The notes beneath the pieces are model-generated. The model was not told where the DNA came from and did no database searches. It was given only the letters and a program-made list of their open reading frames with translations. Shown one piece after another: positions 1-64,000 of a stretch of DNA of 64,000 nt (positions are counted from its first letter, which is position 1; the number at the start of each line of letters is the position of its first letter). A program made the translations under genes and the position numbers. Source of the stretch: Aliiglaciecola sp. M165 (lineage in GTDB: Bacteria; Pseudomonadota; Gammaproteobacteria; Enterobacterales; Alteromonadaceae); the NCBI RefSeq assembly GCF_007197995.1, contig NZ_VKKH01000005.1, forward strand, positions 124,001 through 188,000, given 5' to 3'.

Positions 1-3000
1 ATTAAGGAAGATGGTCAAGCACTGTCGCTAACTTGGCAACACAGTCGTGGAGACAACTTGCTACCATGCCAAGCGACGTTCGTGCCGATGTTTAAAGGCC
101 AGGAGTTCGATTCCATTTTGTGCATATGGACCGATTTGCGCGCACTCAAAAAAGCCGATGCTGAGCGTATGGAAGCGATTAATCTCCATCAAGCTGCAGA
201 ACGCCTGATTGTTGAAAAGCAGCAACTCCTTGAAAGCAGCCAGGATCAGTTGGCAAGCAAAGTAAGAACCTTGTCTGATACGCAAACCAAACTGCAAGCT
301 GCCAAAGAAGATTTATCCGATAAAGAGTCTGAAATATCAGATCTACAGCAAGCCCATCAAAACATTACCGAGCATTTAAATAAGTTACAGCAAGACTATC
401 AGCAAAGTAGAGATTCTCTGGCGAGCAGTGAAAAAGCTAATGAAGATCTTGCCGAGCAACTTGAACAATCAAGCAAACGCGTCAATGGCCTTGAGCGACA
501 ACGCAACCAGATCGCAAATGAGTTGCAATACAGTGAGAAGAAATACAAAGACGCGCAGCGTGAATTGGAAGAGAGCGAAGAGACCGCCAGAAGATTAGAA
601 CAAGAGCGAGAAGAGCAACAGTCGAAAATGTCAGAGTTTGTTGGCGAGATCGATAGCTTAAAAACCTCTATTGAGCAAAAAGACCAACAAATTGCTGATG
701 TTAGCGGTCAAATTAATGCCTTACAGTCTCAGCTCACCAGTTCATCTGAAGCCAGTCAAAAACTACGTGAGCAACTCATAAATCAACGTAAAGCTAGCGA
801 ACTTGCTGAGCAACAACGCAGAGAGCTTGAGCAGACTTGTTTTGTTGCCCAATCCGAACTATCAAACAAAGCCCGCCATATCGACCACTTGCAACATGAA
901 ATGGACAAATTTGAAGAAATGTCCAATCAGCAAAAAGGCGACATGGAAAAACAACAAGCCTTGTTACAGCAAGAACTCGAAACCAAGCAACAACAGTTAC
1001 AATCCACCATGCAGGCACTGGACGAAACCAAACGGTTGTCTGAGCAAGAAAAGGCTGAAAAAGAAGCCCAACAAGAGCGCTTGCAAAAACTCCAAGAGGA
1101 ACTTGCTGAGGTCGAACGCAATAGTGAAGAGCAACAACGGAAAATTGCTGAAGCCGATCAACAGTGGCGTGAGCAACAACGTTCGTTACAACAGGAACTG
1201 CAGGCTAAGCAGCAGAAACTGAATGAAACAGAACAGTTAATCAAACAACAGGAACAACAGGTTGAAGCGGAAAAAGTTGCCAAGGCGCAGCAGCAAAAAC
1301 TGTTTGAAAGACTACAGGCCGAATTGGAAGAAATGGAACGTCGCAGCGAAGAGCAGCAGCGACTGAAAAATGAAGAAGCCGAACAACGCTTACAAGAACA
1401 ACAAGCCAAGTGGCAGAAAGAACTTGAAGATAAACAACGTAAGCTGCAAGAGGCTGAAGAGAGCTTAAATCAAACAAGACAACAGACGGAGCAGGAAAAA
1501 GCGCGTCAAGAAGAGTTGATGACACAACTGCAGTCTGAACTGCAAGAAATGGAAAAACGCAGTGCACAGCAACAGCAAGCGATTTTAGAAGAAGCCGATC
1601 AACGCTGGAAAGAGAAACAGGATGCCTTGCAACAAGAACTGTTAGATAAGCAGCAACGGTTGCAGAAAACTGAACAAGCTCTGCAACAAACGACTGAACA
1701 AACTGAAGCTGAAAAGGCTGAACAACGTAAATTATTTGAACGTTTGCAAAGTGAATTGGCCGAAGTTGAACGCCGCAGCGAAGCGCAACAAAGACAGAAA
1801 ACGGAAGAGGCAGAAAAACGCCTTCAAGAACAGCAGCAGCAATGGCAACAAGAGTTAGAGTCCAAACAGCGTAAATTGCAAGAAACGGAACAACGACTCA
1901 ATCACGCCAAACAACAAACTGAAGCGGAGAAAGCCCAACAGATGCAGTTGAAAGAAAAACTGCAGACAGAAATGGCTGAAATCGAAAAACGCAGTGAAGA
2001 ACAGCAAAAGGCTATTCTCGAGGAAGCTGATCAAAGATGGAAAGCACAGCAAGAAGCGCTACAAAGAGAACTTGAGGCCAAGCAGCAAAAATTGATTGAG
2101 ACTGAACAGGCATTGCAGCAAACGGCACAACAAACTGAAGCAGAGAAGGCCGCGCGGGAGGAACAGCAACAGATCTTTGAAAAACTCCAAGCCGAACTGG
2201 CGGAAGTAGAGCAGCGCAGTGCTGAGCAACAACGAGAAATGCAAGAAAGTGACGAGCAATGGCAAAAACGTCAAGAGGCACTAAAACAAGAAGTGGAAGC
2301 AAAACAAGCACAGCTGCTTAATACACGTAAACAGTTGGATGAAAATCAGCGTCAAACCGATGCAGAAAAACGCGAACGCTTAGAGCAACAACAAAAGCTA
2401 CAGCAACTAAAAGTCGAATTAGCCGATGTCGAAAACCGCGCTTCGAAACAAAAGGAGATGTTGCAAGGTAGTGATGAGCAGTGGCGACAGCATCATGCAG
2501 AAATCGAAGAACAGAAAAAACAACTACAACAGGCACTGCAAGAAGCTGAGCAGCAAAACGCGCAAATGAAGCAGAAGCTATCCAGCAGCTTGCAGGAGCT
2601 GCAAAAAGCAGAATCTCAAGTGTCGACTACGCTTTCTGGTGAACAAAAACTTCAAGAAGAATTGGAACGAGCACGAAGCGAAGCGGAACAACTGCAACAA
2701 CGATTGAAGCAACAAGAACAACAAGAGTTGAAATTACAACAACAACTTGCCGAGCAACAAAAAGCACTGCAAAGCAGTGAGCAAAATATTTCAAATATGC
2801 GCCAAGAGCAGCAGCAACTGGCTCAGGAGTTGAATTCGATTCAAGAGGAATACGACCAAACAAAAGCCAGCTTAAACAAACAAGATAGTAATCAGTCTGA
2901 GCTAAACGAAAAACTTCAGCTGCTAGAAAAAGAATTAAATAGCAGCAAAGAGCAGATCGCTAACAAAGAGAGCGCTTTGCAAGACGCTCAAAAAGAACTT

Positions 3001-3483
3001 GAGTCTTCTCAGGAGAAACTGCAAGACAAAGAAAAAGCGTTGATAGAAGCACACAAAGAAGAACTTAAGCAGGCGCAAGAGCAACAACCTGAACAATCTC
3101 CTGCTGATATCCCAGATTTTGCCAGAATCGATATGCCAAAAGACCCACAGATATGGTTTGATTTACTGCCTTATCTACAGAAGAATCCGCCTAAGGAGTC
3201 TCTCGCTGTTGCATTAAGCGATTTGATGTCTGAATTAGAAACTTCTATGTACAGCATGGATTTAGCGGTGCAGGAAGACAACAACAGCGGTATTTTGATG
3301 CAAGCTAGAAAGCTTGGGCACGTCTGTCGTAAAGTCAACTCCATTCCACTTGATGATGTTGCGACGAGAATGGAAACTTTTTTCCAACAAGGTGAAGTTG
3401 ATAGTATTTCGATATTCTGGCCGAGTGTAAAAGAGTCGTTGATGACCACGCTTCGAGTTATTTACGCTCAGTTGCACAGTTAG
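1..3483 (+). CDS. PAS-domain giant coiled-coil protein with HPt-like C-terminus (5' end outside window)
   Basis: The reading frame is open from the first base, so the gene starts upstream; about 1160 residues are visible. The first ~50 visible residues (WQHSRGD, LPCQATFVPM, ending near DLRALKKADAER) look like the last strands of a PAS/PAC domain. About 980 residues of Gln/Glu/Lys/Arg-rich heptad sequence follow, including tandem 72-75-residue repeats. The last ~120 residues form a helical segment patterned like a histidine phosphotransfer domain, but the helix that should carry the phospho-accepting His reads ARKLGHVCRKV, with Arg at the usual His position. No kinase or ATPase motif is visible. 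I infer a sensory or scaffold protein. Upstream domains (membrane segments, kinase) cannot be seen. The next gene converges 12 bp downstream. Confidence 0.85.
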   Translation: MKEDGQALSLTWQHSRGDNLLPCQATFVPMFKGQEFDSILCIWTDLRALKKADAERMEAINLHQAAERLIVEKQQLLESSQDQLASKVRTLSDTQTKLQAAKEDLSDKESEISDLQQAHQNITEHLNKLQQDYQQSRDSLASSEKANEDLAEQLEQSSKRVNGLERQRNQIANELQYSEKKYKDAQRELEESEETARRLEQEREEQQSKMSEFVGEIDSLKTSIEQKDQQIADVSGQINALQSQLTSSSEASQKLREQLINQRKASELAEQQRRELEQTCFVAQSELSNKARHIDHLQHEMDKFEEMSNQQKGDMEKQQALLQQELETKQQQLQSTMQALDETKRLSEQEKAEKEAQQERLQKLQEELAEVERNSEEQQRKIAEADQQWREQQRSLQQELQAKQQKLNETEQLIKQQEQQVEAEKVAKAQQQKLFERLQAELEEMERRSEEQQRLKNEEAEQRLQEQQAKWQKELEDKQRKLQEAEESLNQTRQQTEQEKARQEELMTQLQSELQEMEKRSAQQQQAILEEADQRWKEKQDALQQELLDKQQRLQKTEQALQQTTEQTEAEKAEQRKLFERLQSELAEVERRSEAQQRQKTEEAEKRLQEQQQQWQQELESKQRKLQETEQRLNHAKQQTEAEKAQQMQLKEKLQTEMAEIEKRSEEQQKAILEEADQRWKAQQEALQRELEAKQQKLIETEQALQQTAQQTEAEKAAREEQQQIFEKLQAELAEVEQRSAEQQREMQESDEQWQKRQEALKQEVEAKQAQLLNTRKQLDENQRQTDAEKRERLEQQQKLQQLKVELADVENRASKQKEMLQGSDEQWRQHHAEIEEQKKQLQQALQEAEQQNAQMKQKLSSSLQELQKAESQVSTTLSGEQKLQEELERARSEAEQLQQRLKQQEQQELKLQQQLAEQQKALQSSEQNISNMRQEQQQLAQELNSIQEEYDQTKASLNKQDSNQSELNEKLQLLEKELNSSKEQIANKESALQDAQKELESSQEKLQDKEKALIEAHKEELKQAQEQQPEQSPADIPDFARIDMPKDPQIWFDLLPYLQKNPPKESLAVALSDLMSELETSMYSMDLAVQEDNNSGILMQARKLGHVCRKVNSIPLDDVATRMETFFQQGEVDSISIFWPSVKESLMTTLRVIYAQLHS
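1090..2406 (+). repeat. Six tandem coding repeats of 72-75 codons, with a two-unit super-repeat
   Basis: Each unit begins with LQxELxExExRS and continues through a Trp-containing segment to a TExEKA segment. Unit starts are at 1090, 1312, 1528, 1744, 1960 and 2185; a decayed seventh copy starts at 2407. Units 2 and 4 share EEAEQRLQEQQ-like cores, while units 3 and 5 share AILEEADQRWK. The true period therefore appears to be a pair of units, 144 codons (432 bp), that was later duplicated. Confidence 0.9.
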
Positions 3484-3495
3484 AATAATGTTCAA

Positions 3496-4440
3496 TTATT
3501 CTGTAAGAAGATAATTGAGCAAATGTTCGAAGCTTGCTGTACCAGGATGGATCCAATCAAAATGGCCGGCATCCTCGTCTATCTGAAAAGGAATGCCGGT
3601 AAAACGCACTTGGCTTTCATCGACAATCCCGTCTTGGCCACCACCAAACAAAAACGTTTGTGCACTCAGTGAACCTGTTTGCGGATTAGCCAAGGTATAT
3701 TGCTCAGGTAAATCTGCTGGGCGGCCGTTCATAAAACTCACAGCCAACGAATTGCAGCTTCCCTCCTGATCTGCGTAGGTAATCAAATTAGTTATCGCTG
3801 CCAAACCCACAACATTAAAATCCAAGTCTAAATTGGTGCGGGCCAATAGTGCCAGATGTCCGCCAGCAGAGTGTCCAACGATGCGGATTTTGCTTTGTGA
3901 TTGACTATAAATTTGCTGATAAATAAAACGGATTGCAGATTCAATATCTGTGTAGGTGCCCGGCCAACCGCCACCTTCATCACCCGTTGCACGATACTCG
4001 ATGGACCACACGGGGAAGCCATTTAAAGACAACGCTGTTGCCATAGGGTAACTCTGCGCCAGACGAAAACGGTTTGACCAACAGCCGCCGTGAATCAACA
4101 CGATGTTCGCAAGGTCTTGCCGTTGTTGCGTGTTTTGCGCAGGCCAATACTCAACAAATTGCAAACTGTCTTCACCATAAAAACGTTTTTGAGTTGACGG
4201 CTCATAATTAAGATTCAAAACATCGCCGTATGAAACTGAACGAGTTACGGCCGAATAAAGTTCGCGATGAAACTCTTGAATGTCAGGCGACATTTCCGGC
4301 GGTAGTGGCAGACTTGGTGCTTCGGGAGGGATAGGCTGCATTGGGTCAGCCTCTGTTACAGGAATATTGGTAGGATCAGACGATCCTCCAGAGCACCCCA
4401 GCAAGGTTAAAATGCTAATCAAGAGTAAGACAAATTTCAT
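3496..4440 (-). CDS. Lipoprotein alpha/beta-hydrolase (esterase, BD-FAE/HSL-like)
   Basis: 314 residues. The N-terminus is a lipoprotein signal with lipobox LLGC at about residues 13-16, followed by a Ser/Pro-rich linker, so the enzyme is probably anchored in the periplasm or outer membrane. The alpha/beta-hydrolase fold is shown by HGGCW (oxyanion loop) and the nucleophile elbow GHSAGG; a late Asp in GGGQDGIVDES and a His in EDAGHFDW complete a plausible triad. Family knowledge points to carboxylesterase or arylformamidase-type activity; the substrate is unknown. It starts with ATG and is transcribed divergently from the DUF1028 gene across a 123-bp spacer. Confidence 0.85.
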   Translation of the reverse strand: MKFVLLLISILTLLGCSGGSSDPTNIPVTEADPMQPIPPEAPSLPLPPEMSPDIQEFHRELYSAVTRSVSYGDVLNLNYEPSTQKRFYGEDSLQFVEYWPAQNTQQRQDLANIVLIHGGCWSNRFRLAQSYPMATALSLNGFPVWSIEYRATGDEGGGWPGTYTDIESAIRFIYQQIYSQSQSKIRIVGHSAGGHLALLARTNLDLDFNVVGLAAITNLITYADQEGSCNSLAVSFMNGRPADLPEQYTLANPQTGSLSAQTFLFGGGQDGIVDESQVRFTGIPFQIDEDAGHFDWIHPGTASFEHLLNYLLTE

Positions 4441-4563
4441 AACTATTTTATTCAGTGGCGATACATGGTTATACGCAAAATTTAATCATTAAGATTTAAA
4501 CCTTTGCATTGGTTGTTGCGACACATATATCTGACCACTACGCATCTACCATAAGGATATTCC

Positions 4564-5268
4564 ATGCTCAACATTAGCTCCCCATCTCGTTTTACAGTCG
4601 CTGTCGTTTTTTTATCGTTCATTGTTTTTTCAATTCCCGCACAAGCCACTTGGTCTATCATCGCCGTAGACAGAGATAAAGGCGATATTGGCATCGCTGG
4701 CGCGTCCTGCACATTTGATGTGTCAGGCATTGCCTCAGTTGTGCCAGGCAAAGGAGCTATTGTTGTTCAAGCAGCCAGCAACTATTTTGCTCGTATGCAA
4801 GGGGTTAAAATGATGCGCGAAGATGCTTCAGTTGAGAAAATCCTCGAGAGTATGAAGCAAGAAAACTTCACACCATCAAGGCAACAATACGGTGTCATAC
4901 TTTTATCAGAAGGTACAAAGCCGATGGTAGAAACAGGCCACGAAGTAAAAGGATTTAAAGGCGCGAAAATTGATAACGATGTTGCGGTGATGGGAAACAT
5001 CCTCGTCGGCCAAAAAGTATTAGACGATGCCTTTAACGCCTTTAAATCACCCGACCAGACCTCATTTGCTGAAAAAATGATGAGCGCATTACATGCCGGG
5101 GCAAAAGCAGGTGGCGATAGCCGCTGCGGTGAACAACGAGCGCGTTCAGCGTTTATTTCCATTTATTCTTCGCGCACGGAGGCCATTACAACATTGTCCG
5201 TTTATGGAACGGATGTCGGCGGAATGCCAGCTGTCGACCTGTTGGCGGAAAAATTTAGCAATCTATAA
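4564..5268 (+). CDS. DUF1028 family secreted protein (Ntn-hydrolase-like)
   Basis: 234 residues. A signal peptide ends near FSIPAQA, and the mature protein starts with TWSIIAVDRDKGDIG, then AGASCTFDVSG, the typical start of DUF1028 proteins, whose mature chain resembles N-terminal nucleophile hydrolases. GGDSRCGEQRARSAF near residue 180 is the second conserved block of the family. An AAGGAT ribosome site lies about 7 nt before the ATG. DUF1028 members are often found near amidases or peptidases; the substrate is not established, so I assign only an exported probable hydrolase. A perfect 12-bp hairpin lies 60 bp downstream. Confidence 0.85.
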   Translation: MLNISSPSRFTVAVVFLSFIVFSIPAQATWSIIAVDRDKGDIGIAGASCTFDVSGIASVVPGKGAIVVQAASNYFARMQGVKMMREDASVEKILESMKQENFTPSRQQYGVILLSEGTKPMVETGHEVKGFKGAKIDNDVAVMGNILVGQKVLDDAFNAFKSPDQTSFAEKMMSALHAGAKAGGDSRCGEQRARSAFISIYSSRTEAITTLSVYGTDVGGMPAVDLLAEKFSNL

Positions 5269-5328
5269 GACGTAAAAATCATTGTTGTATCGTGATTGCA
5301 GATATTAAAATTCGTTTTAAGCGCGGTG

Positions 5329-5357
5329 CATAACCCTAATTTTGTATTAGGGTTATG
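5329..5357. other. Perfect 12-bp hairpin downstream of the DUF1028 gene
   Basis: CATAACCCTAAT and ATTAGGGTTATG flank a 5-nt loop (TTTGT). It is placed where a terminator would be, but neither strand shows a long T tract, so it may be a weak terminator or an RNA-stabilising 3' hairpin. A second, imperfect stem-loop (arms 5384-5393 and 5410-5419) lies between it and the next gene. Confidence 0.6.
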
Positions 5358-5463
5358 TCGTTTGAGAGATAGCAGACCACACTCGTTGTTGGTATCATCC
5401 TGCCTTTTTACTAACAACGATAATGCTTCGCTGAAGCACGTGTCTACTGGAAAATAACGCGCC

Positions 5464-5682
5464 ATGCAAAACCAGATTGTTTATCAATTCCCATCCGCGC
5501 AAGTTGCTAATCGCTTTTTAAACGAAGTTAACTCATCACGTCTGCCTGATATAAAAGCTAAATTATTCAAAGGGTCTGACAAAGTACAGGTTGTTTATCA
5601 CTATGCTGATGGCGGATTTGACAGCACCAGTGCGGATCTGGATGACTTAGCTAACCGTTATGAAGGTAGCGAAGTCAGTTGA
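5464..5682 (+). CDS. Small conserved-looking hypothetical protein
   Basis: 72 residues, starting with ATG. It has no signal peptide or membrane segment and looks like a small alpha/beta domain: a strand (QIVYQFPS), a helix (AQVANRFLNEVNS), then strands (KAKLFKG, KVQVVYHY) and a helix (SADLDDLANRYEG). I do not recognise the family. The compact, well-formed pattern and the monocistronic position with flanking hairpins support a real gene. 195 bp of non-coding DNA precedes it and 238 bp follows. Confidence 0.65.
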   Translation: MQNQIVYQFPSAQVANRFLNEVNSSRLPDIKAKLFKGSDKVQVVYHYADGGFDSTSADLDDLANRYEGSEVS

Positions 5683-5920
5683 CATAAAGCAGATTTACCA
5701 GCTTTTCTGCATGTCGACTTGTTTTTCATTTCTTTTCTCACTTGCTGCACACTTTTACTAAACGCCTAACTTGGATTCTGACGACAAAATATATACGCTA
5801 GACAGGCATGATGGGAAAGATAACAATAAAGCGCTTTTCTCTTAATATATTGAGGCGGTTGAGCACAGACTTTTAGTTCCTCAGAAATACTAATTGGTCA
5901 TTTTCAAGGAGTTTCGATAA

Positions 5921-6745
5921 ATGACATTCGCAAAAATATTTTACGGCCCGATCATCGGATTTTTCGGGATCGCATTGTCTATATTCGCTGGCTTTAATCA
6001 TAAAGGGTGGAGCTTGTTAGTTTATTCGCTTAGTAGTGCGTTCGCATTTTCCATCGCCATTTTCCTTATGTATCTCATTGCAATTCGTCGTAAACATACT
6101 TTTTTTGGATGGGAGAGAGGCGCAAAGATTAACTTGGTTATTCCTTCATACTGGAATAGAAACGAATATGACCCAAAAGCGCTAGAAAAAGAGTATCGTT
6201 ATTACAAAAAAAGTAATGGTGAAAAAACATGGCTGATCGGTGCCACAACTTACCCATTGACCAGCACAGGTGGAACATCACTGGCGTGCAATCTCACTGC
6301 ACTTATCGCATGTGAAGTAACGCGAGAGATAGAAGTTAAAGGTGATGAAGAAGATCTGCGCAATGTAATTGGAACCAAAATATGTATAGGTAGCCCAACG
6401 TCCAACACGCTAACTGGGAAAGTTCTCAACGTGTTACCCCAGAATCGTGCCATCACATTCACATCCAAAACAATGAAATGCTGGCTAAGTGACGAACCTT
6501 ATGTCGCTACTACCCAGTACGATTTTGCCATTTTAGCAAGGATGAAATATCAATCGGACATACATTTTGTTTGTGCCGGTATCGATGAAGAAGGTTCTGT
6601 CGCTGCAGGCAGATTGCTCGCATCAAAATGGAAATCATTGCCAAACGATAACTTTGTCATCGTTTACAAAGTGGAGAAAAACTCTTTTGATGCTGAGGAG
6701 TGTGTAAAGATTATTAATCAAAATGGCGAGTGGGTTAACTTCTAG
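5921..6745 (+). CDS. Unrecognised protein: two N-terminal membrane segments plus cytoplasmic alpha/beta domain
   Basis: 274 residues. An AAGGAG ribosome site lies about 12 nt before the ATG. Two hydrophobic segments (about residues 5-25 and 30-55) are followed by a soluble domain. That domain contains LVIPSYW, GGTSLACNLTALIACEV, then ICIGSPTSNTLTGKVL, and later a YDFAILARM ... FVCAGIDEEGSVAAGRLLA segment. The order of strand, Gly-rich loop and helix suggests a Rossmann-like nucleotide- or ligand-binding fold (inference). I recognise no family and assign no function. It converges on the diguanylate cyclase gene so tightly that the two stop codons share the tetranucleotide CTAG at 6742-6745. 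Confidence 0.7.
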   Translation: MTFAKIFYGPIIGFFGIALSIFAGFNHKGWSLLVYSLSSAFAFSIAIFLMYLIAIRRKHTFFGWERGAKINLVIPSYWNRNEYDPKALEKEYRYYKKSNGEKTWLIGATTYPLTSTGGTSLACNLTALIACEVTREIEVKGDEEDLRNVIGTKICIGSPTSNTLTGKVLNVLPQNRAITFTSKTMKCWLSDEPYVATTQYDFAILARMKYQSDIHFVCAGIDEEGSVAAGRLLASKWKSLPNDNFVIVYKVEKNSFDAEECVKIINQNGEWVNF

Positions 6746-7902
6746 GTATTTTGCCCAAACACTTCACATCGATTACGGCCCGCTTGCTTAGCTTGATATA
6801 ATGCCACATCGGCCTGATGAATTATTTTTTTAGGATCTAATGGGTTGCTGGCAATTAGATGGACAACACCTATGCTGACTGTTACCAGTCTATGGGGGCT
6901 GGCCTCATTATGTTTGTGAGGTATCGAAAGTTGCGCAATTTTTTGTTGTAGGTGATTTATACTTTCTTGTATCTCATTAAGTGATACCGAGGGTATTATG
7001 ACTGCAAATTCTTCACCTCCCAATCGCGCTACCATTTCGCCTGAGCGTTGAAAATGGCTCTGCATGCATGAGGCTAATTCCTGCAAACACTTGTCGCCTT
7101 CTACATGCCCATATTCATCGTTGAACAATTTAAAATGGTCCACATCGATTAGTACAAGTGTCAACTCAGAGTTTAGTCGAGCGCTTCGTTTTAGTTCTTG
7201 CAAAAAATGCTGATCAAAAGCACGACGATTTGCCAATCCGGTAAGACCATCGAGCAGTGACAAGCGCCTGAGCTTTGCTTCCACCTCTTCTCTGACTTCA
7301 ATCTCTTGCGCAAGCCGTTCGTTCAATCGTAAGGCTGAAACAAATTGTTTATTGACCGGTCGCACAGTCTTTAAGGTGACTGCTGAGTATAACAGTATCG
7401 CCAATATTATTGCATGATTGAGGCTACTTGGATGTAATGCCAACATGACTAAACAAGGAATAATAAGCGGAAAAGAAAACATTAAAAACACTCTGAAACT
7501 TGAAGCGTATCCAATTGCCGCGCTACTACAGATACCAAAAACGACAAGCGTTACCAACAATGCATATTCAGGAATAGAAAACGCTCCAAAGGCTACCCAG
7601 AAAAAACCATATAAGGCACCCTGAATGATTGCCAGAATAATAAACAGATTGTGCCATTTAGAAATATTTAGGACAGCGTCCTGACGCTGTTTGAAACGAA
7701 GAAATACGGGAATACGCGCCAAGGCAACGGTAGAATGCACAATCAACCAGGTGATGAGCAATATATGCTCAACTTCATTACGGAATAGCCAACAAAGTAA
7801 TGCACCTGCAAAGGGATGGCTAACTGCAATTGTGTAGGAATTGTTGTACAAACTTTCAACTTGCTTGACTTCGATTCGTAGCTTAATAGCTTGATTATCC
7901 AT
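6742..7902 (-). CDS. Membrane diguanylate cyclase (GGDEF), five to six TM segments
   Basis: 386 residues. Hydrophobic helices span about residues 25-180 and form an unassigned membrane sensor module; a short linker coiled coil (about 190-212) leads into a GGDEF domain (about 215-382). The active-site motif is GGEEF at 295-299, with the DxDHFK metal/substrate signature at 253-258. The allosteric inhibitory motif, normally RxxD just upstream, reads RSGE (286-289), so product inhibition may be weakened (inference). It should synthesise c-di-GMP from two GTP at the inner membrane. Its ATG follows the stop of the next upstream cyclase by 19 bp, suggesting co-transcription. Confidence 0.93.
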   Translation of the reverse strand: MDNQAIKLRIEVKQVESLYNNSYTIAVSHPFAGALLCWLFRNEVEHILLITWLIVHSTVALARIPVFLRFKQRQDAVLNISKWHNLFIILAIIQGALYGFFWVAFGAFSIPEYALLVTLVVFGICSSAAIGYASSFRVFLMFSFPLIIPCLVMLALHPSSLNHAIILAILLYSAVTLKTVRPVNKQFVSALRLNERLAQEIEVREEVEAKLRRLSLLDGLTGLANRRAFDQHFLQELKRSARLNSELTLVLIDVDHFKLFNDEYGHVEGDKCLQELASCMQSHFQRSGEMVARLGGEEFAVIIPSVSLNEIQESINHLQQKIAQLSIPHKHNEASPHRLVTVSIGVVHLIASNPLDPKKIIHQADVALYQAKQAGRNRCEVFGQNT

Positions 7903-7921
7903 TTAGCAAAATCTCCCGCTA

Positions 7922-9766
7922 TTACGCTTCAACAACTTGATTGCGACCTTTATGTTTAGCCATGTAAAGTGCTGCATCGGCCTGATGCATCAGTTCATCT
8001 ATCGAATTTTCAGCATTCATGTGTGATAAACCAACGCTAGTTGTCAACGTTAGGGTTCCTTTTGACGTTTCTATTTCAATACTGCCTACATCCTTACGCA
8101 ATCTTTCAGCCATTTGCAGTGCCTGCTCTCTGCTACCCACCATAAGAAGAGAAAATTCCTCACCACCAAGTCGAGCGAATATGTCGGTTTCACGGATCCG
8201 TGCTTTAACTATTTTGCAGAACATTTTTAATGCTTCGTCACCACAAGCATGTCCAAATGTGTCGTTAATCGATTTAAAGTGATCGATGTCAAACATCATC
8301 AAACTAAATTCCAACGATTGGGATTTGCAATCAGCGATGAACTTTTGCGACTCAGAAAAAAAGCTTCTGCGGTTTTTCGTTCCGGTGAGAGAATCTGTTT
8401 GAGCTTCAATTTCAGCTTTTAGCTTTTGTTGTTGTAATTCAATAGTCCTCTCACCAACCAACACTTCAAGTTTAATTTTGGATTTTTCCAATTCGTCACG
8501 ATATTGCTTTTCCGCAACGATTTTTTGCTGTCTGAGGGTCAAGACTTTAATGCCTATCGCAACAATAATGACGATCATTTCGGTATAGGAGGCTAGAGGT
8601 GGCCAATAATAATTGACAAAGTTATGCTCAACATAGCCTAAATCTCTGAGTGCTTGTGAGACTAATCCAGTGGCAAGGAAACTCCACGCTACGGCATAAA
8701 CCAAGGCTTCTTTGGAACCCTGCGACCAACGCCGAATTCCAGCAATAAATGCAACCGGGTATAACAACAATGCTACAGTGATTGATAAAATAGCCAAGGC
8801 TTTAATATGCAATAATGCCGCCACAAAAAGTAGCACCGCATTGGCAATCATAAATAATAAAAACTTGTCCAACCAAGGTGTATATTTGCGTGTTTCTAAA
8901 AACATCCGTGTAAAAACAAGCCCGCAAAAGATAGTGAACGCGCCTGAAATTGAAATATAACTCCAATGAAAATTAGTGCTCAACACGTATTTGTGGGTGT
9001 AGCCAAAAATTGTTGCCCAGGCGACTATTTTTGCCAACGCATAAATCGAGTAAACAAAGTACAATTTTCTTCTTGTAATCAATCCCACCACAAACGCGAA
9101 TACAAACATCAAAAACAAGCCGCCAAACAAAAAAGATAGACCAATGCTTTCTAAATTTTGCATTTTCTGGAGATTAGAGGGCGTCCATATTCTCAGAGCG
9201 GGAAAGACATAACCGCTTCCTTGGGAAGAATATTTCACTAAAAACTCTTGAGTTTGCCCTGGTTGCAGCGTGGTGGAAAAAACAAATCGAATATGTGGGT
9301 ATTCACGCTCATTGAAAGAATCTAATAGAGATAGATTAGCTATAGAGGTGAAATTAAGATCAGCGGATTGTTCTGTAGAGAATGCTTCTAGAGATATCAA
9401 CTGATGATCAACATATTCCAATGCGAGTTCAACTTTGTCAGTTGTTACATTCTGCAGTGTAAAATGAGACCAAATTGCCCCTTTTATAAAACCCGTTGAG
9501 CCGGGGGAATCAAACTGCTCAAATCCGCCGGCTTGAAAAACCTCGATAACGTGTTCTAAGCTTTTCTGGTCGCTAGGATCATGCCAAACCATTATTGAGT
9601 CTTTGATGGAGAGGCCGTTGACACTCTCCTCAATAAAAATAGGTTCTTTCGCAAAGATAGACGTGCTTAATGACAGAATTAAAAATAGAAACAGTAGATT
9701 TATGGCATATGTTCCAATGCTTGGTGTCAAAAAGTTATTGGCCAACGATCTAGTATCAATCTGCAT
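7922..9766 (-). CDS. 7TMR-DISM diguanylate cyclase
   Basis: 614 residues. A signal-like hydrophobic N-terminus (about residues 20-40) is followed by a periplasmic beta-rich domain of the 7TMR-DISMED2 type (about 45-190), seven membrane helices (about 200-405), a coiled linker and a C-terminal GGDEF domain (about 450-612). The catalytic motif GGEEF is at 534-538 and the inhibitory site RETD (525-528) is intact. Family knowledge: DISM receptors bind small extracellular ligands, often carbohydrates, and pass the signal to the cyclase. It is the upstream gene of a two-cyclase tandem. The ATG has only a weak ribosome site. Confidence 0.93.
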   Translation of the reverse strand: MQIDTRSLANNFLTPSIGTYAINLLFLFLILSLSTSIFAKEPIFIEESVNGLSIKDSIMVWHDPSDQKSLEHVIEVFQAGGFEQFDSPGSTGFIKGAIWSHFTLQNVTTDKVELALEYVDHQLISLEAFSTEQSADLNFTSIANLSLLDSFNEREYPHIRFVFSTTLQPGQTQEFLVKYSSQGSGYVFPALRIWTPSNLQKMQNLESIGLSFLFGGLFLMFVFAFVVGLITRRKLYFVYSIYALAKIVAWATIFGYTHKYVLSTNFHWSYISISGAFTIFCGLVFTRMFLETRKYTPWLDKFLLFMIANAVLLFVAALLHIKALAILSITVALLLYPVAFIAGIRRWSQGSKEALVYAVAWSFLATGLVSQALRDLGYVEHNFVNYYWPPLASYTEMIVIIVAIGIKVLTLRQQKIVAEKQYRDELEKSKIKLEVLVGERTIELQQQKLKAEIEAQTDSLTGTKNRRSFFSESQKFIADCKSQSLEFSLMMFDIDHFKSINDTFGHACGDEALKMFCKIVKARIRETDIFARLGGEEFSLLMVGSREQALQMAERLRKDVGSIEIETSKGTLTLTTSVGLSHMNAENSIDELMHQADAALYMAKHKGRNQVVEA

Positions 9767-10264
9767 TTTCTTTTACTTCTAAAATCATACAGCCAAACTT
9801 AACCTCGTAATGAGCGTTATGTTCTTCAAAGCCATATGTCCACTTTAAATCGCTTAAACTATCAGCGTCGTTGGTAAGGGTACTATATACAGGTAAAAGG
9901 TTACAGAATGAAAGCAAGATTGTGACCCCAACTAAGGGCTTTGTGAAGTGTAAACCCGATAACAAGCTGCATTTTGAGTGACCCAAATCTTGGATAAACA
10001 GCGCCTGTAAACACCGCTAATTATCCTCTTCTGTTAGTTGTTCACTATGCGCTCATTGCGACTAAACAACATAATTCTCGCCTTGGTAGGGGAATACATC
10101 ACAATACATACTTATTAAAGACCAGTATCAAAATGACCGTAGCTTTTATCTTATTGATAAAACCTTAAAATAAGCAATATCGACATTTCTGACCCGGGAT
10201 TGGGGTTAAGTAATATTACCCCTTCAAAGTCACCTTATAATCAGTGAATGAACCATTTTAGTAT

Positions 10265-10285
10265 CTAGCGCTTTGAAAGCGCTAG
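10265..10285. repeat. Perfect 10-bp inverted repeat (arms CTAGCGCTTT / AAAGCGCTAG)
   Basis: Two 10-bp arms are separated by a single G. No T tract follows on either strand, so it is not an obvious terminator; the near-uninterrupted symmetry suits a dimeric DNA-binding protein or a cruciform. Confidence 0.6.
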
Positions 10286-10347
10286 TCTGATGAATTTGAC
10301 GAAGCACAACTTTTATATAGCTTCACAACATAGTCTTCCCATAAAAC

Positions 10348-10377
10348 GCAAAAAGCCCCATCAATAGACTGACGGGG
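10348..10377 (-). terminator. Intrinsic terminator of recA
   Basis: Read on the minus strand, CCCCGTCA and TGATGGGG form an 8-bp stem with one G-U pair and a 6-nt loop, followed by CTTTTTGCGTTTT. It begins 36 bp after the recA stop. Confidence 0.8.
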
Positions 10378-10412
10378 AAGCTCACGCTAAGGAGAGGTGT
10401 ATCTAACTGACG

Positions 10413-11447
10413 TTACAATACGTCTTCTGATTCAATTGGCTCTTCCGGCTTAACTGTCTTTGATAGCAAAAGCTCATCGCGAAGGCGTCTTTCAATATCA
10501 TCAGCCATATCTGTGTGCTCTTTAAGATATTTCACTACGTTAGCTTTACCTTGGCCAATTCTTTCGCCGTTGTAGCTATACCATGCACCGGCTTTTTCAA
10601 CAAATTTTTGCTTCACGCCTAAATCGATCAGCTCAGCTTCCTTACATATGCCTTGACCGTACATGATCTGGAATTCAGCTTGTTTGAATGGTGGAGCAAC
10701 TTTGTTTTTGACGACCTTCACTCGGGTTTCATTGCCCACCACTTCGTCACCGTCTTTGATTGCGCCAATACGACGAATATCTAAGCGAACGGAAGCGTAG
10801 AATTTAAGGGCATTACCACCTGTTGTGGTTTCGGGTGAACCAAACATGACGCCAATTTTCATACGAATCTGGTTGATGAAAATCACTAATGTATTAGAAC
10901 GCTTAATATTACCTGTTAGTTTACGCAAAGCTTGCGACATTAGCCGTGCTTGCAAACCAACGTGAGAATCTCCCATGTCACCTTCAATCTCAGCTTTAGG
11001 TGTCAGTGCAGCAACCGAGTCAACCACTACGACGTCAACCGCGCCTGAGCGAACTAACATATCGCAGATTTCCAGCGCTTGTTCACCCGTGTCTGGTTGA
11101 GAAACTAACAAATCATCGATATTAACACCTAACTTGGATGCATAAACTGGATCCAACGCATGCTCAGCGTCAACAAACGCACAGGTTTTACCCATTTTTT
11201 GTGCTTCGGCAATGGCTTGTAATGTCAGCGTCGTTTTACCTGATGACTCAGGACCATAAATCTCAACAACCCGCCCACAAGGTAAACCGCCTATTCCTAG
11301 TGCAATATCAATTGTTAATGAACCGGTTGAAACCGCTTCAATATCAAGCGCCTGGTTGTCACCCAAGCGCATAATTGCACCTTTACCAAATTGTTTTTCG
11401 ATTTGCCCAAGGGCAGCTGAAAGCGCGCGAGATTTATTATCGTCCAT
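10413..11447 (-). CDS. recA: RecA recombinase
   Basis: 344 residues, close to the family norm. The protein polymerises on single-stranded DNA, drives strand exchange and stimulates LexA self-cleavage in the SOS response. The N-terminal polymerisation segment ([17 protein letters not shown]) precedes the Walker A motif GPESSGKTT and Walker B-like [13 protein letters not shown]-binding loop 2 includes [20 protein letters not shown]. The acidic C-terminal tail ends in EPIESEDVL. The ATG has an AAGGAT ribosome site. It is preceded by pncC on the same strand, as in E. coli, but has its own LexA-controlled promoter and its own terminator. No recX homologue follows. Confidence 0.99.
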
Positions 11448-11500
11448 CGAGTTATCCTTCGATTAAGCGTTATTAGTATTCAAGAAAATCTATGGTGAGA

Positions 11501-11528
11501 AGTATACTGTATGATTATACAGTTACAA
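11501..11528 (-). promoter_or_regulatory. recA promoter with LexA (SOS) box filling the spacer
   Basis: On the minus strand TTGTAA (-35), a 16-bp spacer and TATACT (-10) form a sigma-70 promoter. The spacer is exactly the SOS box CTGTATAATCATACAG (11507-11522), a CTG-N10-CAG palindrome, so LexA would block polymerase directly. The -10 element ends about 54 bp from the recA ATG. Confidence 0.93.
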
Positions 11529-11583
11529 GTGCAGTTTTCACTTTTTTTAAATAATTCGTGTTTGTAATTTACTAAGATTCTGA

Positions 11584-12078
11584 TTACTTTGAATTTTCGA
11601 TTTGTTCAATTATCTTGCCCAAAGCGAAATCAATCGCTTGTAATCGAATCGAACTACGATCCCCGTCAAATATTACGTGTTTAGTAAGGATATTTCCGTT
11701 CACAAAAAAACCAAACCAAACTAAACCAACCGGTTTTTCTGCAGAGCCACCGCCAGGACCAGCTATGCCGCTGATTGATACTGCAACATCTGCACATGCC
11801 GCCTGTGCGCAGCCTTTTACCATGTACTCGACCGTGGCTTGAGACACAGCGCCATCTTCATTTAGCGTTTTGACTGGGACGTTAAGCATCTGCGTTTTAG
11901 CCTCGTTGCAATAGGTAACATAGGATTGCTTAAACCAACCAGAGCTGCCCGCCACACTGGTTATTGCGTAGGCAAGGCCACCGCCCGTACAGGACTCAGC
12001 GCAACTAATAGATAAATTTAGTTGGTCAAGCAATTTGCCAAGTCTTGCAGCGAATAGAGTAGTCTGGGCGTTCAACAT
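11584..12078 (-). CDS. pncC: Nicotinamide-nucleotide amidase (stand-alone CinA C-terminal domain)
   Basis: 164 residues, the length of E. coli PncC (YgaD). It is predicted to deamidate nicotinamide mononucleotide to nicotinate mononucleotide in the pyridine nucleotide cycle. Diagnostic stretches are SCAESCTGGGLAYAIT near residue 25, with the catalytic Ser/Gly-rich loop, and SGIAGPGGGSAEKPVGLVWF near residue 105. The N-terminal MoCF domain of full CinA is absent, as is usual for this subgroup. Its position just upstream of recA on the same strand matches enterobacteria. It starts 14 bp after the AhpD-like gene ends, suggesting one transcript. Confidence 0.95.
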   Translation of the reverse strand: MLNAQTTLFAARLGKLLDQLNLSISCAESCTGGGLAYAITSVAGSSGWFKQSYVTYCNEAKTQMLNVPVKTLNEDGAVSQATVEYMVKGCAQAACADVAVSISGIAGPGGGSAEKPVGLVWFGFFVNGNILTKHVIFDGDRSSIRLQAIDFALGKIIEQIENSK

Positions 12079-12092
12079 GTAATGAAAATTTC

Positions 12093-12656
12093 CTAGTCAC
12101 GAGGTGCAATAATACCCTGATCAATCGGTAAAGCGGCAGCAAAAGTGTAAGTATTAAACATTTGGGCAATAGACACAGCGGTGAATATGTCCATAATTTG
12201 CAATTGATCAAAATCGACTTGCTTTAATCGGTTTACCATATCTTTTTCGACTACACATTTTTTCAAACTTAACTCAACGGCTACTGCCACAGCCACTTGA
12301 TAGGATTCTGGTAAAATGCCGTTGGACTGATGGGTGGCGATTTTTACTAAATCATCAAAACTTAAGGCCTCAGTAAGTCGCAAAGCATTACTGGCATGCA
12401 ACTCTATGCAGTAGGGTGCGTGTCTGTGGTGGGCAATACTAAAATAAATTAACTCTAATAATAATGTCGATACTCTTCCGCCAAAAGATACCGACTTAAA
12501 CATGTTCCAAAAACTTTCGAGTATTTCAGGGGATTCACCAAGATGTGTTGCCCAATTGGGCAATTTGGTTATATTCAGAGATTGTAAAATATCATCATAT
12601 ACACACTTCAGTTGACCTTCGGCCTCATGATAAGGAATACAATTGTAGTTACTCAT
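12093..12656 (-). CDS. AhpD-like / carboxymuconolactone decarboxylase family protein
   Basis: 187 residues, all-helical. The segment IAHHRHAPYCIELHASNA (about residues 73-90) aligns with the AhpD-like core where peroxidases carry CxxC followed by His. Here the first Cys is Ala (APYC), leaving one Cys plus the downstream His. Family members are peroxidase-related or carboxymuconolactone decarboxylase-like proteins; with half the redox pair missing, classical disulfide chemistry is doubtful (inference). Its ATG overlaps the stop of the upstream GGDEF gene (ATGA), indicating translational coupling. Confidence 0.8.
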   Translation of the reverse strand: MSNYNCIPYHEAEGQLKCVYDDILQSLNITKLPNWATHLGESPEILESFWNMFKSVSFGGRVSTLLLELIYFSIAHHRHAPYCIELHASNALRLTEALSFDDLVKIATHQSNGILPESYQVAVAVAVELSLKKCVVEKDMVNRLKQVDFDQLQIMDIFTAVSIAQMFNTYTFAAALPIDQGIIAPRD

Positions 12657-13933
12657 TGATCACCCACATAATTTACCTTTACTGCGGTTAAATTTGCGTC
12701 TTTTTTCGACTTTTTATTGCGATACATTCGTTGATCTGCAAGGGCTATCCACTTTTCAATATCATTTTCAGCTTCGCTTAGTGAGGCAAAACCGATACTT
12801 GCATTGACTGGGTATTGCATAGCGGTACGAACACGATGAATGGCTTTGCTAAACCGACCAATAAGAGAGCTGATAAAGGCAGGAGTACTTTGCGAAAAAA
12901 TCACTGCAAATTCATCGCCACCAATACGAAATGCGTGATCATCTTGCCTTCCGATTTTATCCAGTTCCGTTGCCATCAAGCGAATGAATTGATCGCCTGC
13001 GTTATGGCCGACATTATCATTCAGCGGTTTTAGTCCGTCTAAATCTATGATGGCGATTGTCCAGTCGTGGGCACGTTGCAGATGTTGGGTAGATTCGACG
13101 TAATTCAGGATACTGTCATAGGCCAAGCGGTTGCCAATGCCGGTCAATGCATCCACTTTAGCTTGTTCTTGTACTTCTTTGAGTTGGCTTTTAGCGTTAT
13201 GCAGTTGAAAGTGGGATGCCAGCGCCAAAGTTGACACACTTATAACATCTTCGGCCAGCGTAAAATCAACATCCCGTTTATCGTGCATCACCATAACATG
13301 TCCCAATGGCTGATTATCAGCACCACGATAGACAAGACCAGCATAAGTTTTGGCGCCCATTTCATGCAAAGATTGATAATTCGGGAAGGCCGCTAGAACG
13401 TCAGAAAACAATGTAAAACTATTGGTATCTACGACCATCTCGCAAGGTGTACCGACAATATCGTATTCGGTTTCTTGCATTTTTTCATGGTTATCTAAAA
13501 AGGTAAGCACTTCCAAGCGATGTTTAGATTTAAATCGCGTGATCGCCACCCATCTCCAAGGCAAACATTCGGAAATAGCTTCGGCGGTCGCCGCATAAAT
13601 ATCGTCAGAATGTTTCATTGCCTCTGACAACTTGCGCAACGTCACCTCTGCAATTGAGTTTTCTTTGTCTGTATCATTGACGATAAACGCGTAACCATTT
13701 GCAAATTCTGCAAAACGTACCAACCTGTTGTTTACCCAACAATGCTTTAGGGCCTTTGTCTTTCTATTCGCCCACTGCTGTAGCATGTCTTGTTTAAAGT
13801 CAGAACCCATTGCGACAAAAATTGAATTTGAAAAAACTTCATTGTCATCCGTATCAAACACGCATACAGGCTCGTGCAGATGATTAAACAATTGTTCGTA
13901 CAAGGAAACGGTGGCAACCAACTTTTCAGACAT
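12653..13933 (-). CDS. PAS-GAF-GGDEF diguanylate cyclase
   Basis: Soluble sensor cyclase: a PAS-like N-terminus (LYEQLFNHLHEPVCVFD), a GAF domain with the GTPCE ... LGHVMVMHDK pattern (about residues 90-245), then GGDEF (about 260-415). The catalytic motif GGDEF is exact, near residues 338-342 of the ATG form, and the inhibitory motif RQDD is present. It should make c-di-GMP in the cytoplasm in response to a ligand or redox cue. I prefer the ATG at 13933; an in-frame TTG at 13966 adds 11 residues and cannot be excluded, as neither has a strong ribosome site. It is the first gene of a likely GGDEF-AhpD-like-pncC operon leading into recA. Confidence 0.92.
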   Translation of the reverse strand: MSEKLVATVSLYEQLFNHLHEPVCVFDTDDNEVFSNSIFVAMGSDFKQDMLQQWANRKTKALKHCWVNNRLVRFAEFANGYAFIVNDTDKENSIAEVTLRKLSEAMKHSDDIYAATAEAISECLPWRWVAITRFKSKHRLEVLTFLDNHEKMQETEYDIVGTPCEMVVDTNSFTLFSDVLAAFPNYQSLHEMGAKTYAGLVYRGADNQPLGHVMVMHDKRDVDFTLAEDVISVSTLALASHFQLHNAKSQLKEVQEQAKVDALTGIGNRLAYDSILNYVESTQHLQRAHDWTIAIIDLDGLKPLNDNVGHNAGDQFIRLMATELDKIGRQDDHAFRIGGDEFAVIFSQSTPAFISSLIGRFSKAIHRVRTAMQYPVNASIGFASLSEAENDIEKWIALADQRMYRNKKSKKDANLTAVKVNYVGDQ

Positions 13934-13966
13934 AATTCGCCAATTCTTGAAATCTGAGGTATTCAA

Positions 13967-14293
13967 ATCCTAGAACACAACTGGACTTGTTTCAAAATGT
14001 TCCGCTAACAATGCCTCATCAGCCTGTATTTTTTAAGTTTGCGGTGGTCGACAGTATATTTGCGACGAGCTAAACCGGTTATCAATGAAAAGTCTCCGTT
14101 TACAGAAACAATTTGTTGCATACTCCCCCATTCAACCGGGATTTCCACTATTCAGTCACACCTATCCTGCAGTTCAAATAAAGCGACTAGTGTCAAGTAT
14201 TCAATCCAAATTACCCTGCCTTTAGGCACAATTTTTTGCCTTAAAATAAAAAATCATCGTTGCTATTTTAAAGCGACGAGCAGGGAGATAAAC
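13967..14293. other. Intergenic region upstream of the TonB receptor
   Basis: About 330 bp between divergent genes. An upstream in-frame TTG at 14039 would extend the receptor by 85 residues with no signal-peptide character, so I treat this as non-coding. A small hairpin (CGTTGCT 14258-14264 with AGCGACG 14272-14278, one G-T pair) ends just before the ribosome-binding site. I see no confident promoter or Fur box. Confidence 0.6.
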
Positions 14294-17107
14294 ATGTTTA
14301 AAAACAATCGAATAGCTAATTCGGTGAAATGTGCTTTGCTTTTGGCAGCAGGTTCATCATTAGCCTTCACATCCAATATTACAATGGCACAAGAAGCTGA
14401 GGATTCAGCAACTGTGGAAAAGATATCGGTAACTGGTTCACGGATTAAGCGCGAAGACTTAGTTGCTACCTCTCCAATTAATATAATTGATGAGGTGGCC
14501 ATAGAAATAAGTGGTGCGAATAATGTTGCCCAATTCCTGAATGAGCTTCCGTCTGCAGGTATCCCAGGTACGACAGATTCCGCTTCTAACTTCAGAACCA
14601 CCACATCAGGGATCAACACGGTAAACTTGAGAAACTTAAACTCTAACCGCACGTTAGTGTTGGTCAATGGCCGACGCCATGTTGGGGGTAATGCAGGATC
14701 TCCAACGGTCGACGTATCCATGATCCCGGTTAACTTGGTTGAACGAGTGGAAATTGTAACAGGCGGTGCTTCGGCGGTTTATGGTTCAGAAGCTATTACC
14801 GGTGTTATCAACTTCATCATGAAGGACGACTTCGAGGGCATAGAAATTACCGGCCGCATGGGTGCTTCTGACTTAGGCGGTGCTGACGAGACCGATTTTA
14901 CCCTGACAGCTGGGGGTAATTTTGATGACGACAAAGGCAATGCAGTCATTCACTTGAGTTATAGTGACAGAGGGATACTGAACTCTCGTGACCGAGAATT
15001 ATCAGCCAATGATGCAACCAATAGTACCTTTGGTCCAAAGGGAAATTTCTTTGTACCTGGCACAGGTTTTGTTACACAAGATGACAATACTGGACTCTGG
15101 GATAAAAACTTCGTTGCAGCGGAAGATGGTTTTAACCGTAACCAGGTAAGGATCATTCGTGTACCGACGACGCGTACACAATTTAGCGCCAACGTCACGT
15201 ACGAAATTAACGAGCACTTTAATTTTTTCAGTGAGTCTACCTACGTCGAATCGCAAGCAGAGTCTCGATTGGAACCATCCATTGTTGGTGACTTTGTATC
15301 AGTAGGAAATAGTGTTTCGAACATTCGTATTCCTATCGAAAACCCATTCATCCCACCAGAATTACTTTCTGCCGTTCAAGCTGCAAGTCCGGGGGCAACT
15401 GAGATACAAATGTTTAGACGATTTGTGGAACTCGGCCCTCGTACCAGTGATGTGCAGCGCAAAGTGTTCAGAACGGCAATAGGATTGGAGGGGATCATCA
15501 ATGATGATTTCGATTATGAAGTGTATTACCAATACGGAAACTTCGGCCAAGATCAAACCAATGGTGGTGTATTTAATACACTGAACTTCTACAACGGACT
15601 CCGAGTAGAAGACGACGGTGCAGGCGGGTTCCAATGTAGTGATTCTTTTGCCCGTGACCTTGGTTGTGTGCCGATCAATGTATTTGGGGCAGGTTCTATA
15701 AGCGGCGCTGCACTTGACTGGGTTTCCGTTGACAGTCAATTAACCTCTCGTATGGATCAACAAACCTTTGGTGCGACGATATCTGGGGTTGCCTTCGAGC
15801 TTCCCGCGGGTGATGTTGGTATTGCTTTTGGCTATGAATGGCGAGAAGAAGAAAGTAAGTTCAATTCTGACTCTCTTGCTCAATCCGGACTAACGTCTGG
15901 CAATACAACGCCTAACACTGTTGGCGAATATGATGTTAATGAGTTTTTTGTTGAAGCAATAGTACCTCTTATTGCTGATGCTCCTTTTGCACATTATCTC
16001 GGTTTAGAACTTGCCTATCGCACGTCTGATTACAGCACCATAGGTTCAGCGAGTACCTACAAAGTATCGTTAGATTGGTCTCCAATCGAAGACTTGAAAA
16101 TACGTGGTGGTGTTTCAACTGCAGTAAGAGCCCCTAACATCGGTGAGTTGTTTAATCCTGGAAGTGAAACGTTCCGAAACTTTGTTGATCCGTGCGCATT
16201 TGGCGGTCAGGGCGGTACGAGTTCAACCGGCGAAACCTATGAAGCGCAATCCGCTACCGTTCAAGCAAATTGTGCGACGATCAATGGCACCGCTACCTTG
16301 GATCCCTTCGGCTTGAACATCCGCAGTGCTGGAGGCTTGTCAGCAGGCAACCCCAATCTTAATGAAGAAGAAGCAGATGCGACAACCATAGGATTTGTAT
16401 ATACGCCTTCTGATCTGGAAGGATTCAGCTTTACTGCGGATTATTACAAAATCACTATCGACAATGCGATCAATAGTTTTACTGCGCAAACTACCGTTGA
16501 TCAATGTGTGCGCCAAGCTAACTTTCCAAACAATCCATTCTGTAGCTTGATACAGCGAGATCCCAATACTGGATTGGTCTTACGTATTAATGCATTAGCA
16601 ATCAACGTAGCAGAGTTCGAAGCATCGGGGGTTGATTTCACAGCGGACTATGCATTTGATCTGGGTCCAGGTAATTTGCGCCTTGGGGTAGTGGGCAACC
16701 ACTCTTTGTCGAACGATTTCTTACCTTTTTCCGGCGGTGAAACGGTAGACAGCCAAGGCGAGATAGGGGCTCCAGACTGGAAAGTAAATCTTAATGCCAC
16801 CTACCTGTGGGATGAGTTTATTTTCTCTTGGTCCACCCGTTATCTCGATCGAGTGTTTGTTGAAAATGACCAAAAAGAAAACTTTGGCGAAATTGGTTCT
16901 TATGCCTACCATGATTTCCAGATGCGCTATGCCTTAGGTGAAAATGGAAACTATGAGTTATATGCAGGTGTCGATAACATCTTCGACAAAGAGCCTCCTT
17001 TCTTAGGTCAAGGTGTTCCTGGTGACATTACAGGTACTAATACGGCTTCCGATGTGTATGACGCGATTAGACGTTACTACTACTTTGGATTCCAAGTTAA
17101 TTTCTAA
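14294..17107 (+). CDS. TonB-dependent outer-membrane receptor
   Basis: 937 residues. The ATG at 14294 has an AGGGAG site 6 nt upstream and begins a signal peptide ending near TMAQ. The mature N-terminus carries a TonB-box-like stretch (VEKISVTGSRIKRED) and a plug domain with NLRNLNSNRTLVLVNGRR and VERVEIVTGGASAVYGSEA. A 22-strand barrel follows, ending in FGFQVNF with the terminal Phe expected for BAM-dependent folding. The long extracellular loops hold several Cys. Such receptors import siderophores, vitamins or oligosaccharides using TonB-ExbBD energy; the substrate cannot be told from sequence, and no transport or sugar-degradation genes are adjacent. A strong terminator follows. Confidence 0.95.
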   Translation: MFKNNRIANSVKCALLLAAGSSLAFTSNITMAQEAEDSATVEKISVTGSRIKREDLVATSPINIIDEVAIEISGANNVAQFLNELPSAGIPGTTDSASNFRTTTSGINTVNLRNLNSNRTLVLVNGRRHVGGNAGSPTVDVSMIPVNLVERVEIVTGGASAVYGSEAITGVINFIMKDDFEGIEITGRMGASDLGGADETDFTLTAGGNFDDDKGNAVIHLSYSDRGILNSRDRELSANDATNSTFGPKGNFFVPGTGFVTQDDNTGLWDKNFVAAEDGFNRNQVRIIRVPTTRTQFSANVTYEINEHFNFFSESTYVESQAESRLEPSIVGDFVSVGNSVSNIRIPIENPFIPPELLSAVQAASPGATEIQMFRRFVELGPRTSDVQRKVFRTAIGLEGIINDDFDYEVYYQYGNFGQDQTNGGVFNTLNFYNGLRVEDDGAGGFQCSDSFARDLGCVPINVFGAGSISGAALDWVSVDSQLTSRMDQQTFGATISGVAFELPAGDVGIAFGYEWREEESKFNSDSLAQSGLTSGNTTPNTVGEYDVNEFFVEAIVPLIADAPFAHYLGLELAYRTSDYSTIGSASTYKVSLDWSPIEDLKIRGGVSTAVRAPNIGELFNPGSETFRNFVDPCAFGGQGGTSSTGETYEAQSATVQANCATINGTATLDPFGLNIRSAGGLSAGNPNLNEEEADATTIGFVYTPSDLEGFSFTADYYKITIDNAINSFTAQTTVDQCVRQANFPNNPFCSLIQRDPNTGLVLRINALAINVAEFEASGVDFTADYAFDLGPGNLRLGVVGNHSLSNDFLPFSGGETVDSQGEIGAPDWKVNLNATYLWDEFIFSWSTRYLDRVFVENDQKENFGEIGSYAYHDFQMRYALGENGNYELYAGVDNIFDKEPPFLGQGVPGDITGTNTASDVYDAIRRYYYFGFQVNF

Positions 17108-17121
17108 GTGTGTGTCCTGAA

Positions 17122-17137
17122 GTTGGGTTAACCCAAC
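17122..17137. repeat. Perfect 16-bp palindrome
   Basis: GTTGGGTTAACCCAAC reads identically on both strands. It lies 14 bp after the receptor stop and 12 bp before the terminator stem. Confidence 0.7.
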
Positions 17138-17149
17138 GCTTAAGTGTTT

Positions 17150-17177
17150 CCCCAGCCTTAGTGCTGGGGATTTTTTT
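17150..17177 (+). terminator. Intrinsic terminator of the TonB receptor gene
   Basis: CCCCAGC and GCTGGGG form a 7-bp GC-rich stem with a 6-nt loop, followed by ATTTTTTT. Confidence 0.92.
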
Positions 17178-17251
17178 GAGAGATTCCCGATAAGAGCGCT
17201 CGGGAAAGACGTTGTGTTGAGGGATTCCCCAAGCACCGAAATCAGAACAAC

Positions 17252-18184
17252 CTATTTTCTAACTTTGTTAACACCCATCACCAAAGCCAGCACAGCGGCG
17301 CCAGCAACCACGCCGGCAACACCATCAAACAGAATTGGTATAATAGACTGCGACCAATTTCCTATCATTTGATTAAACCAAGCAGCAAAATCTTGTGAAA
17401 TGTGATGCAAAAAAGGCACACTGTGCACTAGGATGCCGCCACCTACTAAAAACATTGCTGCGGTGCCCACGATCGACAGCAGATGCATTAATTTGGGTGC
17501 AATAATTAGAATACTGCGCCCCAACCAACGTTGAAAACCATTAAACCCGCCTGATACAGATTTGCGCAAAAGATACAAACCAGCATCATCCAGTTTAACG
17601 ATTCCGGCAACCAATCCGTACACGCCAACGGTGAAGAGAATAGCGAGACCCGACAGCACTGCGATTTGTGTAGTAAAAGGTTCGCTTTGTACTGTGCCTA
17701 ATACAATCACAATAATCTCTGCGGAAAGGATAAAATCGGTTCGGATTGCACCTTTAATTTTATCGTTTTCCATAGCGACCAAATCAATCTGATGGTCAGC
17801 GACAGCCTTGAGTTTTTTGTCATGTTCAGATTTCAATTCGGCTTTGTCATGCAAAAACTTATGCATGATTTTTTCGAAGCCTTCATAACTCAGAAACAAG
17901 CCACCTATGACCATTAATACAGTGATCATCACTGGCAAAAAAGCACTAATTAACAGCGCTGCAGGAACTAAAATTAATTTATTAAGAAACGAGCCCTTGG
18001 CAACCGCCCATACGACAGGTAACTCTCTGTCTGCTTTTACACCCGAAACCTGTTCGGCATTTAGCGCTAAATCATCCCCTAGAACGCCTGCAGTTTTCTT
18101 CGCTGCGACCTTAGACAGAACGGCAACATCGTCCAAAATAGTGGCGATGTCGTCAATTAAAGCGAGCAAATTTGCAGCAGCCAT
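17252..18184 (-). CDS. yedI: DUF808 inner-membrane protein (YedI family)
   Basis: 310 residues. The N-terminus (LLALIDDIATILDDVAVLSKVAAKKTAGVLGDDLALNAEQV) is characteristic of DUF808/YedI. Several hydrophobic helices follow (about 75-105, 155-200, 235-310). The function is unknown; the family is a widely conserved multi-pass inner-membrane protein. The ATG has an AAGGAT site. It begins 24 bp after the yibQ stop and is probably the last gene of the gpmM-envC-yibQ transcript. It converges with the TonB receptor. Confidence 0.88.
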   Translation of the reverse strand: MAAANLLALIDDIATILDDVAVLSKVAAKKTAGVLGDDLALNAEQVSGVKADRELPVVWAVAKGSFLNKLILVPAALLISAFLPVMITVLMVIGGLFLSYEGFEKIMHKFLHDKAELKSEHDKKLKAVADHQIDLVAMENDKIKGAIRTDFILSAEIIVIVLGTVQSEPFTTQIAVLSGLAILFTVGVYGLVAGIVKLDDAGLYLLRKSVSGGFNGFQRWLGRSILIIAPKLMHLLSIVGTAAMFLVGGGILVHSVPFLHHISQDFAAWFNQMIGNWSQSIIPILFDGVAGVVAGAAVLALVMGVNKVRK

Positions 18185-18208
18185 AAATATCCTTTTTTGT
18201 TGGTGTAT

Positions 18209-19033
18209 TTAATCTAATTCAGCTTTTTGTGGATCCATTTTTGAAGGATTTAGTGCCATATCTTGCAGTCGCAACAAATCGCTGATGGGACTGAGTTGCA
18301 CGCCCTTGGATTCGATGTCTACCAGCGCCTGTTTTAGATATTCAATTGTTTGTGGATAGGGATGGCCAATGCCAACAGCAAAACCGTATTTTTTTGACAA
18401 TCTAATTAAGCGTTGAAACTGTGCGTCTATTTGTTCCATTCGACGATCATGGTCTAAAAACACATTTCGTTTAATGCTCAAAACACCATAATCGCGAGCA
18501 ATACTTTCAGCTTTGCTATAACGGGTTGTGCGACTGTCGACAAAAAACAGTTCATGCTGAATTAGAAAATCCATCGTTGCATGCATGGGATAAGTTAACT
18601 GTGTGAGTTTGCTCCCCATGTGATTATTCACGCCAATCGCATCAGGTACAGTCGCCAACGCTTGTTTTAACGTTTGTTGCAACATGGCCTGAGACATATC
18701 AGCGGTCAATGCACCGGGCCCTAGTTGATTCCCTCCCAAAGATTCCATAGGGATGTGTAACATCACCTCACGCCTTTGGCTTGCCGCTCTGCGTGAAAAT
18801 CGTTCAGAGAGGTGTGTCATAGGTAGAATCGAAAAAGCCACTTCAGCGGGTAGTTCAAATGCTTGCGCATCGCGCTTGGTGTTGCCCATATCGTCAATGA
18901 TAAGCGCGATTTCTGCAGCCTGTGAGCTCCAACAAAAAGAAAGGACACTTAGGGTAACTAAGCATTTTTTTAGTATAGATATAGGTAATATTCGCACGGA
19001 CGTATTTGTATAATTATTATAGTTATCTGACAA
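18209..19033 (-). CDS. yibQ: Divergent polysaccharide deacetylase family protein (YibQ)
   Basis: About 274 residues. A signal peptide ends near WSSQAA. The mature domain begins EIALIIDDMGN, the hallmark of this divergent NodB-like fold, and later contains MLHIPMES, VNNHMGSKLT and FFVDSRTT, which align with metal- and substrate-binding positions of polysaccharide deacetylases, plus GIGHPYPQT. The role is unproven but the envelope location is clear. No ATG start exists: TTG at 19033 or GTG at 18997 would both retain a signal peptide. It follows envC as in E. coli, after a 105-bp gap. Confidence 0.88.
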   Translation of the reverse strand: MSDNYNNYTNTSVRILPISILKKCLVTLSVLSFCWSSQAAEIALIIDDMGNTKRDAQAFELPAEVAFSILPMTHLSERFSRRAASQRREVMLHIPMESLGGNQLGPGALTADMSQAMLQQTLKQALATVPDAIGVNNHMGSKLTQLTYPMHATMDFLIQHELFFVDSRTTRYSKAESIARDYGVLSIKRNVFLDHDRRMEQIDAQFQRLIRLSKKYGFAVGIGHPYPQTIEYLKQALVDIESKGVQLSPISDLLRLQDMALNPSKMDPQKAELD

Positions 19034-19138
19034 GTTGCGCTTATATACTTGAGTATATCCAACACGTTGTATATTACTAGAGCGCGTTTAGCATTGTTGG
19101 TTTATTTTGCAGCGAATTGAGTGGTTTTTGGTATTAGC

Positions 19139-20275
19139 CTACAACTTAAGCCACTTGGCCGGGTCAATAGGTTTACCTTTATGACGAATTTCAAAATAGA
19201 GATTTGGAGAACTCTGGCCTCCACTTTGCCCGACCAACGCGATGGTTTCACCCGATTGCACATCATCACCGACATTTTTTAATAACGCCTGGTTGTGTCC
19301 GTACAAGGTCATATAACCGTCTCCATGATCAATGACAGTCATTAAGCCGAACCCTCTGAGCCAGTCGGCATAGAGTATTTTTCCATCATGAACAGCGCGA
19401 ACAGGTGCCCCTGTATTGCCATTAAACAGTACGCCTTTCCATCGGATCTGGCCTTGTCGAATTCGGCCAAACATCTTCCGAATACGCCCTTGGGTTGGCA
19501 ATAACAATGCTCCCCGTAAAGAAGCCAGGCCGGTCAAATTGACAGGTCTTTGCTGCGCTTCCTGCTGCGCCTCTTCGATAGCTTTGAGTAGTGCTTGTTC
19601 GTTTATCTGTAATTGCTCAATTTGAGCCGCTTCAGAATCAATTTGTTGTTCAATTTGTTGCAACGTCGACTTGCGTAAGCCTTGCTGTTGCACCAATTGC
19701 GTGCTTTGCTGTTGTTGGGTTTTCTCTAGTACAGTGAGTTCTTGTTGTTTTTGTGTCAGAGATTCACTCACTTGTTTGAACTGAGCAACCAAAGCCCTGA
19801 ATTGATCGATTTGCTCTTTTCGCGCTTTTGATAAGTACTGGTAGTAACTAAACGTGCGTTCAAGTTTAGATGCGTCTTCTAAATTGAAGAGCATTTTTGC
19901 AAAGTCATAGTCGCCACTCATGTACATGCTTCGGAATTGACTAGAAAGTGCTTGCTGTTGATTTTTCACATCCGCTAAAAGACGCTCTTGTTCTTCGGTT
20001 AACTCGGATTGTTGCTGCCGATTTGAGGTCAGTTCTTGACGGGTTTTATCCAACTCTTTAGCGGTTCGCGAAATGTTCAGCTCTGCGGCTTTGAGTTGCG
20101 CTTGCAATTGCTTGGCACGGGCAAGTTGTTTTTCAATTTGCTCCTGCTTTTGTTTGATTTGCTGCTGAATTTCTTTGAGCTCTTCGTTTTGCTGGGCATC
20201 AACGGGATGAAATAAAAAAAGCGCTGTTAAACACAGCGCGATAGATTTCACAATGAATGTTCTGCCTAAGATCAA
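19139..20275 (-). CDS. envC: EnvC-type murein hydrolase activator
   Basis: 378 residues. A signal peptide (to about DAQ), a long periplasmic coiled coil (about residues 28-245) and a C-terminal LytM/M23 domain. The zinc ligands of active M23 peptidases are missing: FNGNTGAPV replaces the HxxxD region and NLYFEIR replaces HLHFE. Known EnvC proteins are likewise inactive and activate the amidases AmiA and AmiB at the septum, under FtsEX control. A TTG start at 20275 has a good GGAG site; an in-frame GTG eight codons later is the alternative. It starts 18 bp after gpmM. Confidence 0.93.
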   Translation of the reverse strand: MILGRTFIVKSIALCLTALFLFHPVDAQQNEELKEIQQQIKQKQEQIEKQLARAKQLQAQLKAAELNISRTAKELDKTRQELTSNRQQQSELTEEQERLLADVKNQQQALSSQFRSMYMSGDYDFAKMLFNLEDASKLERTFSYYQYLSKARKEQIDQFRALVAQFKQVSESLTQKQQELTVLEKTQQQQSTQLVQQQGLRKSTLQQIEQQIDSEAAQIEQLQINEQALLKAIEEAQQEAQQRPVNLTGLASLRGALLLPTQGRIRKMFGRIRQGQIRWKGVLFNGNTGAPVRAVHDGKILYADWLRGFGLMTVIDHGDGYMTLYGHNQALLKNVGDDVQSGETIALVGQSGGQSSPNLYFEIRHKGKPIDPAKWLKL

Positions 20276-20293
20276 GTCGGGCTCCAGATCAGC

Positions 20294-21826
20294 CTATTTT
20301 AGGGTAACTATGGGTGTGCCTGTCATTTCTTGAGGCTGCTCCATTCCCATCAAATGTAACATGGTCGGTGCAACATCACTCAAGGTTCCACCTGTACGAG
20401 TGTCGGCATCACGGCCAAAATAAATAAAAGGCACAAGTTCACTGGTATGCGCGGTATGCGCTTGACCCGTCGATTCATCAACCATTTGCTCAGCGTTACC
20501 ATGGTCAGCGGTGATCAAACATTCACCACCCACTTTAGCTAGTGCCTCAGTCACTCTGCCTATGCAGTGGTCGACCGCTTCAACGGCTTTCACTGCCGCT
20601 TCATACACACCCGTGTGTCCAACCATATCACCATTTGGATAATTGCACACAATGACATCGAATTTGCCCGACTCGATGGCCTCTACCAATTTGTCTGTCA
20701 ATTCTTCAGAATTCATTTCAGGTTGCAGATCATAAGTCGCCACTTTTGGTGACGGTATTAAGATACGCTCCTCACCTTCGTATACACTTTCACGTCCACC
20801 GCTATAAAAGAAAGTTACGTGAGCGTATTTTTCTGTTTCGGAAATACGCAACTGGGTTTTATTATGCTGTGCGAGCCAATCCCCCATTACATTAACCAAG
20901 GGTTGAGGTGGATAGGCTGCGGGCGCGTCGATAGAGTCAGCGTATTGGGTGAGCATGACAAATTCAGCAAGCTTAGGCACCCGTTTACGCGTAAATCCAT
21001 CAAAATCAGTGTCTACAAATGCACGAGTGATTTCTCTAGCTCTATCGGCGCGGAAATTCATGAATATGAGTGTGTCATTATCGTTAAGTGTCACTGCATC
21101 ACCGATGATGGTTGGCTTAACAAACTCGTCGTTTAGTTCTCGTGAATAAGAGGCTTCTAAGCCTTCAACAGCACTGGCAGCCTGAAACTCAGCCTGCCCT
21201 TCACAAATCAAATTGTAAGCCATTTCAACACGTTCCCAACGCTCATCACGGTCCATGGCGTAGTAACGGCCGACCAAAGAGGCGACTTTGCCTACACCTA
21301 AATCGGCAAATAAAGCATCGGCTTTTTGTAATGATGATTTTGCACTTTGCGGAGGCGTATCTCGACCGTCAAGGAAGCAATGCAAATAAATTGCTTTTGC
21401 ACCTTTGTTTGCCGCCATCTTTATCATTGCAAAGATATGATCTTCGTGGCTGTGTACGCCACCTGGAGACATCAGCCCCATGATATGCACGGCGTTATCA
21501 GTTGCCACGGCTTTATCTACCGCAGCAGACAAAACTGGATTGGATTCAAATTCTCCGTCAGAGATGGCTTTACTGATCCGGGTAAAATCCTGATACACCA
21601 CTCGACCCGCACCCAAGTTGACATGACCCACCTCTGAGTTGCCCATCTGTCCTTCGGGCAATCCCACATCCAACCCAGACCCCGAAATAAAAGTACTGGG
21701 GTAGTTGGCGGTGAGTTTATCTAAGACTGGCGTGTTAGCGTTAGCAATAGCGTTGTTATGAGTGTCTTCTCTGTGTCCCCACCCGTCCAAAATTAAAAGT
21801 GCTAGCGGCTTTTTCGCGTCAGTCAT
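20294..21826 (-). CDS. gpmM: 2,3-bisphosphoglycerate-independent phosphoglycerate mutase
   Basis: 510 residues. It interconverts 3- and 2-phosphoglycerate in glycolysis using two manganese ions. The catalytic phospho-serine lies in [14 protein letters not shown] (Ser64), with LLILDGWG at the N-terminal metal site and [13 protein letters not shown] carrying further metal ligands. The ATG at 21826 is chosen because GGAG lies 8 nt upstream; an upstream TTG in the same frame overlaps that site and is rejected. It is the first gene of gpmM-envC-yibQ-yedI and is divergent from yibN across about 200 bp. Confidence 0.97.
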
Positions 21827-22032
21827 ACATTGCTCCAATGATAGATTTCAGTAATTTTCTTACAGTTTATCCTGTGCAATTGTTCACTGCCAATGGCTTT
21901 GTGTAGGAATTGTCCATCATTGTCGCCATAAGTTATGTCTTTCTTGTCGTTTGAAGGTGCTCTGGGACTGGTTTCTGTGTCGATTTTCTATATACTTTGC
22001 ACTCTTTTTTTGTGCCAAGGGGTCATGTAGTA

Positions 22033-22458
22033 ATGGATCAGTTAATTGAATTTGCAGGTAACAACCCGATTTTGTCCGCTGTTTGGGCAGGATTAGTGGT
22101 TGCGTTGGTATACAGTTACATCGCTGGCGCATTGTCAAAAGTGAAAGAACTTAGTACCCACGAAGCCACAATTTTAATGAACAAGGAAGATGCCTATGTT
22201 TTGGATATTCGTCCAGCGGCGGAATACAAGAAAGGCCATATCCTCGGTGCCAAACAATTAAAACCAGAGTTAATTAATCAGGGCGACTTTAAGTCACTTG
22301 AAAACAGTAAAGATAAACCCATAGTAGTAGTTTGTGCGATGGGTATGAACGCGAAGAAAACGGCAAATGCCATGATCAAAGCAGGATTTCCTAACGTGTC
22401 GGTTTTAAAAGGCGGTATGAATGCCTGGCAAGGCGCCAGCTTACCTGTCTCGAAGTAA
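22033..22458 (+). CDS. yibN: Membrane-anchored rhodanese-like protein (YibN)
   Basis: 141 residues. One N-terminal membrane helix (PILSAVWAGLVVALVYSYIA) is followed by a rhodanese domain with VLDIRPAAEYKKGHI and the active-site Cys in VVVCAMGMNA (C at about residue 102). The single-domain form suggests sulfur transfer or a phosphatase-like role at the inner-membrane face. The ATG at 22033 is preferred over an upstream in-frame start, since it gives the same N-terminus as E. coli YibN. It is the first gene of yibN-grxC-secB-gpsA, in the same order as E. coli. Confidence 0.92.
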   Translation: MDQLIEFAGNNPILSAVWAGLVVALVYSYIAGALSKVKELSTHEATILMNKEDAYVLDIRPAAEYKKGHILGAKQLKPELINQGDFKSLENSKDKPIVVVCAMGMNAKKTANAMIKAGFPNVSVLKGGMNAWQGASLPVSK

Positions 22459-22473
22459 TTTGGAAGGCTGAAG

Positions 22474-22731
22474 ATGAGTAAAGTAGAAATTTTTACTAAA
22501 GGTTATTGTCCCTACTGCCAACGAGCAAAGGCACTGCTGGAACAAAAAGGCGTTGAGTACATAGAATTTCCAATTGATAAGCAGCCGGAATTACGTGACA
22601 CCATGATAGAAAGAGCAAACGGCGGTTATACTGTCCCGCAAATTTTTATCAATCAACAACACATTGGTGGTTGCGACGACATGTTCGCACTCGAATCACA
22701 AAATAAATTAGATAAATTACTCGGCGCATAA
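22474..22731 (+). CDS. grxC: Glutaredoxin 3
   Basis: 85 residues, typical length. The dithiol active site is CPYC at residues 11-14; TVPQIFI with its cis-proline and GGCDD form the glutathione-binding region. It reduces protein and glutathione-mixed disulfides in the cytoplasm. It starts 15 bp after yibN and 29 bp before secB, consistent with one operon. Confidence 0.97.
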
Positions 22732-22760
22732 GCCGGGAAAAGCATAGGATACAAGTTAAA

Positions 22761-23264
22761 ATGGCTGAAGAAAATCAAGCAAACGCAGCAGGTGCACAGG
22801 CTAATCAACAAAATGCACAGTTTGCAATTCAACGTATTTATACCAAAGACATCTCTTTTGAAACGCCTAATTCTCCGGCTATTTTTAAGAAAGAATGGAC
22901 ACCAGAAGTTAAATTGGATTTAGACACTCGTACTGTTGAAATCGAAACCAACCTGTATGAAGTAATTCTTTCTGTGACGGTGACCGCCTCTATCGGAGAA
23001 GAGACTGCATTTTTGTGCGAAGTACAACAAGCAGGTATTTTCTTGGTTGGTGATATGCCCGAAGCAAATAAAGCGCACACGCTTGGCTCTTTCTGCCCCA
23101 ACACGCTGTTCCCTTATGCCCGTGAAGCTATTTCAAACTTAGTCAATCGTGGTACTTTCCCTCCGTTGAACCTTGCGCCAGTTAATTTTGATGCGATATT
23201 TCAACAGTACATGCAAAAGCGTGCAGAACAGCAACAAGAGCAAGCACCTAAGCTAGACGCTTAA
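22761..23264 (+). CDS. secB: SecB export chaperone
   Basis: 167 residues. SecB binds unfolded secretory proteins as a tetramer and delivers them to SecA. Recognisable segments are [19 protein letters not shown], the PxLFPYAR-like [22 protein letters not shown], and [14 protein letters not shown]. The low-complexity N-terminal extension (Ala/Asn/Gln-rich) and Gln/Glu-rich tail are common in marine members. The stop is 12 bp before the GTG of gpsA. Confidence 0.98.
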
Positions 23265-23276
23265 GGTTTTGTCACT

Positions 23277-24290
23277 GTGAAGCAACTCGATTCACAAAGC
23301 GTAACAGTATTGGGGGCGGGGTCTTATGGCACCGCCCTTGCTTTTTGTCTTGCTCGTAATGGCGTGACAACCTATTTGTGGGGAAGAGACGCTGAGCAAA
23401 TGGCAGATATGGCCACATCCAGGCAAAACGCCCGTTACTTACCTGATGCCACCTTTCCTGAAGACCTTGTTATAGAATCAGACTTAACTGCGGCGATTGC
23501 TAAAAGCCAAGATATTTTAGTTGTCGTGCCGAGTCATGCGTTTGCACAAACTCTTGATGCTATCAGACCGTTATTGCAAGAAGACCATCGTTTGATTTGG
23601 GCAACAAAGGGATTGGAGCCTCACACCGGAAGATTGCTGCAAGAGGTTGCAATCGAAAGACTTGGCGAAACGATGCCAATGGCTGTACTGTCAGGGCCAA
23701 CCTTTGCAAAAGAAATGGTTGCTGGCTTACCTACCGCGATTTCGTTGTCGTCTACAGACAATCTTTTAGCCGAGCAATTCACTGACAAACTTCATTGTTC
23801 AAAGAGCTTTCGTGTTTATCGCAACAACGACTTTATTGGCGTTCAGCTGGGCGGAGCAGTGAAAAATGTTATCGCTATAGGTGCTGGGCTTGCCGACGGA
23901 CTGGGATTTGGCGCCAATGCCAGAACCGCTCTGATCACGCGAGGTTTAGCCGAGCTAACGCGTCTTGGCCTTAAGCTCGGTGCAAAACCAGAAACCTTTA
24001 TGGGCATGGCTGGGCTCGGCGATTTAGTTTTAACCTGCACAGACAATCAGTCTCGTAACCGACGTTTTGGCTTAGCGCTCGGACAGGGGTTGAGTGTAGA
24101 CAATGCTATCGAGAGTATTGGGCAGGTTGTAGAGGGCTACCGAAATACGGAAGAGGTTAAAATTCTGGCAGACAAATTTGATATTGAAATGCCAATCAGC
24201 GAACAGATTTTTCAAGTTCTTTATGAGAATAAACCTGCCAAAGAAGCTGCCTTCGCATTGCTAGGGCGTCAACCTACCAACGAAAGCTGA
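23277..24290 (+). CDS. gpsA: NAD(P)H-dependent glycerol-3-phosphate dehydrogenase
   Basis: 337 residues. It reduces dihydroxyacetone phosphate to sn-glycerol-3-phosphate for phospholipid synthesis. The N-terminal dinucleotide fold starts [22 protein letters not shown] and [20 protein letters not shown] contain conserved catalytic and substrate residues. The start is GTG at 23277, directly giving [13 protein letters not shown]; no ATG is better placed. It is the last gene of the secB operon. A 7-bp hairpin (24329-24348) lies in the gap before the convergent trmL. Confidence 0.97.
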
Positions 24291-24351
24291 TAACGATACC
24301 CCACCATCAAATAACATGTTTGTGACGTAGGGTTAGTGTTTTAACCCTGTG

Positions 24352-24816
24352 TTAAATCGCGCCTTCAAAATCAAGTTGACGCCAAGATTCATACACAAAC
24401 ACGGATACCGCATTCGACAAATTCATGCTGCGACTATTGGGCAACATAGGGATCCGCAGACGTTGCTGCTCAGGCAGACTTTCGATGATATCGTTGGGCA
24501 ATCCCCTAGTCTCAGGTCCGAACAACAAGGTATCGCCTTTTTTAAAACTGACCTGCGCAAAATTAGCAGTGCCCTTGGTAGTGCAGGCAAAAATCCGACT
24601 GCCTGCAAACTGCTCTTGATAATCTTGCAACCTCTTGTGACGCGTTACTTCTGCAAACTCATGATAATCCAACCCAGCGCGACGGATTTTTTTGTCTTCC
24701 CAATCGAACCCCAAGGGTTCAATCAAGTGCAATTTAAATCCAGTGTTAGCACAAAGACGGATAATATTGCCAGTATTGGGTGGGATCTCAGGTTGGAAAA
24801 GAACAATGTTTAGCAT
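24352..24816 (-). CDS. trmL: tRNA (cytidine/uridine-34 2'-O-)-methyltransferase
   Basis: 154 residues, the usual length of this minimal SPOUT enzyme. It methylates the wobble ribose of certain leucine tRNAs using SAM. Trefoil-knot motifs are visible: [26 protein letters not shown] and [20 protein letters not shown]. It is monocistronic, convergent with gpsA and starts with ATG. Confidence 0.95.
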
Positions 24817-24954
24817 AGTGTCTTAAAAAAATAATAACTTGGTAAAAGTGTACCAAAAAACAACCAGCCCGAGACAATTTGTTTGCCTCACTAAGACGAT
24901 TAGCTTTATTCGTGAATCTCAATAATGCGTTGTGCTAACCAGCATAACTTCGAT

Positions 24955-25575
24955 TTAACCTTTAAAACCCTTACCAACAATATACACTTCCCGAGATCGT
25001 GGGCGGGACGCTGCAGGTTTGCGAACCAAAACTTTGTTAAAGGATTGGCGTACGTCTTTAACATACTCTTCATAACCAACACCTTGAAAGACCTTGGCGC
25101 AAAAGCTTCCCCCAGGTTTTAGTACATTGCGCGCCATATCCAAGGCGAGTTCAACGAGATAAATTGAGCCGTATTGGTCTGCGGCATTCACACCACTAAT
25201 ATTGGGTGCCATGTCAGAAATTACCACATCCGCTTTAGCCCCTTCCAGAGTACTGAGAATTTGTTCGTATACCGCTTCTTCGGTGAAATCACCCTGGATA
25301 AAGGTGACACCCATTATGCTGTCCATGGGCAAGATATCTGATGCGATGACAGTGCCCTTTTCACCAACTAAAGGCACCACAATTTGCGACCAGCCTCCGG
25401 GGGCAGAGCCCAGATCCATGACCGTATCACCCGGACGGATTAATTTGTCTTTTTCATTAACTTCAATCAGTTTATAGCTAGCCCTTGAACGATATCCGTC
25501 AATTTGTGCCTTCTTTACATAAGGGTCATTTACGTGTTCGTCCAGCCATTTTTTACTGGTTTTTGATCGGGCCAT
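24955..25575 (-). CDS. rlmE: 23S rRNA Um2552 2'-O-methyltransferase (RlmE/FtsJ)
   Basis: 206 residues. A class I SAM fold with [13 protein letters not shown] (motif I) and [13 protein letters not shown]. The catalytic K-D-K-E tetrad is visible: Lys in SRASYKLIE, Asp in SDMAPN, Lys in FCAKVFQG and Glu in RSREVYIVG. It methylates U2552 in the peptidyl transferase A loop late in 50S assembly. In E. coli it is followed by ftsH; here the downstream neighbour is trmL, so the ftsJ-ftsH pair is broken. Confidence 0.96.
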
Positions 25576-25745
25576 GGATTAAATCTGCTTTTCATTTCGC
25601 TAAAACGGTGCTTATTGTAAGCTTGCGCTAGGTATTTGCAAATTTCAGGTAGGTTTTATAGGGTTTAGCCCTGACTTGGATTGGGCTTACCGTTACAATC
25701 TTGTGCAACAACGCCATTCCTATTGAATATTAGATTGAGATTTAT

Positions 25746-25817
25746 ATGACGTACTCTGTATTACTGGATTTGCACAAAACGCGGTTAAAAACAGACCATG
25801 TGAGCAATGCGCAATGA
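25746..25817 (+). CDS. Putative 23-codon ORF coupled to the RNA methyltransferase gene
   Basis: An ATG 9 nt after a GAG-type ribosome site begins a 23-codon frame (starting MTYSVLLDLHK) whose TGA overlaps the next gene's ATG as ATGA. The overlap and the lack of any other start for the downstream gene suggest translational coupling. The peptide resembles nothing I know; it could be a leader or chance. Confidence 0.35.
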   Translation: MTYSVLLDLHKTRLKTDHVSNAQ

Positions 25818-26560
25818 AATTTGAAGAAGTTAAAAAACTCAATCAAAAAAAGTACCGGTCTCAGTTTGGCTATTACCTTATTGAAGGTGAACATTTAGTC
25901 CTCGAATTGCAAAAAGCCGCCGCCAATCAGCGTCAGATAAACAATATCTCGCTTTACGTCACTAGCGATTATCAGCAATGGGCGAGCCAGTTAACAATGG
26001 ATTGCACGGTATCTGTGATTAGCAACAAACAGATGAGCCAATTGAGCAATACAAAAACGCCCCAGGGGATTGTTGCCTGTGTTCCTCTGCCAGCTCTGCA
26101 ATCGCAAAAGCCGGTTAACAAGCAAAACGAGCGTTGCATTTACCTGCATGAAGTTCAAGACCCTGGCAATCTGGGTACAATTATTCGAACTCTGGCCTGG
26201 TTCGGTGATTTTCGTCTGTTGCTCAGCGCCAATAGTGTGGATCCGTTTAATCCCAAAGTTGTTCGTTCAAGCATGGGGGCAATTTTTCATGTGCCTATCG
26301 AACTGGATGTCGCCTTAGATGATTTGCATACACGATTTAGTAAATTTGCTTACCTTGATATGCATGGAGCCAAAATTAGTTCAGAGGATTTTGCCCACTA
26401 TCCTTGCTACTTATTTGGTAATGAGGCTCGCGGAGTGCCTGCGGAGGCTTTAGCAAGATTTAACGCTGACGCTTATACTATTGAAGGCAGTGGTAAAATC
26501 GATTCACTTAATTTGGCCAGTGCGGTCAACATTTGTGTCTATCAATTATCGAAAGGGTAG
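25814..26560 (+). CDS. SpoU/TrmH-family RNA 2'-O-methyltransferase
   Basis: 248 residues. The N-terminal ~80 residues look like an RNA-binding SpoU substrate domain (KKYRSQFGYYLIEGEHLVLE). The SPOUT knot has all three motifs: LHEVQDPGNLGTIIRTLAWFG, YLFGNEARGVP and DSLNLASAVNICVYQL. It probably methylates a ribose in rRNA or tRNA; the target cannot be told (an RlmB/TsnR-like role is possible). The start is fixed at 25814, since no upstream in-frame start codon exists within the open stretch. It is divergent from rlmE. Confidence 0.88.
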   Translation: MKFEEVKKLNQKKYRSQFGYYLIEGEHLVLELQKAAANQRQINNISLYVTSDYQQWASQLTMDCTVSVISNKQMSQLSNTKTPQGIVACVPLPALQSQKPVNKQNERCIYLHEVQDPGNLGTIIRTLAWFGDFRLLLSANSVDPFNPKVVRSSMGAIFHVPIELDVALDDLHTRFSKFAYLDMHGAKISSEDFAHYPCYLFGNEARGVPAEALARFNADAYTIEGSGKIDSLNLASAVNICVYQLSKG

Positions 26561-26597
26561 TAGGTGCACACCCAGGAAAGTATGCAAAGAGACGCGC

Positions 26598-27593
26598 TCA
26601 GGGATTAGTTTCTATAAAAGTGAGTATTTCCCGAAGGCATTCATCTCGAGTTTCTTCAAGTTCCATGAACAACTCATGTCGCGCATTTTCAAGGTAAACA
26701 TGTTTACAGTTGGGTAACTTAGCGACCATTTTATCCTGCCGACAATTATCAACCACCTTATCATCACCAGCCTGCAGCAATAGCACCGGGCTGACAATTG
26801 AATCAGCGTTTTGATAAATTAACGACATTGCGCGGTATGCTTCAAACAGCCACTTACTTGTCACTCCGCCCAGCTTAATCGAGGGGTTTTCTTCATACTC
26901 AGCTCTGAATACTTTGTACCGTGTTTCACTTCGGGTCAGCACATTTTTATTGAAATCTGCGGGCATATAATCACCCTGCCCCAAGAAATACCAAGGCTCC
27001 TTAGACAGTGCTTTGTTGCATAGCATATGAAAGCTTAACAGCGCATAGGCAATGACGTTAGGTAGGGCGGGCCGAATGCCAAACATGGGCGCTGACATGA
27101 CGCATTTTTCAAAATCATCGGGATGTTTAATCAGATAAAGACTAGCAATCGCTGCGCCCATAGAATGACTAATTAAAATTGGCTTGGTTGCACTTTTTGG
27201 CGCAATGACGCGATCGAAGAAGATTTTAAAATCAGATACGTAGTCGTCAAAACTGGCAACATACCCTTGCTGAGTGTTTGCAGTCATTCGTCCCGATAAA
27301 CCTTGTCCTCGATGATCATGAATAAATACCGAGTAACCGGCGTTATAGAGATTAAAAATCAGTTCTTTATATTTGAGTAGGGTTTCTATTCGCCCAGAAG
27401 AAATAGCGATTGAACCACGAGCATTAGGGTGAAGCACAAAGGCATAAGCAATCTGAATATTGTCTTTGCCAGAAAAATAGCCGTTGACTACTTGCTCGCG
27501 CCAAAAGGGCTCAATGTATTGCTGAAAACGGGTATCAAGCAATGATTCCGTCTCTTTCAGCTCAACAATGTCGTATTTCCTCGTTGCAATCAC
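26598..27593 (-). CDS. Lysophospholipase-like alpha/beta-hydrolase (PldB family)
   Basis: 331 residues. Cytoplasmic or membrane-associated serine hydrolase of the lysophospholipase L2/monoacylglycerol lipase type: FIHDHRGQGLSGR, nucleophile elbow SHSMGAA, acid in LLQAGDDKVVDN, and His in ARHELFME. It is expected to cleave lysophospholipids or monoacylglycerols. The start is GTG. It follows cpxA by 14 bp and therefore probably belongs to the cpxRA transcript, linking lipid turnover to envelope stress (inference). Confidence 0.88.
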   Translation of the reverse strand: MIATRKYDIVELKETESLLDTRFQQYIEPFWREQVVNGYFSGKDNIQIAYAFVLHPNARGSIAISSGRIETLLKYKELIFNLYNAGYSVFIHDHRGQGLSGRMTANTQQGYVASFDDYVSDFKIFFDRVIAPKSATKPILISHSMGAAIASLYLIKHPDDFEKCVMSAPMFGIRPALPNVIAYALLSFHMLCNKALSKEPWYFLGQGDYMPADFNKNVLTRSETRYKVFRAEYEENPSIKLGGVTSKWLFEAYRAMSLIYQNADSIVSPVLLLQAGDDKVVDNCRQDKMVAKLPNCKHVYLENARHELFMELEETRDECLREILTFIETNP

Positions 27594-27607
27594 AGATATT
27601 CTCTAAT

Positions 27608-29008
27608 TTAAACTTGGTTGATGGGAATAGTAACCACCACTTCAAAACCATTATTCACACAGTTTTGCGCTTTGATGTCTCCACCATGCAACAAAATAGC
27701 TTGTTTGACGATTGCTAAGCCTAATCCCACTCCTCCCGTTTCTCGGGTTCGAGAAGTAGACGATCGGTAAAAAGGCTCAAACATTTTTGTGAGGTCAGCC
27801 GAGTCTACGCCTGCCCCATCGTCTTTTACACGAATAACTAGTTTAGCTGTTTGCTGCTCAAATGACATTTCAACTTTAGTCGAAGAATATTTGAGTCCGT
27901 TATTTAATAGGTTACGCACGGCACTAGCGAGTAATTGCGGATAACACGACAGTCTTAGCTGGGGAATATCTTGCACATCCAAATCTTTACCTAAATTTTG
28001 TGCTTCAAAGCGACAATCATTGCACACAGGCTCTAACACACTCGCTAAATCTACCTGTTGTAAATCATCCACTGGCACATTCGCTTCCAGCCTGGACAGT
28101 TTGAGCACCTGTTCAATCATGTGGTCAATTTGGGTCGCTTCTTTTTCGATTCTTTGCAACTGCTTAATAATGTTGTCCGGGATAGTATCTTGATTATTGT
28201 GGGCGATTCCGATGGCTAACTGCAATCGCGCTAAAGGTGAACGAAGCTCATGAGAAATATCAGCAACAAGACGTTTCTGACCGTCAATCAAGTCACTCAA
28301 ACGTTTTGTCATTTGATTGAAGCCTTTACCCAAATCACCTAATTCGTCACCGCGCACTGAGGCAATATCCTCTTGTTGTGAAAGATCGCCTTGAGCCACT
28401 TTCTTGGCACTTTTTTGCAACGACCGAATAGGCTTAACCAATGTCCAGGTAAACATTGCACACAACGCTGCGCTGATAACTAGCGCAATAGTGGTTAGCA
28501 ATACGGGATTAGCTCTGGCAAGTTGACGAATGGATCCTGTAGGTTTAGGGCGGCCGGCAAATAGCGCATAGTTTTTACCATTGATGACCATTTTTTGTGG
28601 CCCGAAAAAAACTCCGGCCGAGGTGTCAATTTTGTATGCCTGTTGTTGTTCAATGAGATCAAGAAAGGGGCCTTTCAACGGGCCTAAACGTCTTGGAAAG
28701 CCATAGATAAATTCTCGACTTTGTTGCTCGATCAATAATAACGCTAATTTGTCCCGTTGCCCTGCTCTTCTGAGTACCAAAGACAAATTTGCATCTGGCC
28801 TGCGCTGCGTAATCACCCTTATTCGAAATGCGATTTGTTCAATTTGCGCCGCATGTTCAGCTTGAATCGGGCGAACCGAGTAACTTCCTGATACTTGCTT
28901 TGCCGTCCACGCCCCTATCAGTACCAACAATATAGCCGCTAGCCAAAACCACAAAAAAATCCGCCCAAATAAACTGTTAATGGGGTTAGCTTTTTTTACC
29001 CAATTCAC
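27608..29008 (-). CDS. cpxA: CpxA-type envelope-stress sensor histidine kinase
   Basis: 466 residues. Two membrane helices (about 15-35 and 165-190) flank a periplasmic sensor domain of ~130 residues. Then come HAMP (about 190-245), HisKA with phospho-His in DISHELRSPLARLQ, and an HATPase domain with NLLNNGLKYS, DDGAGVD and GVGLGLAIVK. It phosphorylates the adjacent regulator. The start is GTG overlapping the cpxR stop as GTGA. The gene order cpxR-cpxA with divergent cpxP identifies the system. Confidence 0.93.
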   Translation of the reverse strand: MNWVKKANPINSLFGRIFLWFWLAAILLVLIGAWTAKQVSGSYSVRPIQAEHAAQIEQIAFRIRVITQRRPDANLSLVLRRAGQRDKLALLLIEQQSREFIYGFPRRLGPLKGPFLDLIEQQQAYKIDTSAGVFFGPQKMVINGKNYALFAGRPKPTGSIRQLARANPVLLTTIALVISAALCAMFTWTLVKPIRSLQKSAKKVAQGDLSQQEDIASVRGDELGDLGKGFNQMTKRLSDLIDGQKRLVADISHELRSPLARLQLAIGIAHNNQDTIPDNIIKQLQRIEKEATQIDHMIEQVLKLSRLEANVPVDDLQQVDLASVLEPVCNDCRFEAQNLGKDLDVQDIPQLRLSCYPQLLASAVRNLLNNGLKYSSTKVEMSFEQQTAKLVIRVKDDGAGVDSADLTKMFEPFYRSSTSRTRETGGVGLGLAIVKQAILLHGGDIKAQNCVNNGFEVVVTIPINQV

Positions 29009-29700
29009 GTGTGCGCCACAAACAAATAGCCTGTGCCTCTGACCGTTTTGATTTTTTCTAGCGTTGAATGTTCGGCCAATTTGCGCCTAATGTTACTCAG
29101 GTGCATATCGATACTCCGGTCAAATGCCATCAGTTTTCTACCCATGACTTTTTCACTGATATCTTGTTTACTGACAATATGCCCACTATTGATCATTAAT
29201 AAATGCAGAATTAAAAACTCGGTTGCCGTCATCTCAATGTTGATGTTTGAACAACTGACCGATTGCGTCGACGGTGTAATTGTCAGGTCATCAATTTGAA
29301 TTTGTTGTTGAGAACTGCTTGCAGGAAGATAATCCATTCGGCGCACAATGGCTTTGATTCGGGCTGACAATTCTCGGTGATTAAATGGCTTGGGCAAATA
29401 ATCATCAGCCCCCAGCTCCAACCCAAACACTTTATCAAAATCATCACCTTTAGCCGTGAGCATCAACACAGGAGTCAAGTGACTTTGTCGAAGACGTTTG
29501 AGCACTTCAAAACCATCAAGTTTGGGCAACATCACGTCTAACAGGATCAGATCGTAATGGTTATGACTGGTGGCTTTGTTTAACCCCTCTTCACCATCGT
29601 GTGCCAAATCAATTTCATAACCTTGAGGCGTGAGATATTCACACAATAAGGTTGTGAGTTCTTTGTCGTCATCAATGATCAGCAGAGTCTTTGTTTGCAT
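29005..29700 (-). CDS. cpxR: CpxR-type response regulator
   Basis: 231 residues. The receiver domain has IIDDDKELT, the phospho-accepting Asp in LILLDVMLP and Lys in YLPKPFN; the C-terminus is an OmpR-type winged helix ending in VRGTGYLF. The ATG at 29700 is chosen because it gives the standard length and N-terminus; a start 33 codons upstream adds non-homologous sequence. It would activate envelope-stress genes and probably its own operon through the paired GTAAA sites upstream. Confidence 0.94.
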   Translation of the reverse strand: MQTKTLLIIDDDKELTTLLCEYLTPQGYEIDLAHDGEEGLNKATSHNHYDLILLDVMLPKLDGFEVLKRLRQSHLTPVLMLTAKGDDFDKVFGLELGADDYLPKPFNHRELSARIKAIVRRMDYLPASSSQQQIQIDDLTITPSTQSVSCSNINIEMTATEFLILHLLMINSGHIVSKQDISEKVMGRKLMAFDRSIDMHLSNIRRKLAEHSTLEKIKTVRGTGYLFVAHT

Positions 29701-29770
29701 AGTTTCTTTTCTTAAAGTTTTAACACAGTTTAAGTGAGTGCTCTTTTTGCTTGAAGTGCGCCAAACACTC

Positions 29771-29824
29771 TTTACACAAGCTTTACACTCGCCAGACACT
29801 TCTTTGCACTGACTTTTCTATAAT
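29771..29824 (+). promoter_or_regulatory. CpxR box and cpxP promoter
   Basis: Two TTTAC repeats at 29771-29775 and 29782-29786 read GTAAA-N6-GTAAA on the minus strand, matching the CpxR consensus apart from a spacer one base longer than the usual five. A perfect -10 TATAAT lies at 29819-29824 with no good -35, as expected for an activator-dependent promoter. The box sits about 45-60 bp upstream of the inferred start and lies between cpxR and cpxP, so it could serve both. Confidence 0.75.
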
Positions 29825-29906
29825 CCTCATCAATGAATAAAGCCGTCGCCATTGCCACGTTATTTCCAATGGCTTCGATTACCGATAGGTCAATTTTAAG
29901 GATACT

Positions 29907-30698
29907 ATGATGCAGACAAAAACACTTTTCCAGCGTTCATTACTAGCCGTTGCGACAGCAGCATTAATAACTTCGCTACCTGTCATTGCCCACAATGCTG
30001 AACAACCACCAATGAAAAAAATCCTTAGACAGTTGGATTTAACCGACCAACAGCGCGCTCAAGTACGAAATTTAATGCAAGAAGTTCGCAGTGATGCTCA
30101 AACAGTGCATCAGGATCAGGCGTTAATTAAAGAGCAACTAAAGAACGCGATTCAAGCGCAAAACTGGAATGAAGAGGTTGTCACTGCACTAATTTTGCAA
30201 AAGCAAACAGCCAAAGAAAAGTTAGCACTTACTCGCGCAGTCAGCCAAAACACGCTTTGGAATCAACTAGATGATCAACAACAAGAAAAGTTCGAAAGCC
30301 TTGTAGATAAACGTCAAAAACGCGATCGCAATCGAGCACCTTTGCGTCGTTTTGAACCACTAAATCTTAGTCAAGAACAGTATTCAGAAATTGAAGCGCT
30401 TATCAATCGCCAAAAGGAACAGATCACAGAACAACAAAAAGTGAGCAAACCGTTTCGTAAACAACAAGTCGAGCTAATCCAAGCAGATGATTTTAATCAA
30501 CAAGCATGGCTAGCGTCTCATCAAACCATGCAGAGTATGCAATTAGAGTTGGCCGTTAATGTTGCCCATACCCGCCACAAAATATGGAATATCCTGACGC
30601 CGGATCAACAGCTCAAAATGCAAGAAGTGGCGCAAAAACGCCAACAAAAAATTGAAGATAAAAAACGTAAGATGGAACAACGGAAAGGCAGGATGTAA
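29907..30698 (+). CDS. cpxP: CpxP/Spy-family periplasmic stress protein
   Basis: 263 residues, longer than E. coli CpxP. A signal peptide ends near PVIAHN. The mature chain is helical, charged and Gln-rich, with three LTxxQ-type motifs: LDLTDQQRAQV, LNLSQEQYSEI and LTPDQQLKMQ, where E. coli has two. This suggests a duplicated LTxxQ domain. Family members damp CpxA signalling and act as chaperones. It is divergent from cpxRA with a CpxR box between. A ribosome site (AAGGAT) precedes two adjacent ATGs. Confidence 0.88.
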   Translation: MMQTKTLFQRSLLAVATAALITSLPVIAHNAEQPPMKKILRQLDLTDQQRAQVRNLMQEVRSDAQTVHQDQALIKEQLKNAIQAQNWNEEVVTALILQKQTAKEKLALTRAVSQNTLWNQLDDQQQEKFESLVDKRQKRDRNRAPLRRFEPLNLSQEQYSEIEALINRQKEQITEQQKVSKPFRKQQVELIQADDFNQQAWLASHQTMQSMQLELAVNVAHTRHKIWNILTPDQQLKMQEVAQKRQQKIEDKKRKMEQRKGRM

Positions 30699-30941
30699 GC
30701 TTGCCTTATTGCGTTGCATGTTCATCAATCTAGAGTCATGGCGAAGGGAAACTGTTGGCTCTTTACCCGAGCGGCCTAATCTTTCGAGAACGGGTCGTTG
30801 GAGGTTTTAGCATTCTGATTTATTCAATTGGGCGGCGAGACGATATTCACCCGAAAAAAAGCGTTTTTTTAGCAGTAGAAAGCAGGATTATTTTAGGCTG
30901 ACTAAAATCAAGTGTTTTGACACCTTGACTCTAGTATAAAA

Positions 30942-30971
30942 GTAAAAAGGGAGGCTTAGCTCCCTTTTTAC
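30942..30971. terminator. Bidirectional intrinsic terminator
   Basis: Perfect 12-bp arms (GTAAAAAGGGAG / CTCCCTTTTTAC) with a 6-nt loop. The arms' own A and T runs give a U tract on both strands, serving cpxP from the left and the PEP-CTERM gene from the right. The 240 bp between cpxP and this hairpin hold nothing else I recognise. Confidence 0.85.
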
Positions 30972-30985
30972 AAGCAAGCCAGTGA

Positions 30986-31756
30986 TTACACTCGCTTAAA
31001 TCTGCGCATTGCTAATAAGGCTATGGCCAATAAGCTAATTGAAGCGGGTTCTGGTACCTCTACCGCGTTTAAGGCAATCTCGCCACCGAAATAATTTCTT
31101 TGGGTTAAACCGCTAACGACGAATGAGTCGAGGGTATTCCCATTTCTATCGAACTGGATCATGCCTAGATTCACACGGTTATAAGCCCAAAAGGTATCGC
31201 TTGCGCTCTCATATGCTAACCCAACCAAAGACCCAGTTAAATCAAAGCTTCCCAATAGGTTACCAGACAAATCATAGTTAGAAATTGTGGAACCGAAAGT
31301 CGATATAAATAAGCTATCAGTAATAGGGTCGTAAGAGATTCCAGAGCCCGATTCGGTTAAATCAAAAAGCACACGTTGATTTGACCAATCTTCGTTAGCG
31401 ACGGTAACAGAGTTAACAACGCCGCAGCACTCAACCCCATAATTCACTCCTATGCCAGACGCACCATCGAGTAGTTGAGAAAAAGCATTACCACCAACCG
31501 ACGTATTACCCGTAGCATTGCCGGCCAAATCATACTCAGTTGCACCATTATCATCACGGTGACCCAACCATATCGTATCTCTAACAGAGATTGGATAGCC
31601 GAGATTGAAGGTGGTGTACTCATTAACTACACTCGTGCCTTGGATCTCTACCAAAATACTGGCATCACCATCAGCAAGGAAGTAGCTTTGCAATAAACCA
31701 GCATTCGCAAAACTCATGGTCAAAAAGCACGATAGACCTAACAGAAATTTTTTCAT
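30986..31756 (-). CDS. PEP-CTERM sorting-domain exported protein
   Basis: 256 residues. A signal peptide ends at FANA. The body has repeated short blocks (WLGHRDDNGATEYDLAGN, ISNYDLSGNLLGSFDLTG, IQFDRNGNTLDSFVVSG) suggesting a small beta-propeller. The C-terminus is a PEP-CTERM signal: VPEPASISLLAIALLAMRR, that is a PEP motif, hydrophobic helix and basic tail, recognised by exosortase. The likely destination is the outer surface or exopolysaccharide matrix. No exosortase or EPS gene is in the window. The function of the body is unknown. Confidence 0.9.
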   Translation of the reverse strand: MKKFLLGLSCFLTMSFANAGLLQSYFLADGDASILVEIQGTSVVNEYTTFNLGYPISVRDTIWLGHRDDNGATEYDLAGNATGNTSVGGNAFSQLLDGASGIGVNYGVECCGVVNSVTVANEDWSNQRVLFDLTESGSGISYDPITDSLFISTFGSTISNYDLSGNLLGSFDLTGSLVGLAYESASDTFWAYNRVNLGMIQFDRNGNTLDSFVVSGLTQRNYFGGEIALNAVEVPEPASISLLAIALLAMRRFKRV

Positions 31757-31924
31757 TATTTTTTGTCCTTTATAATCAGTAAATTCATAAAAGAATCATT
31801 CTGATTATTGGATCAGCACAAACAATGCCATTCCGTAACCAATTGATTTAAATGCACAAATTATTTCACGAATTAACTTACTGTAAATGAATCCGACACA
31901 ATTCACTGTGCATCACACAATCTA

Positions 31925-32344
31925 TTAGTAATCAGGAATAAACCTTTGATATTCGTCACTGCTAAACAAAGGAGAGGTGATTAGTAAATCTGCGGTGGAG
32001 CGACTGCACGCAACAGGCAGATTCCATACGGAGCACAGGCGCAGTAACGCTTTAACGTCTGGGTCATGAGGCGCAGGATTGAGTGGATCCCAGAAAAATA
32101 TCAAGCAATCTAGTTTTCTTTCTGCGATCAGTGCACCGATTTGTTGGTCGCCGCCTAATGGGCCACTTTTAAAACGATGAATCGACAAGGACAATTTGTC
32201 AGCCAACAATCCACCTGTTGTACCCGTAGCAACTAAGTCATGTTTTTTGAGTTGTTCAATATGGTCACCTGCCCACTCAACCAGTTCGCTTTTTTTATGA
32301 TCATGTGCGACAAGCGCAATGGTTTTTTTGACAAAATTTCCCAT
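31925..32344 (-). CDS. mgsA: Methylglyoxal synthase
   Basis: 139 residues, slightly shorter at the C-terminus than E. coli MgsA. It converts dihydroxyacetone phosphate to methylglyoxal and phosphate when sugar phosphates accumulate. [16 protein letters not shown] (phosphate loop), [14 protein letters not shown] with the catalytic Asp, and [20 protein letters not shown] are all conserved. It begins 5 bp after the kelch gene, so it probably shares the argE transcript, an unusual setting. 168 bp separates it from the PEP-CTERM gene downstream. Confidence 0.96.
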
Positions 32345-32349
32345 TTAAT

Positions 32350-33399
32350 TTATTCCAAGTCTGAAAGCTTTATCTGTGTAACAGTATTTAACACTTGTTG
32401 ATTTTTACCCATTCCACCAATAATAAGCAATTGATCTTTATCGTTAATTAGACCTCTGTGATCCATTGTTGCGGCTTTTGTGCTGGAAATGTTCCACTTC
32501 ATTGTGTCTAGATTAAAAATCCAAACTTGGTTATCCGCCTTTGATGGCTGTCCATCATAGCCAATCCCGTTATAGTTGTATGGATTATCCGAACCACCAG
32601 CAAAATATAGTGTGTCTCCGACATGAGTGGCGGCCATTCGATAACGCGCAGTACCGGTTGGATGAGGCAGCGTGCGCCAATCAATTTTATAGATGTCGTC
32701 CGTAATTGTACCAATGTAACAGGCAGATTCGGCGGCAAATCCCCTTCGCTTGTTCGCTTCAGGCACAACTGCCACACCATCACAAACAACCATTTTATTT
32801 ACTGATATGGCACCAGCATGTCCAAATACCGGTTTGCCTAAAAACGGTGATGCCTGGCGCCAAGAATCAGTTTGGGTATCGTAAACCTGAACGAGATTCA
32901 CATTGCCGTCGTTGTGCCAACCACTGACAAGATAAATATAACGTTCTTGGTGCACCAGAGCGACAGCATCGTCTACCGGAACAGGCATCGCTGCTAATTT
33001 GATGTAGTTGTCTTGTACCACGTCATATTTAAAATTATCTGGACTGGATATTTCGGTGTGGTCTGCAGCCACCGTATAGCCACCAAATAAATACACATGT
33101 TGTTTGATGCCAACCGCAATACTTGCAAGACGACCTTTGAGTGGTAAAGACGAAGGAACTGATGTTTTTTGTTGCCAACTATTTTCACCGATTTTCAAAG
33201 CCCACACTTTATTGTGAATATCTTTGTAATCACGTCCCGCGCCGAGTCCCATCATGGAGACTAGATAGTCACCATGTTCAGTTTTTACAAAGGCTACAGC
33301 GTTGTTCGAGACAGGTTCTGGCAGCGGTGGATACGATGCATAAGAGAGGTTGATTGAGAGCAAAGCAGAGATAAAAAACGTGATTTTTTTTAATAGCAT
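32350..33399 (-). CDS. Exported kelch-repeat protein
   Basis: 349 residues. A signal peptide ends near LSYA. At least five kelch-type blocks follow (VYLFGGYTV, IYLVSGWHN, TLYFAGGSDN, LLIIGGMGKN and tryptophan-terminated turns), giving a six-bladed propeller. It resembles NanM-type mutarotases or galactose-oxidase-like propellers, but no catalytic residues can be assigned. It starts inside argE (10-bp overlap) and ends 5 bp before mgsA. A sugar-related role is possible but unproven. Confidence 0.85.
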   Translation of the reverse strand: MLLKKITFFISALLSINLSYASYPPLPEPVSNNAVAFVKTEHGDYLVSMMGLGAGRDYKDIHNKVWALKIGENSWQQKTSVPSSLPLKGRLASIAVGIKQHVYLFGGYTVAADHTEISSPDNFKYDVVQDNYIKLAAMPVPVDDAVALVHQERYIYLVSGWHNDGNVNLVQVYDTQTDSWRQASPFLGKPVFGHAGAISVNKMVVCDGVAVVPEANKRRGFAAESACYIGTITDDIYKIDWRTLPHPTGTARYRMAATHVGDTLYFAGGSDNPYNYNGIGYDGQPSKADNQVWIFNLDTMKWNISSTKAATMDHRGLINDKDQLLIIGGMGKNQQVLNTVTQIKLSDLE

Positions 33400-34535
33400 A
33401 TGTGATGGATCATCTTGTTGAGTAAGGTCACTGTTGGTGCGACATAATCCAGCGAAATGAACTCATCAGGCTGATGCGCCTGTTCAATACTACCGGGACC
33501 TAATACTAATGTATCGCAGCCCAACATATTGATAAAGGGTGCCTCGGTTGCATAGTTGGCATTTTGCATCGAAAATCCCGTCAAGGTCTCCGCTAAATCA
33601 ACAATATCGTGTTCGTTTTTACAAGCAAATGCTGGGGAAGAATCGTACATCGATGTGCGTAATATTCGATTAGGATACTGCTTATAGACGGGAGCCAACG
33701 CATCATCAATCATACGGACAGCCTGTTCATCACTTAGCCCAGGTACACAGCGCAAATCAAAATTTAATTTACAATGGCCGCAAATTCGATTCTCGGCATC
33801 ACCACCGTGCACATGCCCTAAATTCAGCGTCGCTTGAGGCACGGTAAAACTCTCATCACGATAATTCAGTGCTAAATTGTCACGTAACTCCAGCAAAGAA
33901 TGAATGGCCTTGTGCATAATTTCAATGGCATTCACGCCTTTTTCTGGGTCACTGGAATGCCCTGATTGACCGGCAATTTCAAGGCTTTGCCCCATGTGCC
34001 CCTTGTGCTTTCCTATGGGCTTAAGCTCTGTGGGTTCACCAATAATGGCCATTTCAGGCTTAATCAATTGCTGGCTTGCAAAAAAGCGCGCTCCGGCCAT
34101 GGTGGTTTCTTCGTCAGCGGTGGCTAAGATAAAAAGTGGTTTTTTAATTTTATCTAACTCTAAAGTTTGAATAGCTTCGAAGATAAATGCAAAAAAGCCC
34201 TTCATGTCACAGGTTCCTAACCCGTATAATCGGTTGTCTTGATGTTTAAGTTTAAAGGGATCACTGTTCCATCGCCCTTCATCAAAAGGCACCGTATCTG
34301 AATGTCCTGCCAGCAACAATCCGCCTTCTCCAGACCCTACTTGCGCCAACAGATTATATTTGTTTCGGGCATTGGGTACTTTTTGAATAGAAATTCTAAA
34401 ACCAATATCAGCAAAAAGATTACTTAAATAGTCGATGATCTGCTTATTTGATTGATCAATACGTTCTTCCATCGCACTAATTGACGGGATAGAGATGATT
34501 TTTTCATAAATATCTAAGAAAGTACGATTTCGCAT
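33390..34535 (-). CDS. argE: Acetylornithine deacetylase
   Basis: 381 residues, the standard length. It hydrolyses N-acetylornithine to ornithine and acetate, the defining step of the linear arginine pathway. M20 zinc-peptidase residues are visible: LLLAGHSDTVPF, the bridging Asp in LYGLGTCDMKGF, ATADEETTMAGA with the catalytic Glu pair, and GEPTELKP. The ATG has an AAGGG site. It is divergent from argC across 297 bp, and its 5' end sits against candidate ARG boxes. Confidence 0.96.
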   Translation of the reverse strand: MRNRTFLDIYEKIISIPSISAMEERIDQSNKQIIDYLSNLFADIGFRISIQKVPNARNKYNLLAQVGSGEGGLLLAGHSDTVPFDEGRWNSDPFKLKHQDNRLYGLGTCDMKGFFAFIFEAIQTLELDKIKKPLFILATADEETTMAGARFFASQQLIKPEMAIIGEPTELKPIGKHKGHMGQSLEIAGQSGHSSDPEKGVNAIEIMHKAIHSLLELRDNLALNYRDESFTVPQATLNLGHVHGGDAENRICGHCKLNFDLRCVPGLSDEQAVRMIDDALAPVYKQYPNRILRTSMYDSSPAFACKNEHDIVDLAETLTGFSMQNANYATEAPFINMLGCDTLVLGPGSIEQAHQPDEFISLDYVAPTVTLLNKMIHHICY

Positions 34536-34545
34536 AAAAACCCTT

Positions 34546-34580
34546 AATATATTTATTCACTTTTATTGCATATTTATATC
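34546..34580. promoter_or_regulatory. Candidate tandem ARG boxes (ArgR operator) between argE and argC
   Basis: Two AT-rich, partly palindromic 14-mers (34546-34559, ending in ATTCA; 34567-34580, starting TGCAT) are spaced exactly 21 bp apart, the spacing of ArgR double operators. Each matches only about half of the TGAATNNNNATTCA consensus. They overlap the expected argE promoter. Confidence 0.4.
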
Positions 34581-34672
34581 ATTAGTGGCAAGCTACGTCT
34601 ATCCAAGTGATGAAAGCAAGATCACAAATACAGATTAAACCTTATATTGACGATTGAGAACAAATTAAAAAG

Positions 34673-34729
34673 ATGACACAGAATTTTTCCCTGCCTTGCT
34701 ACGTTCGCGCATTCATGCGACGAAAATGA
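34673..34729 (+). CDS. Candidate arginine leader peptide (18 codons)
   Basis: ATG to TGA encodes MTQNFSLPCYVRAFMRRK, with arginine codons at positions 12, 16 and 17 (CGC, CGA, CGA), the last two just before the stop. It ends 16 nt upstream of a strong intrinsic terminator hairpin that itself precedes argC. An internal ATG at 34715 would give MRRK. The ribosome site is weak (AAAAAG). The Arg codons lie in a local stem (34704-34724). This layout is that of ribosome-mediated attenuation, inferred from sequence only. Confidence 0.55.
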   Translation: MTQNFSLPCYVRAFMRRK

Positions 34730-34745
34730 GACCTGTTGCGTAGCT

Positions 34746-34799
34746 CGCTCTTTACCTTTGATTTAGGGTAGTGTTCAAAGGTAAAGAGCGCTTTTTTTT
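34746..34799 (+). terminator. Intrinsic terminator in the argC leader (attenuator candidate)
   Basis: A 16-bp perfect stem (CGCTCTTTACCTTTGA with its complement at 34775-34790), a 13-nt loop, then C and eight T. It lies 33 nt before the argC ATG on the argC strand. No plus-strand gene lies upstream, since argE points the other way, so it must act on a short leader RNA or an independent small RNA. Confidence 0.88.
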
Positions 34800-34832
34800 C
34801 CACTTTTTTAAACTCTATTTTATTGGTTATTA

Positions 34833-35879
34833 ATGATGTTCAAAGCATGTGTTATTGGCGCTAGTGGATATACTGGTGCCGAATTAGCAAAACTAATTGA
34901 AGACCATCCGCACTTTGAATTAGCGGGTTTGTTTGTTTCACCAGCAAGTCAGGAAGCGCATAAACCGATAAGTGCACTACATCCTTGGCTGCAAAGTTAT
35001 GTTGATCACACGCTAGTCCCTATCAGTGATGAGAAGCTTATCGAATTGGCTGAATCTATGGATGCCATTTTCCTTGCAACCCCACATGAAGCCAGCCACG
35101 ATTGGGGCGCTATGTTGGTCAATGCCAAAGCTAAAGTATTTGATTTATCTGGTGCCTTTCGGCTCAAAGATAACAAGATTTTTGAGCAATTTTATGGGTT
35201 TAAACATGCCCACGCCACATTGCTGAACGAGGCAGTGTATGGACTAGCCGAATGGTATGCAGATGATATTGCTAAAGCGAAATTTGTGGCGGTTCCAGGA
35301 TGTTATCCCACTGCATCGCTGCTTGCACTTAAACCTCTTGCCCAGGCAGGGCTCATTGACAAACAGGTGCTACCTATTATTAACGCGGTGTCTGGTGTAA
35401 GTGGTGCGGGCCGTAAAGCGGCATTGAGCAATAGTTTTTGTGAAGTCAGCCTGCAGGCTTACGGTGTACTTGGACATCGCCATCAACCTGAAATTAGTCA
35501 GTACTTGGGTGACCAAGTCATTTTTACGCCGCACCTAGGCGATTTTAAACGAGGCATCCTTGCCACCATAACAGTAAAACTCGTCGGAAAAACAGCACAA
35601 AACCAAATCGATGATGCTTATCAAAGCGCCTATTTAGAAAGTCCGCTCATTCGCTTGATGAAGCAGTTTCCGAAATTGGATAATGTTGTTCGCACACCTT
35701 TTTGCGACCTTGCTTGGAAATTCGATCCGGGGTCTGGATATCTTGTGATCGGTAGTGCCATTGATAACCTGTTAAAAGGTGCAGCATCTCAAGCAATACA
35801 ATGCGCTAATTTAGCCTTCAATATGAAAAGCCACACCTCGTTGGCAAAACCTGCTTTGGTCGAAGGAGCAAAGCCATGA
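34833..35879 (+). CDS. argC: N-acetyl-gamma-glutamyl-phosphate reductase
   Basis: 348 residues. It reduces N-acetylglutamyl phosphate to the semialdehyde with NADPH. The nucleotide-binding start reads VIGASGYTGAELAKL; the catalytic Cys is in AVPGCYPTASLLAL, and GHRHQPEI carries the conserved His. It is the first structural gene of argCBFGH-argA. Its stop overlaps the argB ATG by 4 bp. Transcription is probably controlled through the upstream ARG boxes and leader terminator. Confidence 0.97.
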   Translation: MMFKACVIGASGYTGAELAKLIEDHPHFELAGLFVSPASQEAHKPISALHPWLQSYVDHTLVPISDEKLIELAESMDAIFLATPHEASHDWGAMLVNAKAKVFDLSGAFRLKDNKIFEQFYGFKHAHATLLNEAVYGLAEWYADDIAKAKFVAVPGCYPTASLLALKPLAQAGLIDKQVLPIINAVSGVSGAGRKAALSNSFCEVSLQAYGVLGHRHQPEISQYLGDQVIFTPHLGDFKRGILATITVKLVGKTAQNQIDDAYQSAYLESPLIRLMKQFPKLDNVVRTPFCDLAWKFDPGSGYLVIGSAIDNLLKGAASQAIQCANLAFNMKSHTSLAKPALVEGAKP

Positions 35880-36655
35880 CGGTCAAAGTGGTTAAAGTAG
35901 GCGGCGCCTTTTTGGATGACCCGGATATTTCTATACCCTTTTTTAAAGCATTGTGCGCGTCTCATACTCAGACCCCCATCGTACTAGTGCATGGTGGTGG
36001 CAGCTCAGTCGAAAAGCTTATGTCAGACTTGGATCTACCAACAGCGAAAATTGATGGGTTACGCGTCACACCGCCGGAACAAATTAATTATGTGGTGGGC
36101 GCATTAGCCGGCACAGTCAACAAACAACTCTGTGCATTGGCGCAACAAGCTGGTTTAAATACGGTCGGGTTGAGCCTATTCGATGGCAACATGACAGTTT
36201 GCCAAAAAATTAACGATGAATTAGGTAATGTGGGTCAGGCAACGGTCCATGACCCACTATTATTGACCACTTTGTTGGGTTCCGGTTACTTGCCTATTAT
36301 TAGCTCCATTGGCAAAGACACATCCGGTCAATTACTCAATGTGAATGCCGATCAAGCGGCTACGGTAATTGCAAAACTACTTAATGCTCAGCTGGTTTTG
36401 TTATCGGACGTAAAAGGCGTGCTTGATGAACATAGCGAACTGGTCAGCAGTCTTGATGAAATACAAATTGATAAACTCATCGACTGTGGAGTGATCCGTG
36501 ATGGTATGACGGTTAAAGTTAACGCTGCGCTTGATGCAGCCAAAGCCATTCAGCAGCCGGTCACCATTGCGAGCTGGAAAGACCTAACCATATTTAATGA
36601 CGACGGGGCCGGATCCGTTGGAACAACAATTTTACCCAATAAACAGGAAGCATGA
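35876..36655 (+). CDS. argB: Acetylglutamate kinase
   Basis: 259 residues, the short E. coli-type form without the N-terminal helix of arginine-inhibited hexameric kinases, so strong end-product feedback is unlikely here (inference from family structure). It phosphorylates N-acetylglutamate. It has KVGGAFLDD, VHGGGSSVEKL, NVNADQAATVIAKLL and DGMTVKVNAALDAA. ATGA overlaps with both argC and argF indicate coupled translation. Confidence 0.97.
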   Translation: MTVKVVKVGGAFLDDPDISIPFFKALCASHTQTPIVLVHGGGSSVEKLMSDLDLPTAKIDGLRVTPPEQINYVVGALAGTVNKQLCALAQQAGLNTVGLSLFDGNMTVCQKINDELGNVGQATVHDPLLLTTLLGSGYLPIISSIGKDTSGQLLNVNADQAATVIAKLLNAQLVLLSDVKGVLDEHSELVSSLDEIQIDKLIDCGVIRDGMTVKVNAALDAAKAIQQPVTIASWKDLTIFNDDGAGSVGTTILPNKQEA

Positions 36656-37563
36656 TGAAACAGGACTTGTTAACCTTTAAAGATTGGTCAGCGCAGCAAA
36701 TCTCAGATTTGTTGAGCCTTGCTATCAAAATGAAAACCACCCCTGCAGATTACCAAGATTCCCTAAAAGGCAAATCGGTTGTCGCTTTGTTCGAAAAGCC
36801 TTCATTACGCACCCGGGTTAGCTTTGACATTGGCATTCACAAACTGGGTGGCCACATGGTCTATCTTGATAGCCAGGCAAACAAACTAGTCGGCCGTGAA
36901 GACGCATCAGATACCGCGGCAAATCTCGCATGTTGGGCAGATGCGATTGTTGCCAGAGTGTATTCCCATTCCACACTTGAAACCTTTAGCCAATCTGCCA
37001 AGGTACCAGTAATTAACGCGCTTTGTGACAAATATCACCCTTGTCAGGCCCTTGCAGATTATCTGACGTTGGCTGAAAATTATGAACAGCTTCAAGGGTT
37101 AACCCTTGCCTATATTGGTGACGGTAACAACGTGACACATTCATTATTGTTGATGGGCGCAATTTTAGGTGTGAATGTGATTAGCGTGACCCCGTTGGGC
37201 CATGAAGTGGATGAAGAAATCCTGCAAATAGCTCAATCTATCGGTGAAAAAACCGGTGCAAAGATTGTTCAGGATCATGATCTTCGCGCAGCAAAAGGGG
37301 CGGATGTGCTCTATGCTGACACTTGGATTTCGATGGGTGACACCACTGCATTGGATCAAATAAAACAAATTTTCGACCCTTACAAAGTCGACGAAGCGTT
37401 GATGGCAATGACAGGGGCAAAGTATGTAATGCATTGTCAGCCTGCCCATCGCGATTTGGAGATCAGCGGCAGCTTGATCGATAGCGACCAGTCTTTGTTA
37501 ATGCAACAGGCTGAAAATCGTATGTGGGCACAAAATGCCATTTTGGCGACTTTACTCAAATAA
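36652..37563 (+). CDS. argF: Ornithine carbamoyltransferase
   Basis: 303 residues. It transfers carbamoyl phosphate to ornithine, forming citrulline. The carbamoyl-phosphate loop is EKPSLRTRVSFD; HPCQALADYLT and GDGNNVTHSLLL are typical. The ornithine-site motif reads MHCQPAHRD, with Gln where E. coli has Leu (HCLPAF/H); I note this but still prefer the standard activity, given argE and the operon context. It overlaps argB by 4 bp and leads to argG after 34 bp. Confidence 0.95.
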   Translation: MMKQDLLTFKDWSAQQISDLLSLAIKMKTTPADYQDSLKGKSVVALFEKPSLRTRVSFDIGIHKLGGHMVYLDSQANKLVGREDASDTAANLACWADAIVARVYSHSTLETFSQSAKVPVINALCDKYHPCQALADYLTLAENYEQLQGLTLAYIGDGNNVTHSLLLMGAILGVNVISVTPLGHEVDEEILQIAQSIGEKTGAKIVQDHDLRAAKGADVLYADTWISMGDTTALDQIKQIFDPYKVDEALMAMTGAKYVMHCQPAHRDLEISGSLIDSDQSLLMQQAENRMWAQNAILATLLK

Positions 37564-37597
37564 CATGAATCATAATACGTAATTTTTAGGAACGAAC

Positions 37598-38851
37598 ATG
37601 TCAAAACCCTCTATCAAAAAAGTGGTATTAGCCTACTCAGGAGGCCTGGACACCTCTGCGATAATCCCATGGTTAAAAGAAAACTACGATTGTGAAGTTG
37701 TCGCCTTTGCAGCCGACGTGGGTCAAGGTGAGGAAGAGTTGGAAGGCTTGCACGAAAAAGCCATTCAAACCGGTGCAAGCGAGTGTTACATCGTCGATTT
37801 AAAAGAAGAATTTGTTGCCGACTATATCTTCCCGACGATTACCACAGGCGCAGTATACGAAGATGATTATTTGCTGGGAACGTCTATGGCGCGCCCCGTG
37901 ATTGCTAAAGCACAAGTGGAAATTGCCCGTAAAGTCGGTGCTGATGCTGTGTGCCATGGCTGCACAGGTAAAGGCAACGACCAAGTGCGTTTTGAAAGTG
38001 CATTTGCAGCCTTGGCACCGGATTTACAGGTGATCGCCCCATGGCGTGAATGGGACATGGTTTCTCGTGAAGATTTGCTCGATTATCTTGCTGAGCGTGA
38101 TATTAAAACTAGCGCTTCCGCGACCAAAATATATAGCCGAGACGCTAACGCATGGCATATTTCTCATGAAGGTGGCGAGTTAGAAGATCCCTGGTGTGAA
38201 CCCACGAAACAAATCTGGACCATGACAGTGGATCCTGAAGATGCACCAGATAGCCCAGAGCGAGTGCAACTGACTTTTGATCAAGGGCGATTGGTTGCTG
38301 TCAATAAAGAACATTTATCTCCCTATCAGGCCTTGGTCAAACTTAATGACATAGCCGCGGCACACGGTGTAGGCCGCATCGACATTGTTGAAAACCGTTT
38401 AGTAGGTATGAAATCACGAGGGTGTTATGAAACACCAGGTGGTACAGTCATCATGGCAGCCTATAAGGCGTTGGAATGTTTGGTGCTAGATAAAGCTGCA
38501 TTTAAACATCGTGAGCAGCTAGGCTTGGAGTTTTCTCATGTGATGTACGACGGCCGTTGGTTTACTGCATTGTCTGATTCGTTGCTCGCCGGTGCAGGGT
38601 CGTTTGCTAAACAAGTCACTGGTGACATAGTAGTGAAATTGTACAAAGGCAGTGCCACAGTGGTGCAGCGCCGCTCACCTAACAGCCTATATTCTGAAGC
38701 CTTTGCCACTTTTGGTGAAGATGATGTGTACGACCAAAAACACGCCGAGGGCTTTATTCGTCTGTTTAGTTTATCAAGTCGAATCCAAGCGTTAAACGCC
38801 AATCCTATCGCCTCTGAAGGTGAAAAGAAGAACAATGGAGAGAGACGCTAA
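37598..38851 (+). CDS. argG: Argininosuccinate synthase
   Basis: 417 residues. It ligates citrulline and aspartate with ATP. The N-type pyrophosphatase loop is [14 protein letters not shown] at residues 10-23; [15 protein letters not shown] and [11 protein letters not shown] are conserved substrate segments. The ATG has an AGGAACG site. Its stop shares one base with the argH ATG (TAATG). Confidence 0.98.
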
Positions 38852-40227
38852 TGGGTCTGTGGGGAGGCCGTTTTCAAGGTGGCAGCAGCAATATGTTTCG
38901 GCAGGTCAACGACTCCCTGCCCTTTGACCGGATCCTAGCTAGTCAGGATATTCGCGGTTCAATTATCTGGTCACGTGCGATAGCCAAGGCGGGGGTAATG
39001 AGTGAACAGGAGCAACAGCAAATTGAAGCTGCACTGTCTGCACTGTTGGAAAAAGCCGAAGCGGGTGAACTGGATTTTGACGCTAGCAGTGAAGAAGATA
39101 TTCACAGTTTTGTTGAAGCTGCGCTGATCGAACAACTCGGCGATCTGGGGCGAAAGCTGCATACAGGCCGTAGCCGTAATGATCAGGTCGCCACCGATTT
39201 TCGCCTTTGGTGCAAAGAACACATTGTTAACTTACGTGATGACTTGCTTGGCGTGAAGGCCGCGCTGGTCAACTCGGCGGATGCTAATCGACAGGTTATA
39301 TTACCCGGTTATACCCATCTTCAGCGAGCACAACCGGTGCGTTACCCTCATTGGTGTCTGGCCTATGTCGAAATGATTAAACGTGATATCAGCCGTCTGG
39401 ATGATTTGCTGATTCGTATGGATCAGAGTCCTTTAGGATGCGGTGCGTTGGCGGGGACAGTATACGAAATCGATAGACAAGAGATCGCCTCTCAACTGGG
39501 GTTTGCCAGTCCTAGCATCAATAGTCTCGATGCCGTCTCCGACAGAGACTATGTGCTGGAGCTGATGTTTTGCGCCAGCACCAGCATGATGCATTTATCT
39601 CGTATGGCAGAAGATTTGATCTTCTTCAATTCAGGCGAAGCGGGTTTTATTACATTGGGCGATGCAGTGACATCAGGTTCATCATTAATGCCACAAAAGA
39701 AAAACCCCGATGCATTGGAGTTGATGCGAGGTAAATGTGGACGTGTGTTTGGAAGCTTGCAAAGTTTGCTGGTCACCATGAAAGGCCTGCCACTTGCCTA
39801 CAACAAAGATATGCAAGAAGACAAAGAGGGTGCGTTTGATGCAGTCAATCAATGGCATATTTGCTTGTGTATAGCAGCGGAAGTTATCGACACCATTCAG
39901 CTTGATGCTCAACGCTGCGCACAAGCGGCACGCCAGGGCTATGCAAACGCTACAGAAATGGCAGATTACCTCGTTGGCAAAGGGATCCCGTTTAGAACCG
40001 CACACGATATTTCTGGACAGATCGTGCTAGCGGCCATAGCGCAAAATAAACCCATCGAAGGGCTCTCATTGACCGAGCTTCAAAGCTTCAGTGATGTCAT
40101 TGAAAACGATGTGTATGACATTTTGGAGCTGGAGTACTTAGTCGATAAACGCAATATTCTAGGTGGCACTGGCGCGAAACCGGTATTTGCAGCGTTAGAT
40201 AACGAGCTTGCGGCGTTGAAAGGGTAG
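38851..40227 (+). CDS. argH: Argininosuccinate lyase
   Basis: 458 residues, the normal length, without the GNAT fusion seen in Vibrio and Moritella ArgH(A). It cleaves argininosuccinate to arginine and fumarate. [21 protein letters not shown] starts the protein, [16 protein letters not shown] and [11 protein letters not shown] follow, and the fumarase-superfamily signature [12 protein letters not shown] carries the catalytic Ser. It is followed 14 bp later by a separate argA. Confidence 0.98.
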
Positions 40228-40241
40228 GGAAAGGAAACACC

Positions 40242-41552
40242 ATGGTGATGTCGGACATTGATAGCGTCAAACTTTTCAGAAACTCTGCGCCTTATATCAA
40301 TGCGCACCGAGGAAAAACCTTTGTATTGATGTTTGGCGGAGAGGCTATTGAAGACGCCAACTTTGCCAATATCATCAGCGATATAGCCTTGTTAAACAGC
40401 TTGGGAGTGAAACTCGTTTTAGTGCATGGTGCAAGGCCACAAATTGACCAACGTATTGCGTTACGTGGTGTTGAAAAGCGCTTTGCCAACAATATTCGAC
40501 TCACCGACAAACAAACCCTTGAATCGGTTAAAGACGCAGCCGGTTCGGTGCGTTCGCAAATAGAGGCCCTGTTAACCATGGGGCTGGCCAATTCCCCGAT
40601 GCACGGTTCACAAATTCGCGTGTGTTCGGGCAATCTGGTGGTGGCAATGCCCATGGGTGTGCGCGACGGCGTTGATTACGAGCACACGGGCCTAGTGCGC
40701 AGAATCGACGTTGAGGGGATTAATGATCATCTTCAAGATGGTTCGATTGTTCTACTGTCGCCAATGGGTTATTCGTCTACAGGAGAGGTCTTTAACTTAT
40801 CCCACGAAGATGTTGCTACACAGGCTGCTATAGGATTGCAAGCAGATAAGCTAATTATTTTTTCCGAACATCAAGGCATTATTGATGAATCAGGAAAACT
40901 GTGCAGAAACATCGACTCCGCTCAACTTGAAGGGCTTTTGGCTGGGACAGACACCCACAATCAGCGCGCTATTTTACACGCGATCAAAGAGTCACTGGCA
41001 GAAGATATTCCTCGATGTCATTGTGTTGGCTATCACCAAGATGGAGCATTGTTACAGGAGTTGTTCACTCGTGATGGTTCAGGGTCGTTGATTTCTAAAA
41101 AACACTACGAGCAACTGCGCCAGGCTAAAATTGAAGATGTGGGTGGGATCCTTCAGCTAATTAACCCGCTTGAGGAAAAGGGCATTTTGGTCAAACGATC
41201 GCGAGAGCTACTGGAAGCTGAGATTGAAAGATTCACCTTGATTGAACGGGACGGCATGGTTGTCGCTTGCGCGGCTTTCTATCCCTATCAATCTGAAGGT
41301 ACGGGCGAGTTGGCTTGCGTGGCGACTCATCCAGACTACCGAGGTAGTAGTCGTGGAGAACGCTTACTTGAAGCCATTAAGCAACAAGCCGAACAACTCG
41401 GTCTTACGTCGATTTTCGTGCTCACCACGGTCACCGCTCACTGGTTTCAGGAGCAAGGATTTGTTCAGGCTGACCTACCCTCTTTGCCTGAATCGAAAAA
41501 GGAACTTTATAATTTCCAGCGTAACTCTAAGGTATTCACACTAAAGTTCTGA
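40242..41552 (+). CDS. argA: N-acetylglutamate synthase
   Basis: 436 residues, the classical two-domain form. An amino-acid-kinase-like N-terminus (VLMFGGEAIEDANF, LVLVHGARPQID; about 20-290) normally binds arginine for feedback inhibition, and a C-terminal GNAT domain (about 295-436) has the acetyl-CoA loop VATHPDYRGSSRGERLLEAI. It makes the first pathway intermediate from glutamate and acetyl-CoA. Being both feedback-controlled and operon-encoded, it closes the linear pathway with argE. A weak 7-bp hairpin (41568-41589) follows. Confidence 0.96.
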   Translation: MVMSDIDSVKLFRNSAPYINAHRGKTFVLMFGGEAIEDANFANIISDIALLNSLGVKLVLVHGARPQIDQRIALRGVEKRFANNIRLTDKQTLESVKDAAGSVRSQIEALLTMGLANSPMHGSQIRVCSGNLVVAMPMGVRDGVDYEHTGLVRRIDVEGINDHLQDGSIVLLSPMGYSSTGEVFNLSHEDVATQAAIGLQADKLIIFSEHQGIIDESGKLCRNIDSAQLEGLLAGTDTHNQRAILHAIKESLAEDIPRCHCVGYHQDGALLQELFTRDGSGSLISKKHYEQLRQAKIEDVGGILQLINPLEEKGILVKRSRELLEAEIERFTLIERDGMVVACAAFYPYQSEGTGELACVATHPDYRGSSRGERLLEAIKQQAEQLGLTSIFVLTTVTAHWFQEQGFVQADLPSLPESKKELYNFQRNSKVFTLKF

Positions 41553-41777
41553 TTTTCAATAATCTCGTCAAACGAACAAGTACGTTTGATAACTAGAGTC
41601 ATTCCTTTGTAGTGCGATAAGCCCTTCAATATATTGTCAGCATTTTTAACATTAACCAATTGAACATCAACATGATTTCATTTAACCCGCTGTATTTTAT
41701 ATATATTTTGTGTTGGTATTAAATTTGCTGGTTTATTTTTTAAAAGCTAATCAGTTTGACAACGGAATCAAAACGTT

Positions 41778-42581
41778 ATGAAAAAATTACTACAAACTGC
41801 CCTTCTTCTAGCGTCTACGCTCTCATTGAGCGCCAACGCCGGCTTGTTGATGGCAATAGATAACAGAAACGATACCTTGGTCAGTATTGATACTGACACC
41901 TTGGCACTGACAACTATTGGGAACTTGGGGACAAACGTCGCTTTTGGCGGGCTTTCTTATGATTCCAACTCTGATACATTGTACATGGTAGGTGGGCGTA
42001 ACAACGAAAATCTCTATACTGTTGATATGACCACAGGAAATGCGTCTTTGGTGGGCTCACACGGTATCAGAGACTTATTTGCCATAGCTTTTGATACGAC
42101 TAGCGGTATGTTATACGGATCTCAATTTTCCGGTGGAACAGGTCTATTTTCATTGGATGTCAGTACGGGTGCAGCAACAACGATTAATGCCGCGATGGCT
42201 ACCGGAATAGGTGGCATGACATACAATGCTGTCAGTGACATTTTGGTTGGTATGAATGATGGAGCGGGTGATTTATACAATGTCAACCGAGCAAATGGCG
42301 ACCTCACGCTATTGTTTGATGGTCCTTTTGTCAATAATAGTGGCCTAGCGTTTGATGACGAGAAAGACGTATACTGGAGCATCGATTACAGCGGTAACCT
42401 ATTTTCCTACGATAATGGAAATGGCTTTGCACGAACCACAGAATTATCCGGATTAGGAAATTTTGATGGGCTTGCTTATATCAATGAAAGTGTAACTCAA
42501 CCCAACGATATTCCTGAACCTGGCGCTTTGGCATTATTCGCACTAGGCTTGTTAGGTTTGAGAAAGGTGCGTCGCAGCTAA
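41778..42581 (+). CDS. PEP-CTERM exported beta-propeller protein
   Basis: 267 residues. A signal peptide ends at LSANA. Repeating blocks of about 40 residues (FGGLSYDSNSDTLYMVGG, FAIAFDTTSGMLYGSQ, IGGMTYNAVSDILVGM, SGLAFDDEKDVYWSID) indicate a small propeller. The tail IPEPGALALFALGLLGLRKVRRS is a PEP-CTERM exosortase signal. It is the second such protein in the window, unlinked to any EPS cluster here. 225 bp of AT-rich DNA precedes it; its own terminator follows. Confidence 0.9.
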   Translation: MKKLLQTALLLASTLSLSANAGLLMAIDNRNDTLVSIDTDTLALTTIGNLGTNVAFGGLSYDSNSDTLYMVGGRNNENLYTVDMTTGNASLVGSHGIRDLFAIAFDTTSGMLYGSQFSGGTGLFSLDVSTGAATTINAAMATGIGGMTYNAVSDILVGMNDGAGDLYNVNRANGDLTLLFDGPFVNNSGLAFDDEKDVYWSIDYSGNLFSYDNGNGFARTTELSGLGNFDGLAYINESVTQPNDIPEPGALALFALGLLGLRKVRRS

Positions 42582-42610
42582 ATTTTAATAAACGAATTAG
42601 TCGACTAGCA

Positions 42611-42638
42611 AGCCCGCTTTCACAAGCGGGCTTTTTTT
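42611..42638 (+). terminator. Intrinsic terminator after the PEP-CTERM gene
   Basis: AGCCCGCTT and AAGCGGGCT form a 9-bp stem with a TCAC loop, followed by six T. It abuts the end of the convergent maeA, which may also use it. Confidence 0.92.
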
Positions 42639-44325
42639 AGATACTCACCCGTTTATATTCTCGATACTCCGGCTGCCAGAAATTGCTATTGATACTGGCT
42701 TGCAACTGCTCATCGGTCGTCTCAAGCGCAAGCCCTTGCGATTGAGCCACTTTACCCACAGCAAAGGCAATCTTGCGACTCAAGCTAGCAATATCAATAA
42801 GAGGCGGAAGTAATGCACCTTCACCTGTGTTTGCCAGAGGGGATGCATCGGCCAGGGCTTCACTCGTCACCATCAACATTTCTTCGCTGATCAATCTAGA
42901 CTTACTAGCTATCACACCTAAGCCAATTCCTGGAAAAATGTAGCTATTGTTACACTGCGCGATAGGATAAATCTTGCCATTGTATTCAACTGGAGAGAAG
43001 GGGCTTCCTGTTGCAATGATCACCTGACCTTGAGTCCATTCAATTACTTGCTCAGGGCGGGCTTCAACTTGTCTTGACGGATTACTCAAAGGGAAAATAA
43101 TAGGCAACTCACAGTTGGCTTTCATGCCTTTAATCACATCTTCAGTAAACAACCCAGCCTGTCCTGAAACACCGATCAAAATATCCGGCTTAGCGCAGTT
43201 AACCACATCTAACAATGATGCCCATTCGCCATCATAGGGCCAACCTTGTATGTCATCTGTTTGCTGTACCAATTTCTGCTGAAAATCTCGTAGTCCTTCC
43301 ATCCCTTCTGTCAGCAAACCATAACGATCAATCATGAAAACTTGTTTGCGTGCTTGCTCGTCACTGAGACCTTCGTGGCACATTCGGCTAATGATCATCT
43401 CGGCAATACCGCAGCCTGCGGAACCTGCCCCAACAAACACCACTTTCTGATCTCTTAACTTTGCATTTTTACTTCTGCAGGCGGCTAAAATCGAGCCAAG
43501 GGTTACTGCTGCAGTACCTTGGATATCGTCATTAAAACAACAGACCTGATCACGATACCGTTCAAGCAGTGGCATCGCATTTGGCTGAGCAAAGTCCTCA
43601 AATTGGATCATCACACCAGGCCAACGTCGCTGCGCCGCCTGAATAAATAAATCGACAAATTCATTGTATTCGTCTTGCTCTATGCGCTTGTGGCGCGCGC
43701 CCATGTACATAGGATCATCAAGCAATTTTTGATTGTTTGTTCCCACATCCAACATCACGGGTAAGGTGTAAGCAGGGCTGATCCCGCCACAGGCAGTGTA
43801 CAAAGACAATTTTCCAATCGGAATACCCATTCCGCCAATGCCCTGATCGCCCAAACCTAGAATTCGTTCGCCGTCAGTAACAACAATCACTTTAACTTTG
43901 CGTTTCGTCGCATTGCGCAGAATATCGTCAATTTGGAATCGTTCTGAATAAGACACGAACAGACCGCGCGAACTGCGATAAATATCAGAAAACTGCTCAC
44001 AGGCATCGCCAACAGTCGGGGTATAAATGATTGGCATCATTTCATCGATATGCTCCTGCACCAATCGATAAAACAAGGTTTCGTTATTGTCCTGGATTGC
44101 CCGCAGATAAATATGTTTGTTGATCGGGGCACTAAAGCTTGAATATTGCATGTAAGCACGGTCGACCTGCTCTTCGATACTTTCATATCTTGGCGGCAAC
44201 AAGCCGGTCAAATTGAAATTTTCTCTTTCTTTTGCGGTAAACGCACTGCCCTTATTTAGCAATGGCGTTTCTAGCAGGGCGGGACCAGCGTGGGGAATGT
44301 ACAAATATTTCGAAGCGTTGCTCAT
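42637..44325 (-). CDS. maeA: NAD-dependent malic enzyme
   Basis: 562 residues, matching E. coli MaeA (SfcA). It oxidatively decarboxylates malate to pyruvate. Key segments are [34 protein letters not shown] (with the catalytic region), [16 protein letters not shown] and the NAD fold [24 protein letters not shown] follows. It is monocistronic, 199 bp downstream of mrcA on the same strand, with a terminator in the gap, so an independent promoter is expected. Confidence 0.97.
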
Positions 44326-44372
44326 ATTAGCTCAGTTTCATCCGTAGTGATTAAACACAGTGTATGCAGAAA

Positions 44373-44396
44373 AACAAAAAATGCGACGTTAGTCGC
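44373..44396 (-). terminator. Likely intrinsic terminator of mrcA
   Basis: On the minus strand GCGAC-TAAC-GTCGC forms a 5-bp GC-rich stem followed by ATTTTTTGTTTTTC. It lies 129 bp after the mrcA stop and before maeA. Confidence 0.6.
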
Positions 44397-44524
44397 GACA
44401 TTTATAGAATGGCGGCAAGTTTAGCCGAAAACGCTACAAACTCAGTATGAATTTATCTGGTCAGAGGTGATTAGGCGCAAAGAGTCGTTTTGCAACAACC
44501 TATCAAAACCCTAGGCACCAATCA

Positions 44525-47209
44525 CTAAAATATATCGTCAGGTTCGTCCTGTTTTTCATCACTCTCAAATGGATCCACAATGACATCTTGTTGAACAGAC
44601 GCTTCGGGTTGAGTGCCATCAATAAAGTATTCAAACATAGAGGTGTAATCTGTTCGGGTTGTCAATTTGCCCGTTGCGCGATCGATACGTACCGTTACGA
44701 TGCCCTCAGGGATCGGTTTAAACTCTTGTTCAACGCCGTCTAAAGCAATTTCCATAAATCTGATCCAGGCAGGTTGAGAAGCTTTTGCACCATCTTCTGC
44801 ACCGATCATTGCATTTCCTATCCAGTTGAATTTTTCTGGATTTTGATTGATTAAATTTTGATTACGCGATGTTCGGCCTAACATTCGCCCCATGTTATCG
44901 AACCCAACCCAAGAAGTAGCCACCAATCCTGGGGCAAAACCACTGAACCAGGTATCACGTGAATCGTTAGTCGTTCCTGTTTTACCCGCTAAATCTGTGC
45001 GACCAAGGATGTTACGAGCACGCCAACCAGTACCTAGCCAATAGGTATTTCGCTGTGGATCTTTGTTCCAACGACCATTTCCTCGCACTGCTGTGCGCAT
45101 CATCTCGCGAGTAAGAAATGCATTGTGTTCAGAAAGCACTCGTTCAGCCAAGATAACCGGCTTTTCACTTTCTGGCTCGGGCTCATCGATAATACCGTTT
45201 AATTCAGCGGCTAAAAGCGCTTCAATGTCCGGCTCTGAGATTTCTTGTGATGCTTCATCAATAGATTCTGGCTGTTGCACTTGTTTTTCGCATTCAGCAC
45301 AGGCGATTGCCGGATTGGCTTCCCATAGCACGTCGCCCAAGTCATTTTCAATTCGCTGGATAAAGTGCGGTTGGACATAAAATCCTCCATTTGCAAGTAC
45401 TCCCATACCTGCGGCGACCTCAAGCGGAGTATGTGAACCTGAACCAAGCGATAAGGTTTCATCTTTAGGAATTTCAGAACGATCAAAACCAAATTTGCTC
45501 AGATGCTCCACCGCATCATCAATGCCAATGGCTCTTAAAAGCCGAACTGACACAACGTTTTTCGATTTCCCCAATGCCACGCGCATGCGAATTGGCCCAT
45601 CATAAACAGCAGGGGAATTTTGCGGTCGCCAAGCAACGCCGGTGCTCGCATCCCATTGGTTAATAGGTGCGTCATTGATCACACTTGCCAGCGTGTAACC
45701 TTCTTCTATTGCTGCAGAATAAATAAACGGCTTGATGTTTGAACCAACCTGACGTTTCGCCTGCGTGGCACGATTAAACTGGCTTTGATAGAAACTGTAG
45801 CCGCCAACAATCGCTTGAACTGCCCCGTTTTGGGGATCTAAAGCGACAAAAGCACCACTGACCTGAGGGAGCTGAGAGAGTTGCCATTGTTGGGTTAGTT
45901 GATTGTAACGAATCCAAACAAGTTGCCCTTCTTGAACAATGTCTGACGCCAATTCAGGATCAGGACCTTGTCTATTGTCGTCAATGTAAGGCCGTGCCCA
46001 ATGTAACCCTTGCCAGTCGATAGCAAGACGTTCGCCTTGTGCTCGAAAAACTTCAATGCTTTGTTCTTCTACATTTGTAACAACTGCAGCTGACAATACC
46101 CCAATGTCACTGTAAACACCCAGAACATCCAACATTTGCTCTTCTGTGAAGGGTGTGTCTAAGATTTCTGATTGTTCGAAGGTCGAATCTACTTGATCAC
46201 TAACAGGGTCATTCGCCTGGTCAACGTCCTGTCCCCATAACGTTCTGATAGGTCCCCGATAGCCGTGACGCTCATCATAATCGTGTAAATTTTGTATAAC
46301 TGCTGTTTGCGCCGCTGCTTGTAAGTTAGAAGGCGCCGTTGCATAAACCTGATATCCTCCGGTTTCAGCTTCTTCCTTTCCATACAGTTCAATCATCTCA
46401 TTGTAGATGATGTCAGCAAGATAGGGCGCGTCTAAGGCGATTTCTGCACCATGCTTTTTGGCACCTATGTCTGCATTAGCCGCTTCGTTGTATTGAGCCC
46501 GTGTAATAAATTCCTCATCCAACATACGCAATAAAACAAGACGGCGACGCTGTTTCGAGCGTTCAAGATTACTAATTGGGTTAAGTACCGAAGGCGCCTG
46601 AGGTAGTCCAGCAATAGTAGCGATTTGTGCAAGGGACAAATCGTTTATGGCTTTACCAAAATAAACTTGCGCTGCGGCGCCAAAACCAAAAGAACGGTGA
46701 CCCAGTTCAACTTTGTTTATATACAGCTCCAAAATTTCTTCTTTACTGAGCAGGCCTTCCATATGCCAAGCGATAAAGATTTCCTTAATCTTACGGATAT
46801 AGGTTTTTTCCCGAGTGAGGAAAAATCCGCGGGCAAGCTGCATGGTTAGCGTACTACCACCTTGTGCACGCTCACCGGTAACAACCAAACTCACAAAAGC
46901 GCGAGCCATGCCGATAGGATCTATACCAGGGTGTTCATAGAATCGACTATCCTCTGTAGCAAGCACAGCTTGTATCAGTTGCTCTGGTACTTCCTCAAGT
47001 TTTAGGGGGATTCGGCGCTTGACACCGAACTGGGAAATTAACTTTCCATCTTGAGTGTATATGCGCATAGGCGTCTGCAGGCGGACATCCTTAAGCACCT
47101 CGACACTGGGTAGGTCGGGCTTGATATAGAAATACATACCCACAATCGTTATCGTACCAACGAAAAATGCGGCTATACTCAGGATTAATAACAGTTTGAT
47201 GTACTTCAC
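44525..47209 (-). CDS. mrcA: Penicillin-binding protein 1A (bifunctional)
   Basis: 894 residues. One N-terminal membrane helix (about 5-28). The glycosyltransferase domain has ATEDSRFYEHPGID and GGSTLTMQLARGFFL; an OB-like insert follows; the transpeptidase has SxxK (VGSNIKPF), SxN (GKSKNVVS) and KTGT (AGKTGTTNDS). The C-terminal tail is acidic. It polymerises and cross-links peptidoglycan at the inner membrane. The start is GTG, giving MKYIKLLLI. It is divergent from pilM, the same arrangement as in enterics and pseudomonads. Confidence 0.97.
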   Translation of the reverse strand: MKYIKLLLILSIAAFFVGTITIVGMYFYIKPDLPSVEVLKDVRLQTPMRIYTQDGKLISQFGVKRRIPLKLEEVPEQLIQAVLATEDSRFYEHPGIDPIGMARAFVSLVVTGERAQGGSTLTMQLARGFFLTREKTYIRKIKEIFIAWHMEGLLSKEEILELYINKVELGHRSFGFGAAAQVYFGKAINDLSLAQIATIAGLPQAPSVLNPISNLERSKQRRRLVLLRMLDEEFITRAQYNEAANADIGAKKHGAEIALDAPYLADIIYNEMIELYGKEEAETGGYQVYATAPSNLQAAAQTAVIQNLHDYDERHGYRGPIRTLWGQDVDQANDPVSDQVDSTFEQSEILDTPFTEEQMLDVLGVYSDIGVLSAAVVTNVEEQSIEVFRAQGERLAIDWQGLHWARPYIDDNRQGPDPELASDIVQEGQLVWIRYNQLTQQWQLSQLPQVSGAFVALDPQNGAVQAIVGGYSFYQSQFNRATQAKRQVGSNIKPFIYSAAIEEGYTLASVINDAPINQWDASTGVAWRPQNSPAVYDGPIRMRVALGKSKNVVSVRLLRAIGIDDAVEHLSKFGFDRSEIPKDETLSLGSGSHTPLEVAAGMGVLANGGFYVQPHFIQRIENDLGDVLWEANPAIACAECEKQVQQPESIDEASQEISEPDIEALLAAELNGIIDEPEPESEKPVILAERVLSEHNAFLTREMMRTAVRGNGRWNKDPQRNTYWLGTGWRARNILGRTDLAGKTGTTNDSRDTWFSGFAPGLVATSWVGFDNMGRMLGRTSRNQNLINQNPEKFNWIGNAMIGAEDGAKASQPAWIRFMEIALDGVEQEFKPIPEGIVTVRIDRATGKLTTRTDYTSMFEYFIDGTQPEASVQQDVIVDPFESDEKQDEPDDIF

Positions 47210-47346
47210 AAAAATAATACTACCAGAGCAAAATTGACGAAATGATTTATATTTTATACCTATGTACCGTTATTAGAACCATAAAAAAATAAAAAATAAG
47301 TAATAATGGTAAAACTAAGGCAACAAGTAATGATTCGGAACTAATT

Positions 47347-48414
47347 GTGTTAAAAGAACTTTTTAAGAAAAAAGTATCACAAATGATCGGTCTCGATATC
47401 GGTACACGCTACGTAAAGGCTGTGCTGTTCGAAAGTGACGGAGATCAGATCAAGGTACAAAGTTTCGCATGCGAGCAAATTATCGGCAATGCTTTTACTG
47501 ACCGAGAGATCAAAGATTTTGACGCGGTGGGCAATGCGCTTAAGAAAGTTAAGCTTGCGTTAAAGACTAAAAAGAAAGATGTAGCCGTAGCGATTTCAGG
47601 CGGTTCTGTAATCACCAAGGTCGTGTATATGGAGCCGGAACAGCAAGATTTTGAATTAGAAGGCCAAATCGAAATCGAAGCTGACAGCTTAATCCCCTAT
47701 CCTCTCGAAGAAGTGTATATGGACTTTGAAGAATTAGGAGAGAGTCAAGCTAATCCTGGTAAAGTTGACGTGCTACTCAGTGCGGCGCACAAAGATATGG
47801 TCGACAGTCGCATCACCCTCATACGGGAAATCGAGTTTGAACCTAAAGTTGTCGATATTGAAGGCTATGCTTTGGGTAACGCCATGCAGGAATTCGCCAT
47901 TGCCGAGCATGATAAACCTTTATTATGTTTCAATATTGGTGCTTCACAACTTCAGCTAACGGTAGTAAAGAATGGGCGGATAATCTATGCCAAAGAACAT
48001 AGTTTTGGCATGGACAGTCTCATTCAAGATTTGAGCATCATCCATACACTTGAAAAACAAGAGACCGAGCAACAGCTTGTCAACGGAGAGTTGCCCGCAA
48101 CTTGGCGGCAAGACACTTTTCCAATCTTCTTAGCAAACTTAAATCAACATTTAGGTCGTGCGATCCAGATGTATGTAAGTTCGACCCATGAAGAGCGACC
48201 CACATCAATTATGGTTTGTGGCGGCGGAGCAAATATTGAAGAAATCGCTTCTGATCTTGAAAACGAATTGGGTATAGATGTAACCGTGTTCAATCCATTT
48301 CAAAATATGCAAATTTCTGAAAAAGCAGCACAGCAGGGGTTCGATAAAGTTGCCCCACAGTTAGCGATTGCAGCAGGTTTGGCATCAAGGAGTTTTGTTC
48401 CATGTCACATATAA
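47347..48414 (+). CDS. pilM: Type IV pilus assembly protein PilM
   Basis: 355 residues. Actin-like ATPase fold: MIGLDIGTRYVKAVL (phosphate 1), CFNIGASQLQLTVV (phosphate 2), IMVCGGGANIEE (adenosine). It sits in the cytoplasm and links PilN and PilO to the motor. The start is GTG at 47347, giving the usual short basic N-terminus (MLKELFKKK) before the first strand. The stop overlaps the pilN start by 13 bp, beginning a tight pilMNOPQ operon. Confidence 0.96.
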   Translation: MLKELFKKKVSQMIGLDIGTRYVKAVLFESDGDQIKVQSFACEQIIGNAFTDREIKDFDAVGNALKKVKLALKTKKKDVAVAISGGSVITKVVYMEPEQQDFELEGQIEIEADSLIPYPLEEVYMDFEELGESQANPGKVDVLLSAAHKDMVDSRITLIREIEFEPKVVDIEGYALGNAMQEFAIAEHDKPLLCFNIGASQLQLTVVKNGRIIYAKEHSFGMDSLIQDLSIIHTLEKQETEQQLVNGELPATWRQDTFPIFLANLNQHLGRAIQMYVSSTHEERPTSIMVCGGGANIEEIASDLENELGIDVTVFNPFQNMQISEKAAQQGFDKVAPQLAIAAGLASRSFVPCHI

Positions 48415-48989
48415 ATCTTCTGCCTTGGCGCGAAGCATTGCGACAACAGCAGAAAAAAGAGTTTTTAACTCTGCTGTTTGCCGTAGCGCTCTTTGTAATG
48501 ATTATTGTTTGGTTGATCGGCATGCTGATCGATAGCCAAATCGCCGGTCAAAACCAACGTAATTCCTTTTTAGAAGGTCAAATTGCAGTCCTTGATTCTG
48601 AAATAGCCAAAATCAAAGATATTAAAGACAGTAAAAAAGCAATCGAGCAACGAATGGCGCTGATCGAACAGTTGCAAACCAGCCGTAATGTAGCACCCAT
48701 TGTGTTTGACGAGCTGGCAAGGTTGGTTCCTCCTGGTATCTCATTCAGAACTTTTTCCAGACAAGGCAATATTATCGAAGTGTCAGGCATGAGCGAGTCG
48801 AACAACCGACTGTCGTCTTTTATGCGCAAAATCGAAGAGTCTAAAATATTTGGAAATGGTGAATTATCATCTATCGTTGCGGACACCACCGCGTCAGATG
48901 CCGTCAGTGAATTTAAACTTACGTTCAATATCAATGCATCGATTGCCCCTGACTTCTCTGAAGCTGAGCAGCAGGAGGGTCAACAATGA
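48402..48989 (+). CDS. pilN: Type IV pilus assembly protein PilN
   Basis: 195 residues. The short cytoplasmic N-terminus INLLPWRE is the PilM-binding motif of PilN. A membrane helix (about 22-43) and a periplasmic coiled coil plus ferredoxin-like fold follow. It forms the inner-membrane alignment complex with PilO and PilP. ATGA overlap with pilO. Confidence 0.95.
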   Translation: MSHINLLPWREALRQQQKKEFLTLLFAVALFVMIIVWLIGMLIDSQIAGQNQRNSFLEGQIAVLDSEIAKIKDIKDSKKAIEQRMALIEQLQTSRNVAPIVFDELARLVPPGISFRTFSRQGNIIEVSGMSESNNRLSSFMRKIEESKIFGNGELSSIVADTTASDAVSEFKLTFNINASIAPDFSEAEQQEGQQ

Positions 48990-49585
48990 AGTTTGATTTT
49001 AATAAACTCAAAGAAATGAACGAGCTCGATTTCGAGCAGGTTGCCAATTGGCCGTTTGAAGTCAAAACCGTTGTCGCAATTTTTGTCGCTGTGTTAGTCG
49101 CCTTTGGTGGTTATTATGGGCTAATCTCTTCGAAACTCCCTGTTTTAGATACAGCGCAAATCAAAGAAGATGAGTTAAAACAAACATTTGCAGCTAAATA
49201 CCGTATTGCGGTAAATTTAGAAGCTTACGAAGAGCAACTTGCACGCATTGAAGCGGATTTTTCTTCGATGCTTAAGTCATTACCCACCAGTAATGAAACA
49301 CCTGGCTTAATTGACGACATCACGTTTGTCGGCACAACCGCAGGGTTAACGTTTAAATTAATTAACTGGCAACAAGAGATCCCTAAAGAGTTTTACACCG
49401 AGTTGCCGATTCAAATGGAAGTGTCAGGTACTTATCATGAGTTTGGGCAGTTTGTTTCAAATATTGCTGGATTACCACGTATTGTAACCTTGCATAATTT
49501 TGACATCGCACAAGAGCGTGGTGAACTGACATTTCAGTTACAAGCGAAAACTTATCGCACAGCAGTATCGGAGCAACCACAATGA
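48986..49585 (+). CDS. pilO: Type IV pilus assembly protein PilO
   Basis: 199 residues. Cytoplasmic N-terminus, a single membrane helix (TVVAIFVAVLVAFGGYYGLI, about 28-48), a coiled coil containing ELKQTFAAKYRIAVNLEAYEEQ, and a periplasmic ferredoxin-like domain (GTYHEFGQFVSNIAGLPRIV). It partners PilN. ATGA overlap with pilP. Confidence 0.95.
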   Translation: MKFDFNKLKEMNELDFEQVANWPFEVKTVVAIFVAVLVAFGGYYGLISSKLPVLDTAQIKEDELKQTFAAKYRIAVNLEAYEEQLARIEADFSSMLKSLPTSNETPGLIDDITFVGTTAGLTFKLINWQQEIPKEFYTELPIQMEVSGTYHEFGQFVSNIAGLPRIVTLHNFDIAQERGELTFQLQAKTYRTAVSEQPQ

Positions 49586-50118
49586 AGAAACTTTCAATGG
49601 TGATTGTGGCCGCATTACTTGCCGGGTGCGAGGCACAAACCGATGATTTGGTGCAATATATCGTGGAAGTCAAACAAACGGTTCCAGTGAATATTGAACC
49701 TTATCCAGAATTCGTCACTATGCCGCCGTTTGAGTATAAAGCGTCAGAATTGAGAAGCCCATTCAAGCGTCCTCGCAACGTGGCAGTGCAAACTGTAGAA
49801 ACAAAACGGGACAATTGTTTACAGCCCAATTTTAATCGCGCTAAGCAACCGCTTGAAGCATATGGTTTAGACGCACTATCAATCTCAGGGACCTTTACCA
49901 GTCAAGGTAAAATGTGGGCATTGGTAACAGCAAATGATGGGTCACTTCATCGAGTGACAGCAGGAGATTATTTAGGTTTGTTTTTTGGAAGAATTACATC
50001 AATCAATGATGGCAAAATTTCGATAACTGAAATGCTGCCCGATGGCGCCGGTTGCTGGCAAAGAAATGAAGCCACGCTGAGCATGTCCTCACAGGCAGGA
50101 GAAAATGACAATGTCTGA
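49582..50118 (+). CDS. pilP: Type IV pilus lipoprotein PilP
   Basis: 178 residues. The lipobox is LLAGC at about residues 12-16. The YKASELRSPFKRP segment and a C-terminal beta-sandwich (LSISGTFTSQGKMWALVTANDGSLHRVTAGDYLG) are typical. It is anchored to the inner membrane and connects PilNO to the PilQ secretin. It overlaps pilQ by 14 bp. Confidence 0.95.
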   Translation: MKKLSMVIVAALLAGCEAQTDDLVQYIVEVKQTVPVNIEPYPEFVTMPPFEYKASELRSPFKRPRNVAVQTVETKRDNCLQPNFNRAKQPLEAYGLDALSISGTFTSQGKMWALVTANDGSLHRVTAGDYLGLFFGRITSINDGKISITEMLPDGAGCWQRNEATLSMSSQAGENDNV

Positions 50119-51871
50119 ACGTTTTATCTTTAACAAACGCCTGAACAAGAGCAACAGAGCTTGGTATTGGCTATCTTTAGCTGCGATTGGGATGTCATTT
50201 GTCTCATTCAACTCGATTAGTCAGGAAGGGCAAGCTGTACTAGTTGATACTGACAAACAAATCGCGTCGGTTTTCCGTTCGAACATGAGTGACATAGATT
50301 TCAAACGCACCTCAACAGGCGGAGCGAGAGTAACTTTGTCTTTTGACAATGCCGATTATCAAATGCAAATCTCGCAAAAAGATAATCTTTTAACGCTTTC
50401 GCTTCCCGCGGTGCAACTCGGATCTGATCAACTTTATAAATTAGATGTTGCTGACTTTGCGACACAAGTCACACAAATCGAAACATTTCAAGAAGCTGAT
50501 GCCAGTCGCATAGAGTTTAGCTTACTCAGTAAAGCAAGTTTTACACACAAAAAAGGTGCGAATGAACTCGTTATTGAGATCGAAAAAGCCAGTGAAGAAG
50601 AAGTTGCCCAAAGTGACGCCATGTTTACTGGTGAGCCTATCTCATTAGATTTTCAAGATGTTCCTGTACGCCAGGTCTTACAGATCATTGCCCAGGTGAA
50701 TGGCTTTAACCTTGTCACAACAGACACGGTGACAGGTAATGTCACCATTAGTTTGACAAGCGTGCCCTGGGACCAAGCACTTGAAATGATTCTAAAAATT
50801 AAAGGGCTCGACAAGCGACTCGAAGGCAATATTTTATTGATTGCTCCAGCAGAAGAATTAACTGCTCGTGAAACCCAGCAGTTACAATCTAAGCAACAAG
50901 TTGCAGATCTAGCGCCGCTTAATTCAGTCAACATTCAAATCAACTATGCTAAAGCGTCTGAAATGGCGACTATCCTTAAGTCGTCAGATTCTAGTATTTT
51001 GAGCCCCAGAGGTTCCGTCACGATTGATGAGCGCACAAATACCTTGCTTCTGCGTGATACTGAAACGTCCATTGCCGAAGCACGCAAAATGATTGACGCA
51101 CTAGATATTCCAATTAAACAAGTGTTGATTGAATCCAGAATGGTTACGGTTCGCGACAATGTCGACGAGCAATTGGGTGTTCGTTGGGGTATATCCGACA
51201 GAAATAGCGATGGAGGAGTCTCGGGTTCTCTTGAGGGTGCTGACGCTATCGCTAGCGGTGTTTTCCCTGAGTTATCAGACCGACTGAACGTAAATCTTCC
51301 TGTTGCTAACCCTGCAGGCCGTATCGGATTGCAGATTGCTCGTCTAGTAGATGGCACCATCATTGACTTAGAGCTAAGTGCTTTGGAGTCTGAGAATAAA
51401 GGCGAAATTATTGCCAGTCCGCGTATTACTGTAGCAAACCAACGTGAAGCATACATTGAGCAAGGTACTGAAATTCCATATGTTCAAGCAACTTCAAGTG
51501 GTGCAACATCAGTTGAATTTAAGAAAGCCGTTTTAAGTTTGAAAGTGACGCCTCATATCACGCCAGACAATCGCATTATTTTAGATTTGGTTGTCACTCA
51601 GGACACCCGTGGTGAGACGGTATCAACGTCAACTGGTCCTGCAGTTGCCATTGATACACAAGAGATCAGTACGCAAGTTCTGGTAGAAAACGGTGAAACC
51701 ATCGTTCTGGGCGGTATATTCCAACAAACCTCCACCGACGATGTAGCGAAAATTCCGTTGTTAGGTGATCTGCCAGTTGTTGGTAATCTATTCAAGAATA
51801 CTCAACGCATCAATGAAAAACGTGAATTGCTGATTTTTGTTACACCAAAAATCATGACCGACGCGTTATAA
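50105..51871 (+). CDS. pilQ: Type IV pilus secretin PilQ
   Basis: 588 residues, shorter than the ~710 of Pseudomonas because only one AMIN domain (about 50-160) is present. A signal anchor (about 20-40) precedes it. An STN/N0 domain (LDFQDVPVRQVLQIIAQVNGFNLVTT) and N1 domain follow, then the secretin core with VEFKKAVLSLKVTPHIT and the signature GETIVLGGIFQ ... KIPLLGDLPVVGNLFK. It forms the outer-membrane pore for the pilus. The second ATG at 50111 is also possible. A 14-bp hairpin follows. Confidence 0.96.
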   Translation: MTMSERFIFNKRLNKSNRAWYWLSLAAIGMSFVSFNSISQEGQAVLVDTDKQIASVFRSNMSDIDFKRTSTGGARVTLSFDNADYQMQISQKDNLLTLSLPAVQLGSDQLYKLDVADFATQVTQIETFQEADASRIEFSLLSKASFTHKKGANELVIEIEKASEEEVAQSDAMFTGEPISLDFQDVPVRQVLQIIAQVNGFNLVTTDTVTGNVTISLTSVPWDQALEMILKIKGLDKRLEGNILLIAPAEELTARETQQLQSKQQVADLAPLNSVNIQINYAKASEMATILKSSDSSILSPRGSVTIDERTNTLLLRDTETSIAEARKMIDALDIPIKQVLIESRMVTVRDNVDEQLGVRWGISDRNSDGGVSGSLEGADAIASGVFPELSDRLNVNLPVANPAGRIGLQIARLVDGTIIDLELSALESENKGEIIASPRITVANQREAYIEQGTEIPYVQATSSGATSVEFKKAVLSLKVTPHITPDNRIILDLVVTQDTRGETVSTSTGPAVAIDTQEISTQVLVENGETIVLGGIFQQTSTDDVAKIPLLGDLPVVGNLFKNTQRINEKRELLIFVTPKIMTDAL

Positions 51872-51881
51872 AAACACAGCT

Positions 51882-51919
51882 TTCCTCGACTTAATCGGTA
51901 AAATCATTAAGTCGAGGAA
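51882..51919 (+). other. 14-bp perfect hairpin after pilQ
   Basis: TTCCTCGACTTAAT and its complement flank a 10-nt loop, with one more GC pair possible outside a bulged T. No T tract follows, so it is either a weak terminator or a 3' stabilising or processing hairpin between pilQ and aroK. Confidence 0.6.
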
Positions 51920-52021
51920 GCAGAATCCAATAAATACCTCAACTTCACGTTAACAAAACTTGCATATTTCTGCTTTTAACTGAGATAATCCCGCTCTCGA
52001 AATTTAGACGAGGTCTGGTTT

Positions 52022-52285
52022 ATACCAGTTCCATTAAGTATATGGCCTCTCAGAATGCGTCCAGCGGTGTTTGAACTAGGCGTCACGATGTAGGAATGGT
52101 TGTTCCCTTTCAAGTCGTGACAACGCTGGACAAACACCGCTGGGGCATTCCCTTTGGGCGATGCCTAAAAGCGCTTACTCGTTGTTCTGCCCTTTAGATT
52201 TAGCCCGCTAGATCTTCAAGGACACGCCGCGATTAAGCGCTTTTATTCACTCGCTGAGAGGCCATATACTTAGTGGAATTGGTAT
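52022..52285. mobile_element. MITE-like element with 32-bp terminal inverted repeats
   Basis: The ends (52022-52053 and 52254-52285) are inverted repeats of 32 bp with two mismatches. Inside are further perfect inverted pairs: CCAGCGGTGTTTG (52061-52073) with 52131-52143; GTCACGA (52082-52088) with 52115-52121; TAAAAGCGCTTA (52166-52177) with 52234-52245; and a GGCAT/ATGCC hairpin (52144-52165). There is no coding capacity and no clear target-site duplication. It interrupts the pilQ-aroK junction. Whether it is dispersed in the genome cannot be seen here. Confidence 0.7.
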
Positions 52286-52374
52286 TGCACCAATCCATAC
52301 TGAAAACGTGATTGGTATTATTCAAAAATTGGGCAACGAAAACCCGATTAACAATAGTTGTGATAAAAGCAAAA

Positions 52375-52890
52375 ATGGCTGAAAAACGTAATATTTTTCT
52401 TGTTGGCCCAATGGGAGCTGGCAAAAGCACGATAGGAAGGCATCTCGCCGACGAACTTCACCTAGAATTCTTTGATTCCGATCAGGAAATTGAGCGCCGC
52501 ACTGGTGCAGATATCGCCTGGATATTCGATTTAGAGGGTGAAGACGGTTTTCGTAACAGAGAAGAAAATGTCATAAACGATCTCACCGATAAGCAAGGTA
52601 TTGTGTTAGCAACTGGTGGTGGTTCAGTGGTAAGCAAAGCTGTGCGAAACAGACTTTCCGCCCGCGGTATCGTTGTATACCTGCAAACGACCATCGACAA
52701 GCAAGTTGCCAGAACGCAACGGGACAAACGTCGTCCACTGCTGCAAAACGAAAACCCGGAAGCGGTTCTTCGTGATCTTGCTGACTCTCGTAATCCTTTA
52801 TACGAAGAGGTTGCAGATTATGTGGTTGATACAGATGACCAAAGCGCCCGTGCGGTTGCCAATCAAATCATCAACAAAATCGGCCTTTAA
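52375..52890 (+). CDS. aroK: Shikimate kinase I
   Basis: 171 residues. It phosphorylates shikimate at O3 in the aromatic pathway. The start is ATG at 52375, giving [19 protein letters not shown], nearly identical to E. coli AroK; an upstream in-frame TTG lies next to the inverted-repeat element and is rejected. Walker A is [27 protein letters not shown] and LATGGGSV bind shikimate. It is followed 30 bp later by aroB. Confidence 0.97.
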
Positions 52891-52920
52891 GCATACGAAA
52901 TACACTGAGGAACATCGCTC

Positions 52921-53991
52921 ATGTCAACAATTACGGTAAAGTTGGGTGAGCGAAGTTACCCAATTTCGATCGATTCCGGCAATTTGTCAAACCCACAATT
53001 GCTCAAGGCCCAGATAAAAAGCAACAAAGCCGTCGTAGTAACCAACGATGTCGTTGGGCCTTTATTATTAGAAAAGCTGCTCAAATCGTTGCAAAGTATT
53101 GAAGTTGATGTCATCACCGTCCCTGATGGTGAGCAGCACAAAAACCTGAAACAATTCGAATACGTAATAACTCGACTTCTTGAAATGCATGCAGCCCGTG
53201 ATACCACTATTATCGCGCTAGGCGGTGGTGTGGTGGGCGATCTTACTGGCTTTGTGGCGGCGAGTTTTCAACGGGGCATGCCATTTATTCAGATCCCAAC
53301 GACATTGTTGTCGCAAGTTGATTCTTCTGTCGGCGGAAAAACAGCGGTCAATCATCCTTTGGGGAAAAACATGATTGGTGCATTTTATCAGCCGAAGTCA
53401 GTCATTATTGACATTGATTCTTTAAAAACTTTACCCAAGCGTGAATTTGCCGCTGGCATGGCAGAAGTCATCAAGTATGGCATTATTTACGATGGTGAGT
53501 TTTTTGGCTGGTTGGAACAACACTGCTCACAACTTAAAGATCTTGATCCTCAGCACCTGCAGACAGTCATCAAACGTTGTTGTGAAATAAAGGCCGAAAT
53601 AGTCGCTAAAGACGAGCGTGAACAGGGTATTAGAGCACTTTTAAATCTTGGGCATACCTTTGGCCATGCCATTGAAGCAGAGCAAGGTTATGGTAACTGG
53701 CTACATGGTGAAGCTGTCGCCGCAGGCATGATTATCGCTGCCCGAGTTGCGTTGGCAAAAGGCTGGTTGTCTGAACAGGATTTGGACCGTATTATCAAGC
53801 TTACCGATGCCTTTGATTTACCTACAGAGCCACCAGCCAATATGAACTACGAGACTTTCATGCAACATATGCAGCACGATAAAAAAGTGTTGGCTGGCGC
53901 GATCCGTTACATCATTCCTCGGAAAATTGGTGAGGCAGTAGTGACCAAAGACGTTGAAGCTAATGAACTGATCGCTATTTTGGGTCAATAA
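52921..53991 (+). CDS. aroB: 3-dehydroquinate synthase
   Basis: 356 residues. It converts DAHP to dehydroquinate with NAD and zinc. The N-terminal fold includes VPDGEQHKNL and ALGGGVVGDLTGFVAA; IPTTLLSQVDSSVGGKTAVNHP, GMAEVIKYG and LNLGHTFGHAIE supply zinc and substrate ligands. It is part of aroK-aroB-damX-dam, conserved in gammaproteobacteria. The damX GTG follows by 11 bp. Confidence 0.98.
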   Translation: MSTITVKLGERSYPISIDSGNLSNPQLLKAQIKSNKAVVVTNDVVGPLLLEKLLKSLQSIEVDVITVPDGEQHKNLKQFEYVITRLLEMHAARDTTIIALGGGVVGDLTGFVAASFQRGMPFIQIPTTLLSQVDSSVGGKTAVNHPLGKNMIGAFYQPKSVIIDIDSLKTLPKREFAAGMAEVIKYGIIYDGEFFGWLEQHCSQLKDLDPQHLQTVIKRCCEIKAEIVAKDEREQGIRALLNLGHTFGHAIEAEQGYGNWLHGEAVAAGMIIAARVALAKGWLSEQDLDRIIKLTDAFDLPTEPPANMNYETFMQHMQHDKKVLAGAIRYIIPRKIGEAVVTKDVEANELIAILGQ

Positions 53992-54002
53992 GGTTTACGC
54001 CT

Positions 54003-55436
54003 GTGGCAATTGATGCGCTACATGACAGACTAGAGTATTTGGTTTCTTACTCCTCTCAGTTGATTCTGATAGGTTGCGAGAGTCTTGCTCAGCAGCAATC
54101 TTCTCTTCAACAGTTTTTGTCTGTTCAGCATGAAAACACTGACATTGCGTTTTTAAATGGCGAACCTGAGCATTCTGATGACCAGTATAGAAATGAGATT
54201 TATCGGCAGTTAATCAAACAAGATGACGTCAACGACTTGCCGCTTGACAAAGGATTGTTGCAAAGGTTGCCCGAGGACACAGGGCCAATACTGGTTTGTA
54301 TTTGTGCAGCAGAACACATCTCCAGCAAGCTACTCAATGAACTTTGGCAACTGGTTCGCAGCAACAAAAGTCAAAAACAGGGAAGGCATATTAATGTTCT
54401 TTTATTTGGCTCACCGGATTGGATTGCACAGGCCAAACAACAGTTGGTCATCGATACCAAACATTTGCCGGTACTGCTCAGCACCGAAACCGTCGAGCCA
54501 ATCTCGTCTACCGACAGCCTGCTTGATACGATCAGACAAAACCGTCGAATCGTGACAAGCCGTATGGAAAGTGCTGGATCGGAAGTGGAAGATGAAGCAC
54601 TTATTGCAAAACCCTTGTTCAAATACGCAATAGCAGTGCTGTTTTTGGCATTATTTGCGAGCATCATATATTGGCAATACCCAGAGGAGATACGCAATTT
54701 CCTCAACCCTCAATCTACCCAAACCAAGGTGACTCCCCCACTCCACACGGAGCCCGAAACTACTCTAGAAGATTCGGATTTAACGCAAAATAAAATTGCC
54801 GATAGTCCAATCGATGCTTCCAAAGCTGATGATATGTCCGTAGATATTGAGCAAACCGTCGCGCTAGTAAATGAGCGGGTCAATGATGAAGATACCTCAT
54901 CGATAGCTGAGGCAGCTACGCCAACAGAAAACGAATCACAAACCTTGGTAACCAATTGGCAGCAAGAAGTTAAGAAGATTCAAGCACAGGCAGAAAACAT
55001 CACTGAACAGCCTTCAGTCACTGTACCTGACACCCTTGCGTCGGAAACTGACCCGTCAAACGAGTCGCGCATATTAGCGGAAACAGAAGAAGAAAACTCA
55101 CTAACCAGCGAACAAATCTCTGCTAATAAACTGGACGCAGAGCAAGCCATAATGGCGTTGTCAGATGATAAATTTTTACTGCAAATCTCTGCCATGTCTG
55201 ACCGACTGATGATAGAAAATTTTATCGCCGAGCATGGGCTCTCTGATGACGTTTGGTTGTATACTACTCAGCGTTTCGGCGGAGATTGGCATGTTGTTGT
55301 GCACAATGTTGTGTTTGATACACTTATTCAAGCTCGGGACTTTGTTGCTCAATTACCAGCGAGTATTGACAACTCTCAACCATTCGCAAAGTCAGTTCGG
55401 CAAATTAAACAAGAACTGGCAACAGCTAATGAATAA
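54003..55436 (+). CDS. damX: DamX-like SPOR-domain cell-division protein
   Basis: 477 residues. A cytoplasmic N-terminus that looks like a degenerate AAA-type ATPase segment (LILIGCESLAQQQSSLQQFL), one membrane helix (about 202-222), a long acidic periplasmic linker rich in Ser, Thr and Glu, and a C-terminal SPOR domain (about 385-465; FLLQISAMSDRLMIENFIAEHG ... VVVHNVVFDTLIQARDFVAQLP). SPOR domains bind denuded peptidoglycan at the septum. The start is GTG at 54003. Its place between aroB and dam matches E. coli. Confidence 0.92.
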   Translation: MAIDALHDRLEYLVSYSSQLILIGCESLAQQQSSLQQFLSVQHENTDIAFLNGEPEHSDDQYRNEIYRQLIKQDDVNDLPLDKGLLQRLPEDTGPILVCICAAEHISSKLLNELWQLVRSNKSQKQGRHINVLLFGSPDWIAQAKQQLVIDTKHLPVLLSTETVEPISSTDSLLDTIRQNRRIVTSRMESAGSEVEDEALIAKPLFKYAIAVLFLALFASIIYWQYPEEIRNFLNPQSTQTKVTPPLHTEPETTLEDSDLTQNKIADSPIDASKADDMSVDIEQTVALVNERVNDEDTSSIAEAATPTENESQTLVTNWQQEVKKIQAQAENITEQPSVTVPDTLASETDPSNESRILAETEEENSLTSEQISANKLDAEQAIMALSDDKFLLQISAMSDRLMIENFIAEHGLSDDVWLYTTQRFGGDWHVVVHNVVFDTLIQARDFVAQLPASIDNSQPFAKSVRQIKQELATANE

Positions 55437-55482
55437 AAACCATCTCCTGCAAAGCGTTAACGTAGTGAGCAAAGAACAATAA

Positions 55483-56313
55483 ATGAAAAAAAATAAGCAT
55501 CGCGCGTTTCTAAAGTGGGCCGGAGGAAAATATGGACTTATTGAGCAAATATGTCAGCAGTTGCCAGATGGAAGAAAGTTAGTCGAGCCCTTCGTCGGTG
55601 CAGGATCGGTGTTCCTAAATACCCAATATGACCGTTATCTGTTAAATGATATCAATCCTGACTTAATCAACTTGTATAATCACGTCAAACAAAAAAGTGA
55701 TTTTTACATCAGCGAATCACGCAAGTTGTTTACTTCAGCAAATAACTCTCCGGAGCGTTATTACGCAATTCGAGACGAGTTTAACCAAACCTCAGATACC
55801 TTTTTACGCTCTTTGTTGTTTTTGTATTTGAATCGACATGGCTATAACGGATTGTGTCGATATAATCTTTCTGGGGGCTTTAATGTTCCCTTTGGCCAGT
55901 ACAAAGCCCCTTATTTCCCTGAGCCTGAACTTGAGTTTTTTGCTGAGAAGGCACAAAAAGCTAAGTTCACTTGTGGATCTTTTGTGGATACCTTCAGGCG
56001 TGTTCGCAAAGGAGACGTGGTGTATTGTGACCCGCCCTATGCACCGATCAGTTTGACGGCAAATTTCACCCAATATGCCAAAACGGGATTCTCATTAGAC
56101 GATCAACTACTTCTTGCCAAATTAGCCAAGCACAATGCTTTTAAAAAACAGGCTACTGTGTTGATCAGCAATCATGATACATCGTTTACCCGCGACATCT
56201 ACAGCCGCTCAAACATAACCAAATTGATGGTCAGCCGCTCTATCAGCCAAAAAGGTGATAAACGATTAAAGGTGGGTGAAGTCTTGGCCTTGTATGTGCC
56301 TTTCAGGGAATAA
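55483..56313 (+). CDS. dam: DNA adenine methyltransferase Dam
   Basis: 276 residues. It methylates N6 of adenine in GATC, guiding mismatch repair and replication timing. The D12-class layout is clear: FLKWAGGKYGL (SAM-binding), EPFVGAGSVFLN (motif I), NDINPDL, and the catalytic VVYCDPPYAPIS (DPPY). The C-terminal ISQKGDKRLKVGEVLALY is typical. It starts 46 bp after damX. Chromosomal context argues for the housekeeping Dam rather than a phage copy. Confidence 0.97.
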   Translation: MKKNKHRAFLKWAGGKYGLIEQICQQLPDGRKLVEPFVGAGSVFLNTQYDRYLLNDINPDLINLYNHVKQKSDFYISESRKLFTSANNSPERYYAIRDEFNQTSDTFLRSLLFLYLNRHGYNGLCRYNLSGGFNVPFGQYKAPYFPEPELEFFAEKAQKAKFTCGSFVDTFRRVRKGDVVYCDPPYAPISLTANFTQYAKTGFSLDDQLLLAKLAKHNAFKKQATVLISNHDTSFTRDIYSRSNITKLMVSRSISQKGDKRLKVGEVLALYVPFRE

Positions 56314-56335
56314 AGCTACGTAAACGCAAAAAGTA

Positions 56336-56536
56336 TCAAGCCAGTATAAATTTAACCAGCAGTAATAAACCCACAACAAGCCCGATTACAAAGACTATTC
56401 CAACCAGTAAAAACGGGATAAATGACTTTTGCTTAAAATCATGTTCATAGTTTTTATGGGTTTGTACACCAAACATGCTTGCAGCGACGCTTTTAAAAAC
56501 ATTCCACAGACTGTTATTGGTGTCAGGCTGCTGCAA
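56336..56536 (-). CDS. DUF2970 small membrane protein
   Basis: 66 residues. SLWNVFKSVAASMFGVQ followed by one strongly hydrophobic helix (about 40-64) matches the DUF2970 pattern (a short amphipathic helix plus a C-terminal membrane segment). The function is unknown. It starts one base after the stop of the preceding small gene and converges with dam (22-bp gap). Confidence 0.8.
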   Translation of the reverse strand: MQQPDTNNSLWNVFKSVAASMFGVQTHKNYEHDFKQKSFIPFLLVGIVFVIGLVVGLLLLVKFILA

Positions 56537-56845
56537 CTATTGATTGCCTCGATGGCGCTCTGTTGAATCTTCACCAACTCTAGATAACAGCTCGAGCAAA
56601 TCCAAGTAATGGAATTGGTAACTCGGAGAGCGACCGGAGAACCAACTTGTCCAACTTACATCATTTTTTTGCTCAGAAGCACAACGATTTAGTGGATGGC
56701 TCATTGGGAGGTTAGTATTGAAATCTACTTCGTCGAAATTTGCACATACGCTGTCACCTTTCACAAATGACATTTGCGCAGCCATCAGCACAACAAAAGA
56801 AATTGCACCAACTGTGGATAGGCGAGCTTTTGACTTCCTGTTCAT
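56537..56845 (-). CDS. Small exported hypothetical protein
   Basis: About 102 residues from the ATG at 56845, which has a GGGG-type ribosome site; an upstream in-frame start adds 22 unlikely residues. The hydrophobic segment STVGAISFVVLMAAQMSFVKG looks like a signal peptide or anchor, and two Cys lie in the mature part (SVCANFDEV, LNRCASEQ). The C-terminal half is polar with repeated Tyr, Ser and Leu. I do not recognise the family. It directly abuts the DUF2970 gene, suggesting joint expression. Confidence 0.6.
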   Translation of the reverse strand: MNRKSKARLSTVGAISFVVLMAAQMSFVKGDSVCANFDEVDFNTNLPMSHPLNRCASEQKNDVSWTSWFSGRSPSYQFHYLDLLELLSRVGEDSTERHRGNQ

Positions 56846-56964
56846 AAGTACCCCATGTGTTAAGTAGAATAACCTTATTATACGTGCGTTTATTGAATGA
56901 ACAACGTCCATTAACCGAAATACTCTGCAATTTATCGCACTTAAACCTGGATTTTACGGCTAAA

Positions 56965-56995
56965 AAACAAAAAAGCCAACTGAACAGTTGGCTTT
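56965..56995 (-). terminator. Intrinsic terminator of the TorF-like gene
   Basis: Perfect 11-bp arms (AAAGCCAACTG / CAGTTGGCTTT) with a 2-nt loop; on the minus strand they are followed by TTTGTTTTTTAG. It starts 27 bp after the stop. Confidence 0.85.
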
Positions 56996-57021
56996 CTGAG
57001 TAAATTTTTTGGCAAAACTAA

Positions 57022-57702
57022 TTAAAACGTTGTGCCCCAGCTAACAACAAATTTAGTGTCGTCGCCTTTGCCAGAACCAGCAGCTTCTTCATCGGCTTTG
57101 GAGATACTGAACGTAAAATCGCCTTTCGCTAAATCCAATTGGAAATGCCCGTAATCAGAATCACTTCCTGCATCAAAGTCATAATATCCATAGGTAAGAC
57201 CTAGCGAGAACTCTTCAGGCAAGTCAAAACCATAGCTAATGTTGTAATACAAATCACCAGTATCAAATAATGAACCTTCGTCAACTTGGCTATTTACTGT
57301 GTAAGCAACGCCAAAACCAAAGGCGTCGTATGAGCCGTTGAAATAAATTTCACCAAAGTTAGAATCGTCAAATCCGTCAGCTGGGTAAGCGTAGTAGATG
57401 TAACCCACATCGTAACCAAAATCACCCGACTCACCGGCATAACCTAGGTAATAATCGTTTTCAGTTCCGCTACCATCGCCAAAATCAATAGATCCGATCC
57501 AAGTACCGGCGTAAAAACCGCTTTCATGTGAGTAATCGATACCGCCAGATACTGATACGCCGTCATCGCTTTGACTGACACCACGCCAGACGTAGTTGCT
57601 GGTTACACCGACATTTGCCTCAACTGAAGCTAGAGCAACAGAGCTATAGCTTGATGCTGACATGACAGCAACTGCTAGGGCGGCCAATTTCAATGATTTC
57701 AT
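57022..57702 (-). CDS. TorF-family putative porin
   Basis: 226 residues. The ATG at 57702 has a GGAG site and starts a signal peptide ending near VALA; longer forms upstream are rejected. The mature chain is a beta-barrel with aromatic girdles: NVGVTSNYVWRGVSQSD, GGIDYSHESGFYAGTWIGS, and alternating YYxF patterns to the terminal FVVSWGTTF, ending in Phe. This matches the conserved proteobacterial TorF/Gcw_chp family. The function is presumed passive diffusion; the substrate is unknown. It is divergent from rpe across about 315 bp, most of which looks like leader and promoter DNA. Confidence 0.88.
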   Translation of the reverse strand: MKSLKLAALAVAVMSASSYSSVALASVEANVGVTSNYVWRGVSQSDDGVSVSGGIDYSHESGFYAGTWIGSIDFGDGSGTENDYYLGYAGESGDFGYDVGYIYYAYPADGFDDSNFGEIYFNGSYDAFGFGVAYTVNSQVDEGSLFDTGDLYYNISYGFDLPEEFSLGLTYGYYDFDAGSDSDYGHFQLDLAKGDFTFSISKADEEAAGSGKGDDTKFVVSWGTTF

Positions 57703-58018
57703 ATGTGTTCTCCGAAATTTTTTGTGTGTTATCAATATTTTGGTAATTATTATTATTTTAAGTTTTTGTCGCTGCCAGAAGTAAGGCAATTCTAATGCCG
57801 CTAATTCAAATTCGCGAAAACTCACTATATCCTTCTGTTTTTTATGCATTTTTTAAATTTTTTTAAAACATTTAATGTATCGTAGCGCGACCCAACCCCT
57901 GTAAAAACGCACCACAATGAAACCTTAGCACCGTTTTGGTGCGATGTCCTGTTAAACTGAGTGCTTTAGTCGACGCCCTTTTTTCGTTAAAGTACGCGCA
58001 AAACAATTGGAGCCCGTT
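57703..58018. other. Divergent promoter region between TorF-like gene and rpe
   Basis: About 316 bp, AT-rich on the TorF side (runs of A and T, 57720-57870). An open minus-strand frame extending the porin upstream to 57849 lacks signal-peptide character and a ribosome site, so I treat it as non-coding. I see no repeat or RNA gene. Confidence 0.55.
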
Positions 58019-58696
58019 ATGCAGCCTTTTCAAATAGCACCTTCTATTCTCTCAGCAAACTTTGCCAAACTGGGCCAAGAGGTAGAAGATGTGATCGCCG
58101 CAGGTGCCGATTTGATCCATTTTGATGTGATGGACAACCACTATGTTCCAAACCTGACGATCGGCCCTTTGATATGCGAATCGTTAGTCAAGCATGGGGT
58201 CAGCAAACCTATCGACGTGCATCTTATGGTTGAACCAGTTGATCAAATGATTGTTGATTTTGCTAAAGCCGGCGCAAATAGGATTAGCTTTCACCCGGAA
58301 GCAACAAGGCATCTTGACCGCAGTATTCAACTGGTGCGAGATAATGACTGTAAGGTGGGCCTGGTACTAAACCCTGCCACCCCAATGGCATATTTGGACT
58401 ATGTTTTGGAGCAGCTAGATTTTGTACTGGTCATGTCCGTTAACCCTGGATTTGGTGGCCAGTCCTTCCTGCCCTCCTCATTGGATAAAATTCGCCAATT
58501 GAAACAACGTATCCTCCAAACAGGAAAATCTATCAGTATTGAAATTGACGGCGGCGTAAAAGTCGATAATATCCGCAGCATAGCGCAAGCGGGAGCAGAT
58601 ACTTTTGTTGCTGGCTCGGCAATTTTCAATCAACCAGACTATAAACAAGTCATCGATCAGATGCGCGCAGAGTTGCGCGATATCAATCAGGCTTAA
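58019..58696 (+). CDS. rpe: Ribulose-phosphate 3-epimerase
   Basis: 225 residues. It interconverts ribulose-5-phosphate and xylulose-5-phosphate. The TIM-barrel starts [34 protein letters not shown] carries a metal ligand and catalytic Asp, DVHLMVE and [12 protein letters not shown] follow, and EIDGGV holds the second Asp. The ATG at 58019 has a GGAG site 7 nt upstream; an earlier TTG overlaps that site and is rejected. It follows dam at a distance, as in E. coli dam-rpe-gph-trpS, but gph is missing here. Confidence 0.97.
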
Positions 58697-58731
58697 TTTC
58701 ATTTACACAATTAAAGAAGATCTAAAGCATT

Positions 58732-59736
58732 ATGAGTAAACCCATCGTATTAAGTGGCTGCCAGCCTTCAGGACAACTAACCATAGGTAACTATATGGGT
58801 GCGTTGCGCCAGTGGGTCGATATGCAAAATGATCACGACTGTTTGTATATGTTAGTGGATTTGCATGCCATTACGGTCAGACAAGATCCAAAAGATCTCT
58901 TCGAAGCATGTTTAGATGGCCTAGCACTTTATATTGCCTGCGGGATAGATCCCAAGCAAAGTACTATTTTTGTGCAATCTCAAGTGCCAGAGCATGCTCA
59001 GCTATCTTGGGTATTGAATTGCTACACGCAAATGGGTGAATTGAATCGAATGACCCAGTTCAAAGACAAGTCATCGAAGAATCAGAATAACATCAACGTA
59101 GGTTTATACAGCTATCCTGTTCTTCAGGCTGCCGATATTCTGCTGTATCAGGCGAATCGTGTTCCTGTAGGCGAAGATCAAAAACAACACCTTGAACTTA
59201 CCCGTGATATCGCTACACGATTTAATAACCTGTATGGCGACATTTTAACTATCCCTGATCCCTTTATTCCTGAGTTCGGCGCTCGGATCATGAGTTTGCA
59301 AGACCCTGACAAAAAGATGTCCAAATCCGATGACAACCCAAACAATTATGTCGGTTTGTTAGAAGATACTAAAAAGCTCACTAAGAAAATTAAACGTGCG
59401 GTCACCGACTCTGATGAGCAGGCCAGAATATTCTTTGATACAACAGAGAAACCTGGCGTATCAAACTTACTTACCCTGCTCTCTTGCGCCACCGGAAAAA
59501 GTGTTGAATCCCTTGTTCCTGATTACGAGGACAAAATGTACGGCCATCTTAAATCAGATGTAGCCGATGCAGTTGTCACTCTACTTGAACCAATTCAGCA
59601 AAAGTTTCACGAGTTGAGAACTGATCGCGCTCATTTGAATGCCATCATGCGAGAAGGCGCTGAAAAAGCCAGTGCACGAGCGGAAGTCACACTGAAACGT
59701 GTTTATGAAGCTGTTGGGTTTATTCCCAAGCCTTAA
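58732..59736 (+). CDS. trpS: Tryptophanyl-tRNA synthetase
   Basis: 334 residues. A class I synthetase charging tRNA-Trp. The HIGH-like motif is [12 protein letters not shown] near residue 14, and the KMSKS loop is [10 protein letters not shown] near residue 196. [13 protein letters not shown] and MTQFKDKS are conserved. It starts 35 bp after rpe and probably shares its transcript. Confidence 0.98.
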
Positions 59737-59795
59737 TGGTACACCACTCCCCCAAAAGGTTAATTGACATAATTCGCGTTGCAGATTGCACCTAG

Positions 59796-60410
59796 ATGTT
59801 GCTACTCATTGATAACTACGACTCATTCACCCACAACCTGGCTCGATATTTTCGCGAGCTGGGCGTTGAGGTGAGCGTAATCCGCAATGATAAAATAAAC
59901 TGTGACGATATCGAAAAATTGAAGCCACGTTATTTGGTGATTTCTCCCGGGCCATGCACGCCAAACGAGGCGGGTATGACCTTACCTATCATTCAACGAT
60001 TTGCTGGAAGAATCCCTCTTTTGGGGGTCTGTCTTGGGCACCAAGCGATAGCTCAGTCGTTCGGCACAAAGATTATCGTGGCACAACATATCATGCATGG
60101 AAAAACATCTTGGCTAAAACATTCTCACTCTGAATTATTTGCAAATGTTCCTCATCCATTTGAAGCGACTCGATATCATTCACTTTTAATAGAGCCCGAC
60201 ACTCTACATGCAGAATTTGACGTGACCGCATGGTGTGATGAGTTCTCAGTCAAAGAAATAATGGCTATTGAGCATCAAACATTACCTATAATGGGTGTAC
60301 AATTTCATCCAGAATCTTTGTTGACAGTATCGGGGCACCAAATCCTTAATAACTATCTGACAATTGCCGATAATTGGCACAATGGATGCGTAAATCGCTT
60401 ATCAACTTAG
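59796..60410 (+). CDS. pabA: Aminodeoxychorismate/anthranilate synthase glutamine amidotransferase subunit
   Basis: 204 residues. Class I glutamine amidotransferase: LLIDNYDSFTHNLARY, oxyanion SPGPCTP, nucleophile Cys in LLGVCLGHQAIAQ, and the His-Glu pair in GVQFHPESLLT. It supplies ammonia to chorismate for p-aminobenzoate (folate). PabA and TrpG cannot be told apart by sequence alone; the absence of trp genes nearby and the closeness to argD, as in E. coli, favour PabA. Confidence 0.9.
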   Translation: MLLLIDNYDSFTHNLARYFRELGVEVSVIRNDKINCDDIEKLKPRYLVISPGPCTPNEAGMTLPIIQRFAGRIPLLGVCLGHQAIAQSFGTKIIVAQHIMHGKTSWLKHSHSELFANVPHPFEATRYHSLLIEPDTLHAEFDVTAWCDEFSVKEIMAIEHQTLPIMGVQFHPESLLTVSGHQILNNYLTIADNWHNGCVNRLST

Positions 60411-60494
60411 TTAATGTCAGTTTCCTTTTATAGGGCATACTGATAACGTTGTAAAAAATAAATAAAAATTCACTAAACGAAATATAAACTACCC

Positions 60495-61664
60495 ATGAAA
60501 CACACAACTGAGCTAGCAAAACTAAAAAGTGACATCCACCAACGATTTGATCGCTTGACGTTAAGTTTACAAAGTGCACAGCGAGCCATGGGTATAGAAA
60601 GCGAAAAAATCGCCTTTGAATTGACTGAACAAAGCGATGCAAGGCGAACATTATTAAGAGTTGAAAAACAAGCTATTCGCGACAAAGAGTTGAACAAGCG
60701 TTCACATGCAAGCTTTGTAAATAGTATTCGAGACATGGTGCATAAAGAAATTCGTGCGCGACTCATTGAGCTAGTTAAGGATCCAGACAACCTGTTCCAT
60801 GATGTGTTGGCGTTTGATCACAGGTTGCCAGAAGTCCTCGATTTGCTATCCACAAAAGCCTGTTCCATCTCCAAATTAGAACCAAGCGCCGCTAACATGC
60901 CGTGGTTATACGACGAATTGATAAAACTCATTAATACGCCTAAATATCGAAAAGTTGATGCCAAAGGCAAAGTGGTGGTGGTCGAAAGTTTCAAAGTTGC
61001 ATTGAGCTTCTTAGGCATCGAAAACTTAAGAATGCTTATACCATCTGTTGCCTTCAGACGCTGTTTGCCACAGATCACCGACCCTTATCCAGAAATAAAA
61101 ACGCGCTTAATGGAAGCATCGATTGGCACTGCCATGTCTTGTAAAAAAATTGCCCAAGTAAGTGACCTGGACGAATACCATGGTTTTATACTCGGCTTGC
61201 TCCATGATCTTGGCAAGATCGCGGTGATAAGGCTTTACTTTAAGCTGTTTGATGCTGTGCACAAAGAAGCGACGATAGAGGCAGAAAGCGAACGTAAGCG
61301 AGATGAACATCTGGCCCTGGGTGAAATTACTCCCTCGGACGAATTCTTAAGACAGCTCATCGAGGAGTTTTCGTACCCATTGAGTGCACGGTTTTTCGAA
61401 ATCATGCAATTCAAGCGCTTATTTGTTTCTGAAGCTTTGAATGAATTTGCCCAAAATAAGGCTGTATCCCATATGTCTCCTTATGGAAAACTATTGGCAC
61501 AAGGTGTGGCATATAATCGATATCGCACTCTCAAGCTAAACAAAATGATAAATATGGATGAGGCAAAAGATTTTTTACGCCAGTTTTATTTTCCTAAAGG
61601 TGCCCTTTCAGTACTGAAAACCACCGATCTTCGTGAATTAGACGTCGAAATGGATGAAAACTAA
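60495..61664 (+). CDS. HDOD-domain signalling protein
   Basis: 389 residues. An N-terminal helical region (about 1-100), then an HDOD domain (about 105-330) with SISKLEPSAANMPWLYDELIKLINTPKYR, SFKVALSFLGIENLRML and GLLHDLGKIAVIRLYF. HDOD resembles HD phosphohydrolases but usually lacks a full metal site; here an HD pair is present in the LLHDLGK block. Roles in motility and nucleotide signalling are known for the family. It lies between pabA and argD, where E. coli has fic. Confidence 0.85.
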   Translation: MKHTTELAKLKSDIHQRFDRLTLSLQSAQRAMGIESEKIAFELTEQSDARRTLLRVEKQAIRDKELNKRSHASFVNSIRDMVHKEIRARLIELVKDPDNLFHDVLAFDHRLPEVLDLLSTKACSISKLEPSAANMPWLYDELIKLINTPKYRKVDAKGKVVVVESFKVALSFLGIENLRMLIPSVAFRRCLPQITDPYPEIKTRLMEASIGTAMSCKKIAQVSDLDEYHGFILGLLHDLGKIAVIRLYFKLFDAVHKEATIEAESERKRDEHLALGEITPSDEFLRQLIEEFSYPLSARFFEIMQFKRLFVSEALNEFAQNKAVSHMSPYGKLLAQGVAYNRYRTLKLNKMINMDEAKDFLRQFYFPKGALSVLKTTDLRELDVEMDEN

Positions 61665-63460
<1,796 letters not shown>

Positions 63461-63492
63461 GTCGCAGACCATAGTCTCAGGAGCGCCCGACA

Positions 63493-64000
63493 ATGAAAGT
63501 GATCCGCCCGATAGCTGAAAAAGATTATGATTCATTGCATGATATCGCAATCGAATCAGGCATTGGTTTTACCTCATTGCCAGTAAATGAGTCTTTACTA
63601 AAAAGCAAAATAACCCGCTCTGAAGCTGCGTTTACTGAAAATGTTGATAAACCGGGAAACCAAAGTTATTTGTTTGTCATGGAAGACACTGAAACCGGCG
63701 AAGTAGTTGGCACAAGTGGCATCGAAGCAACCGTTGGATTAGACGATGCATTTTATCACTACCATTGCGGAAAAGTGGTTCATGCTTCTCGTGAGCTAAA
63801 TGTGCACAATACCGTCGACATTTTAACCTTGTGCAACGACTACACTGGCGTGTCAGAAATTTGCACTTTATTTCTCAAAGAGAATGCACGACAAGGCAGC
63901 AATGGCCGTCTTTTGTCTAAATTTCGCTTTCTATTCATGGCTGAGCATCAACAGCGATTTGCGCAAACGGTCATTGCAGAAATGCGCGGTGTTAGCGACG
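63493..64000 (+). CDS. astA: Arginine N-succinyltransferase (3' end outside window)
   Basis: 169 codons are visible before the window ends. MKVIRPIAEKDYDSLHDIA, GFTSLPVNE, VGTSGIEATVGLDDAFYHYH, VHASRELNVHN and FLKENARQGSNGRLLSKFRF match AstA. It transfers succinyl from succinyl-CoA to arginine, the first step of the ammonia-producing arginine succinyltransferase pathway. It starts 32 bp after argD/astC, implying an ast operon that continues past the edge (astD expected). Confidence 0.95.
   Translation, partial: MKVIRPIAEKDYDSLHDIAIESGIGFTSLPVNESLLKSKITRSEAAFTENVDKPGNQSYLFVMEDTETGEVVGTSGIEATVGLDDAFYHYHCGKVVHASRELNVHNTVDILTLCNDYTGVSEICTLFLKENARQGSNGRLLSKFRFLFMAEHQQRFAQTVIAEMRGVSD

Follow-up and report, generated by a model that had tools for sequence, protein, structure and literature searches.

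Organization of the argE–argC Region

The 64,000-nucleotide stretch of Aliiglaciecola sp. M165 DNA analyzed here (the window) carries argC, argB, argF, argG, argH, and argA (NCBIfam names) on the plus strand, behind a putative leader, and argE on the minus strand. In a scan of named genomes, the closest argC, with 73% identity over the best segment, was that of Aliiglaciecola lipolytica. The original prediction had placed a terminator between the divergent argE and argC, which agrees with the NCBIfam gene names and positions, coordinates included. The features considered in this region are the following:

33390–34535, minus strand: argE (NCBIfam NF003474), divergent neighbor of argC
34544–34582, no strand assigned: imperfect ARG-box-like stretches, a possible ArgR operator (scores of 13/16 and 12/16, not above chance)
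34673–34729, plus strand: putative leader-peptide ORF encoding MTQNFSLPCYVRAFMRRK (18 codons and stop codon TGA), with the same motif in small ORFs of relatives
34698–34704, plus strand: 5′ arm of predicted hairpin 1:2 (GCTACGT), inside the ORF, with changes compensating those in the 3′ arm
34718–34723, plus strand: tandem CGA CGA codons 16 and 17, the putative conserved sensor, in frame in 58 of 71 argC-upstream regions and present in other families
34738–34744, plus strand: 3′ arm of predicted hairpin 1:2 (GCGTAGC), with compensating changes
34738–34771, plus strand: candidate antiterminator, consisting of weak alternative hairpins (34738–34740/34746–34748 and 34752–34758/34765–34771) that would compete with the terminator, not beyond chance
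34746–34799, plus strand: intrinsic terminator with a 16-bp stem (34746–34761/34775–34790) followed by eight T (34792–34799)
34833–35879, plus strand: argC (TIGR01850), first gene of argCBFGH–argA

Two predicted secreted proteins, encoded at 30986–31756 (minus strand) and 41778–42581 (plus strand) on either side of the arginine region, have C-terminal ends that we take to be PEP-CTERM-like. A methylglyoxal synthase gene (NF003559; 31925–32344, minus strand) is located near argE; by eye, a similar methylglyoxal synthase-like gene also appears directly upstream of argC in two of the loci compared below (L054 and L066), both of which lack the leader.

Conservation of the Leader ORF and Its Tandem CGA Codons

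The 18-codon ORF proved to be real and correctly placed, with arginine specified by codon 12 (CGC) and by codons 16 and 17 (CGA CGA) of MTQNFSLPCYVRAFMRRK. The predicted fold of the leader RNA (34656–34800) had an energy of −41.6 kcal/mol, as compared to a mean of −30.0 kcal/mol for dinucleotide shuffles (z = −3.64), and was more stable than 200 of 200 shuffles. Conservation was assessed in 71 regions upstream of argC, representing 69 argC loci from named genomes (some metagenome-assembled), the window, and one more member of the genus; an ORF of ≤60 codons with CGACGA in frame was counted as a leader. Such an ORF was present in 58 of the 71 regions (55 distinct contexts) and started with ATG in 56 of these 58, while 50 rounds of shuffling gave 0.58 on average and at most 2, and the reverse strand yielded 0. 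Among the nine genus members searched, the leader was found in 8/8 genomes with an argC match; the ninth genome is 59% complete. The small ORF and its arginine pair therefore passed the conservation test set in the original prediction, being kept across most of the family and, as described below, occurring in seven more families of the order. The idea that the arginine codons form a conserved sensor held for Arg16 and Arg17 only, since Arg12, present in the window's version, is not conserved.

The CGA-CGA ORF was absent in 13 of the 71 regions (L018, L029, L032, L046, L054, L055, L059, L060, and L062–L066), one of which (L032) has CGA CGT instead. In six of these regions, from Glaciecola HTCC2999-like and related genomes (L055, L059, L060, L062, L064, and L065; upstream of position 2501), a CTCCC..TAC/GTAGC-like hairpin and a terminator appear by eye to be kept without the CGA-CGA ORF and mostly without a clear start codon. 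Two leaders have unusual sequences. That of Bowmanella dokdonensis (L057; upstream of 2501) is shortened (...NFSLPERRS), has lost the spacer between motif and RR, and is followed by a different hairpin without a T-run. That of the Aestuariibacter sp. m1 metagenome-assembled genome (L052; upstream of 2501) resembles Alteromonas marina (L050) in its first half and Marisediminitalea (L049) in its second half, which looks like recombination or an assembly artefact.

When all 36 Arg-Arg codon pairs were compared alike, CGA-CGA was found in 58 of the 71 regions and the runner-up, CGA-CGT, in five; the 80 outgroup regions of the order gave 44 with CGA-CGA, as compared to three each for the two next most frequent pairs. 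In the long ORFs of the window, 142 of 724 arginine codons are CGA; in argC itself, taken over the 69 loci, the figure is 37 of 602. In an assay based on the Salmonella his leader, all Arg-Arg pairs containing CGA, AGA, or AGG were reported to cause a strong loss of attenuation (PMC4046918), and in theory the codons chosen by attenuators are those that starvation affects most (PMC1183508). That CGA-CGA is preferred to the remaining 35 Arg-Arg pairs offers a natural test of this idea.

Of the 58 leaders, 53 contain a GCTNY motif, with one copy located 17, 20, or 23 nt 5′ of CGACGA and always in the same frame. Such spacing in steps of three would not be required by a stem in the RNA alone.

Hairpin 1:2 and the Terminator

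The original prediction had noted that GCTACG (34698–34703) can pair with CGTAGC (34739–34744). Folding extended this pairing to a predicted 7-bp stem (34698–34704/34738–34744) that encloses the arginine codons. This hairpin 1:2 (GCTAYG with CRTAGC), which nearly abuts the terminator, was predicted for the window and for most of 27 hand-chosen sequences; it was not part of the minimum-energy folds of L019, L057, and L074. The two arms were identifiable in 48 of the 58 regions, giving 33 distinct arm pairs. Pairing between a sequence's own arms was more favorable than pairing between arms exchanged between species (−9.07 vs. −7.63 kcal/mol, sd 0.22), and none of 2000 permutations reached the former value, a comparison in which shared ancestry is uncorrected. 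The search for a covarying stem over the arginine codons thus yielded compensating changes, while the energy of the hairpin was only mildly below that of shuffles (mean z of −1.06 over 50 sequences). In 22 of the 58 leaders, the TAG within (G/A)TAGC, a sequence corresponding to the 3′ arm of hairpin 1:2, serves as the stop codon; 36 leaders have their stop codon elsewhere.

The terminator begins 16 nt past the stop codon of the ORF, and 33 nt separate the end of its T-run from the argC start (34833), all as originally described. A consensus terminator scan, which accepts loops of 3–8 nt, found none at the leader site; the loop of this terminator has 13 nt. By an automatic criterion, a terminator-like hairpin was present in 50 of the 58 CGACGA-bearing regions. 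The distance from the codons to this hairpin was mostly 21–45 nt, which would leave a stalled ribosome unable to cover the terminator in most family members; L021, L053, L057, and L078, with weak or misread hairpins, fell outside this range.

An antiterminator was sought in predicted folds of the RNA that would stay unoccupied between a ribosome at the arginine codons and the 3′ arm of the terminator. In the window, the best candidate comprised two small hairpins with a total of −8.6 kcal/mol (z = −0.86; 37 of 200 shuffles were as good), one of which (34752–34758/34765–34771) uses the 5′ arm of the terminator. Large folds of about −10 to −18 kcal/mol in many Alteromonas-type sequences were dropped as antiterminators, as they were on average no better than shuffles, and over 50 sequences no antiterminator beyond chance was found (mean z of −0.31). 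A covariation scan of a hand-picked set (23 Alteromonas-type and 10 window-like sequences) recovered the terminator pairs and one pair of hairpin 1:2 in the window-like set, the remaining scattered pairs being read as loop or chance; we read the same scan as showing that antiterminator-like pairings are not kept across the Alteromonas-type sequences. This agrees with the doubt already voiced about a clear antiterminator in the window.

Distribution across the Order

A first set of 40 outgroup regions was spread over families of the order before any outgroup sequence had been seen; the leader was present in 13 of these, against a mean of 0.39 and at most 2 in shuffled regions and none on the reverse strand. 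A second set of 40 came mostly from families with matches, so that the combined count of 44 of 80 is biased upward; here, shuffled regions gave 0.6 on average and at most 4, and the reverse strand again gave none. By family, the leader was found in 6/10 regions of f1 (the window's family), 2/3 of f2, 12/13 of f6, 1/2 of f10, 4/4 of f12, 3/3 of f15, 7/8 of f16, and 9/12 of f25, that is, in eight families including that of the window; the f10 match, from a single genome, could be due to chance. It was found in none of 25 regions from f3, f5, f8, f9, f11, f14, f18 (presumably the family of E. coli), f20, f21, f26, and f27. Beyond the order, regions were taken from 20 genomes of other orders of the class, mostly the best-scoring among 93 matched genomes that do not belong to the window's family; these contained no leader (0/20) and no CGACGA on either strand. 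Peptides from different families have little in common beyond R-R, which favors a reading of codons over a peptide signal; by eye, N-F-S is common to f12 and part of f1.

The structures downstream of the codons differ between families. Among 44 leaders scanned outside the named set (L074 apart) for hairpins of ≤75 nt, a scan that may miss some, nine had a hairpin over the codons, five had one further downstream, and 30 had none; no intrinsic terminator was found behind the codons in all of f25, f15, and f2 and in 9/12 of f6. In f16, the run of arginine codons itself forms the 5′ arm of a hairpin ahead of a T-rich stretch in six of seven scanned leaders, and, by eye, CGAC near the codons and GTCGG downstream were seen in all nine genomes searched, among them one that reads CGA CAA CGA and another whose T-run is poor. 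Outside f16, L074 and L158 share this arrangement, and L101 and L148 do so more loosely. This geometry suggests that a ribosome held on the arginine codons would itself block the hairpin in f16, such that stalling would mean read-through in that lineage; with the codons in the hairpin stem, a separate antiterminator (2:3) would not be needed there.

The f25 leaders (L117 and L129–L135) are uniform, with MFCHLI(C/Y)NRR in seven of eight and MFCHLFINRRR in L133. They have a Shine-Dalgarno-like AAGGGA 5′ of the ATG and no intrinsic terminator in the scan; by eye, a GCCCCT...AGGGGC hairpin follows the leader in six of the eight.

ArgR, Promoter, and Known RNA Families

Arginine biosynthesis in gammaproteobacteria, including E. 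coli, is usually described as being controlled by ArgR repression without attenuation. The reported core ArgR regulon includes argABCEFGH (PMC5343134). ArgR is encoded in the genome studied here, and two layers of control, ArgR and the leader, are likely. We do not claim ARG boxes between argE and argC, as the best score of 13/16 (plain consensus) was reached by 28% of shuffles. A promoter-like site at 34621–34648 was also set aside (one found vs. 2.1 expected by chance). No Rfam leader family matched at the gathering score anywhere in the 64-kb window; three weak Rfam matches (Spot_42 and two miRNAs) were far below the cut-offs.

Comparison with Known Leaders

T-box RNAs bind tRNA directly and have no leader ORF, unlike the element in the window. 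What the arginine T-box riboswitches of other bacteria share with it is the sensing of tRNA charging at the RNA level (PMC1262725). Repression by ArgR at ARG boxes likewise makes arginine genes answer to arginine; it acts, however, through a protein at promoters and would be a separate layer. Two consecutive arginine codons sense arginine in ORF34, the speF leader of Salmonella, but this leader has a conserved peptide domain and governs ornithine decarboxylase through Rho, an RBS structure, and RNase G, rather than an arginine-biosynthesis operon (PMC6386406). In Staphylococcus aureus rbfL, rare arginine codons in a leader pause ribosomes at low arginine, but the control is translational, blocks translation of a regulator gene, and lowers expression at low arginine (PMC13009471).

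The closest parallels are the ribosome-mediated attenuators of his, trp, leu, thr, phe, and ilv, which also combine a short leader ORF with end-product codons, a hairpin around these codons, and a terminator before the first structural gene; the leader in the window differs in responding, presumably, to arginine through two tandem CGA codons and in having no antiterminator beyond chance. With regard to the features of such attenuators, the conserved ORF and its frame point to a short leader ORF upstream of the operon; end-product codons occupy a conserved place, in both the family and the order; a hairpin with compensating changes overlaps the control codons (48 of 58 regions usable, ancestry uncorrected); and an intrinsic terminator separates the leader ORF from the first gene in the window and in 50 of 58 relatives, though the scan beyond the named set found none behind the codons in 30 of its 44 leaders. 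It also counts against an attenuator that only two arginine codons are conserved and that 13 of 71 regions have no CGA-CGA ORF. A Shewanella survey lists attenuators that respond to His, Thr, Trp, Phe, and the branched-chain amino acids, with Arg not among them (PMC3223726). In the open-access literature, which leaves most subscription journals outside, no leader peptide of bacterial arginine biosynthesis was found among the matches listed; arginine-sensing leaders were found only for other genes (speF ORF34 and rbfL). The element in the window would thus probably join the ribosome-mediated attenuators as a new, arginine-responsive member.

Proposed Mechanism and Alternative Explanations

Comparison across the family and the order strongly supports a putative translated arginine sensor, and we consider it likely, on the basis of sequence comparison, that the element at 34673–34799 is a translated arginine-sensing attenuator of the argCBFGH–argA operon. 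A ribosome translating the short leader would reach two consecutive CGA codons, a codon that is poorly read by its tRNA. When charged arginyl-tRNA is scarce, the ribosome would dwell on CGA-CGA and hairpin 1:2 could not form around the codons; this state is proposed to lower termination at the downstream hairpin, so that the operon would be transcribed. When arginine is plentiful, the ribosome would leave, hairpin 1:2 and the terminator would form, and transcription would end at about 34799. We infer that the leader is translated and that the ribosome stalls, as well as the direction in which the operon responds and the coupling of stalling to read-through. Of the original reading as an arginine attenuator, the sensing part stands (the ORF and CGA-CGA are conserved, and the stem shows compensating changes), while starvation would lead to read-through by a step for which no antiterminator beyond chance was found.

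The alternatives overlap in probability with this reading and with each other, and they are not mutually exclusive. Stalling nascent chains such as TnaC and SpeFL provide the model for one of them, in which the nascent chain (S-L-P-C-Y, five residues, R-R) would itself bind arginine or the exit tunnel and stall with no wait for charged tRNA. A motif resembling S/P-L-P/A-C/G/S-Y/F does occur 4–6 codons ahead of R-R in most CGACGA-bearing leaders of the family, but it coincides with the 5′ arm of hairpin 1:2, which can account for its conservation, and between families the peptides share little except R-R; we regard an arrest peptide as unlikely. About equally doubtful is that the leader operates differently, through argC translation, RNA decay, or Rho, with a terminator that is constitutive or ends a small RNA. 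Such a route would fit the lack of an intrinsic terminator in 30 of the 44 leaders that were scanned beyond the named set, and also the Salmonella speF leader, in which two arginine codons operate with Rho, an RBS-sequestering structure, and RNase G (PMC6386406); in the window's family, however, a strong terminator lies between the leader and argC, so that expression must include read-through.

A reversed logic, in which fast translation to the stop codon rather than stalling prevents termination, and in which a ribosome at the stop codon covers the base of the terminator in some leaders, gains from the 22 of 58 leaders whose stop is a TAG within the 3′ arm of hairpin 1:2 and from the failure to find an antiterminator. 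Such a switch would, however, turn a biosynthetic operon off when arginine is scarce; the stop codon lies elsewhere in the other 36 leaders, and the f16 geometry favors stalling as the cause of read-through, which together make this reversed arrangement quite improbable. As for a chance ORF next to an ordinary terminator, with ArgR as the sole regulator, the genome does encode ArgR and the ORF is unremarkable when a single sequence is viewed; the in-frame conservation of CGA-CGA and its recurrence in other families already disfavor this explanation, to which we give hardly any credence.

We lean toward a history in which the CGA-CGA leader was present upstream of argC early in the order and was kept in about eight families as a tRNA-charging layer beside ArgR, with an exchange of the actuator; the other families of the order would lack this layer or have lost it. 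With the same moderate leaning, the exchanged actuators would include the hairpin with a terminator seen in the window, a minimal form in which the arginine codons are the 5′ arm of the terminator, and forms without an intrinsic terminator. If the proposed attenuator is real, the charging of arginyl-tRNA would be a second, independent sensor besides ArgR, and one that responds to a different molecule; how switches of this kind evolve would be seen in the replacement of actuators around a single conserved codon pair.
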